Part shown: positions 1-50,254 of the stretch, piece after piece
Layout: each line of letters begins with the position of its first letter
Position numbering within the stretch: the stretch's first letter is position 1
From: Endozoicomonas ascidiicola
GTDB taxonomy: Bacteria; Pseudomonadota; Gammaproteobacteria; Pseudomonadales; Endozoicomonadaceae
DNA: 50,254 nt
Direction of reading: 5' to 3'
NCBI RefSeq assembly: GCF_001646945.1
Contig: NZ_LUTV01000001.1
Location: 579,971-630,224 of the forward strand
Made by a program: the position numbers and the translations under genes
Notes under the pieces: generated by a model
What the model saw: only the letters and a program-made list of their open reading frames with translations
The model's database searches: none
What the model was told of the DNA's origin: nothing

Positions 1-312
1 AAAGGCTGTGAAATTGTTGAAGGTCATCTGATGCGAGATCATGTGCATATCTGCATCAGTATTCCACCGAAATACTCCGTATCGAACGTTGTGGGTTATT
101 TGAAAGGAAAATGTGCAATATCGATAGCTCGGCACTTTAAAGGGAGACAGAGAAACTTTAACGGTGAGCACTTCTGGGCAAGAGGGTATTTTGTGAGCAC
201 AGTAGGCCTTGATGAAGAAATGGTCAAAGCTTACATCCGAGATCAAGAGAAAAATGATGAGTCACATGACCAGTTGAAACTGGGTTGGGACTCGCGCCCA
301 TGGGCGCAATAA
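1..312 (+). CDS. tnpA: IS200/IS605-family transposase TnpA, 3' part
   Basis: The reading frame is open from the first base of the window to TAA at 310-312, so the 5' end lies outside. The 103-residue fragment has the HUH motif His-Val-His (fragment residues 14-16), which binds the metal, and a Y-x3-Q stretch (Tyr78, Gln82) matching the catalytic tyrosine helix of small Y1 transposases. These enzymes cut and join single-stranded DNA hairpins at the element ends. The gene is followed at once by the palindrome GCGCCCATGGGCGC (294-307, inside the coding end) and a strong hairpin at 341-359, as expected for the right end of such an element. Family call is firm; whether the element is complete cannot be seen. 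Confidence 0.85.
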   Translation, partial: KGCEIVEGHLMRDHVHICISIPPKYSVSNVVGYLKGKCAISIARHFKGRQRNFNGEHFWARGYFVSTVGLDEEMVKAYIRDQEKNDESHDQLKLGWDSRPWAQ

Positions 313-340
313 AAGCCCTTTGAGGGCGTCATCAAATAAG

Positions 341-359
341 CCTCCGGCTCTGCCGGAGG
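341..359. terminator. Right-end hairpin of IS200-type element, terminator-like
   Basis: An 8-bp perfect stem CCTCCGGC/GCCGGAGG with a 3-nt loop lies 28 bp after the transposase stop, preceded by a smaller hairpin GCCC/GGGC at 315-327. Position and GC-rich stem fit the subterminal hairpin recognised by IS200/IS605 transposases and could also end transcription; no long T tract follows. Confidence 0.5.
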
Positions 360-433
360 TCAGTTAACTTGTATCCAAAACCAGCTAAAAAACATATTCT
401 TTTTAATTGAATCCGTCATCGTCTCAGGAAGTA

Positions 434-991
434 ATGATAAGCACCGGCCGCATAAAAACATGGAACGAAGACCGAGGTTTCGGTTTTATCCAATCCGATG
501 AATTACCAAAAGACATTTTCGTTCATATCTCAGCCCTAAAAGGTCTGGCCAGAAAACCACGAGTGGGTGACATCATCCATTTTCAGGTAGAAAATCAGCC
601 CAACGGAAAACTCAGGGCGGTTAACTGCTCCATCGAAGGTGTTGCCAAAGTGGCACCATCTCCAAGAAAGTCGCGCCCTTATCGTCATCGTAAAAAACCA
701 GGCTTTATACGCAAGCTATTACCAGCCGCGGTTATTATGGCCGTGATATTCGGTTATCAGAAACTGGCCAACAGTAACGTTGCAGTGCCAGAACCTCAAT
801 CGGTTATGTCTCTGTTTGAATCGAAATCATCCAATAGCGCTGCCAAATTCAGTTGTAATGGCAAAATCCATTGTTCCCAGATGACATCCTGTGAAGAAGC
901 CACCTTCTATCAGAATAACTGCCCCGGTACCAACATGGATGGTGATAGGGATGGTGTTCCTTGTGAAAGACAGCTGTGCAATAGCTGGTAA
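434..991 (+). CDS. Cold-shock domain protein with membrane segment and excalibur domain
   Basis: The N-terminus (residues 1-65) is a cold-shock/OB domain with both nucleic-acid motifs, RGFGFI (RNP1) and DIFVHIS (RNP2). A basic linker leads to one membrane helix at about residues 97-112 (LLPAAVIMAVIFGY), and the C-terminal 45 residues form an excalibur domain with the calcium-loop-like signature DGDRDGVPCE and paired cysteines. The protein would bind RNA or DNA in the cytoplasm and place the cysteine-rich domain outside. I chose ATG 434, which begins directly at the domain (MISTGRIKTW); a TTG at 407 would add nine residues but has no ribosome site. Substrate and role are unknown. Confidence 0.8.
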   Translation: MISTGRIKTWNEDRGFGFIQSDELPKDIFVHISALKGLARKPRVGDIIHFQVENQPNGKLRAVNCSIEGVAKVAPSPRKSRPYRHRKKPGFIRKLLPAAVIMAVIFGYQKLANSNVAVPEPQSVMSLFESKSSNSAAKFSCNGKIHCSQMTSCEEATFYQNNCPGTNMDGDRDGVPCERQLCNSW

Positions 992-1052
992 TGATCAGTA
1001 GCACCTATTCAGATATATCCGCCTACCTAATACACAAACCGTACTCACGAAA

Positions 1053-1292
1053 ATGAAAACAATAATTATAACAACCCTGTTAATAACGCTATCCATCTCC
1101 GCCCATGCGGTGAGATCTCAAGCCAGCTTATCTGAGTGTCAGTATTTAAAAGATCAAATCGATTATTACACGGACTTAAGAAGAAAAGGCGGATCTGCTC
1201 AAAGGATGGAACGCTGGAGAGATCGACGGAGGGAATATCAGGAGGAATATGACAAGGTCAAATGCCATTATTGGAGAAGGAAACTCAGCTAA
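1053..1292 (+). CDS. Small secreted protein, function unknown
   Basis: The 79-residue product starts with a typical signal peptide (hydrophobic core IIITTLLITLSISAHA, likely cut after AHA), followed by a very charged, helical segment rich in Arg, Glu and Tyr with two cysteines that could form one disulphide. It would be exported to the periplasm. I do not recognise the family. It lies 61 bp after the cold-shock gene on the same strand and 17 bp before the DUF2164 gene, so it may be co-transcribed with both. Confidence 0.55.
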   Translation: MKTIIITTLLITLSISAHAVRSQASLSECQYLKDQIDYYTDLRRKGGSAQRMERWRDRRREYQEEYDKVKCHYWRRKLS

Positions 1293-1309
1293 TCACTAAA
1301 GGCCTCAGT

Positions 1310-1555
1310 ATGAGAGAAATAAAATTTCCAATCGCTCAGAAAGCCAGAATCGTCAGCAAAATAAAAGACTATTTTAACGATGAATTAGAACAAGAGATTG
1401 GTGGATTAGAAGCAGAATTTTTAATCGATTTCTTCGGGAAGGAAATTAGCCCTTACTTCTATAATCAGGGCCTTTCAGATGCCCATACACTCTTTACTGA
1501 AAAGACCGAAGAAATAGGGTACTTGTTGCAGGATTTGGAAAAACCTGTTGGCTGA
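1310..1555 (+). CDS. DUF2164 family protein
   Basis: The 81-residue protein matches the DUF2164 pattern known from proteobacteria: an Ile-x-Phe start, a YFNDELEQEIGGLEAEFL block and a FFGKEISPYFYNQGLSDA block. The family has no assigned function. I start it at ATG 1310 (MREIKFPI), which has AAGG seven bases upstream; a longer frame from 1262 overlaps the previous gene and adds residues foreign to the family. Confidence 0.75.
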   Translation: MREIKFPIAQKARIVSKIKDYFNDELEQEIGGLEAEFLIDFFGKEISPYFYNQGLSDAHTLFTEKTEEIGYLLQDLEKPVG

Positions 1556-1706
1556 CAGAAGAGCCTCCCTCTGAATGGACCTCATCAACACACTGCACAT
1601 ACATCTCTACGGGGCTGTTCCTTCGTATAAAGGCCCGTAAAGACGAACTTATCTTTGAAACCCATTCCATCTGGCGAAAATCGATTACTGCCAGAGCTAC
1701 TGAATC

Positions 1707-2326
1707 ATGAATAAAACCTTTGCAGACCGTCTGGCCCTCGCCATGAAACTGAAGGGCATTAAAACGCCCAGCGCTTTATCCCGGGAGACCGGCATTGACG
1801 CAGTTACATGTACCGACTTGCCAGCGGCAAAATTGATAATCCCCATAAATACGTCGAGCGTCTGGCGTTTGCCACTGGTGTGTCCAGCCATTGGTTGAGC
1901 TCCGGAATCGGTGATCCTCACGATCCGGAACCGGAAACTTCGAAAGAACCACTGGCCACCCCGACCATGCTGACCCACGTTACCGTGATACCGCCGGAGG
2001 GAGAGTGGTATGAAGTGACTGCCCAAGTGGCGGATATTTTTCTTAGTCAACAGCACAAACCAAGAGATAAGAAACTCTACGAGTATTACTATGTACCGGA
2101 AACCATCGAGTACTTCACCGGCTTTACCCTGTTAGTGGTAGAGAGGGAATTACGACCAGGGCCGGGTATATTTCTGGCTCAGCGGGAAGAGAATGGAAAG
2201 AAGCAGCTGTGCAGTTTTCAGATCAGTTATAAAGGGCTGGATCAGTCCAGTACTCGTAGTCCTGATATGCAGACCATTGGGCGGGTACGGATTATGGATT
2301 ATTGGGAACTGAATATCAGGAAGTAA
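1707..2326 (+). pseudogene. HTH (XRE/phage-repressor-like) regulator, frameshifted
   Basis: The first frame (from ATG 1707) encodes an N-terminal helix-turn-helix: FADRLALAMKLKGIKTPSAL followed by SRETGID. At about 1806 the reading must slip by one base to continue in the frame of 1808 (MYRLASGKIDNPHKYVERLA), which completes the HTH and runs into about 140 residues with no domain I recognise. One missing base between 1803 and 1808 would explain this. Either half alone lacks a full DNA-binding domain, although the ATG at 1808 could still give a 172-residue product. A sequencing error or a real pseudogene are both possible. Confidence 0.6.
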
Positions 2327-2391
2327 ACGGCGAAGTAAATGCATGAAAGGCGGTTCAACATCAAAGCTGCCAATGTATCACTAAAACTATT

Positions 2392-2811
2392 TCAGCACTC
2401 CACCGATGGATACTGTACCGGCCTAACCCCTACTTCAGACACCACTCTTGGATACTTCACACCCGGCTCCGGCACAAAAGGTTTCTTACGGCTTCGGCTG
2501 ATCTGAAACTTCCAGTCATCGCCATAATCAAACCAGTAAAACAGCTTGCGCCCCTTCTCCAGTGGAAAGAGATCTTTCAGCTGACAGCTCATATCTGAGC
2601 TGTCATCGCACTCAAACCGCTGACGCTCGCCACTGCGTTCGGTTCTGGCAATATAAAACTCGAACATATGGTCATCATCAAAATCTACGGCACGCTGAAT
2701 GGTTCGATGCAACGCTTCAAGGGTTGTGGATTCCTCCAGCGCCAGCTCACACTGCCAGTCTTCTGAATAATAAATGCCATAGACGAGCTTGATGCTCAAA
2801 GAAATAATCAT
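2392..2811 (-). CDS. Plasmid pRiA4b ORF-3-like protein
   Basis: The 139-residue product resembles the PRiA4_ORF3 family: a start of the form IKLVYGIYYSEDWQCELAL, the segment FEFYIARTERSGERQ, and the family hallmark FYWFDYGDDWKFQISRSRKK near residues 90-110. The family is widespread in accessory DNA and its function is unknown. It converges with the frameshifted regulator, with 65 bp between the two stops. No partner gene is evident. Confidence 0.8.
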   Translation of the reverse strand: MIISLSIKLVYGIYYSEDWQCELALEESTTLEALHRTIQRAVDFDDDHMFEFYIARTERSGERQRFECDDSSDMSCQLKDLFPLEKGRKLFYWFDYGDDWKFQISRSRKKPFVPEPGVKYPRVVSEVGVRPVQYPSVEC

Positions 2812-2985
2812 ATCCGTACACTCAGGTCTGAGTTTGATGTTTTGGTGTAAAGGCCAATAGTGCTATTCCATGGCGGGCGCACAGTCATGAAGCCCAGTCA
2901 GATGCTTAGAACTACCACTCGTGAACCAATATAAACCAAAATTCCCAGGCTGTTTGCCAGAATATCCCGAATACAGCAACGTCGG

Positions 2986-4142
2986 TAAGTAGTTGATCAT
3001 TTGAAATCATATAAACTGACTAACCGATCAATCAGTTAATCCATTACGAGCCGGCTCAGGAATTTTGAACTACTGTTTCCTCATAGTTTCCACCTGTACG
3101 ATCATCATGAAATCGGTTTCCAACATAACTGATCCAGCTATCATCACTACACTGCAACAGGCTTCGCGCCTTGGTCCTACTCCGTATTTGAGAGAACGAG
3201 CTCATGCTGTATTGCTAAGCCACCGTGGGTATACTCTTGAGCAAATAGCTGATGTATTCAGCACTCAATATCAGACCATCTCTAACTGGATAGACCAGTG
3301 GGAAGATTTTGGCATTCGTGGCTTGTATAAAAGCCATGGCGGTGGTGTCCCTCTAACCTTCAACCCTGAAGAAGTCGCTCGCTTCAAGGAGCTGGTAAAA
3401 AATGAACCACGTCGTATAAGACACGCCAAAGCAGTACTTGAAGAAGAAACCCAAAAAAAAACTTCGCTGCCCACGCTGAGACGCATGGCTAACAGCCTTG
3501 GCATGGTTTACAAACGAGTTCGACGTTCATGCAGTCACAAGCGAGATCAAGAGCACTTTGATAGTTGCCACAAGGCTCTTAGTGAAGCAAAAGAGGCAGA
3601 AGACAACGGCCTTATTAATCTTTTTTACTTCGATGAATCTGGATTTTCACAAGAACCTTCAGTGCCCTACGCCTGGCAGCCGAGGGGAGAGCAACTTCGA
3701 ATTCCCTCCGTCAAGAGTAAACGTATCAACGTACTTGGGTTTATGAACCGGAGCAACGACCTGTTCTATTATCCCGTTATTGGAATGGTTAATAGCCAGA
3801 CAGTGATTAACGTATTCAATGACTTTGCGGAGCAAATGGCCGCTCCCAAGTACAGTTCTGGTGACCGTTACACGGTGGTAATGGTTGATAACGCCAGTAT
3901 CCACACGAGTCGGTTATTCCGAGAGGAGCTGGCCGACTGGGCGATCGAAAAGAAGATACTTGTCTGCTATCTGCCAACCTACTCCCCAGAACTGAACTTG
4001 ATAGAAATGCTATGGCAAAAGGTGAAGTATGAATGGTTGAATCTCTTTGAGGTCATGGACTTTAAGGCGTTTGAAGCAGAAGTCATACGAGTGTTTGAGC
4101 AGGTCGGTCAGGAATATATGATTTCATTTGGTTAACTACTTA
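2986..4142 (+). mobile_element. Complete IS630-family insertion sequence
   Basis: Terminal inverted repeats of about 28 bp are visible at 2986-3013 and 4115-4142: both read TAAGTAGTT, then 8 differing bases, then GAAATCATATA from outside in. The outermost TA on each side (2986-2987, 4141-4142) is the TA target duplication typical of IS630. Removing 2988-4142 rejoins a VanZ-like reading frame exactly, which proves the ends. The element carries one transposase gene whose stop codon lies inside the right repeat. Confidence 0.9.
3107..4135 (+). CDS. IS630-family transposase
   Basis: The 342-residue enzyme has an N-terminal helix-turn-helix region (GYTLEQIADVFSTQYQTISN, residues 41-60; a second one near 120-135) and a C-terminal DDE catalytic domain: Asp176 in FYFDESGF, Asp261 in VMVDNASIH and Glu300 in SPELNLIE. 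It cuts and pastes the element into TA sites. ATG 3107 is chosen as start; a TTG at 3065 opens the same frame but adds residues not typical for the family. All catalytic residues are present and no frameshift is seen, so the copy may still be active. Confidence 0.92.
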   Translation: MKSVSNITDPAIITTLQQASRLGPTPYLRERAHAVLLSHRGYTLEQIADVFSTQYQTISNWIDQWEDFGIRGLYKSHGGGVPLTFNPEEVARFKELVKNEPRRIRHAKAVLEEETQKKTSLPTLRRMANSLGMVYKRVRRSCSHKRDQEHFDSCHKALSEAKEAEDNGLINLFYFDESGFSQEPSVPYAWQPRGEQLRIPSVKSKRINVLGFMNRSNDLFYYPVIGMVNSQTVINVFNDFAEQMAAPKYSSGDRYTVVMVDNASIHTSRLFREELADWAIEKKILVCYLPTYSPELNLIEMLWQKVKYEWLNLFEVMDFKAFEAEVIRVFEQVGQEYMISFG

Positions 4143-4581
4143 TGAAGTCATGCTCTGGAATACCTCTATCAATACGCCCACAGAGAAAATAGTGAAATCG
4201 TTTTCCATAGGGGGGTATTAGTGGTAGGCCATGCCAAATCCAGCAGAAGAAACAGCACCATAAACGTCAGAGCATGTTTGACTTTGTCGTTAATAAAGCG
4301 GGTAGGGTCAAACCGGTGGGGAATCAGTGCCATGAATACGGCGAAGACAACGGCGCTGAAAAGCAATGCCTGCCAAGTTGAGGGTGGGAGCGAATGAATG
4401 AATTGTTGATGTCAACTTATCCATTTGCTGTTATCTTATTGCTTTGTTGGTGATCTAAACGAGTGTACATGTGCAAAGTTATCTTAGCCTTAATCGAAAT
4501 TAATACTGCCTAATAACCTGGCTACCTCTCATGCTGGCAGTGGCATACAGACATTACAAGAAATCAACTTTCCAATAGACT

Positions 4582-4605
4582 AAAAAAGACCGGCTGTTGC
4601 CGGCC
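4582..4605 (-). terminator. Rho-independent terminator of the LPS core operon
   Basis: Read on the minus strand, a 7-bp GC-rich stem (GGCCGGC/GCCGGTC, one G-T pair) with loop AACA is followed by six T residues (plus-strand A run 4582-4587). It lies 77 bp downstream of the last minus-strand gene of the 4.7-10.4 kb cluster, which fits the end of that operon. Confidence 0.85.
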
Positions 4606-4681
4606 CGTAACTTTGTAAGTTTTAAATTGGAGGCGTTTTTAATAGAATTGAACAGAACATACCAACACGTTAGGTTTATTA

Positions 4682-5457
4682 TCAATGTGCGCAAGCCTTG
4701 GAATCAATGCTTTTAATTTCCTCCTGCTTTCTAAGTCGATTTAGAAACGAGGATTGTGAAAGATTACCACTTATAAAATCACCACGTGCTTTTCTGACTA
4801 AAGAACTTGCTTTTGACTTTGCAAAGAAATCAAAAATTTCCATATCTTCATTATTTGCCAAGAAGAAAGTTATCGCAATATCAGCAACCAATCTTCTATA
4901 TTCTAAAAAATCTATAGCTTTTTCAATCTCAGCAGACCAAAAGTGTGCACACATTATAATAAATGATGAAGACTGCTCACACTGAAAATAATCAAAAGAC
5001 TCAAGGTCAATAAAAGAAATCATACCGTCATCAAGAATAAACAGGTTATCAGAGTGTATATCACTATGAAACACTCTTTTCTCAACCAGTTTCTTTATTG
5101 CATCAAGAATATTTCGAATTAATATTGGGAGCAAATTCCTGAGAATCAAGTAAGCCTTTTACGGTTGTACCATTATCAATTTTATCAAAAACCAAAGTGA
5201 AAGAAAGATCAAAAAAATTAAAAAAATAATAGCTTTTTAATGCTGGCACTGAAACGTCTAAAAACGCAGCTATATTATTTCCTTTAACTTCACCAAAAAA
5301 AAGGGAAAGACTGTTTTAGCATACTACTTATATTTTTTCTACAAAAATAATATTTCTTAAAAATAAAAGAGTCTCGATAATAAATCTCCCGCCCATTCCT
5401 TGACTTAATTACTATTGAGTCTTTCATGTCGTTAACAAAGGCCAAACGTTTATACAT
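4682..5457 (-). pseudogene. LPS core kinase (WaaY/RfaY-like), frameshifted
   Basis: The C-terminal 155 codons show kinase-fold motifs: HSDIHSDNLF (catalytic Asp and metal-binding Asn) and ISFIDLESF (Asp in the DFG position). Upstream of it, two other frames carry the missing N-terminal half: from ATG 5455-5457 (MYKRLAFVNDMKDSIVIKSR) to an A8 run at 5295-5302, and from there (FFGEVKGNNIAAFLDVSVPA) to about 5145. Joined, they give about 255 residues, close to the WaaY/RfaY length. These enzymes phosphorylate heptose in the LPS inner core. Two indels, one at the homopolymer, separate the pieces. It is the last gene of the core operon. Kinase fold is clear; the precise substrate is inferred from context. 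Confidence 0.65.
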
Positions 5458-5511
5458 AAGTCATTAAACTCAAAACAAAATACTGAGGACAACAAAAATC
5501 AAATGTAAGCA

Positions 5512-6243
5512 TTAAATCTCAACACAAGTTTGGAATTTTACTACCCTAGTATTAACTAAACTTTGCTCACTTAACATAAGTATCTTTAACTCATTCGTAA
5601 ATTCAGCTTGTCGATCAAATGTAAGATTAGCAATTATATCAATAGGTAGATTCCACCATTCGCTTTTCTGAATAAGTGAAATCAAATCGGGCTTAAGCCT
5701 ATATCCAATAATTTTTGCTGGAACACCTGCAACTATTGCATACGGAGGGACAGGCTTAGTTACAACTGAGCGAGCGGCAATGACAGCTCCATTATTAACA
5801 GTACAACCATTATATATTATTACACCACTACCGATCCAAACATCATGACCAATTTCAGTCGAACTCATCTGAGGATCGTAACGCATTTTTTCATGACTAC
5901 GTAGCTTTGTGATATCATTTTCAGAATATTGGAAAGGTGACGTGCTAAGCCAGTTTAACGGGTGTCCATTTTTTTCAAGGCCAATAACAACTTCTGTTGA
6001 TATAGAGCAAAATCGCCCAATACTAACGCTGCCGATTATGCTCCCACTTCTATAATAAGAGTAACAACCGCACTTAACGTAATGATCTTTATCGCCAACG
6101 AGCTTGACGTCTCTAATCGAAGAATTCGATTCCATTTCCATAAGGTGCTTTTTGCTTAACACCTCCTTACCAACCTTAACATTTAGAGCTTTTAGCTTTT
6201 TAGTTAGCTTGCTTTTTTTATATCGTTTAATGATCCATTTCAT
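5512..6243 (-). CDS. CatB-like acetyltransferase, left-handed beta-helix
   Basis: The protein shows hexapeptide-repeat coils (SIIGSVSIGRFCSISTEVVI; EIGHDVWIGSGVIIYNGCTV; VNNGAVIAARSVVTKPVPPY) and the family ending PYAIVAGVPAKIIGYR, typical of CatB/Vat-type acetyltransferases that use acetyl-CoA. In this setting it probably O- or N-acetylates an LPS sugar. The ATG at 6243 overlaps the TGA of the upstream glycosyltransferase (ATGA), so the two are probably translationally coupled; an upstream TTG at 6252 is less likely. Low GC compared with the flanking O-antigen sugar genes suggests a foreign origin, as is common for such loci. Confidence 0.85.
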   Translation of the reverse strand: MKWIIKRYKKSKLTKKLKALNVKVGKEVLSKKHLMEMESNSSIRDVKLVGDKDHYVKCGCYSYYRSGSIIGSVSIGRFCSISTEVVIGLEKNGHPLNWLSTSPFQYSENDITKLRSHEKMRYDPQMSSTEIGHDVWIGSGVIIYNGCTVNNGAVIAARSVVTKPVPPYAIVAGVPAKIIGYRLKPDLISLIQKSEWWNLPIDIIANLTFDRQAEFTNELKILMLSEQSLVNTRVVKFQTCVEI

Positions 6244-7004
6244 AACAGCCAACCCAACAAAAACCCTCCCAGAAAGATTAGAGCCTGCTTGAAAGAGTCT
6301 TTAAATCTTCTTCTACGTTTTTTGCTTTTCTCTCTTATTCCCTCAACGTGAGAATCGAAACCTATATGCATTATTGCGTCATTTTCAAGTATTACTGCAT
6401 AGAATCCAAGTTCTGCACAATGTTTTGATATACCCTTTTCGCTAGAAAAAGAAGAGTAAGAGCCAATCTTTTGATAGTCAGATATTCTTTTTATACCAGG
6501 ATTGAAAGAAAACCCCTGCCAATCTTTTTTGTTAGAGCCAACCTGATAATAAGCCAAGCCATCTAGCAATTTCCTTTCACCAAGAAAGTGATAAGGGCTA
6601 TGCACCATAATGTCATGCTGAAAACTCCTTAACCAAACCTGAAGGATATTTGAGTCACCCTCCATTATGCGAATAGAGTCTTCTATAAAGCCAGGGCGAT
6701 AAAATTCCCAATCATCCTCACAGTGAAATACATATTCAGTCTCCACCTTAGAGTATGCAAGGTCTATCGATTTTATTTGCCCCAATTTGGGCGAATTTAC
6801 AATAACCTCCGCTTTGCTTTTCATTACCTCTGGAATGTATTCAAATACAGTTCGATCTCCAGAATCTTCTGTGATAATAACGGACTTTATAGGGTATGTA
6901 TTATATTGTAAAAATGACTCAAGTGTTTTCTTGAGAAGATCGAAACGGCCACAACTTGTTACAACCAGTGTCACATTACTGGTATCAGAAAAAACGTCAT
7001 ACAT
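6240..7004 (-). CDS. Glycosyltransferase family 2
   Basis: The N-terminus NVTLVVTSCGRFDLLKKTLE begins the nucleotide-binding GT-A fold, and HCEDDWEFYRPGF supplies the metal-binding acidic motif in the DxD position at about residue 94. A short hydrophobic tail (ALIFLGGFLLGWLL) could hold it at the inner membrane. I start at ATG 7004 (MYDVFSDTSN), five bases after the stop of the O-antigen ligase and preceded by GGGAAG; upstream starts would overlap that gene. Donor and acceptor sugars cannot be read from the sequence; the operon suggests LPS core assembly. Confidence 0.85.
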   Translation of the reverse strand: MYDVFSDTSNVTLVVTSCGRFDLLKKTLESFLQYNTYPIKSVIITEDSGDRTVFEYIPEVMKSKAEVIVNSPKLGQIKSIDLAYSKVETEYVFHCEDDWEFYRPGFIEDSIRIMEGDSNILQVWLRSFQHDIMVHSPYHFLGERKLLDGLAYYQVGSNKKDWQGFSFNPGIKRISDYQKIGSYSSFSSEKGISKHCAELGFYAVILENDAIMHIGFDSHVEGIREKSKKRRRRFKDSFKQALIFLGGFLLGWLL

Positions 7005-7008
7005 ATAA

Positions 7009-8187
7009 CTACTTCCCAGTCTTTTTAAGTCTTGTTTGGCCATCGATAATGGCAAGAGGGAGAATCAAACAAATCCATGAAATATTTAAATTATCCAGAA
7101 TGTTTTTTCCATCCAACAAGAAAAATGCTGACGATGCAGCCACACCATAAAACCACGGAGACATAATTTTCCAATTGGCAATAAATGCTCTAAGCTGCAA
7201 GGCTAATAAAGCAATGAGGCTCATTGGCCCGAGGTAGACAAGCAATGAAGAATATATACTATGAGGATGCGCAATAGGGGCGCCGCCTCTCAAGGTAGAT
7301 ACAAACTCGTAGCCATACCCACAACCCGCCAACCAATTACAACTCTGATATTCAGACCAGACGATTTTATAAAGCTCTAACCTATAGCTTTCACCTCTTG
7401 CCATCATGACATCAAATAAATTCATATGGTTAATTAGCACACCACCTATCACTACAACTGCAGCGGCAATGAAACCTGATTTTCCAATACTACCCTTATT
7501 TGTTGCGATAACCAGAATCAAAAACAAACCAGCTCCCAATAATCCGGCAATACCACTTCTTGTTTGAAATAGGCTTTGAATTACCAAAATCAACAAAATA
7601 ATGATGCCACCGAGCACTGGCCTTAAGCGATTTGGAAGCGCCATAATCCCTATCACGGAAAAACACACCAGCAACATGCAGACATGAATGGGGTTACCAA
7701 AACGAAAACTTTCCCAGAAATTCGGCCTAATGGATAATGGCTCAGCGTTTATTACGAAGTGAATAAACAATAGCAGCAAGCTAAAAGAAACACTTATCAC
7801 CATCAACCATAGGGCTAGCTTATCAGTGTTAATAATTTGTCTTGCCACAAGAGAACTAATGACTGACCAAAAGCAGATAAGATAAATAGCATACTTAATA
7901 GCTTTAAGAGGTTCTGTATGAAATGCAAATACACTCATCAAAGCAATAAGGCCAATAAACCAGGGTGTTAAAGTGCCCAAACGATAATTAGCTCTTTCTC
8001 CTGTCGTCAAACTTATTAAGAATGGCAGTAATACAAGGAGATAAAATATATTATTCCCAAACTTACTGGAAAGCGGGATAAAACTACTCACAATTGTGAG
8101 CAGCAAACCAAGCGTCATCCACTTAGTTAAAAAGTGTGCGTCTTCTGGGAATTTAACGGGGGAAATAGATAACACAGGTACGTCCAA
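7009..8187 (-). CDS. waaL: O-antigen ligase family protein (WaaL/Wzy-C type)
   Basis: This is a 392-residue integral membrane protein with about ten hydrophobic segments. It carries the features of the Wzy_C/WaaL family: a QTRSGIAG motif after the middle helices and a large periplasmic loop ending in AHPHSIYSSLLVYLG, where ligases have a key histidine. WaaL joins undecaprenyl-linked O-antigen to lipid A-core at the periplasmic face. Its place among core glycosyltransferases favours ligase over polymerase; a separate Wzy candidate lies at 26993. The start is uncertain: TTG 8187 opens the frame without a clear ribosome site, and ATG 8118 is an alternative. Confidence 0.75.
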   Translation of the reverse strand: MDVPVLSISPVKFPEDAHFLTKWMTLGLLLTIVSSFIPLSSKFGNNIFYLLVLLPFLISLTTGERANYRLGTLTPWFIGLIALMSVFAFHTEPLKAIKYAIYLICFWSVISSLVARQIINTDKLALWLMVISVSFSLLLLFIHFVINAEPLSIRPNFWESFRFGNPIHVCMLLVCFSVIGIMALPNRLRPVLGGIIILLILVIQSLFQTRSGIAGLLGAGLFLILVIATNKGSIGKSGFIAAAVVVIGGVLINHMNLFDVMMARGESYRLELYKIVWSEYQSCNWLAGCGYGYEFVSTLRGGAPIAHPHSIYSSLLVYLGPMSLIALLALQLRAFIANWKIMSPWFYGVAASSAFFLLDGKNILDNLNISWICLILPLAIIDGQTRLKKTGK

Positions 8188-8249
8188 TAACTACAAGACT
8201 CTACAAACTATAAAAGTTTGTGTGATTAGCGTTTAAAATGAAAGGGCTT

Positions 8250-9206
8250 TCAGCTGTATGAATATCGATGAAAGAACAATATTCTTTTTTTACTAGGAAC
8301 TCTCAAATCTGGTTTGAGAGCGAATGCCAAACTGTTTGCGATCTTTTTGTAAGAATATTCTTGCTCAGCGAGTTGTTGACCATTACTGCCAATTAGTTTT
8401 ACTCTTTCTTTATCCTCCCTGAGTCTATTCAGTTTATCTCTCAACTCTTCTATGGATGAATAAAGCACTACATTCTCCATATCTTTAAAGCCAAGAGCCC
8501 TGTTTTCTTGCTCCCCCTGATTCCAGGCAAACAACACACAACCAGCCGCCATTGCCTCAAAATTCTTTATCATATACTCACCCATACCAACGTCAGCACT
8601 GATAAAGAATTTAATTCTATTCAACGTTTCTACATATTCCTTTCCTGAGTTTGTTCTGGTAATAAACAGGTTATCCTCTCGATCTAGAGTATCAAGCAGC
8701 TGTTTTCTTTTTGCGTAGGTTTTATGCTTAATACTACCGATAAAACCAAGTTCAACATCCCGCTCTAGGTTAAGATTCTTGACTAGGGCATCATCATAAC
8801 ACTTTGGTATAAACACAGCATCGATACCTTCAGACTGAAGTTTTTTCGAAACTGTATACCCTGACGTTAATACTCGAACCCAAGGTATCTTCTTATAGTG
8901 CTTTGAAAATACACCTTTGTATTTACAATCTGAATAATTTTGATACGCATCATGTTCTAAAAAAATTAAATTAGAGATTGTTCTTAAAAAAGCAACTTGC
9001 TTCATTTCTTTTTTAAAGCGTAAAAACAGAACAATGCGGTCGTAGTCTTCGCACTTTATATTCTGTTTGAAGTACTTTTTTAGATCAGCCTGCTCATCTG
9101 ATGACAAACGTAAAACGGTGGCCTCGTCAAATTGGCTGGCAATTTCCGAGTAAAACCGATCCAGTAAAATACGTTGCTCATCCTGAACCAACAATAACAG
9201 CTTCAA
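8250..9206 (-). CDS. Glycosyltransferase, GT-B type (Glyco_trans_1_2-like)
   Basis: The second half resembles GT-B glycosyltransferases: VELGFIGSIKHKTYAKRK, then EYMIKNFEAMAAGCVLFAWN, the segment where such enzymes bind the donor nucleotide, and a C-terminal ENVVLYSSIEELRDKLNRL typical of the Glyco_trans_1_2 group. I move the start to TTG 9206 (MKLLLLVQDEQRILL) because CCGGAGG lies eight bases upstream, whereas the GTG at 9227 has no ribosome site. It is in line with the ligase gene and probably builds the LPS core. The acceptor is unknown. Confidence 0.8.
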   Translation of the reverse strand: MKLLLLVQDEQRILLDRFYSEIASQFDEATVLRLSSDEQADLKKYFKQNIKCEDYDRIVLFLRFKKEMKQVAFLRTISNLIFLEHDAYQNYSDCKYKGVFSKHYKKIPWVRVLTSGYTVSKKLQSEGIDAVFIPKCYDDALVKNLNLERDVELGFIGSIKHKTYAKRKQLLDTLDREDNLFITRTNSGKEYVETLNRIKFFISADVGMGEYMIKNFEAMAAGCVLFAWNQGEQENRALGFKDMENVVLYSSIEELRDKLNRLREDKERVKLIGSNGQQLAEQEYSYKKIANSLAFALKPDLRVPSKKRILFFHRYSYS

Positions 9207-9234
9207 TCTGAAAGCCTCCGGAACCACATAAATA

Positions 9235-10359
9235 TTATTGAGAAAAATGACGAATAAAAGGCAACTGCCAAAAACTCTCTTTTACTGCTTCATCAGAGAA
9301 ATATTGCAACAGCCTTTCTTCCATCGCATGGACGTTCTCATCTTTCTGTTGTTGCGAAAGTGACGGCATCTCTTTCATTATTTTTGTAAGTTCAGCATCA
9401 TCACCCAAACCAAACTTTCTCCCGGTGTTGCCAATGACTTCCGGGGCACCACCGGTATTGCAAGCAGCAATTGGTAACCCTGCTACCATCGCTTCCAGCA
9501 ACACCATTCCGAATGGTTCATGGTCAGACGTAAGCACAAATCCATCAAATGCTTTGAAATATTTTGCGGCATCTGGAATGGGGCCAGTGAACACTGTTTG
9601 TTCTGCGATGCCTAACGTTTCAGCCTCTGATTTAAGTGATGCCTCAAGCCGCCCTTTACCAACGATCACCATTAGTGACTTAGAAGAGTCTTTAGCAATA
9701 CGAGCAAACGCTTTGAGCAGAGTGCTTTGATCTTTATCCGGGTGAAGCCTACCAACATTACCATATACAAATGCATCCTTTGGGAGACTAAGTAACTCCC
9801 TGGCTTCTTCTCTACCCAGCAAACGAGATTGCTGCTTTTGAAAATCGATCCGGTTATACAAAGAGGCAATATTATGGCTCGGGAACTTTGGAAGCGATAA
9901 ACGAATATCATCCCTAATAGCTTCAGACACGCCCAGCAGGGCAAGGTGACTGCACTGGCGTTGTGTATAAAAACGACGAGACCAGCGACCATAACCTCCA
10001 AAGGCATGCTGAACCCCGACAACAAACAGATTCGGTATATGTGTGGCGATATAAACGGATTTAAATCGATGGGCTATACAAAATTCATAGCGACGAGCAC
10101 TGCATAACTCTCGAACCTGTCTTATTTGCTTTAACTTAAGGCCACGAATATCTTTCGAGGTGTTTTCGAGAAAAACCACTTCGTCTGACTCGATGAACTT
10201 TGCAACCTCATCATCTTTTCTACCTGTAAGAAAGACTGTAGCAACCTTATAATTCGTACCTTTAAATAAGGCAGCATATTGACGAGCAACGTCATGAAAT
10301 GGCATATCGTAGCCATGGCAAAGCTGTAATACCCACTTGTTCTGCTTTGTTTCTACCAT
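9235..10359 (-). CDS. Glycosyltransferase family 4
   Basis: A GT-B enzyme: FVYGNVGRLHPDKDQSTLLK opens the donor-binding domain, VFTGPIPDAAKYFKAFDGFV follows, and DHEPFGMVLLEAMVAGLPIA holds the E-x7-E motif of GT4 retaining transferases. The N-terminal half (WVLQLCHGYDMPFHDVARQY) binds the acceptor. ATG 10359 (MVETKQNKW) is preferred because AAGGA sits five bases upstream; ATG 10383 is possible. It is the first gene of the LPS core operon that runs to the terminator at 4.6 kb. Sugar specificity is not visible. Confidence 0.87.
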   Translation of the reverse strand: MVETKQNKWVLQLCHGYDMPFHDVARQYAALFKGTNYKVATVFLTGRKDDEVAKFIESDEVVFLENTSKDIRGLKLKQIRQVRELCSARRYEFCIAHRFKSVYIATHIPNLFVVGVQHAFGGYGRWSRRFYTQRQCSHLALLGVSEAIRDDIRLSLPKFPSHNIASLYNRIDFQKQQSRLLGREEARELLSLPKDAFVYGNVGRLHPDKDQSTLLKAFARIAKDSSKSLMVIVGKGRLEASLKSEAETLGIAEQTVFTGPIPDAAKYFKAFDGFVLTSDHEPFGMVLLEAMVAGLPIAACNTGGAPEVIGNTGRKFGLGDDAELTKIMKEMPSLSQQQKDENVHAMEERLLQYFSDEAVKESFWQLPFIRHFSQ

Positions 10360-10419
10360 GTTCATCCTTATGGTTTCAGGCATCGGGAATATACTCCATT
10401 AAAAGCTTTGCCCTTTCCA

Positions 10420-10452
10420 AGCCCTAAAGAAATAGCTGCTTATGAAAGCTAA
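10420..10452 (+). pseudogene. brnT: BrnT toxin C-terminal remnant
   Basis: Only the last ten codons remain: SPKEIAAYES and TAA, overlapping the ATG of the brnA-like copy exactly as in the better copy at 13268. Upstream the sequence is unrelated. This shows that a brnTA pair once stood here and lost nearly all of the toxin. Confidence 0.65.
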
Positions 10453-10863
10453 AGAGTTTGACCAAGCCTTTGATGAAGGCAACGACGCGATTAATGATCA
10501 TATTGATTGATCCAGCGCCCCGGAATGGATAGGTAAAAATCATGAAAGTCTCAGGTATCACTGAGATACAGCGGTATATGTGGCCTATGACTTAATGGTT
10601 GTAAAGTGTGCAATTTGCTTCAACACCACACAACTAAAGGCTTCAAAAATATCAGGCATTTTTCCCCTTGGTATCAAAGAGCCTTAAAGTTAGTAGTCAC
10701 TATTACTGTTAGCTACAGAAAAAATGCAGGCTTTCATGATTTTTCCCTACCGGAATGGATGATTGCCGCTCTTGATCCCGAGGCATTCAGACTGGGTATT
10801 GCCCGGCAGGCAGTGGTTAAAACCAGGCTGACCGAAAAGCTGGATCAGGGAAAGCAGGGCTAA
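10442..10863 (+). pseudogene. brnA: BrnA-like antitoxin copy, nonsense and MITE-disrupted
   Basis: The start MKAKEFDQAFDEGNDAINDH is nearly identical to the intact antitoxin at 13314, but TGA replaces the Trp codon at 10508-10510. The middle part is shorter than in the intact copy, and a 220-bp element (10530-10749) sits before the second half, which resumes as PEWMIAALDPEAFRLGIARQ in frame to a stop at 10861-10863. The CopG-type ribbon-helix-helix is therefore split. The gene is dead as an antitoxin. Confidence 0.8.
10530..10749. mobile_element. MITE with ISAs1-type ends
   Basis: A 220-bp non-coding insert with terminal inverted repeats (TAGGTAAAAATCATGAAAG at 10530-10548; the complement of TAGGGAAAAATCATGAAAG at 10731-10749). 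It is flanked by a perfect 10-bp direct repeat CCGGAATGGA at 10520-10529 and 10750-10759, the target duplication. The end sequence TAGGGAAAAATCATGAA is the same as at the edge of the ISAs1-family transposase remnant at 39555, so a related ISAs1 enzyme probably moved it. It carries no gene. Confidence 0.85.
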
Positions 10864-10924
10864 TTTTGCCAACCACTCAAGCGTGACGCACACTAAGTAA
10901 AAAATGTACGCCAGAGAAAATACT

Positions 10925-11167
10925 ATGCAAAAACTGACGTTGAGAATGGAACCAGACCAGGTTGAAAGGGCAAAATCCTATGCTGCACACCATGGTAAAT
11001 CATTATCACAGCTCGTAGCAGATTACTTTGACTCATTAACCACGGCAGAGGCCAGCGAAGAACCTTTGCCGCCCCTGACCCAAAAGCTGAAAGGTGCACT
11101 TCGAAGTGCGAACGCCAACATGGATGATAATGACTACAAAAAGTACCTGGAGGACAAATACCTGTGA
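10925..11167 (+). CDS. DUF6364-like antitoxin (ribbon-helix-helix)
   Basis: The 80-residue protein begins MQKLTLRMEPDQVERAKSYA followed by AHHGKSLSQLVADYF, a short ribbon-helix-helix domain like DUF6364 antitoxins that pair with PIN toxins, and ends in an acidic segment that would wrap the toxin. Its TGA overlaps the GTG of the PIN gene, the usual coupling in such modules. I use ATG 10925; the ATG at 10904 adds seven residues before the domain. The partner toxin is broken, so the antitoxin may persist as a regulator or decaying remnant. Confidence 0.7.
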   Translation: MQKLTLRMEPDQVERAKSYAAHHGKSLSQLVADYFDSLTTAEASEEPLPPLTQKLKGALRSANANMDDNDYKKYLEDKYL

Positions 11168-11579
11168 GCATACTGGTAGACACCAATGTCATTCTCGATG
11201 TGTTACTGGAAAGGGCACCTTTTGCTGATAACTTATCCCGCATCATGGCACTGATTGAACGTAAGCAAATGACTGGCTACTGTGTGCTACCACGCTGACG
11301 ACGATTCACTATCTGGCCTGCAAGACCATTGGCAATAAAGCTGGTCGCCAGGCCATCCAAACACTGTTGCAAATTTATCAGGTCGCCCCCGTTGGCCACA
11401 AGGTGCTTCAGATGGCACTGAATACCGGTTTCAAAAACTATGAAGTTAGCGAACTTGATGTGGCCGGGCTGACTGCAGGCGCGAGCGCCATAATTACCCG
11501 TAATGTAAAAGATTTCACGGATTCAGAACTGCCGGTTTATACACCGGAAGAGTATCTTGTCAACGTTGTAAGCAAATAG
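11164..11579 (+). pseudogene. PIN-domain toxin, frameshifted and missing acidic residues
   Basis: The start reads MSILVDTNVILDVLLERAPF with the first PIN Asp, then LIERKQMTGYC and a frame break at about 11281-11288, where TGTGTG in place of TGTG adds two bases. The correct frame continues ATTLTTIHYLACKTIGNKAG to KDFTDSELPVYTPEEYLV. PIN toxins are RNases that use a cluster of Asp/Glu. Here the expected EDA at the third site is NYEVSE, and the Asp before the ITRN motif is Ser (GASAIITRN). So the toxin is both frameshifted and catalytically degraded. Confidence 0.8.
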
Positions 11580-11637
11580 TTCAGCTTTTAAGATGAGGCG
11601 TGCACCATGCAAACTGTCGCTATACCCTGAGCATGGG

Positions 11638-11925
11638 TTAGCGTAACTCCTGAAACACTTCTGGACATTGTTCTGCAATTCTCAGTAGGGCTTTGGCTGA
11701 GCCTTGTGGTGCTCTACGCCCTTGCTCCCAATCTTGTATTGTTCGGATGCTAACACCCATAAAACCCGCAAATGCTGACTGGGATAGTTGTAATTTTTGC
11801 CTGATTTCTTTCGCTGGTAATGGGTCCGATAGAACAGAGGTTTTAAGCTTCCCTTTGCCAGACTTAAACGTTCTAATTTCTTCGATGCCATCAAGAATAT
11901 CTTAACCGATATTTCGTTCACTCAT
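11638..11925 (-). pseudogene. HigA-like HTH antitoxin with early stop
   Basis: On the minus strand, ATG 11925 has GGAGG nine bases upstream and reads MSERNIG, then TAA at 11902-11904, then an open frame DILDGIEEIRTFKSGKGKLK ending in a clear helix-turn-helix (LQLSQSAFAGFMGVSIRTIQ, DWEQGRRAPQG) and RIAEQCPEVFQELR. The whole frame is 96 codons. One change, CAA to TAA at codon 8, explains the break. It overlaps the end of the RelE-like toxin remnant upstream, in the toxin-antitoxin order seen for HigB2/HigA2-type pairs. Confidence 0.8.
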
Positions 11926-12304
11926 TTTCGATAGCCTCCGCAATTTTTCTGAGAATGTGACCAGTCATAGAGGCTTACTCAGACTTACTGTAAATGGTTA
12001 GCATCCACATTTCGTGATCACTCTTTTTCCAGTAATAAATGACCCTAACACCGCCACTTTTACCTTTCCCTTCTGTGGCCCAACGAACTTTTCGTACTCC
12101 GCCACTACCACGAACAATGTCACCTGAATCAGGCTTTTCCTGTAGATGCCATTGCAACATTCTGTTAATACCCACACCCTTCGCACTGAGCGGAGTCGAA
12201 GTGTGGTGCTTTGATCCTTCGACTCCGCTCAGGATGAACGGGGATGTATGTCTTATAACGCTTGGCTGCACTAGCTTGTCTTTATGAAAGAAGCGACCGG
12301 TCAC
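11918..12304 (-). pseudogene. RelE/HigB2-like toxin, disrupted
   Basis: The core MLQWHLQEKPDSGDIVRGSG and VRKVRWATEGKGKSGGVRVI plus YYWKKSDHEMWMLTIYSKSE is a typical HigB2/RelE mRNase. Three defects are visible: a palindromic repeat (12186-12232) inserted after about residue 20, an in-frame TAA at 11975-11977 before the last helix (TGHILRKIAEAIENE), and a probable lost base near the start, since an ATG at about 12315 lies in another frame. It cannot make a normal toxin. Confidence 0.75.
12186..12232. repeat. Dispersed palindromic repeat inside toxin remnant
   Basis: A perfect 16-bp stem (CTGAGCGGAGTCGAAG and its complement) around a 15-nt loop. The same motif is a common dispersed palindrome in many bacterial genomes. 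Here it extends the toxin reading frame without a stop but adds about 25 foreign residues, so it is an insertion into the gene. Confidence 0.8.
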
Positions 12305-12384
12305 AAACTGAACATCACCTTTTCACCCGCCTGAACAATAGCTGGTAGTATCACTTACCGGCTGAAGGCTGAGCGTCAAGAATC

Positions 12385-12403
12385 AAGATCTGACCCAGGT
12401 TTT
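12385..12403 (-). repeat. Degenerate REP-like unit
   Basis: AAGATCTGACCCAGGTTTT is a diverged reverse-orientation copy of the unit ACCGGGGTCAGGTCTTTC found in clusters near the REP-associated transposases at 39.9-42.5 kb. It lies just downstream of the intact TA pair. Confidence 0.5.
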
Positions 12404-12420
12404 CAACTACCGGTTTTCAA

Positions 12421-12708
12421 CTAAGAATTAAGCTTCGCAGTAATACCAAGCCCCAGCGCCTGCATCACCGTTAGAATAGTTTTCAGCGTTGGATTTCCAT
12501 CTTCACTGAATGAACGGTACAGCTGCTCACGGGAAAGGCCAGTTTGTTTGGCGATGCCTCCCATACCTTCGGCTCTGGCAACCACACCTAATGCTTTAGC
12601 AATATAAGAGGCATCTCCCGTTTCGAAAGCATCTGCCATAAACAGTTCAATGGCTTCCGGGCTGTCAAGGGCTGCAGCCGGATCATAATCATGAATAGAC
12701 TCTGTCAT
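12421..12708 (-). CDS. HI1420-type HTH antitoxin
   Basis: The 95-residue protein has the layout of the addiction-module antitoxin family defined by HI1420: an N-terminal toxin-binding part (DYDPAAALDSPEAIELFMAD) and a C-terminal HTH (MGGIAKQTGLSREQLYRSFS, then NPTLKTILTVMQALGLGI). It should neutralise the upstream toxin and repress the promoter at 13046-13074. It starts 29 bp after the toxin stop. This is the only TA pair between 10 and 19 kb in which I see both genes intact. Confidence 0.88.
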   Translation of the reverse strand: MTESIHDYDPAAALDSPEAIELFMADAFETGDASYIAKALGVVARAEGMGGIAKQTGLSREQLYRSFSEDGNPTLKTILTVMQALGLGITAKLNS

Positions 12709-12737
12709 TGTTTTTTCTCCCTATCTTTCGCAGTAGG

Positions 12738-13037
12738 TCAGTGGTAAGTCCGACAGGCTCCTAGGCGTTTAGCTACCTCAATATCCCGGCTTTGTGTGCT
12801 TTTATCACCACCACACAACAAGATGATAATTTCATTACCTTGTTGCCGGAAGTAAACACGGCAACCCAGACCATAGTGAACTCTTAATTCACTCACGCCC
12901 TGACCTACCGGAGAAACATCACCGGCAAGTCCGTTTGCTAAGCGGAAGATCCGAGCCGCTATGGCCGCTTTTGCTCTGGAATCCTTAAGCTTCCGCTCCC
13001 ACTTGCAGTAGATGTCGGTTTGTTTAATACTGATCAT
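12738..13037 (-). CDS. RelE/ParE-family toxin (HI1419 type)
   Basis: The 99-residue product matches the HI1419 / phage Gp49-like group of the RelE/ParE superfamily: KWERKLKDSRAKAAIAARIF, GDVSPVGQGVSELRVHYGLG, CRVYFRQQGNEIIILLCGGD and KSTQSRDIEVAKRLG. Such toxins are usually mRNA-cleaving or gyrase-directed; which applies here cannot be told. Toxin first, antitoxin second is the normal order of this subfamily. The ATG at 13037 lies eight bases from a good -10 box, so the transcript is probably almost leaderless. Confidence 0.88.
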   Translation of the reverse strand: MISIKQTDIYCKWERKLKDSRAKAAIAARIFRLANGLAGDVSPVGQGVSELRVHYGLGCRVYFRQQGNEIIILLCGGDKSTQSRDIEVAKRLGACRTYH

Positions 13038-13045
13038 AGAGAGAG

Positions 13046-13074
13046 ATTGTAGTTTATAAACTACATACTGGCAA
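13046..13074 (-). promoter_or_regulatory. TA promoter with palindromic operator
   Basis: On the minus strand, TTGCCA (13074-13069) and TACAAT (13051-13046) are spaced by exactly 17 bp, a good sigma-70 promoter. A perfect 18-bp palindrome, TGTAGTTTATAAACTACA (13048-13065), fills the spacer and overlaps the -10 box. This is the expected site for autorepression by the antitoxin. The start of transcription would fall one or two bases before the toxin ATG. Confidence 0.75.
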
Positions 13075-13196
13075 AATTCTCATCTGATCAATTCATCGAG
13101 AGTAACGGCAATACTGTTTTCCTATAACATTTACAGAGCGCCCGATACGGGTAGTGCAAGTATCAGATGGAAATGCTGGGCTTTCGTTGTTGCAAA

Positions 13197-13267
13197 ATGA
13201 AAGACCTGACCTGGCTTTTCCAATACATATTGACTTTATGCACGAAGAAAGACCTGACCCTGGTTTT
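13197..13267 (-). repeat. Two REP-like units abutting the BrnT remnant
   Basis: Units at 13197-13219 and 13239-13267 contain AAAGACCTGACC followed by TGG and a T run, the reverse complement of the repeat found near 39.9-42.5 kb. The second ends exactly where recognisable BrnT coding begins (13268), so the repeat marks the breakpoint of the toxin gene. Confidence 0.65.
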
Positions 13268-13324
13268 CGAATTATTTCGGTACGTCGTTCAAGACCCAAA
13301 GAGATAGCCGCCTATGAAAGCTAA
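13268..13324 (+). pseudogene. brnT: BrnT toxin C-terminal remnant
   Basis: The last 18 codons of a BrnT-type RNase toxin remain, RIISVRRSRPKEIAAYES, matching the conserved end of the family and overlapping the brnA start by the usual few bases. Everything upstream has been replaced by REP-like repeat units. The toxin is absent as a protein. Confidence 0.75.
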
Positions 13325-13541
13325 AGAGTTTGACCAGGCCTTTGATGAAGGCCACGACAGCATTGATGAACATATTGACTGGTCCAGCGCCCAACGCCCT
13401 GGCCTGGAAACCCGCCGAATCAATATCGACTTCCCGGAATGGATGATTGCCGCTCTTGATCGCGAGGCATCCAGACTGGGTATTGCCCGGCAGGCGGTGG
13501 TTAAAACCTGGCTGGCCGAAAAGCTGGACCGTAGACCGTAG
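13314..13541 (+). CDS. brnA: BrnA-like CopG-family antitoxin
   Basis: The protein has the BrnA layout: an N-terminal MKAKEFDQAFDEGHDSIDEH toxin-binding segment and a C-terminal ribbon-helix-helix (RRINIDFPEWMIAALDREAS, RLGIARQAVVKTWLAEKL). It would bind its promoter and BrnT, but the toxin here is only a stub, so it is an orphan. The last three codons and the stop (CGT AGA CCG TAG) fall inside the first units of heptamer array A, so the array has replaced the original 3' end. Confidence 0.85.
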   Translation: MKAKEFDQAFDEGHDSIDEHIDWSSAQRPGLETRRINIDFPEWMIAALDREASRLGIARQAVVKTWLAEKLDRRP

Positions 13542-13733
13542 ACCGTGCTCCGTGCTCCGTGCTCCGTGCTCCGTGCTCCGTGGTCCGTGGTCCGTGGTCC
13601 GTGGTCCGTGGTCCGTGGTCCGTGGTCCGTGGTCCGTAAAAAGCTTGGCTCACTCGCGCTGTCACGGTCAACAGATAACGGCCAACGGATAACGGATAAC
13701 GGATAACGGTCAACGGCTAACGGCTAACGGCCA
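13527..13733. repeat. Heptamer array A (16 + 10 units)
   Basis: Left arm 13527-13638: sixteen 7-bp units, three GACCGTR, five CTCCGTG and eight GTCCGTR. Core 13639-13663 starts AAAAGCTT. Right arm 13664-13733: ten units of form ACGGNNA (ACGGATA, ACGGTCA, ACGGCTA, ACGGCCA, one ACAGATA). Since CCGT and ACGG are complementary the whole is one large imperfect palindrome with 4-bp pairs every 7 bp. It lies between the convergent brnA and WbpM-type genes and supplies both stop codons. It has no spacers and is not a CRISPR array. Confidence 0.95.
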
Positions 13734-15763
13734 ACCTCTACTTCATGCTCAGGTTGTTTATACAACCAATCCACAACCACCGAGCTGGGCTGATACCCAT
13801 TCACATACCGAAGCAACAACTCTCTTGTTACTTTATAGTTATGCCCCTGCAGCGTGCCGGTAATTTCATCCAGCACAGTTTTAAGTGCCTCCCAGGCCAA
13901 AAGCTCTTCATAGGCACGGGAAATTTTAGGATGATCCGTACCGGTAACCGATTCACCAATCAATAACTCTTCATAGAGCTTTTCACCAGGACGGAGGCCA
14001 CTAAAGGTAATCTCAATATCTCCATCCGGAGTCTGATCATCTTTGACCGATAAACCCGAAAGCACAATCATTCGTCGGGCCAGGTCGACAATCTTCACCG
14101 GTTCGCCCATCTCCAATACAAACACATCGCCGCCTGTACCCATGGCGCCAGCCTGAATCACCAGCTGAGCCGCTTCCGGTATGCTCATAAAGTAACGATT
14201 GATTTCCGGATGGGTAACCGTAATCGGGCCACCGGTGCGAATCTGCTCCCGGAAAACTGGGATCACCGAACCACTGGAACCTAAGACATTGCCAAAGCGC
14301 ACCATGGTAAAAATCGTATGATTACTGACCTTATCTCCTGCCTGATAACCAAATAAAGATGGATGATACAGAGAGATAGACGACTCCTGACTCAGCGCCT
14401 GTAAAACCATTTCTGCCAAACGTTTGGAAGCACCCATTACGTTAGTGGGGCGAACCGCTTTATCGGTAGAAATCAGAACAAAATTCTTAACTTCTGCGAC
14501 AATGGCCGCCTGAGCGGTATACAGCGTACCCAGTACATTATTACGCAAACCCTGAGAGACATTGTGCTGAACAATCGGCACGTGTTTATAGGCGGCGGCA
14601 TGGTAAAGTGTATCGACACTATAGGTGCGCATAACGTCAACCATTCGACCAGGGTCGTTAATAGAGCCAAGCAGCGTGACTACTTGCACCGAAAGACCTT
14701 TTAAACGAATAGTCCGCTGCACCTCCTGATCAATGGCGTAGAGATTAAACTCGCTGTGTTCAAACAAAATCAGCATTTTGGGCAAACGTAGTAGCGCCTG
14801 ACGCACCATCTCGGAGCCTATTGAACCACCAGCGCCCGTCACCATCACCACTTTATTGGCGATGTGCAGATCGATCAATTCAGGAATGGGTTGCACTTCT
14901 TCCCGCCCCAGAACATCCGCAATATCAACAGCCTGAATCTCCTGAATTTTCAACCGACCGCTCGCCAGATCGCTCATCCCCGGCATGGTCTTTACCGGCA
15001 AACCGGTGGTTTCGAGCTTTCGTAAAATGCTCGCTCTTTCTGAACGACTTAACGAAGGAATCGCCAACAACACTTCTTCAGCGCCAGTTTCGCTGATTAC
15101 CTGGTTCAAACTTGGCTCAGAGAGGTAAACCCGCTTACCCACAATCACCCGACCACTGAGGGCTTCGCTGTCATCCAGAAAACCCACGGGGCGATATTCC
15201 CGGGATTTGTTCAGTGCCTCCGCAAGCTGCACACCGGCTTCTCCAGCACCATAAATTAATACCGGAATACCATTCTTATCGTGCTGCTTTTTCTGCACCA
15301 CCTCTGGCTGCAGGGAAAGAAGAATCTGCCCAATATCTTTCAGGTTATAACCCTTGAGCCATTGTCGGGCACCATATCGAGTCAGGCCTAACAACAAACC
15401 AGAAAAGCAACAGTAAAGCACCGTTACCCCTCTGGGAATATTGCCAATATTTAACAAATAAAAGCCTGCCATCATCGCCAGCACTGCAATCAGCGTTGCC
15501 TTAAGAATGGTCAGTAATACCTGATGACTCATATAACGCAGCACGGCCCGGTAAAGCCCAAAGCGAATATAAATCGGTAAAGAAACGGCAGGTGCCACCC
15601 AAACCAGCATAAAGAAAGTGGCCTGATAGCGTTGAATAAATTCATCCCACCCCAGTCGCACAGAAAATGCTAATACCAGAGCCACCCATATAGAAAGTGT
15701 ATCCAGCGCCAGGGTGATGATGCGTTTTTTATATCTCGGGAGGGAGAGGAGTTGGTTTCTCAT
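13724..15763 (-). CDS. WbpM/CapD-type nucleotide-sugar 4,6-dehydratase
   Basis: The 679-residue protein has four N-terminal membrane helices (residues about 15-145), a first Rossmann-like domain (VLIYGAGEAGVQLAEAL) and a C-terminal SDR domain with VMVTGAGGSIGSEMVRQALL, HAAAYKHVPI and the catalytic-region LISTDKAVRPTNVMGASKRL. This is the full architecture of WbpM/PglF-like enzymes, which convert UDP-GlcNAc to the 4-keto-6-deoxy sugar for O-antigen or capsule initiation. It probably works with the sugar transferase at 20944 and the aminotransferase at 16994. Its last codons and TAG stop fall within heptamer array A, and array B starts ten bases upstream of its ATG. Confidence 0.93.
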   Translation of the reverse strand: MRNQLLSLPRYKKRIITLALDTLSIWVALVLAFSVRLGWDEFIQRYQATFFMLVWVAPAVSLPIYIRFGLYRAVLRYMSHQVLLTILKATLIAVLAMMAGFYLLNIGNIPRGVTVLYCCFSGLLLGLTRYGARQWLKGYNLKDIGQILLSLQPEVVQKKQHDKNGIPVLIYGAGEAGVQLAEALNKSREYRPVGFLDDSEALSGRVIVGKRVYLSEPSLNQVISETGAEEVLLAIPSLSRSERASILRKLETTGLPVKTMPGMSDLASGRLKIQEIQAVDIADVLGREEVQPIPELIDLHIANKVVMVTGAGGSIGSEMVRQALLRLPKMLILFEHSEFNLYAIDQEVQRTIRLKGLSVQVVTLLGSINDPGRMVDVMRTYSVDTLYHAAAYKHVPIVQHNVSQGLRNNVLGTLYTAQAAIVAEVKNFVLISTDKAVRPTNVMGASKRLAEMVLQALSQESSISLYHPSLFGYQAGDKVSNHTIFTMVRFGNVLGSSGSVIPVFREQIRTGGPITVTHPEINRYFMSIPEAAQLVIQAGAMGTGGDVFVLEMGEPVKIVDLARRMIVLSGLSVKDDQTPDGDIEITFSGLRPGEKLYEELLIGESVTGTDHPKISRAYEELLAWEALKTVLDEITGTLQGHNYKVTRELLLRYVNGYQPSSVVVDWLYKQPEHEVEVGR

Positions 15764-15772
15764 TGATAGGCG

Positions 15773-15851
15773 TTTTCCGTTTTCCGTTTTCCGTTTTCCG
15801 TTTTCCGTTTTCCGAAAGCTTTTACGGCCAACGGATAACGGACAACGGCAA
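15773..15851. repeat. Heptamer array B (6 + 4 units)
   Basis: Six perfect TTTTCCG units (15773-15814), core AAAGCTTTT (15815-15823), then ACGGCCA, ACGGATA, ACGGACA and ACGGCAA (15824-15851). The core with its flanks is identical to array C over 32 bp. It lies between the divergent WbpM-type gene and the S23 gene. The reading frame through it is open into the S23 gene, encoding a 7-residue repeat, but this is unlikely to be translated. Confidence 0.95.
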
Positions 15852-15900
15852 ACGAATCATTTCTAGTCTAAAATTCGTGGTTTTAAATAAGAATGAGAAA

Positions 15901-16242
15901 ATGACGTTTGAAAATCTCGATGTATGGAAACGATCATCCCGGCTGAGTGTCAGCATCTACAAAGAACTGGCTGGGCTGAAAGATTATGGCTTTAAAGACC
16001 AGATCACCCGTGCCTCCCTATCCATCCCGAGCAATATTGCCGAAGGGTTGGAAAGGGAATCTCACAAAGAAAAACGTCATTTCCTAAGTATCGCCCGTGG
16101 CTCAGCCGCAGAGCTGAGAACTCAAATCTATATTGGTATCGAGATAGGTTACATCAACAAAGACATTGGGAAGCTTTGGATCGAAACCGTAAAAAACATC
16201 TCTGCCATGTTGCAGGGGTTGATCAATTCCATTCGGAATTGA
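15901..16242 (+). CDS. S23/Avd-like four-helix-bundle protein
   Basis: The 113-residue protein is a clear four-helix-bundle (23S rRNA intervening-sequence, S23) family member: FENLDVWKRSSRLSVSIYKE, YGFKDQITRASLSIPSNIAE, GLERESHKEKRHFLSIARGS, AAELRTQIYIGIEIGY. Relatives are encoded in intervening sequences of 23S rRNA genes, and Avd, the accessory factor of diversity-generating retroelements, has the same fold; the family is basic, pentameric and thought to bind nucleic acid. Here it sits alone between arrays B and C; its TGA is the first three bases of array C. ATG 15901 is chosen on homology. It is the only protein in this cassette. Confidence 0.9.
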   Translation: MTFENLDVWKRSSRLSVSIYKELAGLKDYGFKDQITRASLSIPSNIAEGLERESHKEKRHFLSIARGSAAELRTQIYIGIEIGYINKDIGKLWIETVKNISAMLQGLINSIRN

Positions 16243-16332
16243 TCCGTTTTCCGTTTTCCGTTGGCCGTGATCCGAAAGCTTTTACGGCCAACGGATAACG
16301 GATAACGGATAACGGATAACGGATAACGGACA
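16240..16332. repeat. Heptamer array C (5 + 7 units)
   Basis: Left units TGATCCG, TTTTCCG twice, TTGGCCG, TGATCCG (16240-16274); core AAAGCTTTT (16275-16283); right units ACGGCCA, five ACGGATA and ACGGACA (16284-16332). The first unit contains the S23 stop codon, and the last unit runs directly into the remnant of a higB-like toxin gene. Core plus adjacent units match array B over 32 bp. Confidence 0.95.
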
Positions 16333-16439
16333 TCAGCATTATCTACTTCATAAGCCAGAAGCTCTTTGTAAAACACATTGTTGATCATAAAGCCTACGAT
16401 GAAATCACCAAGCGCTGCCGTAAAGGAGGAAGCCTGTGA
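16333..16439 (+). pseudogene. higB: HigB-like toxin C-terminal remnant
   Basis: After array C an open frame reads ISIIYFISQKLFVKHIVDHK, AYDEITKRCRKGGSL and TGA at 16437-16439, overlapping the higA start by GTGA. HVxxHxxYD near the end is typical of HigB toxins that cleave ribosome-bound mRNA. The N-terminal two thirds are missing and replaced by the array, so the gene is dead. Confidence 0.7.
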
Positions 16440-16888
16440 GCATGCACGATACAAAAAGCATGGTTGAATTAACCCGGCGATTTCATCATTTATTGGAAGC
16501 TGCACCTTTTCTGGAAGGTATCAATAGCGAAAGTGATTATGAACAGGCTCTTAAGGCCACAGAAGCGCTGTGCAAAAGTATTGGAGACAACCCGAATGAC
16601 CCTCGGAATCTCCTACTGGACATGATCACCCAGAAAATAGAACGCTATGAATACCAAACAGACCCTGTTCTTTCACAGTGGGATAAACAAGATGGCACCA
16701 TTGCCCTGCTCAAAGTATTAATGCGCCAGCATAATCTGACGCAGTCCGATCTGCCAGAAATCGGCAGCCAGGGAGTAGTGTCGGAAGTTCTAAACGGCAA
16801 GCGACCATTGAACCTGCGGCAGATACAGAATCTGGCTGAACGGTTTGGGTTGCCGGTAACGTTATTTTTTGAGCATGGAACGCACTGA
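16436..16888 (+). CDS. higA: HigA-family antitoxin
   Basis: The 150-residue protein has the long N-terminal region of this HigA subgroup (ELTRRFHHLLEAAPFLEGIN, SESDYEQALKATEALCK) and a C-terminal helix-turn-helix (LKVLMRQHNLTQSDLPEIGS, VVSEVLNGKRPLNLRQIQNL). GTG 16436 is chosen because AGGAGG lies six bases upstream and it overlaps the toxin stop; ATG 16442 is further from the site. The toxin partner is truncated, so it is an orphan antitoxin or regulator. It converges with the DegT-type gene, with array D in between. Confidence 0.85.
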   Translation: MSMHDTKSMVELTRRFHHLLEAAPFLEGINSESDYEQALKATEALCKSIGDNPNDPRNLLLDMITQKIERYEYQTDPVLSQWDKQDGTIALLKVLMRQHNLTQSDLPEIGSQGVVSEVLNGKRPLNLRQIQNLAERFGLPVTLFFEHGTH

Positions 16889-16966
16889 TTGTTGCATCAT
16901 TCATATTCTGTCTTTATATAAACGAAAAGTAGTGTTGAATGAACTCGTGCCATACCAGACGCAAGT

Positions 16967-17010
16967 TGTTCCGTGTTCCAAAAGCTTTAACGGTCAACGG
17001 TCAACGGCCT
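16967..17010. repeat. Heptamer array D (2 + 3 units)
   Basis: Short member: TGTTCCG, TGTTCCA (16967-16980), core AAAGCTTTA (16981-16989), ACGGTCA twice and ACGGCCT (16990-17010). The right arm encodes the last residues and the TGA (16994-16996) of the DegT-type gene on the minus strand. Confidence 0.9.
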
Positions 17011-18172
17011 CTCCCATAACCTCCTGAACAACCTCACAAGTCTTAGAAATCTCATCCTGAGTTAACGTCGGGTGAACCAGAAACATCAAACTGGTATCGC
17101 CTAACTCTCTGGCTATAGGTAAACGTTCTTCAGGGCGAAAACCGGAATGATCAAAAGCTTTTTCCAGATAAATTTCTGAACAGGAACCCTGGTAACAAGG
17201 TACACCCGAACCATTAATTTCATCCACAATTCGATCTCGGCTCCAACCTTCTTTCAGCATTTCAGGGCGTACAAACACATAATGTTTATAGCAGGCATGT
17301 TCTATTGATTCGGGAACCTCAGGAATACGTAACGCTGTAATCGTACGACAAACTTCTGTTATTGCAGCTGCATTGGCCTGACGCTTTCGAGTCCATTCCG
17401 GCATTCGCCGTAACTGAATTCTGCCAATGGCTGATTGCATTTCGGTTATGCGCCAGTTAGTACCAAATTCATTGTGTAGCCAGCGAAATCCACGAGGGTG
17501 TTCAGTGTTATAAACTGAGTCATAACATTTACCATGATCTTTAAAAGACCACATCGCTTTCCACAGCACTTCATCATTAGTGGTGACCATACCGCCTTCA
17601 CCGCCGGTGGTCATAATCTTATCCTGACAAAACGACCATGCACCAATATGGCCAATACTGCCTACCGGACGACCTTTGTATTTTGCACCATGAGCCTGGG
17701 CACAGTCTTCAATGACAAAAAGATTATTCTTTTCAGACAATGCCATGATCGGGTCCATATCACAGGGTAAACCGGCGAGGTGAACACAGATAATAGCTTT
17801 GGTATGTTCCGTTAACACTGCAGCAATCGTGTCGGCAGTGATATTCTGGGAATCCCGATCCACTTCAGCAAACACCGGCTTTGCTCCGGAGTTAACAATA
17901 CTACTGGCAGAAGCAAGAAAGGTACGAGGAGTAACAACCACCTCATCACCCGTCCCTATTCCGAGAGCATGAAGCGCCAAATCCAACGCCAATGTTCCGT
18001 TTGCCAGCGCAATGGCATGTTCGGTACCGCAGTATTCAGCAAACTCTTTCTCAAACTCGCGGCTTTCGGTGCCCGTCCAGTAATTGACTTTATTAGACAG
18101 TAATACACGGCTGACGGCATCGGCTTCTTCCTGAGTGAAAGAAGGCCAGGGGAAGAACGGAGTGTTTAGCAT
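16994..18172 (-). CDS. DegT/DnrJ/EryC1/StrS-type sugar aminotransferase
   Basis: A 392-residue fold-type I PLP enzyme: YWTGTESREFEKEFAEYCGT near the start, VIEDCAQAHGA with the Asp that contacts PLP, and WSFCQDKIMTTGGEGGMV with the Schiff-base Lys. Such enzymes aminate a keto sugar nucleotide, a natural next step after the WbpM-type dehydratase, from which it is separated by the S23 and higBA passengers. The extreme C-terminus (AVDR and stop) comes from array D. Substrate is inferred from context. Confidence 0.9.
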   Translation of the reverse strand: MLNTPFFPWPSFTQEEADAVSRVLLSNKVNYWTGTESREFEKEFAEYCGTEHAIALANGTLALDLALHALGIGTGDEVVVTPRTFLASASSIVNSGAKPVFAEVDRDSQNITADTIAAVLTEHTKAIICVHLAGLPCDMDPIMALSEKNNLFVIEDCAQAHGAKYKGRPVGSIGHIGAWSFCQDKIMTTGGEGGMVTTNDEVLWKAMWSFKDHGKCYDSVYNTEHPRGFRWLHNEFGTNWRITEMQSAIGRIQLRRMPEWTRKRQANAAAITEVCRTITALRIPEVPESIEHACYKHYVFVRPEMLKEGWSRDRIVDEINGSGVPCYQGSCSEIYLEKAFDHSGFRPEERLPIARELGDTSLMFLVHPTLTQDEISKTCEVVQEVMGEAVDR

Positions 18173-18208
18173 GGTTGATTTAAGTGCTTATTGAATGTGA
18201 TTGGAATG

Positions 18209-18282
18209 TTGTCCGCTTTCCGAAGTCCGTTGTCCGAAAAATACAAGAAAATGCATGTTCGAAAGGCGGACAACGGCAAGCG
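18209..18282. repeat. Heptamer array E, degenerate
   Basis: Left arm TTGTCCG, CTTTCCG, AAGTCCG, TTGTCCG (18209-18236). The core is longer than in A-D and starts AAAAATACAAGAAAATGCAT; the right arm is CGGACAACGGCAAGCG (18267-18282). The core resembles that of array F on the other side of hicAB. It lies between the divergent DegT-type gene and hicA. Confidence 0.8.
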
Positions 18283-18383
18283 ACTAAAACTGAACTACAT
18301 TGACCGTTTCCCATACGAATGCAACCATTTGATATTGCAATAGTGTGTATGGTGTGTATGTTTAAACAGGGCGAAGCCAGTAC

Positions 18384-18580
18384 ATGAAAAGCTCAGATAT
18401 CATAAAAGCTCTGGAAAGCCACGGGTGGTATTTGGTGCGAATACGAGGGAGTCATCACCATTTCAAACACCAAAACATTCCAGGGCTGGTGACAGTGCCG
18501 CACCAAAGCATGAAATACCGAAAGGCACACTGAAGAGCATTCTTAAACAGGCTCAAATAAAAGACCTATTAAAGCACTGA
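18384..18580 (+). pseudogene. hicA: HicA toxin, one-base frameshift
   Basis: The frame MKSSDIIKALESHGWYLVRI, RGSHHHFKHQNIPGLVTVPH is a HicA RNase with the catalytic His in GSHHHF. At 18501-18504 one C is missing, so the ending P-KHEIPKGTLKSILKQAQIK-DLLKH lies in the next frame and ends in TGA at 18580. The untranslated half contains the conserved toxin helix. HicA degrades mRNA and is held by HicB; this copy should be inactive unless the shift is a sequencing error. Confidence 0.85.
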
Positions 18581-18592
18581 AGGGGAAAGAAA

Positions 18593-18997
18593 ATGCGATA
18601 TCCGATTGTTCTGCATACTGATGATAATGTTCACTATGGTGCGACCGTTCCCGATATCCCCGGTTGCTTTTCAGCAGGAGAAGGCATTGACGAAACACTT
18701 GCACACGTTGAAGATGCCATTGCCGGTCATTTGGAAATACTATGTGAAAGCCAATCCACTATTCCTGAAGCGGGCAAGATTTCGGAGCACCAATCAAACC
18801 CAGACTATGCCAATGGCATTTGGGCATTTGTGGATATCGACATTACCCCTTATCTCGGAAAAGCAGAAAGAGTTAATATCACTCTGCCACAGTACCTGCT
18901 ATATCGAATAGACGAAATGGTTAAGACTCATCCTGCCTACCGCTCTCGTTCTGCTTTTCTGCAGGATGCAGCGTTGGATAAAATGCGCGATTTGTAA
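18593..18997 (+). CDS. hicB: HicB antitoxin
   Basis: The 134-residue protein has the HicB partial RNase-H-like fold (MRYPIVLHTDDNVHYGATVP, DIPGCFSAGEGIDETLAHVE) and a C-terminal ribbon-helix-helix (RVNITLPQYLLYRIDEMVKT). It neutralises HicA and represses the operon. A good ribosome site, AAGGGGAAAG, precedes ATG 18593, 13 bp after the hicA end. With hicA frameshifted it is probably an orphan repressor. Confidence 0.92.
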   Translation: MRYPIVLHTDDNVHYGATVPDIPGCFSAGEGIDETLAHVEDAIAGHLEILCESQSTIPEAGKISEHQSNPDYANGIWAFVDIDITPYLGKAERVNITLPQYLLYRIDEMVKTHPAYRSRSAFLQDAALDKMRDL

Positions 18998-19186
18998 CTT
19001 ACGAAGCCACGCATCCTGCGTGCACTTTCGGCAGATACTCTGTTCTCTTTATGCTTCCGCATCAGTCCAGCTATAAAGGCTTTACAGTTATTTAAAGCAT
19101 TTACCGCAACATGTCTGAATCAAACCAAAATCTTCGCGGCATTATCTCTTCGAATTTTGTAATTTTCTGCATTCATTGCAATTCAG

Positions 19187-19263
19187 TTTCCATTGCAGTC
19201 CGTTTCCGAAAAAGACAAGAAAGCGCTTTTAGAGGTTACGGACAGCGGATCATGGAAAACGGC
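19187..19263. repeat. Degenerate heptamer-like array F
   Basis: An imperfect palindrome with TTTCCAT and GTCCGT on the left (19187-19203) and ACGGAC and ATGGAAA on the right (19238-19258), core containing AAAGCGCTTTT. It keeps the CCGT...ACGG polarity, and its core ACAAGAAAG resembles array E. It lies between convergent hicB and the HAD gene, touching the HAD stop codon. The rest of 18998-19186 shows no gene. Confidence 0.6.
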
Positions 19264-19265
19264 TG

Positions 19266-19940
19266 TTAAGATGCCTCAAGCAGGCCTAGAGTTTCACTCA
19301 AACCTGTTACTTGAAATTGTGCCTCATATTGAGGTTCAACAGCTAAAGTACGGTACTCTCCATTATCAGAGACTAACTGAATGGTTTTCCAACCAAGGCG
19401 ATTAGGCGTAACAAAGTCTTTCACCGGATTATCTGCAATATAAACACACTCAGGAGATTTTACCTTTAGAACATTCTCTGTAGCGACAAAAGGCTTTTCA
19501 TGAGGTTTCCAATAATCTCTACCAAACTCATCGGTCACACAGATAAAATCGAAGTAGCGGCTAATCCTCAATGCTTCAATTTTATTCCTCTGGGCAGCCG
19601 TGTAACCGTCAGTGATCAGTGCTGTTTGATAATGTTGTGAGAAATACTCCAGCACCTTTGTAGTTTCTGTATCAAGCTGAATAGCTGGTTTGTGATTTCT
19701 ATATACCTCAATAAGCTCTTTTATCAGTTTATCCTGATAAGAAAAAGCCAGACAGTCCAGAGCTTCATTAAAGATTTTACCCCGATGACCATCAGTAAAT
19801 AGACGGGTGGCTATTTCATAGAAACCATCAATTTTATAGTTTACAGCTAAATACTGATCAACCGCTTTAAAACCACTATCAACATAAGTATGTTCTGGAT
19901 AAAGGGTATCATCCAAATCAAAAACAACCGCTTTAATCAA
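19266..19940 (-). CDS. HAD-superfamily phosphatase
   Basis: All HAD motifs are present: VVFDLDDTLYPE (residues 5-16, nucleophile Asp and the acid Asp), LITDGYT (motif II), a Lys in RNKIEAL and VYIADNPVKDF (motif IV acids). Its ATG overlaps the TGA of the ATP-grasp gene (ATGA), so the two act together. In polysaccharide loci such pairs make or modify a sugar nucleotide or a side group; the substrate is not visible. Confidence 0.88.
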   Translation of the reverse strand: MIKAVVFDLDDTLYPEHTYVDSGFKAVDQYLAVNYKIDGFYEIATRLFTDGHRGKIFNEALDCLAFSYQDKLIKELIEVYRNHKPAIQLDTETTKVLEYFSQHYQTALITDGYTAAQRNKIEALRISRYFDFICVTDEFGRDYWKPHEKPFVATENVLKVKSPECVYIADNPVKDFVTPNRLGWKTIQLVSDNGEYRTLAVEPQYEAQFQVTGLSETLGLLEAS

Positions 19941-20920
19941 CGGATATCCTCTCCTCTGACAATAATTTCATCGTCATAGCGCAACATAGCCAAGTCATCC
20001 TGCCAGCAATCCTGCGTCGCCTCACAAGGCTGACCGGTAAGCTCCTGGATAATCCACTTTGGAAAATCAGCACCAGCATGAAGGCTGAGTGGATGACCGC
20101 CACCAAATCGTGGATTGATTTCGATAAAACATATCCGGCCGTCAGGCTGTTTAAAGCACTGAACGGTCATACAGCCCACCGCATGAGGCAGTTTCTCTAC
20201 AACATTAGTCACTGCCGATATAATTTCGGGATCATTGACGGTTAACCCTTTACTCACCTCACCCGCTCTTGTTTCTAACCGTTTTCGAGGAACAACGCAG
20301 CGAACTTTACCGCTGAAATCCACATAAGCATCGCAGGTATATTCATCCCCCTGAATATATTCCTGCACAATAGCATTTTTGACATGGTGCTTAAAAAAAG
20401 TCAGTTCTTCTAAGCTGTTAACTTTGTTGACACCGATGCTGCAACTTCCATCCCAGGGCTTAATCAGTAAAGGAAAGTCGGAGTCTTTTAACTTATTAAT
20501 ATCAGATTCAGAAAGTACTCTGGGGGTATCGATGCTGTTTTCAGTAAAAAACTTCCAAGTATTATTTTTATCGAAACAGATATTATTGGTAGCCGATTCA
20601 CAGACTAACACTTCCGTTCCTATGGTCCTGAACGTATCTTTATGCTGTGAAAGCAGTGTCAGGTCGGTATCGATAAGAGACACTAGCAAGCGAATCTTAA
20701 ACGTTTCACAAATAGATATTAACTGTGGAATATAATCAGGCGATGAGACTCTTGGCACTTGTAACCGTTGATCAGCAATAAAAGATGCCGGAGCTGATTT
20801 TCCTGCATCAGCCGCATAAACTGTACCGCTGATATTCAATTCATCAAGTGTTTTTCTGAAATGGCGTATTAATGAGACACGCCGACCTGCTGCAGCAAAC
20901 AGGATATTAAATTCGGTCAT
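19937..20920 (-). CDS. ATP-grasp ligase
   Basis: The 327-residue protein has an N-terminal pre-ATP-grasp fold (NILFAAAGRRVSLIRHFRKT) and the ATP-grasp domain: PLLIKPWDGSCSIGVNKV, QEYIQGDEYTCDAYVD and FIEINPRFGGGHPLSLHAG with metal-binding Glu and Asn. ATP-grasp enzymes join a carboxylate to an amine or thiol through an acyl-phosphate. Carbamoyl-phosphate-synthase-like members are common in O-antigen loci and may add an amino acid or acyl group to a sugar. Coupled to the HAD gene downstream. Substrate unknown. Confidence 0.87.
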   Translation of the reverse strand: MTEFNILFAAAGRRVSLIRHFRKTLDELNISGTVYAADAGKSAPASFIADQRLQVPRVSSPDYIPQLISICETFKIRLLVSLIDTDLTLLSQHKDTFRTIGTEVLVCESATNNICFDKNNTWKFFTENSIDTPRVLSESDINKLKDSDFPLLIKPWDGSCSIGVNKVNSLEELTFFKHHVKNAIVQEYIQGDEYTCDAYVDFSGKVRCVVPRKRLETRAGEVSKGLTVNDPEIISAVTNVVEKLPHAVGCMTVQCFKQPDGRICFIEINPRFGGGHPLSLHAGADFPKWIIQELTGQPCEATQDCWQDDLAMLRYDDEIIVRGEDIR

Positions 20921-20943
20921 GGAATATTTACAGGCCCGTAGAA

Positions 20944-21702
20944 TTAATGATTAATTTTTTTCTTACAAGATTTAACGTTTAAACCTTTAACCTTTCCGCT
21001 TTTACGATGACCATCCAACGAGCTATCGGCAACATTTTTCTCAGTCAGCGGATTAATGTCATTACTCTTATCACGAGCAACAGGCTGCGAACTCAGGGTA
21101 GCAGTGCCTGTTTGGGTTCCTTCAAAAAAAGGCATGGTGGCATGATCATCCGAACTGATCCCTTCCCGGAGGATAACTTTCTTAACCGTTAAAGAAAGGA
21201 TTTTCATATCCAGCCAGACCGACTGGTTATTCACATACCACACATCCAGCTTAAACTTCTCATCCCAGGAAATAGCATTACGCCCATTAATCTGTGCCCA
21301 ACCGGTAATGCCCGGTTTCATCTCATGGCGGCGATACTGTTCTTTGGAATAAAGGGGAAGGTACTGAATTAACAAAGGCCGTGGCCCAACCAGACTCATA
21401 TCGCCTTTCAGCACATTCCAGAACTCGGGCAATTCATCCAGGCTGGCACGGCGCATAAAGCTGCCAAAAGGAGTAATCCGATCTGCATCAGGCAATGGTT
21501 TACCATCCGGGCCATTGGCATCGCGCATAGTGCGAAACTTGATCATCTCAAAGGGCTTACCATCCTGGCCAGGTCGTACCTGACGGAAAAAAACGGGCCT
21601 CCCCATAGTTTTTGCGACCTTCCAGGCAACAAAACTGATCACCGGAAAAAACAAAACAAGAGCTAAACAAGCTCCAAAAATATCGAATATACGCTTTAAC
21701 AT
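20944..21702 (-). CDS. Initiating sugar-phosphate transferase (PglC/WcaJ type)
   Basis: A bacterial sugar transferase with one N-terminal hydrophobic segment (DIFGACLALVLFFPVISFVA), the signature FEMIKFRTMRD, the active-site region SLDELPEFWNVLKGDMSLVG and PGITGWAQINGRN. It places the first sugar phosphate on undecaprenyl phosphate at the inner face of the membrane. ATG 21702 directly follows the nucleotidyltransferase stop. A charged tail of about 55 residues extends beyond the PglC core. The WbpM-type enzyme suggests a diacetamido or 6-deoxy-HexNAc sugar as first residue. Confidence 0.9.
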   Translation of the reverse strand: MLKRIFDIFGACLALVLFFPVISFVAWKVAKTMGRPVFFRQVRPGQDGKPFEMIKFRTMRDANGPDGKPLPDADRITPFGSFMRRASLDELPEFWNVLKGDMSLVGPRPLLIQYLPLYSKEQYRRHEMKPGITGWAQINGRNAISWDEKFKLDVWYVNNQSVWLDMKILSLTVKKVILREGISSDDHATMPFFEGTQTGTATLSSQPVARDKSNDINPLTEKNVADSSLDGHRKSGKVKGLNVKSCKKKINH

Positions 21703-21704
21703 GA

Positions 21705-22868
21705 TTAAGTATTTACACGTCTTAATACAAGATTTGCCAATCTTTTGCAGTGATAATAAGGTAAAAGCCAATTGCTTTTAAAATGATACTGTTCTTTCAT
21801 TGTCTCTGTCCTGGGCAATACTCCAGATACAAAATCAGAGAAATCGTCATAAAGTAAACTAACGAAAACAATATAACCAAGCTTATTCCATTTAGATGCA
21901 TCCGGTTCAAAAACACCTACTCTTTGCAACCAGGCAACCATAAGCTTAACTTTCCATTTAGCGGGTGAAAGCTCTTCAAGAACACTGAATGGTATTGGAG
22001 TACCGAGTAAACTCTGAGCCATAGCCAAAGACATAAAAACGGCTGTTTTGGTTCTAAGCTCTATCGTTAACTGAACAAACTTAGGCCAGTCTATTGCTTG
22101 AGAAGAAACTATACGATCTACATCAGTATGAAGCCGAAAACCGGGAGCACGAACAAAGGTATGCTTGGCGGTATGAAGGGCAACCTGCAATAAATTATCT
22201 TCGGGGGCCAGAAGTTTAACATCGGAGCCCTCAATGGGTACTGATCGGCTGATAAGTTCATCCGCATCAGGTTCCTGATCTGGCTGAATCCAGCGGCCTG
22301 CGACGGGTCTCCACTGAAGTTCAAACCAGAGGTGCTCTCCATTAGGCAGGTTTACCGAATACTCCGCACCACCGCCATGTTCAGCCGCTTCAAGGCTGTC
22401 TTCTTCAAAAGGGCAACGAAACTTTAATTGGTAACCTTCATCAGTAAGAATTTTGTGTGCTGTTCGGAATGATGTTTTACTCACAAGAACATCAATATCA
22501 CCCATTGGGCAGGCCCCATAATAGGGATACATACCACGAGTGATACCACTATTTTTCAAGGCTAACAGCGGTATCCCATTTTTGGTGAGTAATGAAGCTA
22601 CTTTATCAAGCTCAACCATATATGATTGTATTCGCTGGTCAATAACATTGTACTCAGCCAGCCAATGATCTGGTAAATCCCCGGGGATAACTTTGTTTAA
22701 AGCATGAGCAACAATGGGCACAACACCATTTAATTTAGCCTCATTAAATAGTTCCTGATCCCCATTGGCCGTATACAACAATCGGATCTCTTCTTCGTTT
22801 AAGAAGTCGTAATGACGCAGGCATAAACAAAAAAACTTTTGAGCATCAGTAACTTTAAATTCAATCAT
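21705..22868 (-). CDS. Nucleotidyltransferase-family protein (NTP_transf_5-like)
   Basis: The 387-residue protein carries ALKNSGITRGMYPYYGACPM and GDIDVLVSKTSFRTAHKILT (residues about 99-138), the Gly...DxD nucleotidyltransferase motif, then HTAKHTFVRAPGFRLHTDVD. Such proteins occur in many exopolysaccharide loci and their substrate is unknown. It lies just upstream of the initiating sugar transferase. Confidence 0.8.
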   Translation of the reverse strand: MIEFKVTDAQKFFCLCLRHYDFLNEEEIRLLYTANGDQELFNEAKLNGVVPIVAHALNKVIPGDLPDHWLAEYNVIDQRIQSYMVELDKVASLLTKNGIPLLALKNSGITRGMYPYYGACPMGDIDVLVSKTSFRTAHKILTDEGYQLKFRCPFEEDSLEAAEHGGGAEYSVNLPNGEHLWFELQWRPVAGRWIQPDQEPDADELISRSVPIEGSDVKLLAPEDNLLQVALHTAKHTFVRAPGFRLHTDVDRIVSSQAIDWPKFVQLTIELRTKTAVFMSLAMAQSLLGTPIPFSVLEELSPAKWKVKLMVAWLQRVGVFEPDASKWNKLGYIVFVSLLYDDFSDFVSGVLPRTETMKEQYHFKSNWLLPYYHCKRLANLVLRRVNT

Positions 22869-22896
22869 TAAATAACCAATTAATATCTAAGCTTTA

Positions 22897-24084
22897 TCAT
22901 TTATCTATAGGAAGGGATCTGATAAATAAATCAGTACATGCAACTCTGGAATAAAAATCAATAGCCACTGCTCGCGCTTTTTTTCGAAGCACGTCCAGCC
23001 TCCCAGGATCATCCACCAAACCGCAAATGGTTCTGGCCAGCTCATCCGGCTGACCAGGTGTTACCGTAATGCCGCAATCGCCATTTTCCAATGTTACAGA
23101 AACATCATTCCGTCCATGACATATACCAATCACTGCAGACCCGGCCGCCAGGTAATAATACATTTTACTGGGCACCATTAAACCTTCTGCACCTTTATCC
23201 AAAGCCACCAAAGCGATATCACCCAGCGCCATGGTGTAGGGCAATTTCTCTTCAGGCTGAAAGGGCAGCACATCCAGATTGGTAAGCTGATATCTATCAC
23301 GAAAATCGCAGGCATCTTGCCACTTTGCCCCCTCACCAATAAACAGGAATTTTATATCCTGACGAGTGGCAAGCAATTTTGCCGCTTCAAGCATGCTATC
23401 AATATCGTGACTGATGCCCATATTGCCGGAATACAAAACAGTGGTATAACCATTCTGACCAAGTTCTTTCGCCAAAGAGTTATCCAATTTAGGGATAGGC
23501 TTGATTCGTTGGGTATCCGCCCAGGGAGGGATAACTCCAACCCTGCCAAGCGGGGTAAGAAGAGGATCAAACTGTGCAGCCAGCTTTTCAGCCATTACAG
23601 GGCCTATGGTGTAAACTGCAGCGGCACGATTCCACACTGCCCGGTTAATTTTTCTCCATAGCCTGGTAACTGGCGAGTTTTCACTGAGAACCCCAAAACT
23701 GACCATAGTATCGGGATGCATATCGTAAACCAGGACAACATAAGGTGTTTTCTTTATACCGTTCACCAGCCAGGCTATAGGCCCCAGCAAAGGCGGATTA
23801 GAAACAATTAATAGTGCCGTGTTTTTATCAGCCCTTAACATCGCCCATAAGCTGATGACGGCATAATATAACCAACTGATAATACGGGTCGCTTTGCTTT
23901 TTCTGTTATAAGCGGGTGCCGATTGTATCTGGAGTTTGTCAGTCTTACTGCCAATACGCAGAGTATCAGGATGCCCCGTTTTTAAAATGCAACCTTCTGG
24001 CATGGCATCAGCCAGGTCTTCAGCCAGCTCCCTGAACAGAGGGCCCGCCATTTGGTTTAGTAATAAAAATTTTGTTATCTTCAT
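22897..24084 (-). CDS. Glycosyltransferase family 4 (WbuB-like)
   Basis: A GT-B enzyme with an acceptor domain (PLFRELAEDLADAMPEGCIL; PYVVLVYDMHPDTMVSFGVL) and a donor domain (TTVLYSGNMGISHDIDSMLE; FLFIGEGAKWQDACDF; LMVPSKMYYYLAAGSAVIGI). This arrangement matches WbuB-like transferases of O-antigen loci. It would add a sugar to the growing lipid-linked unit in the cytoplasm. Sugar identity is not visible. Confidence 0.88.
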   Translation of the reverse strand: MKITKFLLLNQMAGPLFRELAEDLADAMPEGCILKTGHPDTLRIGSKTDKLQIQSAPAYNRKSKATRIISWLYYAVISLWAMLRADKNTALLIVSNPPLLGPIAWLVNGIKKTPYVVLVYDMHPDTMVSFGVLSENSPVTRLWRKINRAVWNRAAAVYTIGPVMAEKLAAQFDPLLTPLGRVGVIPPWADTQRIKPIPKLDNSLAKELGQNGYTTVLYSGNMGISHDIDSMLEAAKLLATRQDIKFLFIGEGAKWQDACDFRDRYQLTNLDVLPFQPEEKLPYTMALGDIALVALDKGAEGLMVPSKMYYYLAAGSAVIGICHGRNDVSVTLENGDCGITVTPGQPDELARTICGLVDDPGRLDVLRKKARAVAIDFYSRVACTDLFIRSLPIDK

Positions 24085-24090
24085 AAGGAA

Positions 24091-25272
24091 TTAAACGAAC
24101 TGCCTGATCAAAAGAATTTCTGCAAACCATGGTTTTAGTATTACTTCTTTGTCAGTAATAGACTCAGCAGCAACCTCTTTTAGTTTGACCAAACACTCTT
24201 CCAGTAAAAACAGTGGCAAAAACAACGGATAAGAAATTTCGGTCTCTAGACCCGTCCATTCAATCGTCTTTTTCAGCAACTCAGGGTTTTGTAATAAATG
24301 GTCATAACGTTGGGCAAACCCGGTACTGAACCTGCTCATAAGTCCATAGCATAATGCATCATAACTACGGCTTCGTGTTGCTGCATATTCCCAGTCTATA
24401 ATCCAGCATTTGCCATGATCAACTAACAGGTTAGCCGGTTGAAAATCACCATGACTCAAAACCAGTTCAATCTTATGATCGGTATGCTCATTAAGGATTC
24501 CTCTCAGTTTTCTCAGGAAGTCGACAAACTGAATCCTTAAGTCGCTGGGCAATAAAGCTTCTATAGAACTGAAAATCTTTTGAAATTCCTGATCAACAGA
24601 AGCGACATAGTCGGAAAGCAGGCAATTACTTGAGGTCTCATTATAGAGGCGAACTATGGCGTTCCGGGCAAAGGCTAATGCCTCGTCAACCTTAGCTGGT
24701 GTACCAAGCCTGTTTAGTGGTAACCCCCTGATGCGTTGTTCTATATACCAGGTGTTAGATTCAGATATTTCAAAAACCTCTGGCGAAGGAAGCCAAGGGT
24801 GCTTTTGCCTGATTTCAGCATCGATCCTGATGAAAGAGTGATTAAAACCGGGTTTATAAAAAACAAAGCAACGTTCATTAACTACATCAACAGCCCTGTG
24901 ACTGTGATTACCGGGAATAAATACCCAGTTATGTAATTCGGGAGGGCAATTTTCTATGATAAGGCGGGCTGAGGTAGCGATGGATTCAAACGGTCGCCTG
25001 ACCGCTCCATATATATAGACTTGTTGTAAAGTGCGGCGATACCAGCGAGGATTATAGGCAAACTCTCGGGTAAGGCTAAACAGGCGCTTCCGTGATAAAT
25101 GTTCTGGATAAATGACATTCAGGTAATCATTGGCCAGAAATGCAGAACCGGAAATATCACTATCCCAGCGCATCTCACCAGTCCAGTTAAAATATTCAGA
25201 TAAGAATAGGGATAGGGACTGGATAAATCCCTGTTCAAAATCTTCACGCTGGCGAAGCAGCTGTATCCGCAT
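24091..25272 (-). CDS. Phosphotransferase of the aminoglycoside-kinase fold
   Basis: The C-terminal half has the choline/aminoglycoside kinase signature LVLSHGDFQPANLLVDHGKC followed by WIIDWEYAATRSRSYDALCY: catalytic Asp, Asn and the DFG-like Asp. It probably phosphorylates a small hydroxyl compound or sugar in the pathway. It abuts a thymidylate-kinase-like gene (2 bp apart), and the two may modify the O-antigen with a phospho-group. Specific substrate is unknown. Confidence 0.8.
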   Translation of the reverse strand: MRIQLLRQREDFEQGFIQSLSLFLSEYFNWTGEMRWDSDISGSAFLANDYLNVIYPEHLSRKRLFSLTREFAYNPRWYRRTLQQVYIYGAVRRPFESIATSARLIIENCPPELHNWVFIPGNHSHRAVDVVNERCFVFYKPGFNHSFIRIDAEIRQKHPWLPSPEVFEISESNTWYIEQRIRGLPLNRLGTPAKVDEALAFARNAIVRLYNETSSNCLLSDYVASVDQEFQKIFSSIEALLPSDLRIQFVDFLRKLRGILNEHTDHKIELVLSHGDFQPANLLVDHGKCWIIDWEYAATRSRSYDALCYGLMSRFSTGFAQRYDHLLQNPELLKKTIEWTGLETEISYPLFLPLFLLEECLVKLKEVAAESITDKEVILKPWFAEILLIRQFV

Positions 25273-25274
25273 GG

Positions 25275-25928
25275 TTAAACTGCCTCAATATGATTTCTAA
25301 TAATTGTCTGAATCGTGTCAACCGGCTGCTGGCAGTCAATTTTACAGAACCTGCTGGAAGGAAAGTAACGTTCATTGAGATAATAATCCAAACGCCATTT
25401 CAGAGTTTCCGGGGAGTCGGGGAATGGTTCCTTTTTTAATTTGGAACGTTCAATACTGACTTCAACCGGCACATAAAGCAGAAAAGAATGATTGGGTTTT
25501 GGTGCAAATAAAAGTAACGCTCGCCAGAGAATACCAGTTTCGTTAAATTTACCGCTAAAATTACGTTTGAAATCCAGACAGGTATCCTCTAGATACCGGT
25601 CACAAATAACAACATATCCTAAAATAGAACAGTATCTGGCATATATTCCGTAAAAAAATAACAAATCTAAAATGGCTATAAACAACCACAGGCTTGAAAC
25701 TGAACTTTTATTAAGAATCTGATCTCTTTCTTTACTTTCTCCAGCCCCTGGCAATTTTTTGCGTAGCAACCATCTGGCAATATTTTTAACTGATGAAAAC
25801 AGTGGAGTATACCCCCCTCTGGCCCATAAATATTTTGTTTTACAATTTTTACTGGATAGATACGACTGGAGGAGTTCAATCTGTGTAGATTTACCTGCTC
25901 CATCAGTACCAGAGAAAACAACAATCAT
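25275..25928 (-). CDS. Thymidylate-kinase-like P-loop kinase
   Basis: The P-loop VVFSGTDGAGKSTQIELLQ (residues 3-21) and the DRY-like site VVICDRYLEDTCLDFKR are typical of dTMP-kinase-fold enzymes. The sequence diverges elsewhere and has a hydrophobic insert (LWLFIAILDLLFFYGIYA), so it is more likely a specialised kinase of the polysaccharide locus than the housekeeping Tmk. Start overlaps the next stop at 25928 by one base. Confidence 0.82.
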   Translation of the reverse strand: MIVVFSGTDGAGKSTQIELLQSYLSSKNCKTKYLWARGGYTPLFSSVKNIARWLLRKKLPGAGESKERDQILNKSSVSSLWLFIAILDLLFFYGIYARYCSILGYVVICDRYLEDTCLDFKRNFSGKFNETGILWRALLLFAPKPNHSFLLYVPVEVSIERSKLKKEPFPDSPETLKWRLDYYLNERYFPSSRFCKIDCQQPVDTIQTIIRNHIEAV

Positions 25929-26992
25929 TACAAAAGTTCTTTATATAAATTAACGGTCTCTCGACCAGTCTTTTCCCATGAAAATTGAGAAGCTCTCAAT
26001 AACCCCTGATTTATAACACTGTCTCTAAACGATGAATCCTGTAGCTTAACCAGATACTCTTCAGCCTCTTCAGGTGTATGAGGATCAAACATTAAACCCG
26101 CATTACCAACCACTTCGGGAATAGAAGAAACATTGGAGCAAATTACCGGACAACCGGCAGCCATAGCTTCAAGCGGTGGTATACCAAACCCTTCATAAAA
26201 TGATGGGTAAATCAGCGCATAAGCATTGTTGTAGAAGTGATTTAGTTCATGATTATTAATATTACTATAATGTTTCACTCTATTTGAAAGCTTTAACTCT
26301 TTAATCAATAACCGTTCAGATTCTGAAAATACCCCACCACCAACCACTTTCAAGTGTAGTGAAAGTTTCACAGATTCATCACAAGTTAACAGCTGAAGTG
26401 CAGCTTTAAAATTTTTGTGGATATTTCTACCCCCGACATACAGTAAATAAGGAGGCTCAGATATCCTGGGGTTTTCATCTGTATTTAATAAAGGTTTAAA
26501 CTCTTTATCAACTCCATTATGGATAACCCTTACAATAGAATTATCTATCCATGGGTGATAGGTAAGCAGGTCAGCCTTGGTGTTTTCAGAAACACAGATG
26601 ATTACATCGGCTCTTTTTAGTGCATGTTTTTTTTGAAACAGGTGAATGTATTTCCTTATACCTTTATCATATTTTTCATAGACAAAATCATGCACAGTAA
26701 CGATGTTTTTAATTTTTTTTGACGCATGCACCCTAAAATAGCTGGAATGAAACAAAGTGATATTTTCTTTGCATTTAACATCTTGATAGCGCCGTAATGT
26801 TAAATTTCCAATATCCTCTACAATCTTTGCCTGTGAAATTTCCTGATAAAAGATATTATCCTTGCAAGTTGGGTTTTCTAGGACAGTGCATTCTGCGTGC
26901 CTTTCATTTAATTCATTTAAAACAGCAGACCAAACAGCACTTATGCCACCTGCTTTTTGTATTTCAAAAACAATATTATCTAAGAGTATCAT
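25928..26992 (-). CDS. Glycosyltransferase family 4 (mannosyltransferase-like)
   Basis: The protein has an N-terminal [16 protein letters not shown], the central [20 protein letters not shown] and the E-x7-E region [20 protein letters not shown] of GT4 enzymes; the IHKN segment is common in mannosyltransferases. With manC in the locus, GDP-mannose as donor is plausible but not proven. Confidence 0.88.
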
Positions 26993-28321
26993 CTATTTTC
27001 TATACAGCTCTCTATTTTCATACATTTGATATTGACACCAGATAATAGGTAAAAACCATAGTATGTCTGATACAAAAATAAATAATGAAATTATAATTCC
27101 GCAGAATAGTATTTTATCGCCTGCATTTTTTTTACGACAAAAAAAACCAACATTCAATAGGTATTTCGTTATTAAAACCGCAAATATTAGTAAGAATATT
27201 GAGAACTGTGTAACTAAACCAATAAGACCAAGTTCAACGGGCCCTATTGATTCAATTGTTCTTAAACTGCTACCACCATAAGTTATCCCTAAAGGATACA
27301 CATTTAGATAGTTAGCTATTGTTGATAATTTTCTTCCACCACTAGCTTCATCTGAAAAAACATACTCAATTATTTTATTAACAATAGACATATATTGTTC
27401 AAATAATAAATATACAGTCAATGGGAATACTATAAGCACTGTTGCTAAAAACCAAAATAAATATTTTTTTACAATTTCCCTCCAAAACACCAGACTGAAA
27501 GCGAGAATATATGATAATAGAAAAGCAATACCAGAAGCAGAGAAATTTATAACGCATACTAGAAAATAAACACCAAATCTTATCTTTTCAAAAAGAATTG
27601 GAGTGAAACAAAATATTCTATACATTACCAGTGGTATTGCAGGCACTAGAAATTTAGCATAATGTCCACGCTCCGTAGCCACAGAACCAAATGATACACC
27701 ACTAGAAAAACCTGCGTTCGAAAATGTTCCGAATGGTTCAATTGAAAATAAATTATACTCAATTAATTGCATAATGTATAAAGCAGCACTAAAAGAAAGA
27801 TAAACAATGACCCATTGTAAAAACAAACCTAGTCTCTTCTTATTTCTAACGACAATCGCCAACATGCCAACATTACAAGCAAGGACGAATATCTTAAGAA
27901 TTAACACTCCTCTGAAAACCGCTTTCTCAACGTTATCTATTAACTCTGGATAAAAAAACCAAACCAACAATACATGTGCGGTTATTATAAACAAAATCGA
28001 AAATAACAACTTCGAAGTCTTACTAAGAATTGTCCTTCTACTCATTAGAGTAATAATGAAAATAATACTATTTATTATGCCAACAAATTCTGCAAAGCTA
28101 ACACCAAAAGACTCAAAGGTTGGATTCGAATATATTGACCCACCAAAATAAATAATTAACAGCGCAAATTTCAAACGAAGCGTATAAAGCAGATATATTG
28201 AAATAAAGAAGAAACCAATTACACCTAATGTTAAATGTAAACTTTCTAATGCTAAAAAATAACCACCAGACACAAAACTTATAAAGTTATCAAATGGGTA
28301 TCTTATATCGACAAATTCCAT
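26993..28321 (-). CDS. wzy: Predicted O-antigen polymerase (Wzy candidate)
   Basis: The 442-residue product is almost entirely hydrophobic, with about eleven predicted membrane helices and a periplasmic loop near the C-terminal third (residues about 330-370). This is the usual appearance of Wzy, whose sequence is poorly conserved. It lies in the O-antigen locus beside wzx and glycosyltransferases and no other polymerase is present there; the WaaL-type protein at 7009 is the ligase. Wzy joins repeat units at the periplasmic face. The call rests on context and topology. Confidence 0.7.
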   Translation of the reverse strand: MEFVDIRYPFDNFISFVSGGYFLALESLHLTLGVIGFFFISIYLLYTLRLKFALLIIYFGGSIYSNPTFESFGVSFAEFVGIINSIIFIITLMSRRTILSKTSKLLFSILFIITAHVLLVWFFYPELIDNVEKAVFRGVLILKIFVLACNVGMLAIVVRNKKRLGLFLQWVIVYLSFSAALYIMQLIEYNLFSIEPFGTFSNAGFSSGVSFGSVATERGHYAKFLVPAIPLVMYRIFCFTPILFEKIRFGVYFLVCVINFSASGIAFLLSYILAFSLVFWREIVKKYLFWFLATVLIVFPLTVYLLFEQYMSIVNKIIEYVFSDEASGGRKLSTIANYLNVYPLGITYGGSSLRTIESIGPVELGLIGLVTQFSIFLLIFAVLITKYLLNVGFFCRKKNAGDKILFCGIIISLFIFVSDILWFLPIIWCQYQMYENRELYRK

Positions 28322-28322
28322 C

Positions 28323-29285
28323 TTATCCCTTTACTTTAAGCAGCAATTTCGTTAAACCTATTTTTGCGCATACTCTAGCGACTGTTAAAATAATTGAATT
28401 AAATCCAAAATCTAATAATTTTTTAGTGGTTTTATTGATATCTTGATCGCCTATTGAATCGTAAAGTTTTGATAATCTATACCATGGTGTTGTTTTAACT
28501 AAAACATCTCTAAAACTTCTCCTGACAGCCATGTTTTCAAATAAATTTTCAGACAAAGAGTAATAACCATCAATATCAATAAAGAATCTTTTATAGAAAC
28601 CCTCCTGACTAAAAAAGTCATTGCCTTTTCGACACAGCACTAAACTATCGCTTATATACTTCAAGCTTCCGTTTTCTTTTAATAATGATAGAATCATAAA
28701 AACATGTGAATAAGCAGACTCAATAAACCTTTCATCAAATAAAACTAGATCCCACTTTTGTTTTCTTATCACTATGGATGATAAAAAACTAAATACAGCA
28801 CCCAAACTATTACACTTGTTAAAATAAGTTATCCAATCTTGATTATTGTTAAAGCCATACTCACTATCCGTATCAACCGTTAACCAATTATGTTTTCTCT
28901 GAAAATTCAAATGAAAATCACATTCATCTCGGTCAACCAAATAAACATCACATTCTTTTTTTTCTATTTCGCATAGCAATCTAGCAATGCTGCCTTCTTT
29001 GAACGCATCATCACTACCAAACAACCAACAGTAATCGCCTTTTGCATGCTCTACAGACTTCAAATAATTTAAATCCGGACCTATGTTTTTTTCATTTCTA
29101 TAATAGGAAATGTTGTTATAAGTTTTACAGTATTCGTTTACCAAAATCTCTGTTTCATCTGTTGAAGCATTATCAGAAATAACAATTTCTACAGAATCAA
29201 CAAGCTGTGGGACTAAACTATCTAACAATTCTACAAGAAAATCTTTTCTATTATAGGTTGGCACACATATAGACAATTTAAACAA
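28323..29285 (-). CDS. Glycosyltransferase family 2 (abequosyltransferase-like)
   Basis: A GT-A enzyme: LSICVPTYNRKDFLVELLDS, VEIVISDNASTDETEILVNE, NIGPDLNYLKSVEHAKGDYC and WLFGSDDAFKEGSI with the DxD-type metal site. The layout resembles the transferases of 3,6-dideoxyhexose O-antigens, so this gene is a good candidate to add tyvelose or paratose. I prefer TTG 29285 (MFKLSICVPTYN), with GGTGG six bases upstream; TTG 29300 and GTG 29294 open the same frame. Confidence 0.85.
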   Translation of the reverse strand: MFKLSICVPTYNRKDFLVELLDSLVPQLVDSVEIVISDNASTDETEILVNEYCKTYNNISYYRNEKNIGPDLNYLKSVEHAKGDYCWLFGSDDAFKEGSIARLLCEIEKKECDVYLVDRDECDFHLNFQRKHNWLTVDTDSEYGFNNNQDWITYFNKCNSLGAVFSFLSSIVIRKQKWDLVLFDERFIESAYSHVFMILSLLKENGSLKYISDSLVLCRKGNDFFSQEGFYKRFFIDIDGYYSLSENLFENMAVRRSFRDVLVKTTPWYRLSKLYDSIGDQDINKTTKKLLDFGFNSIILTVARVCAKIGLTKLLLKVKG

Positions 29286-29296
29286 AACAGCCACCC

Positions 29297-30577
29297 TCAA
29301 ATATTACTTTTAATTTGTTTGTTCACGGCGAAAGGCAATCCCCAAAAAACGGTAACAATAAATGACATTATTAAACCTGCGACTAAACCATTAATGCCGT
29401 AATTATTAGCTCCATAAATTTGGAATAGAATACTAAAAAGCGCTTGTACTGGCACTAATACCAGAAAGGGTTTTATTTTATTAATACTTTTTAAAACAAC
29501 TGAATATGTATCAGTCCATACGCGCACCAATTGATATATACCAAAGAAAATTAATGTTCCTATAGGTAGGATAATATCACTTCCTGGTGCTAACAAATTT
29601 ACTACATACCCACGTACAAGTATTATAAATGCTGTTGCAATACATACAAAGGCAAATCCACAAATAATATAACGCCAAATATAGTTGCGAACTTTATCCC
29701 ATTTATTTAATCGTAGGAGCTCTGTCAAAACTGGCCATAACGCTGAAAGAACGGCGGTGTAACAGAAAATAACCAGTATAAATATTTTACTGACAATATT
29801 ATATATTACTATGTCGGTTCCACTTAATAATTGAGACAGGATAACATAATCTACCTGTAGAGTTATTGTTGAAAATACAGCAAGAAGAAAAAAGTCTTTG
29901 GCACGATCCCATAATTCAAAATAAACGATTGCTAAAGGAAAACGACTAAACCGTTTAAAGCCAAAAAATATAAAAAGTGCAAAAGGTGCAATGCCATTTG
30001 GTAACAACCATATTATTATACAAATTAACAGCTCATTGCTTTCAATTAGCGGAGGAATTAAAGTTAAGGTTATTAGTGAAAGCAGTGACATTATTGCAGG
30101 CAAAGTATTTGCCCAATAACCTTTATGTAAAGCATATAATATCTTGTAGGAAACTGAACCAATGCCACCTAATACACCAAAAATGCTTGAAAGGAAAAAC
30201 AATACCGTTTTCTGACTGGAAGGCAGATCCACCGCTGGCTTTAAATAGAATTCACCTAAAAAACCAGACAGGAGAAAAATCAAGCCGACAAGTATTATAA
30301 GTATTGAAACAAGTGAAATACATGCGGCTACTATTTTGTCATCAAAATTAATGTTATCAACTTTGCATTCTGAAATATAATTCTGAAGACTAGCCCCAAC
30401 ACCAAAATCACATAATAAAAACCAACCCGGCAATGCTAATAACAGAGCCATTACAGCATACTGTTCGGCACCTAATAAATCGATAAGGATTCGTATACTT
30501 ATAAACTGCGCTGCAACTGTTATCAGTTTACTGATACAATTTCCTGATGCAACAACAATATGCCATGATATTTTCAT
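29297..30577 (-). CDS. wzx: O-antigen flippase (Wzx-type)
   Basis: A 426-residue membrane protein with about twelve helices in the pattern of the polysaccharide transporter family; the start KLITVAAQFISIRILIDLLG and GAEQYAVMALLLALPGWFLL is typical of Wzx. It moves lipid-linked repeat units across the inner membrane. Lower GC than the sugar-nucleotide genes upstream, as is common for Wzx. Confidence 0.85.
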   Translation of the reverse strand: MKISWHIVVASGNCISKLITVAAQFISIRILIDLLGAEQYAVMALLLALPGWFLLCDFGVGASLQNYISECKVDNINFDDKIVAACISLVSILIILVGLIFLLSGFLGEFYLKPAVDLPSSQKTVLFFLSSIFGVLGGIGSVSYKILYALHKGYWANTLPAIMSLLSLITLTLIPPLIESNELLICIIIWLLPNGIAPFALFIFFGFKRFSRFPLAIVYFELWDRAKDFFLLAVFSTITLQVDYVILSQLLSGTDIVIYNIVSKIFILVIFCYTAVLSALWPVLTELLRLNKWDKVRNYIWRYIICGFAFVCIATAFIILVRGYVVNLLAPGSDIILPIGTLIFFGIYQLVRVWTDTYSVVLKSINKIKPFLVLVPVQALFSILFQIYGANNYGINGLVAGLIMSFIVTVFWGLPFAVNKQIKSNI

Positions 30578-30660
30578 TGAAGTTTATTATTTAAAAATCT
30601 CAATAATTCGGACAGCTTACTGAATATGAATATTTCTACATAGCAATATTAACTATGTGG

Positions 30661-31686
30661 TTACAATTCCTGATCAAGCATCCAAGAAAGCATTTTCTTA
30701 ACACCAGAAGCAGAGCTTACTTTAGGTTCCCACTTTATTAAGCTGGCTATTTTCGTTAAGTCTGCAACAAATATTTTTTGATCACTTTCCCTAACTGGTA
30801 TTTTTTTGTAATCAAGCTTCGTATTGCCAAGCCCTTCTAGCATGTCTAGAAGCTCTAATAAAGACAGACTGTTTGATATACCACCTCCTATATTGAAAGC
30901 TTGCCCTGCCAAATCTACATTTCTTTGGGCTGCTGAATAATAGAGACTTACCATGTCCTCTGCATGAAGAACATCGCGAACCTGCTTACCATTTCCAGAA
31001 ATGGTAAAAGGCTCTAATTGCTTTCCTTGTGACGCTTCTATTGTTTTCTGACAAAACCAGCCTACCCAACCTTGGTCATAAGTGGCAAACTGCCTTCCGC
31101 CATACATAGATGAATGTCTAAATACGACAGTCTTTAATCCAAAAATTCGAGCATAGTCCAACATGTACTGGTCAGCCGCACCCTTAGAGCAGCCGTAGGG
31201 AGAATGGAAGTCCAACTGTGTTTGTTCATCAAAGCCATTCGGCGCTTCTATACATTTATAACGGGTTTCTGTTTCTTCATAAGTAAATTGCTCAAGATCA
31301 CCATAAACTTTATTGGTAGATGAATAAATCACCCCTGTTTCTGGGGATTCAAGTCTTATAGCTTCAAGGAGATTATGAGTTCCCATGACATTGACTTCAA
31401 AATCCATCCTTGGGTCAGCAATCGATGTTGTCATTGCAACCTGGCCAGCTAAATGGAAGACAATATCAGGCTGAATTCTTTTCACTAGCCGAGTGACATC
31501 GTTATAATTCCGTATATCACCATGTACGAATTCAAACTTACCCTTGCTTTTAAGCCACTCAAGATTAAGGAGTGAACCATTTCGGTAGAGGTTATCAAAA
31601 ACAAATAACTCTATACCTTGGCTTAATGCATGTTCGGCAAGATTACTACCCAGAAAACCACAACCACCCGTAATTAATAACTTCAT
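30661..31686 (-). CDS. rfbE: CDP-paratose 2-epimerase (CDP-tyvelose epimerase)
   Basis: The protein is closely similar to RfbE (Tyv): LLITGGCGFLGSNLAEHALS for NAD binding, IYSSTNKVYGDLEQFTYEET, the catalytic Tyr/Lys in SPYGCSKGAADQYMLDYARI, and SMYGGRQFATYDQGWVGWFC, all conserved in the enzyme that turns CDP-paratose into CDP-tyvelose. It follows the paratose synthase candidate with an ATGATG overlap. Its presence predicts tyvelose in the O-antigen, as in Salmonella group D and some Yersinia. Confidence 0.95.
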   Translation of the reverse strand: MKLLITGGCGFLGSNLAEHALSQGIELFVFDNLYRNGSLLNLEWLKSKGKFEFVHGDIRNYNDVTRLVKRIQPDIVFHLAGQVAMTTSIADPRMDFEVNVMGTHNLLEAIRLESPETGVIYSSTNKVYGDLEQFTYEETETRYKCIEAPNGFDEQTQLDFHSPYGCSKGAADQYMLDYARIFGLKTVVFRHSSMYGGRQFATYDQGWVGWFCQKTIEASQGKQLEPFTISGNGKQVRDVLHAEDMVSLYYSAAQRNVDLAGQAFNIGGGISNSLSLLELLDMLEGLGNTKLDYKKIPVRESDQKIFVADLTKIASLIKWEPKVSSASGVKKMLSWMLDQEL

Positions 31687-32567
31687 CATTCTTTACCGTA
31701 TTGAACCGTTTGTTGTAATGCGGTAGAAAGTTTAAATTTTGGCTGCCATCCACGTTCTATTAGTTTTTTTATTTCAGCTCTGGACTCCATGATCTCATTT
31801 TGTCGGTAAGGATAAGCAGAAAAATCAAGAACACTTCTAGACCCTGTAATGGCATGCACAGTTTCAACAAACTCTCGTATTGAAATTGCTTCACCAGAAC
31901 CCAACTCAAAATCTTCAAAACTTTCTAATTCATTACTTTCAAGCAATAGCTGGTAAGCTGAAACCACGTCACCTATATAGATAAAATCTCTTTTTTGCTC
32001 ACCCGCTGTAAGTTTTATGACGGGAACATTATTCAAACAACTATTAATGATATAGGTAGTAAACTTTGACTCATCATCACCGGGGCCATACATATGTTCC
32101 AGCTTTATATTGCAGAACTTTATCTTGTCCTGTTTGGAAAACTGTTTACCCCATTCAACAAACTGCTTTTTTGACAGCGCATAGCTGTTCAGATATTTAT
32201 ACAGTATTGTGTCGGTGTTAAAGAATGTGTCGGTGTTAAAGAATGTGTCGGTGTTAAAGAATGTGGCTTTTTCTAACAAGTCAAGAGGGTATTTTAAATT
32301 AGCAGCAAAAATTTCTGCTTCTGTTTCGCCATTTCTGCCATAGCAAGTTGCCGTATGCACTACCGCTTTATAAGGGTTATTTTCTTCAAATGCTTTTTCA
32401 AGGCCATCTTCAGTGTAGTGAAATACCAACTTATCTTCGTAGCCTTCCAGACGGTTCAGTTTTGAGGTTTTGCGAATAAGTGCATGAACTTCATGCCCTG
32501 AGTTTACAAAAGCTTTGGCTAAATGGCTGCCAAGAAAACCGCTGGCTCCGGTAAGTAATATCTTCAT
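31686..32567 (-). CDS. rfbS: CDP-paratose synthase-like reductase (RfbS/RfbJ family)
   Basis: An extended SDR: LLTGASGFLGSHLAKAF binds NADPH; NSYALSKKQFVEWGK holds the catalytic Tyr and Lys; CNIKLEHMYGPGDDESKFTT and GSGEAISIREFVETV match RfbS/RfbJ. These enzymes reduce CDP-3,6-dideoxy-4-keto-glucose to CDP-paratose or CDP-abequose; the adjacent rfbE argues for paratose. The active-site Ser/Thr region TFFNTDT is expanded to three tandem hexapeptides by an 18-bp repeat (32209-32262), adding twelve residues before ILYKYLNSYALSK. The frame is kept, but activity may be changed. Confidence 0.85.
   Translation of the reverse strand: MKILLTGASGFLGSHLAKAFVNSGHEVHALIRKTSKLNRLEGYEDKLVFHYTEDGLEKAFEENNPYKAVVHTATCYGRNGETEAEIFAANLKYPLDLLEKATFFNTDTFFNTDTFFNTDTILYKYLNSYALSKKQFVEWGKQFSKQDKIKFCNIKLEHMYGPGDDESKFTTYIINSCLNNVPVIKLTAGEQKRDFIYIGDVVSAYQLLLESNELESFEDFELGSGEAISIREFVETVHAITGSRSVLDFSAYPYRQNEIMESRAEIKKLIERGWQPKFKLSTALQQTVQYGKE
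32209..32262 (-). repeat. 18-bp tandem repeat, 3 copies, in rfbS-like gene
   Basis: Three perfect copies of an 18-bp unit, each encoding FFNTDT on the minus strand. The unit is a multiple of three, so copy changes keep the frame. It sits in the catalytic part of the reductase just before the Tyr-x3-Lys motif. Confidence 0.95.
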
Positions 32568-32576
32568 TTGTTTTTA

Positions 32577-32634
32577 ACCACAGAGGGCACAAAGTTCACA
32601 AAGGCTTATTGGTGACCTTTGTGCGCTTTGTGGT
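32577..32634. repeat. CCACAGAG-type dispersed hairpin
   Basis: A 19-bp imperfect stem (ACCACAGAGGGCACAAAG against CCTTTGTGCGCTTTGTGGT) between the 3-dehydrase and reductase genes. It resembles the CCACAGAGG repeat dispersed in many bacterial genomes. It could weaken or stabilise the polycistronic mRNA here. Confidence 0.6.
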
Positions 32635-32644
32635 ACAAATCGTT

Positions 32645-33862
32645 TTATTGATATTGGACAGCAAAAGCTCGGAAGCTATCGTGAACGTGTGCCAGCATCT
32701 CATCGTTCAAACCATGGTGGCAGGCCAACAGCACACCACCACGCATCACATGATCAGCGGCAGGATAACCTTCTGTGGCCTTTTTCATTTCAATATCTTT
32801 GAACCCAGGTTGTCGGGTGATATTTCCGGTAAATACGACACGGGTCTGGATATTACGTTTTTCCAGGAAGATTTGCATTTCACGGCGGGTGAAAGGGGCA
32901 TCATCACGAATGGTCATTGGGAAAGCAAGCCAGCCGGTGCGGGATGCTTCGGTTTGTTTGGGCAGAATAAACCAGTCTTTATACTGGCTGAAGAAGTCGA
33001 GCTGCTTATTGAAGTAGACTTCCCGTGTTTTGATATTCTGTTCGAGTTTCGCGAATTGAACCAGAGCAAAAGCCGCACTGATTTCAGAAGGCTCAAGCTG
33101 GTAGCCGATGGCTTCGAATACAAATTTTGCATCATAAGGGATGCCATCGACTTCGACATTAAAACGGTTTTCTATGGCTTCACTTTCTACAAACAGGGAT
33201 GAGCTGCGGCCCCAGGAACGAAGCAGTCGGGCCCTGCTGGCCATGGCATCATCTTTCACGCACAGCATGCCACCATTACCCGCACCATTAATGACATGGG
33301 AGCCATAGAAGCTGGTAATACTGATATCAGAGTAGTGTCCACTGGAACGATTTGTCAGGGTACCGCCGAGGGTGTCGGCACTGTCTTCAATGATTTTTAA
33401 ATCGTGCTTGCGGCAAATTTCAATAATACGATCCCAGTCGCAGATATTACCGATGAGGTTAGGGATACAAACTGCACTGGTTTTTTCAGTGATCATGGCT
33501 TCGATTTTTGCCGGATCAATGCAGTAGGTGCCTTCTTCTACATCTACAAAGGCTGGTACCAGTCCGTTTTTAACCAGACAGCCAACGGTTGTGGAGAAAG
33601 TCAGTGCCGGCGTGATGACTTCACTGCCTTTGGGGAGATCAAGCACTTCTACGGCTAGGTAGAGCGCAGAAGAACCAGAGTTCACCATAATGCCGTGAGG
33701 CTTATCGAAGGTCGCAGCGACCTTTGCCTCAAACTCACGAACATGGGGTCCCATTTGTGTTGATGTGCGCAGTACTTTCTCAACGGCCTGAATTTCTTCT
33801 TCACCGTGAACGGTGCAGCCGTAGGGTACGTAAAGGTAATCTTCGCGTTTTAGTTCAGACAT
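32645..33862 (-). CDS. CDP-4-keto-6-deoxyglucose 3-dehydrase candidate (PMP-type)
   Basis: A DegT-family protein in which the PLP-binding Lys is replaced: SFYGSHVINGAGNGGM has His189 in that place, the mark of PMP-dependent 3-dehydrases such as RfbH/E1 and ColD. It contains KIIEDSADTLGGT and GNITRQPGF, as in the family. Its position between rfbG and the rfbS-like gene gives it the C3-deoxygenation step to CDP-3,6-dideoxy-4-keto-glucose. RfbH needs a 2Fe-2S cluster held by a CxC-containing motif after RDWGRD; here the segment is RSWGRSSSLFVESEA with no such cysteines. So it is RfbH by context but lacks the iron-sulfur ligands. Confidence 0.82.
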   Translation of the reverse strand: MSELKREDYLYVPYGCTVHGEEEIQAVEKVLRTSTQMGPHVREFEAKVAATFDKPHGIMVNSGSSALYLAVEVLDLPKGSEVITPALTFSTTVGCLVKNGLVPAFVDVEEGTYCIDPAKIEAMITEKTSAVCIPNLIGNICDWDRIIEICRKHDLKIIEDSADTLGGTLTNRSSGHYSDISITSFYGSHVINGAGNGGMLCVKDDAMASRARLLRSWGRSSSLFVESEAIENRFNVEVDGIPYDAKFVFEAIGYQLEPSEISAAFALVQFAKLEQNIKTREVYFNKQLDFFSQYKDWFILPKQTEASRTGWLAFPMTIRDDAPFTRREMQIFLEKRNIQTRVVFTGNITRQPGFKDIEMKKATEGYPAADHVMRGGVLLACHHGLNDEMLAHVHDSFRAFAVQYQ

Positions 33863-33885
33863 CGTGATACTCGATTAATTAGCGG

Positions 33886-34965
33886 TTATACGCTTGCTGA
33901 TTGATATTGATGAATTTGCTGAAGGGTCAGCGCATGCATATCCGCACCACTTTCATGGGCTTTATGCCATTCGGTAATGTTTGCCAGTGCCTGGTGGAGC
34001 GACCATCGTGGTCGCCAGTTCAATCGGGCATAGGCTTTTGAACAGTCCAGTTTCAGGTAATGGGCTTCGTGAGGGTGCTCATTACTGTCGGTTTGCCATT
34101 GAGCCTTTTCGCCCCAAAGGCTTGAAAGTTCTTTGGCTATCCAGCTGACGGGTTTGGCATCGTGCAGCTCGGGGCCGAAGTTCCAGGCCTCAGCAAATTC
34201 TGGTCCCTGCTCATACAGGTTTTGCGCCAGTTCCAGATAGCCGCTAAGTGGCTCCAGAACATGCTGCCATGGCCGGATTGCATTGGGGTTACGGATAATG
34301 GCTGATTGCCTGTTGATAAAGGCATTGAGCATATCAGGGATTAAGCGGTCTTCAGCCCAATCTCCGCCACCTATTACGTTTCCGGCTCTTGCCGTAGCGA
34401 TGGCCGTTTTGTGCTCGCTGTATTTTTGAGGCGGGAAATAGGAGTTTCGGTAAGAGGCTGACAATAATTCCATGCAGCCTTTGCTGCTGCTGTAAGGGTC
34501 AAAGCCTCCCATTGGGTCGATTTCCCGGTAGCCCCAATCCCATTCCCGATTTTCGTAGCATTTGTCGGTAGTGATCAATACGCAGGAGCGAACTGAACCG
34601 GCAGTTCGAATAGCTTCCAGCAGGTGCAGGGTTCCCATGACATTGGTTTCATAGGTTTCTACCGGCTCCCGATAGGAGTATCGAACCAATGGCTGGGCTG
34701 CCAGATGTAAGACGATTTCCGGCTTTACCTCTTCAATGGCACGCTTTAGGTTTTGGCCATCTCTGATATCTCCGATGGTATGGCTCATGTTTTGTGCCAC
34801 ATTCGCCAGAGAGAACAGTGAAGGTTCAGTTGGGGCAGGCAGGGCGTAGCCGCTGACTTGAGCGCCCAGATCCTGTAGCCAGAGTGCCAGCCAGCTGCCC
34901 TTGAAGCCAGTGTGCCCGGTAAGGAAGACCTTTTTTCCCTGCCAGAATGTTTTGCTTATTGCCAT
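33886..34965 (-). CDS. rfbG: CDP-glucose 4,6-dehydratase
   Basis: An extended SDR with [18 protein letters not shown] at the start, [20 protein letters not shown], the active site ITTDKCYEN and [11 protein letters not shown] (Tyr, Lys) and [17 protein letters not shown], all diagnostic of RfbG. It makes CDP-4-keto-6-deoxy-D-glucose, the entry to CDP-dideoxyhexoses. ATG 34965 ([14 protein letters not shown]) is preferred to GTG 34974 because it matches the family start. It overlaps the rfbF end by ten bases. Confidence 0.95.
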
Positions 34966-35729
34966 GTTTTCCACGGTGCTTTTCCTGACTTCCAGAGTTT
35001 TTCTAAAAGAACTTTATCCCGCAGGGTATCCATGGGCTGCCAGAAACCATGATGCTCGTAAGAAGAGAGTTCGCCATCTTCAGCCAGCTTCATCAAGGGT
35101 TCTTGCTCCCAGATTGTCTGGTCATCCTTGATATAGTCGATCACCTTTGGGGAAATCACGAAAAAACCGCCATTAATCATGCCACCATCCCCTTTGGGTT
35201 TTTCCTGGAATGACTGAACTCTGTGATTATCCAGCGTCAAAGCTCCAAAGCGACCTGGTGGGTAGGTAGCAGTGAGTGTTGCCAGCGTCTGTTGAGCCTT
35301 ATGGTGTTCAATGGATGCGGTGATATCGATATCACCCACACCATCACCATAGGTAAAACAGAAGGCGTCTTCGTCCTGGAGGTAATCTTTAACCTGTTTT
35401 AACCGGCCACCGGTCATTGATTTTTCACCGGTATCCACCAGAGTTACCCGCCAGGGTTCTGCCTTTCGCTGGTGAACATGCATCTGGTTGTCGCGCATAT
35501 CGAAAGTGACATCCGACATATGGAGGAAGTAGTTAGCAAAATACTCCTTGATAACATAACCCTTATAGCCACAGCAGATGATGAAATCGTTTATTCCATG
35601 GGCAGAATACATTTTCAAAATATGCCAAAGGATCGGTTTGCCACCTATTTCCACCATGGGTTTAGGTTTGGTTTCCGTTTCTTCACTGAGTCTGGTGCCG
35701 AGGCCACCCGCTAGTATTACCGCTTTCAT
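34956..35729 (-). CDS. rfbF: Glucose-1-phosphate cytidylyltransferase
   Basis: The nucleotidyltransferase start [20 protein letters not shown] and [20 protein letters not shown], then [24 protein letters not shown] and [14 protein letters not shown], define RfbF. It makes CDP-glucose from CTP and glucose-1-phosphate, the first step toward CDP-tyvelose. It begins the dideoxyhexose gene set rfbF-rfbG-dehydrase-rfbS-rfbE on the minus strand, 196 bp after manC. Confidence 0.96.
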
Positions 35730-35925
35730 TTGAATATTTCTTACCTGAAAACCGGGTTAAACAGGTTTTTAACCGGGTTTTTAATGTTATGTTTACAAAG
35801 TCAGTTTTAACGGTTGATTGGTGATTTTTCTGTGTGGGTTACAGTATTCACAATGAGTACCCGCCCTTAATTAAAGGTTCCAGTTGCTCAAACCAGAGTT
35901 TTGGTTACCGTCGTAGCAAGGGTTT

Positions 35926-37359
35926 TCAAGGCTCTTCCCTGATACGACCATAACTATCTTCATATCGAACAATATCGTCTTCTCCCAGATACGCCCCGCT
36001 TTGAACTTCTATCAGTTCAAGTTCGAGTTTTCCGGGGTTTGCCAGGCGGTGTATTACTCCCACCGGGATGTAGGTTGACTGGTTTTCGGTGAGCAAAATT
36101 TCCTGATCCCCGTTGGTCACCAATGCCGTACCCTTGACCACAATCCAGTGTTCTGCCCTGTGATGATGCTTCTGCAGGGATAGCTGGGCACCCGGCTTGA
36201 CGGTAATGCGTTTGACCTGGTAACGCTCTCCAGAATCAATAGAGTCGTAAGCTCCCCAAGGGCGGTACACCTTTCTGTGCAGTTTGGCTTCTGGCCGTCC
36301 CGCAGCTTTTAATTGCTCAACGATCTTCTTAACGTTCTGATCCTGGTCTTTGCTGGCAACCAGTATGGCATCATCACTTTCCGTGATTATCAGGTCATGT
36401 ACACCTACCGTCGCCACCAGCTTTTTCTCACTGCGCACGTAGGTGTTTTGGGTATCATAAAGAATGACATCGCCTGATATGGCATTACCAAGATCATCTT
36501 TTTCAGCAACATCCCAAAGGGATGACCAGGAACCTACGTCTGACCAGCCAGCAGCCAGCGGTATGACCACTGCATCCTGTGTCTTTTCCATAACGGCATA
36601 GTCAATCGAATCACAAGGGCAGGCTTTGAAAGCAGCTTCATCAAGGCGAACAAAATCCAGATCCGGGTGTTCAACGGCAATTGCTTTTTCACAAGCTGCC
36701 AGAATATCCGGTCGAAACTGCTTAAGCTCTTCCAGGTAACGGGATGCCTTAAACATAAACATTCCAGAGTTCCAGTAATAATCCCCGGAGATCAGATATT
36801 GTTCTGCTGTCGCCTGATCCGGTTTTTCTACAAATTCTTCGACAGCCAGTGCCTGAACACTATCTTCTGACTGACAACGACTTTTGATATAGCCATAGCC
36901 CGTTTCCGGGTGAGAAGGCACGATACCGAAAGTGACCAGTTTTCCATCCCTGGCAGCAGACACAGCACTTTCCACGGCATGACGAAAAGCCTGCTCATCA
37001 TTGATCACATGATCAGCTGCCAGCACTAGCAGTATCGAATCCTCTTTATAGTCAGACAGTGCTTTTATTGCTGCCAATGCAACTGCTGGTGCCGTATTTC
37101 GACCAACCGGTTCCAGAATAATGGCACTGGCTTCAATTCCCATTTGACGAAACTGCTCAGCGGCTAAAAAACGATGTTCCTCGTTAGCTATCAGCATCGG
37201 CTTGGCAAATTCGATAAAACCTTCCAGCCTCGCCACAGTGTTCTGCAACATGGATCGCTTATTGACCAGTGGCAGAAACTGCTTGGGATGGAGCGAACGA
37301 GACTGGGGCCAAAGCCGACTGCCCGAGCCGCCAGAAAGAATGACAGGAACTATATTCAC
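35926..37359 (-). CDS. manC: Mannose-1-phosphate guanylyltransferase / mannose-6-phosphate isomerase
   Basis: A two-domain protein of 477 residues: an N-terminal pyrophosphorylase ([23 protein letters not shown]) and a C-terminal cupin isomerase ([35 protein letters not shown]). It makes GDP-mannose, the substrate of Gmd two genes upstream, and may also feed a mannosyltransferase. Confidence 0.95.
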
Positions 37360-37382
37360 GTAGTTAACTCAGTATTTCACAA

Positions 37383-38345
37383 TCACACCGCACGTAGGTG
37401 CGCTGCATTTTCAAGAAACCATCGGTATGTCGATGTAAGACCTTCCGACAGGCTGACAGACGCTTCCCAGCCCATATTGTTGATGCAGCTGACATCAAGC
37501 AGTTTGCGAGGAGTGCCGTCCGGTTTGCCGGTATCGAAAACGATATCACCCGTAAAACCCACCACTTGCCTCATGGTTTCAGCCAGATCCCGGATGGAGC
37601 AGTCTTTGCCTGTGCCCACATTAATATGGGTCATCATCGGCATGGTATTTTCAGCGTAAATGGCCTGATCCAGCTGCATAACATGAACACAGGCTTCAGC
37701 CATATCGTTTACATAAAGGAACTCACGTTTGGGAGTGCCAGTACCCCAGACAACTACTGAACTGTCTCCGCGTAATTTGGCCTCATGGAAACGACGCATC
37801 ATGGCGGGAATAACATGGCTGTTTTCCGGATGAAAATTATCATGCTCGCCATAAAGGTTTGTGGGCATCACTGACCGGTAATCAACACCGTATTGCCGAT
37901 TATAAGATTCACATAACTTGATTCCGGCTATCTTGGCGATCGCGTATGGTTCATTGGTCGGTTCAAGATGACCATTGAGCAGTGACGCTTCATTCATTGG
38001 CTGAGCTGCCAGTTTTGGGTAGATACAACTGGAACCAAGAAATAATAATTGCCTGACACCTGTTGCATAGGCCTGATGGATGATATTGCTCTCCATCATC
38101 AGGTTTTCGTAAATGAATTGCGCGGGGTAAACATTATTAGCGTGAATCCCACCGACCTTTGCTGCAGCGAGGTACACCTGGTCAATTTTTTCGCTTCGGA
38201 AAAATCCCTGAACATCAGTCTGACTTGTAAGATCCAGTGATTCACGCTCACGGCTGACAATATCAAAACCACCTATGGCGTTCAACTTGCGCACAATAGC
38301 GGAACCTACCATGCCTCGGTGGCCTGCTACAAAAACTCTCTTCAT
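37383..38345 (-). CDS. fcl: GDP-L-fucose synthase
   Basis: [18 protein letters not shown] at the start, [26 protein letters not shown] and [19 protein letters not shown] (Ser-Tyr-Lys triad) are the conserved parts of GDP-L-fucose synthase (WcaG/Fcl), the epimerase-reductase that finishes GDP-fucose after Gmd. It is 24 bp from gmd on the same strand. Confidence 0.96.
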
Positions 38346-38369
38346 AGAATCTTTTCGGTAACCATTCAG

Positions 38370-39491
38370 TTATTCGCGGGAGACTTTTACATCGTACCCA
38401 TGAGATTTGAGGAGTGCATGCTGCTTCGCTTTGGCAAGATCATTCTCTACCATTTCGGTCACCATACTTTCAAGCGTGGTAGTCGGCTCCCAACCCAGTT
38501 TTGACTTGGCGTGAGATGGGTCACCCAGCAGGGTTTCCACTTCAGAAGGGCGGAAGTAGCGGGGGTCAACCGCTACGATTTTCTGGCCAATTTTTAAGGC
38601 TGGGGAATGCTCACCGGTTATATGCTTGACGTAACCACACTCTTCAGTACCCTGACCTTCCCACTCCACCGTTATCCCTAACGCTTTTGCAGTGAATTCA
38701 ACAAACTGTCGAACTGAGTATTGAATACCGGTAGCGATGACAAAATCCTCCGGTTGTTCCTGCTGCAGCATCAACCATTGCATTTCAACATAATCACGGG
38801 CGTGGCCCCAGTCACGTAATGCATCCATATTTCCCAAGTAGAGACAATCTTCCAGTCCTTGAGCAATATTGCACAGACCCCGGGTAATCTTGCGGGTGAC
38901 GAAAGTTTCACCTCGGCGGGGAGACTCATGGTTGAACAGAATACCGTTACAGGCGTAAATGCCGTAAGACTCACGGTAGTTCAGCGTTATCCAGTATGCA
39001 TAAAGTTTGGCAACTGCGTACGGAGAGCGAGGATAGAAAGGCGTCGACTCTTTTTGGGGAGTTTCTTGTACCAGGCCATAAAGTTCGGAGGTTGATGCCT
39101 GGTAAAAACGGGTTTTCTTTTCCATCCCAAGAAAGCGGATAGCCTCCAGCAAACGAAGTGTGCCCAGGGCATCAATATCGGCCGTGTATTCCGGTGACTC
39201 AAAAGATACTGCAACATGGGATTGTGCTGCCAGATTATAGACTTCATCCGGCTGAACTTCACTGATGATACGCGTCAGGTTGGAACTGTCACTCAGGTCA
39301 CCATAATGTAATTTGAAATCTTGATTTTCTCTATGAGGGTCTTGATAAATATGATCCACACGCTCTGTGTTAAATGAAGATGACCGTCGTTTTATTCCAT
39401 GTACTTCATAACCTTTATCAAGCAAGAACTCGGCAAGGTAAGAGCCATCTTGCCCTGTTATGCCTGTGATCAGGGCAGTTTTTTTTGACAT
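38370..39491 (-). CDS. gmd: GDP-mannose 4,6-dehydratase
   Basis: [19 protein letters not shown] at the start, [35 protein letters not shown] and [19 protein letters not shown] (Thr, Tyr and Lys) and [20 protein letters not shown] identify Gmd. With ManC and Fcl it makes GDP-L-fucose. AAAGGA seven bases before ATG 39491 is a good ribosome site. It is the first gene of the minus-strand O-antigen locus. The upstream DNA has been replaced by an ISAs1 remnant beginning at 39555, so no normal O-antigen promoter or ops element is visible. Confidence 0.96.
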
Positions 39492-39554
39492 AGAAATATC
39501 CTTTAAAAAAGGGCTTTACATCTTAGCTAAATTTTTAGGTAGTGGGCTATGACT

Positions 39555-39893
39555 TAGGGAAAAATCATGAAGCCCCGCACCCTACGAGGACTTCAGAAAG
39601 ATATTCAGTGTTCATAGCAGCCTTTTTCATCTTCCGCTTTAAGCCTGCTTTGAATGTTTTAGTATTGTTCAACATATTAACGGCCATATGTCGAAAGCCA
39701 GAGAGCATTTCAGCGGCATTGCCTCTTCTGATTCGACAATCATCTTCACGCATTGCAACGTCCATTTTCCAGTGGAGCTTATTTTCAATGGCCCAGTGCT
39801 CTCTTGCAGCATGTGCAAATTCTTCGGCGGTTAATTCTGCAGAAGATATATAATAACGAACACTAATATCGTCAACGTTAAATGTATCAAAAA
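39555..39893 (-). pseudogene. ISAs1-family transposase, C-terminal remnant with IS end
   Basis: Minus-strand reading gives [40 protein letters not shown] and [20 protein letters not shown], the conserved C-terminal third of ISAs1 DDE transposases with the final catalytic Glu (AIENKLHW). The frame ends with TGA at 39565. The IS end TAGGGAAAAATCATGAA begins at 39555. The 5' part is missing, cut off by REP-like repeats at 39889. The IS end equals those of the MITE at 10530. Confidence 0.88.
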
Positions 39894-39968
39894 ACCGGGG
39901 TCAAGTCTTTCATCGTGCACACAGAAACCGGGGTCACAGAAACCGGGGTCAGGTCTTTCATCGTGCAT
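39889..39968 (+). repeat. REP-like unit cluster (copy 1)
   Basis: Three units of ACCGGGGTCA, two followed by GTCTTTCATCGTGCA. This is the repeat associated with the REP-associated transposases in this region. It truncates the ISAs1 remnant on its left. A second copy of the whole cluster lies at 40255-40334 as part of the tandem duplication. Confidence 0.85.
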
Positions 39969-40016
39969 ATTCATTGTCGTGTATTTGAAAAAATGAGCCT
40001 GTTGCAAAACAGATGC

Positions 40017-40250
40017 TCAGTCTTGTCTATTCAATTTATCAATTAAACCCTGAACACTGCTCGCTAATGCGGGCAAATCATTCTGAATGGTTTGCCAGAC
40101 AATGGGTAGGTCAACTTTAAAGTAGCCGTGAGCCAGAGAATTTCTCATTTCATAGGCATAAATAAAAGGTACATCGTTGTGATCTTTAACAAATTGAGGA
40201 AAGTGCTTATCCACGTTGTGACTTGCTTCACCAATAATTTCAAGGTTCCG
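40017..40250 (-). pseudogene. hepT: hepT, truncated duplicate
   Basis: Only the C-terminal half of HepT is present (IRNLEIIGEASHNVDKHFPQ to the end), including the Rx4HxY motif RNSLAHGY. It differs from the full copy by one residue (ALASSVQG for ALANSVQG), so the duplication is young. Its frame reads upstream into REP-like repeats. Confidence 0.88.
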
Positions 40251-40254
40251 GATA

Positions 40255-40334
40255 AAAAAACCGGGGTCAAGTCTTTCATCGTGCACACAGAAACCGGGGT
40301 CACAGAAACCGGGGTCAGGTCTTTCATCGTGCAT
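40255..40334 (+). repeat. REP-like unit cluster (copy 2)
   Basis: Same three-unit cluster as at 39889-39968, here forming the break within the truncated hepT copy. Confidence 0.85.
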
Positions 40335-40382
40335 ATTCATTGTCGTGTATTTGAAAAAATGAGCCTGTTGCAAAACAGATGC

Positions 40383-40757
40383 TCAGTCTTGTCTATTCAA
40401 TTTATCAATTAAACCCTGAACACTGTTCGCTAATGCGGGCAAATCATTCTGAATGGTTTGCCAGACAATGGGTAGGTCAACTTTAAAGTAGCCGTGAGCC
40501 AGAGAATTTCTCATTTCATAGGCATAAATAAAAGGTACATCGTTGTGATCTTTAACAAATTGAGGAAAGTGCTTATCCACGTTGTGACTTGCTTCACCAA
40601 TAATTTCAAGGTTCCGGATAACGGCATCCTGAATAAGTGTGTTTTCGTAAAAATCTTGCTCACTCTTTAATTTAGAGATGTACTCTTGTATTCGCTCAAC
40701 TGCCTCAACGATGTGAGAAAGATACTCCACCAGCCTCAGTGCATTTTTCCGTTTCAT
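40383..40757 (-). CDS. hepT: HepT toxin (HEPN/DUF86 RNase)
   Basis: The 124-residue HEPN protein carries the Rx4HxY motif RNSLAHGY near residue 83 and ends QGLIDKLNRQD. HepT is the RNase-like toxin of the HepT-MntA type VII system, inactivated by AMP transfer from MntA. The start codon overlaps the mntA stop (ATGA). Both genes look intact. Its 3' half is duplicated downstream. Confidence 0.92.
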   Translation of the reverse strand: MKRKNALRLVEYLSHIVEAVERIQEYISKLKSEQDFYENTLIQDAVIRNLEIIGEASHNVDKHFPQFVKDHNDVPFIYAYEMRNSLAHGYFKVDLPIVWQTIQNDLPALANSVQGLIDKLNRQD

Positions 40758-41044
40758 ATAGGCTTTGCCTGGGCAAGTACTTCTTCTCTGATTGTGTCTG
40801 AGAGTGAGCCTGGCGTCAGAACATCGACTTCGACACCAGTTAGCAGCTTGAGCTTGTGACGAATAGCACCAATATCGAACAGGCTCATGCCCTGATCAGG
40901 GTCAATCAGTATATCCAGATCACTGGTTTCGGTGTCGGTTCCATTCAGTACAGAGCCAAATACTCTAGCATTAGCCGCTTTGTGCTCTTTTATGATGGTT
41001 TTGATATTTCCCCGGTATTTTTCCAGTGCTGCCGATGGTTTCAT
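40754..41044 (-). CDS. mntA: MntA nucleotidyltransferase antitoxin
   Basis: The 96-residue minimal nucleotidyltransferase has the motif RVFGSVLNGTDTETSDLDIL: GS followed by the DxD metal site. MntA AMPylates the HepT tyrosine and so silences it. It is first in the operon, directly coupled to hepT. Confidence 0.92.
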   Translation of the reverse strand: MKPSAALEKYRGNIKTIIKEHKAANARVFGSVLNGTDTETSDLDILIDPDQGMSLFDIGAIRHKLKLLTGVEVDVLTPGSLSDTIREEVLAQAKPI

Positions 41045-41092
41045 GGGGTGCCTCAGCCAGTAATCGTTGCTATATCTACTCTAACATATCTA

Positions 41093-41165
41093 TTTATGTT
41101 GTCTTCTTTAGTCTGGCCACTTTTCTGGCCTTGGTTTATCTGGTATTGCCTCCGGAGTCTGACCA
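41093..41165 (+). pseudogene. Partial copy of small membrane-protein gene
   Basis: This stretch is a diverged copy of 42680-42758, the end of the small membrane-protein gene upstream of the intact REP-associated transposase: both encode a segment like SLVWPLFWPWF/FFGLATSLALVYLALL and end in GAGTCTGACCATGATTG. It shows that the whole unit, small protein plus transposase, was duplicated. Confidence 0.7.
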
Positions 41166-41206
41166 TGATTGTAAAACCGAGGTCATAAAACCGGGGAAAA
41201 CCGCGA

Positions 41207-41235
41207 AAACCGGGGTCAGGTCTTTCATCGTGCAT
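41207..41235 (+). repeat. REP-like unit
   Basis: AAACCGGGGTCAGGTCTTTC followed by ATCGTGCA, preceded by degenerate units (41174-41206). It lies 57 bp upstream of the truncated transposase copy, the same order as before the intact copy. Confidence 0.85.
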
Positions 41236-41247
41236 CTTTAGTTTTTT

Positions 41248-41302
41248 GGTCTACATATCCCTTTCCACCAATAAAAATGAAGTAAACGGATATGAGTAGA
41301 CC
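41248..41302 (+). promoter_or_regulatory. Hairpin over the start of truncated RAYT
   Basis: GGTCTACATATCC (41248-41260) can pair with GGATATGAGTAGACC (41288-41302) with a 2-nt bulge. The right arm includes the ATG at 41292 and the bases before it, so the folded form would hide the start. The same structure with different stem bases is present at the intact copy. Confidence 0.65.
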
Positions 41303-41486
41303 TTTACGTATTCAGCACGCAGGTGCGTTGTACCATGTCACTTCTCGCGGTAATGAACGAAAGCCCATTTACCGTGAAGACGCAGACTTTCAATTATTTC
41401 TCGCAACACTTTCAGAAGTGTGCGATCGCTTTAACTGGGTTATTCACTCATTTTGCCAAGATTGGGGGGCAAGTCTTGATTCTTGA
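41292..41486 (+). pseudogene. REP-associated transposase, truncated copy
   Basis: The first 55 codons (MSRPLRIQHAGALYHVTSRG to WVIHSFC) are nearly identical to the intact gene at 42937; then the sequence switches to unrelated DNA (QDWGASLDS and stop) just before the HUH motif. The break carries another repeat-like stretch (GGGGGGCAAGTCTTGATTC). Confidence 0.92.
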
Positions 41487-41669
41487 CAACGAAAATAGAG
41501 TCCAGAAAAATACGTACCAAAGTTGAGATACTGAACGACAAGTGACAGCAATAAGAAGAGTCACGTACCGTTCATTGAATGTCAGTATTAATGCGCTTCT
41601 GATAATCAGGAAGGCATCCGGTCACCATACAACCGTTGGCCTCATTGTGCGCACCTTCGGTGACAATGG

Positions 41670-42419
41670 TTAACCAACAATACTGAGATAGCGATTCAAA
41701 GTCTCTTCCTGGAGGCGGGCCATCATTTCAATAAAGCTTTCGTAGCTCTTTTGGCTATGGGCTTTATCCAGCGCTTCATAATAGGCCAGCCGGCTCTCTT
41801 TTCGGATGATGACCGGTAAGTAGCCACTGCCCATTAAATCAAAATTCATTAATAGCCGGGCGGTTCGCCCATTGCCATCCACAAAAGGATGAATACCCAC
41901 AAAATCCACATGCAGCCGGGCAGACCTTTCCAGTGGGTGATAGCTCAAAGGGTCAGAGCTTTGCTGATACCATTCCACCAGTTCATTCATCCGCTGTGGC
42001 AAGTGGTAATGGTCCGGAGGCGTGTGCTCTGCACCCGCAATGATGACATTCTCCTGCCGGTACCGCCCTGCATTGTCATCATCTATATTTTTCAGCACTA
42101 ACTGGTGAATGCTTTTTACCAGCCTTTCACTTAATGGCTCATTCCTTCCTATCAGGGATTCCACCCAGTCAATAGCCTCACGGTGGTTAATGGCCTCAAA
42201 ATGTTCCCGAAGGGTTTTGCCACCAATGGTTATGCCCTCAAGCACTACCTTGGTTTCTTTCAGGGTTAACGTGTTTCCTTCAATGGCATTTGAGTGGTAT
42301 GTCCATTCCAGTACCAAAGCCTCATGGAGTGACCGGACGCTCTCTTTCGGCAGCGGCCTTAAGGCATCAAGTTGTTGCTTAAGCGCATCAATTTTGTCAA
42401 AGCGGTATTTATTATTCAT
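41670..42419 (-). CDS. Fic-domain AMP transferase
   Basis: The 249-residue protein has the complete Fic core HPFVDGNGRTARLLMN (residues 177-192) and the inhibitory helix motif SNAIEGN (residues 43-49) on the N-terminal side, so it is a class II self-inhibited Fic enzyme. Such enzymes transfer AMP from ATP to a Tyr, Thr or Ser of a target protein. Target is unknown. It lies between the two REP-associated transposase copies in inverse orientation. Confidence 0.93.
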   Translation of the reverse strand: MNNKYRFDKIDALKQQLDALRPLPKESVRSLHEALVLEWTYHSNAIEGNTLTLKETKVVLEGITIGGKTLREHFEAINHREAIDWVESLIGRNEPLSERLVKSIHQLVLKNIDDDNAGRYRQENVIIAGAEHTPPDHYHLPQRMNELVEWYQQSSDPLSYHPLERSARLHVDFVGIHPFVDGNGRTARLLMNFDLMGSGYLPVIIRKESRLAYYEALDKAHSQKSYESFIEMMARLQEETLNRYLSIVG

Positions 42420-42450
42420 CAGGCCAAGCCTTAATCATAACGATAACTGA

Positions 42451-42502
42451 AAAAACCGGGGTCAGGTCTTTAAAAACCGGGGTCAGGTCTTTCATCGTGC
42501 AT
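42451..42502 (+). repeat. REP-like unit pair
   Basis: Two units, AAACCGGGGTCAGGTCTTT and a second copy extended by CATCGTGCAT, just before the small membrane-protein gene and intact transposase. Confidence 0.88.
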
Positions 42503-42514
42503 TTCCGACCTAAT

Positions 42515-42555
42515 GGTCTACTTTTCAATTTCTGAATAAATATAAAAGTGGTACC
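42515..42555 (+). promoter_or_regulatory. Hairpin before the small membrane-protein gene
   Basis: GGTCTACTTTT (42515-42525) can pair in part with AAAAGTGGTACC (42544-42555). It resembles the hairpins at 41248 and 42894 in sequence (TAATGGTCTACTTTT) and position after a REP-like unit, but does not cover a start codon. Confidence 0.45.
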
Positions 42556-42573
42556 AACGAGGCGTATGCACCA

Positions 42574-42759
42574 ATGAACAAAAAACAACGTGAAAGAATG
42601 GCTGCTCTTAGTTGCGATCTTGTGAAGCTTCCTTTGGGTGGAGCTGTGCTCTACCCGATCTTTCAGGAGAGCATGATTGCTGCTATTGTCTTCTTTGGAC
42701 TGGCCACTTCTCTGGCCTTGGTTTATCTGGCATTACTTCTGGAGTCTGACCATGATTGA
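42574..42759 (+). CDS. Small membrane protein, unknown
   Basis: A 61-residue protein with a basic start (MNKKQRERMAALSCDLVKLP) and one or two membrane helices (MIAAIVFFGLATSLALVYLA). Its last codons overlap the ATG of the next tiny gene by eight bases. A partial copy occurs before the truncated transposase (41093), so the gene appears linked to that element. Function unknown. Confidence 0.5.
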   Translation: MNKKQRERMAALSCDLVKLPLGGAVLYPIFQESMIAAIVFFGLATSLALVYLALLLESDHD

Positions 42760-42850
42760 AATGAACGCATTCGCCTGGACTCTGGCTATTCTCTTCACAA
42801 CCGTCTGTGCAATTGTATTGTGGGTTAAATATCTGGATCATAAAAAATAA
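42752..42850 (+). CDS. Tiny membrane protein, 32 residues
   Basis: ATG 42752 opens a 32-codon frame with one membrane helix (FAWTLAILFTTVCAIVLWVK) and a charged end YLDHKK. It overlaps the previous small gene by eight bases, suggesting coupling. I do not recognise it. It ends 86 bp before the intact transposase. Confidence 0.5.
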   Translation: MIEMNAFAWTLAILFTTVCAIVLWVKYLDHKK

Positions 42851-42893
42851 TTGAGCGTTGCTGTTCTCAGGAGGCTTTCATAGCTAGCTTAAT

Positions 42894-42947
42894 GGTCTAC
42901 TTTCCTTAGATCACTAATAAATATTAAGTTAAGGAAATGAGTAGACC
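42894..42947 (+). promoter_or_regulatory. Hairpin covering RBS and start of the RAYT gene
   Basis: GGTCTACTTTCCTTA (42894-42908) can pair with TAAGGAAATGAGTAGACC (42930-42947) with a 3-nt bulge. The right arm contains the ribosome site AAGGAAA and ATG 42937. Compared with the copy at 41248 the inner stem bases differ on both sides and still pair, which supports a real structure. Confidence 0.7.
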
Positions 42948-43791
42948 TCTACGTATTCAGTACGCCGGTGCGTTGTACCATGTCACTTCTCGCGGCAATG
43001 AACGAAAGCCCATTTACCGTGAAGACGCAGACTTTCAATTATTTCTCGCAACACTTTCAGAAGTGTGCGATCGCTTTAACTGGGTTATTCACTCATTTTG
43101 CCTGATGACCAATCATTATCATCTGGTATTGGAAACGCCCGATGCCAATCTCTCTCAAGGTATGCGACAACTTAATGGTGTTTATACCACTCGCTTCAAC
43201 CGGAAGTACGGCAGAGTCGGTCATCTTTTTCAGGGGCGCTATAAAGCCATTCTGGTGGATAAAGACGCTTATCTTATGGAGCTGAGCCGATATGTGGTGT
43301 TGAACCCGGTCAGAGCCAGAATGGTGGAAGCCCCGAATGATTGGCCATGGGGCAGTTTCTGCTATACCACCTGTTTATTCGATTCTCCGCCCTGGCTGGC
43401 GACGGACGCTACGCTTCGTTACTTTGGCACTGATCGTGATGATGCCATTCTGAAGTTTGCCCAATTTGTTGCCGAAGGTGTCGGCATCAATATCTGGGAG
43501 CATCTTAAACAGCAGATTTACCTGGGCAGTGATGAGTTCATCAACACCCAGCTGGCTTATCAGCCTAAAGGTAATGGGGTGCTTTCAGAAGTTCCTCATA
43601 AGCAGCAGCGAAAGTCGCCACCTTCTTTACGCTCTTTTATGGATGCGACCAATCATCGAAACGAAGCGATAGTTGCTGCGTTTAATTCTGGTGGTTATAC
43701 CTTGTCGTCGATTGCTGGTTTTTTTGGTTTGCATTATTCCACTGTGAGTAGGATTGTGCGACTGCATGCTAGCAGTCAAAACGTCCAATAG
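42937..43791 (+). CDS. REP-associated tyrosine transposase (RAYT)
   Basis: The 284-residue protein has an HUH motif NHYHLVLE (His60, His62), a Tyr in the LSRYVVLNPVRARMV motif (about residue 119) and the RAYT segment RKYGRVGHLFQGRYKAILVD. A C-terminal HTH (GGYTLSSIAGFFGLHYSTVS) is extra to the minimal enzyme. RAYTs nick and join single-stranded REP hairpins and are thought to spread them; REP-like units stand upstream and through the region. The start is within a hairpin. Intact. Confidence 0.92.
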   Translation: MSRPLRIQYAGALYHVTSRGNERKPIYREDADFQLFLATLSEVCDRFNWVIHSFCLMTNHYHLVLETPDANLSQGMRQLNGVYTTRFNRKYGRVGHLFQGRYKAILVDKDAYLMELSRYVVLNPVRARMVEAPNDWPWGSFCYTTCLFDSPPWLATDATLRYFGTDRDDAILKFAQFVAEGVGINIWEHLKQQIYLGSDEFINTQLAYQPKGNGVLSEVPHKQQRKSPPSLRSFMDATNHRNEAIVAAFNSGGYTLSSIAGFFGLHYSTVSRIVRLHASSQNVQ

Positions 43792-43792
43792 A

Positions 43793-44113
43793 TCAGGGAT
43801 TGTGCTTCCAGAGCACTTGATAATTCGACAAAATATTGGTGCGGAACTGTTCCGGTATACTGTGCCAGGCCAGAGCCTGAACAATGATTGGAATATTGGA
43901 ATCTCGCAGCGTTTCTATAAATAAAGACAATTGCTCGTAGTCATCGCCTTTATCCTGTTCCGGCGGGAAGTGCACCACCAAATCCAAATCACTGGTGTCG
44001 TGATTGGTTCCTTTCACCCGGCTGCCATAGGCCCAAATTTCGGTACCTTCTGCAAACACCTTTTTTGCAATCTCACAGATGGCTTCCCGGTCTTTATCTC
44101 TCAGGTCAATCAT
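43793..44113 (-). CDS. Minimal nucleotidyltransferase (HI0073-like)
   Basis: The 106-residue protein contains WAYGSRVKGTNHDTSDLDLV, the GS...DxD signature. It overlaps the upstream HI0074-type gene by eight bases. Together they form a two-subunit nucleotidyltransferase, often seen as a TA-like module. ATG 44113 (MIDLRDKDREAI) is chosen, as the upstream ATG at 44164 lies well inside the other gene. Role unproven. Confidence 0.85.
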   Translation of the reverse strand: MIDLRDKDREAICEIAKKVFAEGTEIWAYGSRVKGTNHDTSDLDLVVHFPPEQDKGDDYEQLSLFIETLRDSNIPIIVQALAWHSIPEQFRTNILSNYQVLWKHNP

Positions 44114-44540
44114 CTGCCACCCTTTTTGTGTGTTGACTGATTGACTGTTCCAAAGCGGTTGCATCTTTTATGAAGTCTGGTAATAGCTGCAAGGTGTATT
44201 CAGCAAATTTTTTACCGTAGTCGTGGGCTGTGTTGTTGCGATTGTCTCGATATTTGAGCCAACGTTCTGCCTGCTCCAGAGTTAATAGATCGTGTTGCGC
44301 GGCCTGGCGGAATGCTTCTTTAAATACCATGCGGTCAACTGCTTTAGGGCTGTGCGCAAAGTCTTTCAGGCATTTTCGTAATAATTTACCGGCCTGCTCC
44401 AGTATAATTTCAAACTCTTTGACACAGGCTGAACGGTACATTTCATATTCAATGCTGCTTTCCTCAACCTGAGTCACCATGGAAGAGGCTTTAGCCAGTG
44501 TCTCGATACAGCGTTTGAAAAAACTGGTGTCTATTGTCAT
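44106..44540 (-). CDS. Nucleotidyltransferase substrate-binding protein (HI0074-like)
   Basis: The 144-residue helical protein matches the HI0074 family: FEIILEQAGKLLRKCLKDFA, VFKEAFRQAAQHDLLTLEQA, ERWLKYRDNRNNTAHDYGKK. The family is a HEPN-fold partner (RNxxAHDY matches the Rx4HxY RNase motif) of the small nucleotidyltransferase. It is the upstream gene of the pair and overlaps a truncated gene before it. Confidence 0.88.
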   Translation of the reverse strand: MTIDTSFFKRCIETLAKASSMVTQVEESSIEYEMYRSACVKEFEIILEQAGKLLRKCLKDFAHSPKAVDRMVFKEAFRQAAQHDLLTLEQAERWLKYRDNRNNTAHDYGKKFAEYTLQLLPDFIKDATALEQSISQHTKRVADD

Positions 44541-44653
44541 GCCTGCTTGCCTGTTAACAATTTTTTGTATTCGCTGTTTATGTTATCAGAAAAGCAGCGG
44601 TTATCCGCACGGTAGAGTAGCACATGTGATGCAGGGGGTATTTCTTCAGTCTC
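44537..44653 (-). pseudogene. Fragment of gene cut by the DDE element
   Basis: On the minus strand a frame ends ASHVLLYRADNRCFSDNINS, EYKKLLTGKQA and TGA overlapping the HI0074-type start. The frame runs upstream into the end of the DDE-transposase element (from 44654), so only the last 39 codons of an unrecognised gene remain. Confidence 0.5.
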
Positions 44654-46026
44654 TTCCAATATGAAATGAGCCTGAACGAAGTCCTTATTTCCAAAATGAA
44701 ATGAGCCTGTGACTTCTGATCTTTCGTCCAAAATTACTGGATGAAAATCATAATGGACACACGACTCATCAAATCGCTCCAGCAGGTGGAAGAGCTTCTT
44801 CAGGCTACACCGAAGATACAGCCTGGCTGGAAGTCAAAAGACGAGTGTTATCAATGGATTGCAGACACTCTCAATCACTTTCGCTACCGCACCCTGAACA
44901 AGCCTGAAAAAGGGTTGATCAAACGCTACCTGACCGTGGCTTCAGGCTATTCTAGAGCGCAAATAACCCGGCTAATCAAAGAATATCTGGCTCTGGGGCT
45001 TCTCAAGCGCAAACAACGAACCGCTAAGGGATTCGAGACAAAGTATTCCAAGGCTGACATTCGTCTTCTTGCTGAGACTGACCGGCTGCATAATGGCCTG
45101 AATGGGCCCGCAATAAAGAAAATCTGTGAGCGTGCATATCAACGTGGAGATGGTCGCTATAAGCGACTGGCTGGCATCTCTGTTTCGCACCTCTACAACC
45201 TGCGTCAGTCAAAGACTTATCAAACAGTTCGCTTGCATAAAAACGTCACCCGACCTGTAAAGCGTGCTATTGGTACTCGACGCAAGCCACGACCCAATGG
45301 TCAACCCGGTTACATCAGAATTGATACAGTGCATCAGGGCGATAAGGATAAGGTCAAAGGGCTTTATCATATCAATGCGGTGGATGAAGTTACTCAGTTT
45401 CAGGTGGTCTGCACAGTTGAACGGATCAGTGAGCACTTTCTGATACCTGTACTTGAAGAGCTGCTGGCGACTTTCCCCTTTAAAATACAGGGTTTTCACT
45501 CCGATAACGGCTCTGAGTACATCAACTATCCGGTGGCAGGTTTATTGGACAGCCTCTATATAAAATTCACAAAATCCAGGTCACGAAAAACAAACGACAA
45601 TGCACTGGTTGAATCAAAAAACGGAGCAATCATCAGAAAGATGTTGGGCTATGCTCATATACCTCAACACCATGCTGCAGAAGTGAATGCGTTTAACAAA
45701 AATTACCTGACACCCTACATCAATTTTCACCGGCCTTGCTTTTTCCCGGAGACGATAACTGATGAAAAAGGCAAAGAGAGAAAACGCTACCTCTACGAAA
45801 ACATGATGACGCCTTATGAAAAACTGAAATCCTTGCCTGACTGGACACAATATTTGAAGGAAGGAACTCCGCCGCATGCATTGGAGTCAAAGGCTGAATC
45901 AATGAGTGATAACGAGGCTGCCCAGCAACTGCAGTCTGCCAGAGAATCACTGTTTCAAGGCATCTTTAAGCGAAAGGCCTGAAATCATGGGTTTATACTT
46001 TTTTCAGGCTCATTTTGGGATTGGAA
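44654..46026 (+). mobile_element. Insertion sequence with DDE transposase
   Basis: Imperfect terminal inverted repeats: the left end reads TTCCAAT, then AAATGAGCCTGAACGAAGT (44654 on); the right end read inward is TTCCAAT, then AAAATGAGCCTGAAAAAAGT (46026 back). A second partial copy of the inner motif stands at 44690-44710. Length is about 1.37 kb with one transposase gene. I could not read a clear target duplication, so the exact borders may be a few bases off. Confidence 0.7.
44741..45982 (+). CDS. DDE transposase, integrase-core type
   Basis: The 413-residue protein has an N-terminal helical DNA-binding part (SRAQITRLIKEYLALGLL; VSHLYNLRQSKTY) and a retroviral-integrase-like core with Asp195 (IRIDTVHQGD), Asp255 (HSDNGSEYIN) and Glu291 (ALVESKNG). 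Family is not assigned; it is similar in style to IS3/IS481-type transposases but I cannot place it. All three acids are present. ATG 44741 opens the frame, ATG 44753 is possible. Confidence 0.88.
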   Translation: MKIIMDTRLIKSLQQVEELLQATPKIQPGWKSKDECYQWIADTLNHFRYRTLNKPEKGLIKRYLTVASGYSRAQITRLIKEYLALGLLKRKQRTAKGFETKYSKADIRLLAETDRLHNGLNGPAIKKICERAYQRGDGRYKRLAGISVSHLYNLRQSKTYQTVRLHKNVTRPVKRAIGTRRKPRPNGQPGYIRIDTVHQGDKDKVKGLYHINAVDEVTQFQVVCTVERISEHFLIPVLEELLATFPFKIQGFHSDNGSEYINYPVAGLLDSLYIKFTKSRSRKTNDNALVESKNGAIIRKMLGYAHIPQHHAAEVNAFNKNYLTPYINFHRPCFFPETITDEKGKERKRYLYENMMTPYEKLKSLPDWTQYLKEGTPPHALESKAESMSDNEAAQQLQSARESLFQGIFKRKA

Positions 46027-46104
46027 AATTCTTCTTCCTCAATACTTCGGCGGGTTCCTTTCATCATGCGCGGGCGTTTTCAGCCGGTTTTTCAGCATGT
46101 CTAT

Positions 46105-47994
46105 TTACCTGCGTACTGAATTTTTTGATCCATTCATTACACAACCATGCACTGATATACCCACTTGTTCAAGCCGACGCCCTGCATCCAGCACGTCTTC
46201 TATACGATTGTTGAGCACATTGACAACCATTAAATTAGTGGCACAGTGCTCGCCCACAAGAGCGGCATCGGTCACAGGCAATACTGCTGGTGTATCAATC
46301 AGTACCACGTCGTATTCTTTGGAGAAGCGTTCAAGCAGCTCAGCAAAAGCCTGGCTAGCCAGCAGTACGGTTGGGTTGTCCTGCTTGCTTCCGGCAGGTA
46401 GCAGGTGTAACTGATCGTTGATTTCCACAATGTGATTACTGCCCGGTTTTGCCAACCTATCTGCAAGGCCTGAGCCCGACTTAACGTTGAAATAATTGAC
46501 CAGGTTATCTTTTCGTATATTCCCATCAACCAGTAGTACTTTTTTCCCTATCTGAGCCAACAGTTCTGCCAGATTCGCAGTAATAAAACTATTGCCCGCA
46601 CCACTTAATGGGCTGGTGACCATAACCCGATTATTGTCTGCCTTGGCGAGATCGTACAGCAGGTTTGTGCGAAGTGTTCGCAGGTTCTCAACGGATTGAT
46701 CAGAAGGGGAGACGTTAGCCAGTAATGACTGATCCCCTGTGGTCTTCTGGGGCGCTTTACTGTCGAAACGATTTTGCTGATCACTGAATGGAACCGTGGC
46801 GTAGACAGTGTAGGGTGTTAATTTTTCCAGTTGCTCTGCCTTCAACTCTTGGTTGAACATTGCCCGGACAAAGACGATGCCTACACCCATCATGCCACCC
46901 AGTAATGTGGCCAGTACAAGAATCAGTGATTTCTTGGGTTTAACAGGCGCTATTGAAGACTGGGAATAACTTAATACACTAACACTGCCATTTTCAGCAT
47001 TCCATGCTAATGCCGCATTAAGTGCGTCAAGGTAATTTGCCAAATCTTCATATTTAGCACTCAGCAGATTCAGAACTTTGAGTTGTTCATCTTGGATTAC
47101 GACCATTTGTTGTGCAGCTATTTTATCAGCATTCTGAGTTGATACCATTCCGGACTTTGATAAAAACTCATAACGTGCCTGTGCAAGATCCAACCTTTCT
47201 TTTAGTTGGTGCAGGGATAGCTCTACTTGTTGCTTTTCTCCTGTCAGACTTTTTGATTCTTTCTCAAATTGATGGCTTAGGTATTGATCAATGAGAGCAT
47301 CAAGGATTTTCCTGTCGTTCTCTGGTTCAGAACCAGCTAAAGTCAGGGTGATAATATTTGTATTTTTGCCCTGCTCCGAGACGGACAGTGAGCTAAGCAG
47401 ATTAGCCATGACTTGCTGTGTACTTTGTTTTTCCAATAGAAATTCAGCATTCGCCTGGCTATTCAGTTCAGTTACTAGAATTTCGACATTCCCACCCTCT
47501 TGTATCGCCTTGCTTACCTCACCGGCTTTACCCGTCAGGATCGTTTTTCCATCTTGCTTCAATTGGTATGTACTATTTTCCGTGGTGATCAATAGGTAAG
47601 GCTTGCCGATCATTCCATCTGGTACTGTAAACGTAGCTACTTTTATTTTTGTGTTGGTTCCTGCTCTCTCATATGGCAGCACGGATATATCCAATTTTTC
47701 TTTTGCAATGATCGCTTCTATCACTGCCGAACTTTTTATCACTTCCATAGCACTGGTAGCGTTCCGCCCACTTCCTGGTTGGGCGATCTCTGTAATGTAG
47801 GCAGGAGAAGGCAGCTGCAACATAGCTGTTGTGTTATAGATTGATGGAACGATCAACAAGTAGAGGAAAGCCCCTAAAGCAAACAACAGAGTGCTACCTA
47901 TAATCCACCACTTCCCCCGAAATAAAATGGTGAAGATTTCCGAAAGACTGATGAGGTCATCGTCCTGATAAGGTTGGTTTTGGTATTGATTCAT
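46105..47994 (-). CDS. Wzc-like polysaccharide co-polymerase with damaged kinase site
   Basis: N-terminal Wzz domain with a membrane helix (WWIIGSTLLFALGAFLYLLI), coiled coils at about residues 220-300, a second helix (LILVLATLLGGMMGVGIVFV) and a C-terminal BY-kinase domain. In Wzc the P-loop is GxGKT/S; here it is SPLSGAGNSFIT, with Asn468 for Lys, and the Walker A' is LLVDGNIRKDN, with Asn492 for Asp. No tyrosine cluster follows the domain. So chain-length control through the Wzz part is likely but the kinase is probably inactive. It lies alone, without Wza/Wzb. Confidence 0.85.
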   Translation of the reverse strand: MNQYQNQPYQDDDLISLSEIFTILFRGKWWIIGSTLLFALGAFLYLLIVPSIYNTTAMLQLPSPAYITEIAQPGSGRNATSAMEVIKSSAVIEAIIAKEKLDISVLPYERAGTNTKIKVATFTVPDGMIGKPYLLITTENSTYQLKQDGKTILTGKAGEVSKAIQEGGNVEILVTELNSQANAEFLLEKQSTQQVMANLLSSLSVSEQGKNTNIITLTLAGSEPENDRKILDALIDQYLSHQFEKESKSLTGEKQQVELSLHQLKERLDLAQARYEFLSKSGMVSTQNADKIAAQQMVVIQDEQLKVLNLLSAKYEDLANYLDALNAALAWNAENGSVSVLSYSQSSIAPVKPKKSLILVLATLLGGMMGVGIVFVRAMFNQELKAEQLEKLTPYTVYATVPFSDQQNRFDSKAPQKTTGDQSLLANVSPSDQSVENLRTLRTNLLYDLAKADNNRVMVTSPLSGAGNSFITANLAELLAQIGKKVLLVDGNIRKDNLVNYFNVKSGSGLADRLAKPGSNHIVEINDQLHLLPAGSKQDNPTVLLASQAFAELLERFSKEYDVVLIDTPAVLPVTDAALVGEHCATNLMVVNVLNNRIEDVLDAGRRLEQVGISVHGCVMNGSKNSVRR

Positions 47995-48013
47995 GGACGT
48001 CTAATGGTCGGAG

Positions 48014-48397
48014 TTAGCGAAGAAAGAATTGCGAGAATTGCTGACCTTTATCGGTGAGTGCAAAGATGGTTTCTCCCTGCCGGTCTTTCACCTTCATTAC
48101 CAGCCCGTATCGATGAGCTGCGCAGACAGAATTGCTGCTGCACAGTTTATTCAGAGCATTGACCGCCTCTGTGTTGTGGCCACCGCTGATCGTTTCAATA
48201 TCATTCCAGTGGACTATGGGTTGTGTGACGATAAGCGCAAAGATCTTAAAGTCAGTCATGGTCATGCCACTTAACGCCATCTTCAGGGTTTTGAAGAGCC
48301 GTGTATCGTTTAAAAACTGGGCTAGTTGAACTTTTTTGCGAGCATCCAGTCCATTAATGGAAGCGGATGCCATTGAATGTGGTTTGACAGTTGCCAT
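48014..48397 (-). CDS. Protein of unknown function before Wzc-like gene
   Basis: A 127-residue protein with no signal or membrane segment. The middle part (MALSGMTMTDFKIFALIVTQ, then NDIETISGGHNTEAVNALNK) and the end (YGLVMKVKDRQGETIFALTD, KGQQFSQFFLR) look like a winged-helix arrangement, in which a turn of DNA-binding helices is followed by a beta-wing, as in MarR-like regulators. I do not recognise the family. It lies 19 bp upstream of the Wzc-like gene, so co-transcription and a regulatory role are plausible. Confidence 0.5.
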   Translation of the reverse strand: MATVKPHSMASASINGLDARKKVQLAQFLNDTRLFKTLKMALSGMTMTDFKIFALIVTQPIVHWNDIETISGGHNTEAVNALNKLCSSNSVCAAHRYGLVMKVKDRQGETIFALTDKGQQFSQFFLR

Positions 48398-49047
48398 AGG
48401 GAGTTCACTAGATTGATCGGGAAAGGTTGTTCTGGTGACGTTTGTGTTGGTAAAAGTAGACGAGCACTGCCGAGCGTTAAGTGAGAACGGTTATATGCAG
48501 CAGCTGGAAGCGATTACCTTATTTTTTGACACACTACCGTCCCTCATTTTCGGTGATTAATGCAACACCATTTTAAAATGTAAAACCTGATCGCTGCTTG
48601 CGCCGGGGCGGATGCAGTGGACACCAAAATTCTCTGGGCCATAGAGAATGGGTATCAGGTTTGGGTAGTGTTTACAGAGCCGTTAAGAAACGGTTCTGTA
48701 TCGATTATCTCCGCTGTACTCACAAGGAGTTTCGCGGCGCTTATCTTATCATCTAGCGATTACTATATAAAGATAGGAGGCGCTTGGTATTTATAGAAAT
48801 GGATTGCAGGTTAATACAAGAAATGTCGTATATTTATTTGGTATAAATACTGGTTGTTTAGGGTGTTTGCAGGCTTAAGTCTTCCTGTGTGGGGTACTGG
48901 TACAGTATTTATGATAATGGGTAGATCAAGATATTTGATTATTTATTGGTAGTAGGCCGTATTGCTGCTGTTATGAAGGCATTTTGTTTGAGGCCTGTTG
49001 GCTTATTGGTTAGGTCAGTGGGCAATGACAAGCCCGGTTACGCGAGA
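48398..49047. other. 650-bp intergenic region
   Basis: No credible gene or tRNA is seen. Two hairpins stand out: ATTCTCT/AGAGAAT with a 7-nt loop at 48629-48649, and an 11-bp stem ACAGAGCCGTT/AACGGTTCTGT at 48674-48699. The promoter of the Wzc-like gene must lie here on the minus strand but I see no clear -35/-10 pair or ops (GGCGGTAG) site. The end near the integrase could hold an attachment site. Confidence 0.5.
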
Positions 49048-50250
49048 TTAATAACCGGTTAATGCTGATATGGCCAAATGTTTCCGCTCTGGGCTGGTGT
49101 GGAGATACTTGGCGGTGACATCCAGAGATTCGTGGCCCATTAATTCCTGAATAGTGACCAGGTCGACCCGAAGTTCGGCAAGCCGGGTGCCGAAGGTGTG
49201 GCGCAGACCGTGGAAGTCGATTTTACCGGTAAGCCCAGCGGCTTCTCGAGCCCAGTACCAGCGGCGATCGATGAATTTTTCGCAGGCGCGCCTTCCGGCT
49301 GTGTTGGGAAAGACCAGTTCTGTATGCCCTGTCTGGTGGAGCCAATCGTTCAGTACTGCGGCTGAGGTGTCATTCATTGGGATGTAGCGGGTTTGGAGTG
49401 ACTTGGTGCGGGTTTTTCTGGTTTGATAGTCATCTGAATGTTCTCCCATGCCCACTACGGTGATGACTCCGGATGCAAAATCGATGTCGTTTACTTTCAG
49501 GTTAAGGAGTTCGCCTTTGCGCATACCGGTGTTAACAGCAACCATGATCAGCGGGCGAAGGAGGTCGGCATATTTGCCTTCGGTCTGTTTATCCAGCTTG
49601 CGGCGGTATTCATCGTATTCATCAAGACCGGCCATCAGCCGTTGTTCGTACTCTCGGGTGAGGTATTTAATTTTTTTGTTTTTGTCTTCCCTGAGGCGCT
49701 TAACCTCTGACATGGGTGTTTTCTCCAGATAGCCAGCTGCAACGGCTTTGGTGAGAAGCCCCCGGAGGTCGTTCATGATGCGGTTGCCACCGGAGGGGGC
49801 GCCGGGGTAGTTGTTGAGCCATTTGGTCATATCGAAGGCGGTGATATTGACCAGAGGTTTGTTCAGCCATTTGGCAAAATATTTTTTGATGCTCTTTTCT
49901 GCAGCGTCAGCGGATGCTTTGGGGGTGACGGTTCTGTATTCGCCTTCCAGAAAAGCCAGCAGGGTATTTTGCCTTTGTTTTTGGATTTCCCTGCGACGTT
50001 CGTGTTTCTTTTCCTGAGGATCGTTTCCCATTGCCACTTCACCTGCGGAAGCTTTAGCCATGGTTTTTGCCTGCTCGACAGTGACTTCCCCATGACGACC
50101 AAGAGGGTGTTTGCGATTGGTGCCGTTAACGGGAGATTTATATTCGTAAACCAAAATAAAACCGATGGTTTCAAGTGAGTTTTGGTTTATAGTGCTTATT
50201 TGATGCGTAAGCCCTGGTAATTATACGTCTTGAATCGTTTTTCGTTTCAT
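49048..50250 (-). pseudogene. int: Tyrosine-type integrase with early in-frame stop
   Basis: The catalytic set is complete: Arg in NTGMRKGELLNLKV, His-x2-Arg in FHGLRHTFGT, His in MGHESLDVTAKYLHT and the Tyr of the same segment; the N-terminal SAM-like part (FLEGEYRTVTPKASADAAEK) is also present. From ATG 50250 the frame reads MKRKTIQDV, TAA (50221-50223), then LPGLTHQISTINQNSLETIG and on without break. The start after the stop matches the usual integrase beginning, so codon 10 is a nonsense mutation. Starting at TTG 50154 would still keep most of the protein. It marks integration of accessory DNA. Confidence 0.85.
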
Positions 50251-50254
50251 GCTT

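Follow-up and report, generated by a model that had tools for sequence, protein, structure and literature searches.

Palindromic heptamer arrays in Endozoicomonas ascidiicola, their miniature-transposon relatives and accessory modules in a pgl-like gene cluster

REP/BIME sequences, which go with RAYT transposases, are short dispersed intergenic palindromes, and REPs are 20-40 bp long. The Endozoicomonas family described here also consists of short dispersed intergenic palindromes, but it has heptamer arms, and its elements are about 150-200 bp long with TIRs and a target duplication. BrickBuilt, a MITE of Porphyromonas gingivalis, carries inside it a tandem repeat whose unit number varies, and is present in 19 copies in one genome (PMC4596501). 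It has in common with the Endozoicomonas family that both are MITEs with a variable internal repeat, an intergenic position, a narrow host range and no transposase, whereas BrickBuilt has a single direct array of 23-nt units, which sets it apart from two inverted 7-bp arrays around a hairpin core (PMC4596501). The GGGAATC heptamer repeats of Xanthomonas are variable and in many cases intergenic, and two genomes have 70 and 75 inverted pairs in convergent orientation (PMC4692102). Variable heptamer arrays, intergenic position and convergent pairing are common to these repeats and the Endozoicomonas family, but the Xanthomonas unit is G-rich and quadruplex-forming; no general link to mobile elements is reported for these repeats, and the part of the account consulted names no shared core or transposon ends, whereas the Endozoicomonas family has both and its arrays lie partly in a MITE (PMC4692102). 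The IVS of Coxiella 23S rRNA carries an S23 ORF in an inverted-repeat stem, with heptamers of variable number upstream (PMC4990558). One unit of the locus studied here likewise has a four-helix-bundle ORF (PF05635) in an inverted-repeat stem with heptamers upstream of the ORF, but it lies outside rRNA, whereas the IVS, as described there, sits in 23S rRNA (PMC4990558). No publication on the Endozoicomonas palindromes themselves was among the top-ranked literature matches, in line with an earlier sequence-only reading that could name no repeat class with such a layout. Elements of this general kind are nevertheless known, namely the BrickBuilt MITE and the Xanthomonas heptamer pairs.

Layout and distribution of the repeat family

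The window, the whole stretch of 50,254 nt of Endozoicomonas ascidiicola DNA that was analysed, had been read as containing six bipartite arrays with a left arm of units ending in CCG and a right arm of ACGG units. All six were located, site 6 being weak, and the convergent polarity claimed for them (CCGT arm, core, ACGG arm) was found at every site. Site 1 (13529..13730) has 16 CCG units, a type-B-like core TAAAAAGCTTGGCTCACTCGCGCTGTCA and a right arm of CGG units, site 2 (about 15771..15850) has (TTTTCCG)6, the core AAAGCTTTT and an ACGG arm (6+4), and site 3 (16244..16330) has 5 CCG units, the core AAAGCTTTT and 7 CGG units. Site 4 (16969..17007) is a short array with its core around AAAGCTTTAA, site 5 (18213..18276) is degenerate (4+2), and site 6 (about 19198..19250) has ~2+2 units and the core AAAAAGACAAGAAAGCGCTTTTA. 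From the arm counts first given (16+10, 6+4, 5+7 and 2+3), 6+4, 5+7 and the 16 left units were reproduced, but the right arm of site 1 has 8 contiguous units, or 10 when a degenerate one is counted, and site 4 is 2+3 by reading but 1+3 by exact pattern count.

The family, with the layout (CCGTNNN)n - hairpin core - (NNNACGG)m, occupies ~34 places in the E. ascidiicola genome and 49 in the congener Endozoicomonas sp. 4-162. Its usual core is a hairpin, AAAAGC-n(12-14)-GCTTTT, in the form X-AAAAGC-n12..14-GCTTTT-X'. AAGCTT, proposed earlier as the defining core, was rejected as a family hallmark; it is one core variant, a product of shortened or variant cores, and within the window it was read in the cores of sites 1-4 but not in those of sites 5 and 6. 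The pattern CCGTNNNCCGN{7,35}CGGNNNACGG gave 45 matches in the E. ascidiicola genome, overlapping matches within long arms included, versus 0 for the reversed control, and Endozoicomonas sp. 4-162 gave 75 versus 1. Family-like cores were also present in eight further congeners (G002-G007, G009 and G010), with 2-8 pattern matches each, in several cases near the control of 0-4. The search of the genome and its relatives suggested by the sequence-only reading thus revealed the family in several congeners and not in the window alone.

In 44 genomes of other genera of the same family or order, 0-2 matches were obtained (controls 0-7), and a strict-core pattern matched 1 of 274 genomes of the class, that of E. 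ascidiicola itself. CCGTNNN arrays of at least 5 units occur in many phyla (at least 115 stretches), many of them as plain tandem arrays; some share the two-armed layout and its polarity but lack the Endozoicomonas core, which means that arms by themselves do not set Endozoicomonas apart. Phages and plasmids were rejected as carriers: the canonical core had 0 matches in viral contigs, and in plasmid records one type A copy had a single 32-bp partial match in one record and one type B copy had none.

The 59 elements measured in the two genomes were selected for convergent arms around a hairpin core and assigned to whichever of two core types was closer, with a match below 0.7 in 14 cases. In a set without the window sites, adjacent units were identical in 46 of 97 left-arm pairs versus 18.4 in shuffles and in 36 of 83 right-arm pairs versus 14.9. 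The variable triplets, read as uniform within each arm, are therefore alike beyond shuffles but identical only in these fractions of pairs. With orthologues kept in the set, the innermost left and right units were exact complements in 14 of 52 cases versus 7.9 in shuffles (p 0.005); their mean identity showed no rise (0.688 versus 0.663, p 0.13), and no left-right complementarity above shuffles was found in deeper units. General pairing of the variable triplets was rejected, the signal being confined to the innermost unit, and templated pairing between arms is weakly favoured by the exact complements but not by the mean identity or the deeper units.

RNA folding agreed with the description of the arrays as large imperfect palindromes in four of five cases, with z of -5.6 at site 2, -7.7 at site 3, and -8.3 and -6.4 in two type A copies; one type B copy gave -2.0. 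A known Rfam RNA was rejected for 12000-20000, where the lone match up to E 1 was mir-9209 (25.5 bits versus a gathering score of 90) and no rRNA was matched. No attC-like boxes were noticed by eye.

Transposon ends, an empty site and arm length

The array lies inside a miniature transposon of about 150-200 bp with the ends GGAACTGTC/GACAGTTCC in 31 of the 59 elements. These TIRs were present at one end in a further 22 elements and at neither end in 6, whereas with shuffled 9-base probes a mean of 0.7 of the 59 had both ends (one shuffle up to 20). Equal 3-bp flanks were observed in 17 of the 31 TIR-bearing elements versus a shuffled mean of 7.2 (20000 shuffles, maximum 15-16). A clean empty site was also found: an element of Endozoicomonas sp. 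4-162 (L244) stands between two TTA, and the E. ascidiicola locus (L416) has a single TTA. The family copies are aligned dispersed stretches of 150-223 bp, present in dozens, short and non-coding, and the family thus combines the TIRs, the target site duplication and the short, non-coding, multi-copy form with an empty site that mark a MITE. None of the six window sites had MITE ends on both sides; sites 1 and 5 had at most one 2-mismatch end match on one side, near chance level. A match to a MITE class, named by the sequence-only reading as an outcome that would speak against its proposal, therefore applies to the many family members that lie in a MITE but not to the window copies.

Four other aligned loci provided no further clean empty site; two had replaced right flanks, L235/L421 had unrelated sequence of similar length, and one was a non-array locus. 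An apparent empty site in E. ascidiicola (L191:5128) was rejected after alignment, repeat remnants being present there. An autonomous element was sought as two ends that face inward at a distance of 1-3 kb; none was found among 16 end matches in E. ascidiicola and 50 in Endozoicomonas sp. 4-162, a search that divergent ends escape.

At five of six aligned orthologous loci, the arms differed by heptamer-step indels of 7-28 bp, so that unit number differs between relatives as in a variable-number tandem repeat. Together with the homogenisation inside arms, these indels support the local arm expansion that had been suggested. We consider the family best read as a variant of the MITE-with-minisatellite kind. 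Once inserted, the arms would expand and contract in heptamer steps via slippage or unequal exchange, and this would homogenise each arm separately. Copies without MITE ends, the window ones included, probably descend from MITE copies that decayed or recombined, and may survive as repeat borders.

Array borders in the pgl-like gene cluster

Between 13314 and 19250 of the window, the arrays bound small modules that lie between pgl-like genes, namely a four-helix-bundle gene, a truncated HigB-HigA pair and HicAB. A small ORF (13314..13541, + strand), antitoxin/CopG-like by eye, has its stop codon inside the site 1 array; the ORF 13447-13692, which overlaps it, had no family match in the scan, and the stretch 13268-13528 has copies at 93-97% identity elsewhere in E. 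ascidiicola, in G010 and in Endozoicomonas sp. 4-162. A pglF-like nucleotide-sugar dehydratase gene (13724..15763, - strand; Polysacc_synt_2, gene name by eye) follows, and site 2 starts ~7 bp upstream of its start codon. The four-helix-bundle gene (15901..16242, + strand; 23S rRNA IVP / PF05635 / TIGR02436, PF05635 E 4.3e-33), the sole PF05635 match in the genome, has the ACGG arm of site 2 on its upstream side and, downstream, the CCGT arm of site 3, which begins 1 bp past the stop codon. Beyond site 3 are a HigB-like C-terminal remnant of ~30 residues (16332..16436, + strand; HigB name by eye), recognised against a longer reading frame in G005 and truncated at the site 3 edge, and a HigA-like helix-turn-helix protein (16436..16888, + strand; HTH_3, 22.4 bits, just below the 23-bit cut-off). 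Site 4 is followed by a DegT/PglE-like aminotransferase gene (16994..18172, - strand), site 5 upstream of this gene, a HicA-like and HicB-like pair (18384..18997, + strand; one in-frame stop flagged in the HicA-like frame) and site 6.

The pgl-like genes of Endozoicomonas sp. 4-162 lie together, with a DegT-pglF gap of ~310 bp and a pglD-like ORF directly before DegT, and junctions that are contiguous there hold array-flanked modules in E. ascidiicola. Counterparts of site 5 were found at the matching place in G002, G005 and G009; the array upstream of DegT is followed by HicAB in E. ascidiicola, by a 127-aa ORF in G002 and by HigB-HigA in G005 and G009. HigA-like homologues are present in G003, G004, G005, G009 and G010, and DNA homology to them begins 3-7 bp past the last site 3 unit in G005, G009 and G010 and 32 bp past it in G003. 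One conserved array thus has differing neighbours, and homology breaks at the edge of another.

These findings suggest that recombination at the arrays moved small modules. Bare arrays may have acted as exchange points that let toxin-antitoxin pairs and the four-helix-bundle gene into the pgl-like cluster and allowed them to be replaced there. The gene gain could also reflect two kinds of accessory DNA settling in the same tolerant gaps, and outside the window only 3 arrays adjoin toxin-antitoxin-like genes (20 neighbour proteins scanned). Because G007 and Endozoicomonas sp. 4-162 differ from E. ascidiicola in many ways, events may have run in more than one order. We think it probable that the arrays are the variable heptamer arms of a mobile palindromic element family whose borders are used for module exchange. 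An orphan repeat would thereby gain a mobile-element history with measurable ends, target duplication, an empty site and heptamer arms, and its borders mark where species carry different small modules, toxin-antitoxin ones among them, within a gene cluster of surface-polysaccharide-like character.

PF05635 genes and alternative explanations

To the window we added 69 PF05635 loci from 55 genomes of the class Gammaproteobacteria (29 loci and 40 more listed places; weak or fragmentary members are represented too sparsely, and nine genomes contribute at least 2 loci each). A period-7 array was present within 350 bp in 54 of the 70 loci. Where arrays lay on both sides, they were reverse complements in 27 of 33 loci (shuffle mean 2.2, maximum 8 in 2000), with the G-rich side upstream in 22 of the 27, and the arm sequence was locus-specific. 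Strict arrays anywhere in the locus occurred in 50 of 69 PF05635 loci versus 0 of 29 HicA and 0 of 30 PDDEXK_3 (PF13366) loci, and strict arrays of other periods in 0-7 of 69. The loose test on 24 HicA loci, five near contig ends being omitted, gave 1 with an array. PDDEXK_3/GxxExxY genes, which we had assumed to be another heptamer-flanked family, found no support as such (0 of 30 strict, 1 of 30 loose, with the gene start taken as 1501 in every locus).

These results speak for a rival reading in which the arrays belong, as arms, to an IVS-like element around an S23/IVP gene whose protein or RNA requires inverted heptamer arms, with lone arrays as gene-less derivatives, related to it as REPs are to RAYT. 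The window gene has this inverted-array arrangement, RNA of 15773-16332 (site 2, gene and site 3) folds with z -10, congener G006 carries five identical copies with heptad stems inside 23S rRNA (recognised by eye), and the Coxiella IVS heptamers are described as varying in number (PMC4990558). The S23/IVP frame is present in the window unit, but it is flanked by protein genes, and 1 of the 70 loci adjoins 23S rRNA. We nevertheless regard this origin as unlikely, since Endozoicomonas sp. 4-162, with the most CCGT arrays, has no PF05635 gene, the arms of other congeners' PF05635 genes differ in sequence (AGCTTAC, CAGTTGA), and 16 of the 70 loci lack an array in the 350 bp on either side. Looser, period-scaled thresholds also detect short periods near the gene (period 5 in 31, period 6 in 16, period 7 in 56 and period 8 in 3 of 70). 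Most heptamer arrays in 400 kb of G139 are built of other units, and periods 5 and 6 are no rarer there than period 7 (18, 20 and 19 arrays of periods 5, 6 and 7); in 200 kb of G191 they occur at the PF05635 gene only, so lone arrays that share the gene's unit are not general. The evidence that PF05635 arms arose from resident arrays is mixed: the unit of the arms recurs in 13 of 22 distant arrays, yet G191 has none elsewhere in its 200 kb.

Strong predicted hairpins in four of the five folded arrays would suit bidirectional terminators or other gene-end RNA hairpins with incidental repeats, and so would the avoidance of divergent gaps outside the window, where a hand count on mechanical ORFs put 11 of 28 places in convergent, 16 in tandem and 1 in divergent gaps. 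This is very improbable, as the terminator scan gave 7 candidates versus 7.0 expected and no candidate stem within an array, divergent gaps hold two of the six window sites, and the L177 array, between two genes of equal direction, is nearly unchanged in two species. In the candidate at 16221-16244, the end of the four-helix-bundle gene forms the stem and the first site 3 unit supplies the T run. That the arrays are ordinary slippage-grown simple-sequence repeats, paired convergently by chance, hardly seems credible: the CCGTNNN arrays of many phyla, many of them plain tandem, fit such growth, but 59 elements have convergent polarity around a hairpin core, the pattern contrasts with its reversed control, and the transposon ends and empty site already refute it for the TIR-bearing copies.

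A broader proposal is that PF05635 genes mark a widespread group of free-standing IVS-like elements with locus-specific inverted heptamer arms, which they make themselves through 7-nt copying by the element or by the protein with a host enzyme, and that the Endozoicomonas CCGT arrays are gene-less, transposon-spread descendants; taken as a whole, we consider this doubtful. We know of no established function of the PF05635 family, whose members we take to be nucleic-acid-binding kin of Avd. The link between PF05635 and arrays is a more interesting lead than the element itself, as it opens the excess of heptamer repeats among bacteria to testing and offers a way into a protein family for which a structure has been solved, that of the four-helix-bundle relative XCC0516 (2gsc).

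Distribution and anatomy of the CCGT arrays

The sequence-only reading had described six arrays of one bipartite design, and a recount confirmed it: at 13529-13730, 15777-15848, 16244-16329, 16969-17007, 18213-18276, and ~19198-19248 (sites 1-6), CCG units on the left and CGG units on the right flank a core at 7-bp spacing. Searching the whole E. ascidiicola genome with the bipartite pattern gave 45 forward matches, counting overlapping ones within long arms, versus 0 for the reversed control. Merged with a looser scan, these corresponded to 28 places beyond the window, 3 of them weak or one-armed, in addition to the six within it. Endozoicomonas sp. 4-162 (G011) gave 75 matches (control, 1), and a second pattern, which matched 44 times forward and 42 times in reverse (control, 0), located 49 distinct places there; two or three of these seem unrelated. 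The ten remaining congeners (G001-G010) had 1-8 bipartite matches each, with controls of 0-4; family-like cores occurred among the matched sequences of G002-G007, G009, and G010, and none among the listed matches of G001 and G008. Forty-four genomes of other genera had 0-2 matches (controls, 0-7), and a stricter core pattern was positive in 1 of 274 class genomes, that of E. ascidiicola. Arrays of at least five CCGTNNN units that lack the family core were found in at least 115 stretches, other phyla included; a few of those in other phyla were bipartite, and both polarities were seen.

Anatomy was described from 17 E. ascidiicola and 42 G011 elements, 59 in all, whose cores span 20-30 nt. The common cores were type A, TAAAAGC-CTTGCTGCTTGT-GCTTTTA, and type B, NAAAAGC-GCGAGTGGCTCCA-GCTTTTT; 14 of the 59 elements matched neither well. 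A third type, TAAAAG-AAAAGACTAAAG-CTTTTA, was common with its relatives in other congeners. Site 1 has a type-B-like core, sites 2 and 3 have the shortened core AAAGCTTTT, and, by eye, those of sites 5 and 6 are similar to the third type. In the 59-element set, mean arm lengths were 3.6 and 3.3 units, with maxima of 9 and 10; no array tabulated here has an arm longer than the 16 units of site 1.

Element ends and arm dynamics

BLAST between E. ascidiicola and G011 loci revealed that the dispersed repeat exceeds the array itself, covering 150-223 bp among the matches listed, and that its ends are GGAACTGTC and its inverse. With up to 2 mismatches allowed within 80 bp, ends were detected on both sides of 31 of the 59 elements, on a single side of 22, and on neither side of 6. 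Shuffled end probes found both ends in a mean of 0.7 of 59, one shuffle reaching 20; therefore, single-sided matches may include chance ones. The 3 bases outside the ends were equal left and right in 17 of the 31 two-ended elements, which include at least two orthologous pairs, compared to 7.2 in shuffles; TAA and TTA were common, and TAG, ATA, and TTG also occurred. An empty site was observed, with a single TTA at E. ascidiicola locus L416 and an element between TTA and TTA at G011 locus L244. Among four more loci aligned alongside this pair, the right flanks were replaced in two, one had unrelated E. ascidiicola sequence of similar length, and another had no array. No transposase bearing GGAACTGTC ends was found in a search of end matches in the two genomes.

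Eight locus pairs were aligned between genomes, six of them at arrays. Arm length changed in heptamer steps at five of the six orthologous array loci, with the core nearly constant; the steps were 14 bp; 28 bp and 7 bp less one core base; 21 and 7 bp; 7 and 28 bp; and 7 bp. The L177/L261 array had the same length in both genomes, and its two flanking genes are read in the same direction. Adjacent units were identical in 46 of 97 left and 36 of 83 right comparisons (18.4 and 14.9 in shuffles). Innermost left and right units were exact complements in 14 of 52 elements versus 7.9 in shuffles, mean identity not being raised, and no pairing of variable parts beyond the innermost unit was seen in the measured elements. 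Because identity lies within arms and pairing is confined to the innermost unit, the two arms of an element evolve for the most part independently.

By eye, the array at L177:3965-4037, nearly unchanged in two species, lies between atpD- and atpC-like genes, and that at L174:3979-4023 adjoins a DnaA-box-like TTATCCACA, perhaps near an origin.

Arrays at gene-module borders

Between 13.5 and 19.3 kb of the window, pgl-like and sugar genes on the minus strand are interleaved with accessory genes on the plus strand, and an array lies at every boundary. In G011, pglC-, pglD-, DegT-, and pglF-like genes (pglC and pglD named by eye) are consecutive without arrays, and in G002 DegT and pglF are separated by an array but no module. 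E. ascidiicola, G002, G005, and G009 share an array at one position upstream of DegT, and its other neighbor is HicAB, a 127-aa ORF, and, in the latter two, HigB-HigA, respectively. DNA homology to the HigA region starts 3-7 bp past the final unit of site 3 in G005, G009, and G010, and 32 bp past it in G003; HigB in the window is reduced to ~30 C-terminal residues at the site 3 edge. Twenty proteins neighboring E. ascidiicola arrays outside the window (18 of 56 listed and 2 more) were scanned. Bare arrays, without MITE ends, at L179 and L181 adjoin a PIN-domain gene, a HigBA-like pair, and a HepT/MNT-like pair; the remaining neighbors were other genes or had no match. On these grounds we read bare arrays as borders at which modules were exchanged, perhaps through recombination.

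Other repeats were noted in the window. The small ORF preceding site 1 (13268-13528) has partial, decayed copies upstream (10440-10860), and contig C24 of this genome carries another copy at 96% identity. The intervals 39889-40621, 42451-42492, and ~13190-13270 contain a tandem 366-bp duplication and a dispersed motif around GGGGTCAGGTCTTTC; short matches to ~13236-13270 occur in several congeners, and it is perhaps another repeat family. At 32208-32265, an 18-bp unit is repeated perfectly in tandem (3.2 copies).

Heptamer arrays at PF05635 genes

The four-helix-bundle gene of the window, the sole match in E. ascidiicola to PF05635 (the 23S rRNA IVP/S23 family), has the ACGG arm of site 2 on one side and the CCGT arm of site 3 on the other; by eye, these two arms are nearly complementary, and the RNA is predicted to fold strongly. 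Profile matches placed a PF05635 gene in 77 of 369 class genomes, and 69 loci from 55 genomes plus the window were sampled. A period-7 array lay within 350 bp of the gene at 54 of the 70 loci, on both sides at 33, and none lay within this distance at 16. Two-sided arrays were reverse complements in 27 of 33 cases (shuffle mean 2.2, maximum 8) and direct in 3, and the upstream side was G-rich in 22 of the 27 inverted pairs. Strict heptamer arrays occurred anywhere in the locus at 50 of 69 PF05635 loci (other periods, 0-7 of 69), and at none of 29 HicA and 30 PF13366 (PDDEXK_3) control loci. Loose period-scaled thresholds also gave matches near the gene at periods 5 (31/70) and 6 (16/70), besides period 7 (56/70); the claim therefore rests on the strict counts and the inverted pairing.

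Within Endozoicomonas, 13 of 16 PF05635 loci have an array, and 8 of 10 two-sided ones are inverted. Against a link between the CCGT arrays and PF05635 genes, G011, the genome richest in CCGT arrays, has no PF05635 gene, and the PF05635 genes of congeners carry other heptamers. The CCGT arrays are therefore still best explained by a MITE-type family, and the PF05635 regularity is treated as a separate, broader lead, of which the window is one example.

BLAST placed 1 of the 70 PF05635 loci near 23S rRNA. In G006, five identical, identically scoring PF05635 copies (L370, L374, L377, L380, and L382) are intervening sequences (IVSs) with heptad stems in 23S rRNA, a location recognized by eye from the flanks. 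For the Coxiella IVS, PMC4990558 mentions a variable number of heptamers upstream of S23p, the first of these repeats having an RNase III site; no general report linking PF05635 genes with heptamer arrays was found in the open-licence literature.

The heptamer unit framing PF05635 genes varies from locus to locus (L266-L334, class genomes). In G191, heptamer arrays occurred solely at the gene within the 200 kb read; G139 (L459-L478) had 19 heptamer arrays, mostly of different units, in 400 kb, with periods 5 and 6 equally frequent. The 1.5-Mb genome G379 has eleven weak PF05635 matches, several scoring identically. In a Calditrichaeota locus (L115:1600-2141), a four-helix-bundle gene is flanked by CCG and ACGG heptamer arms, whose unit resembles that of the window despite the distant phylum.
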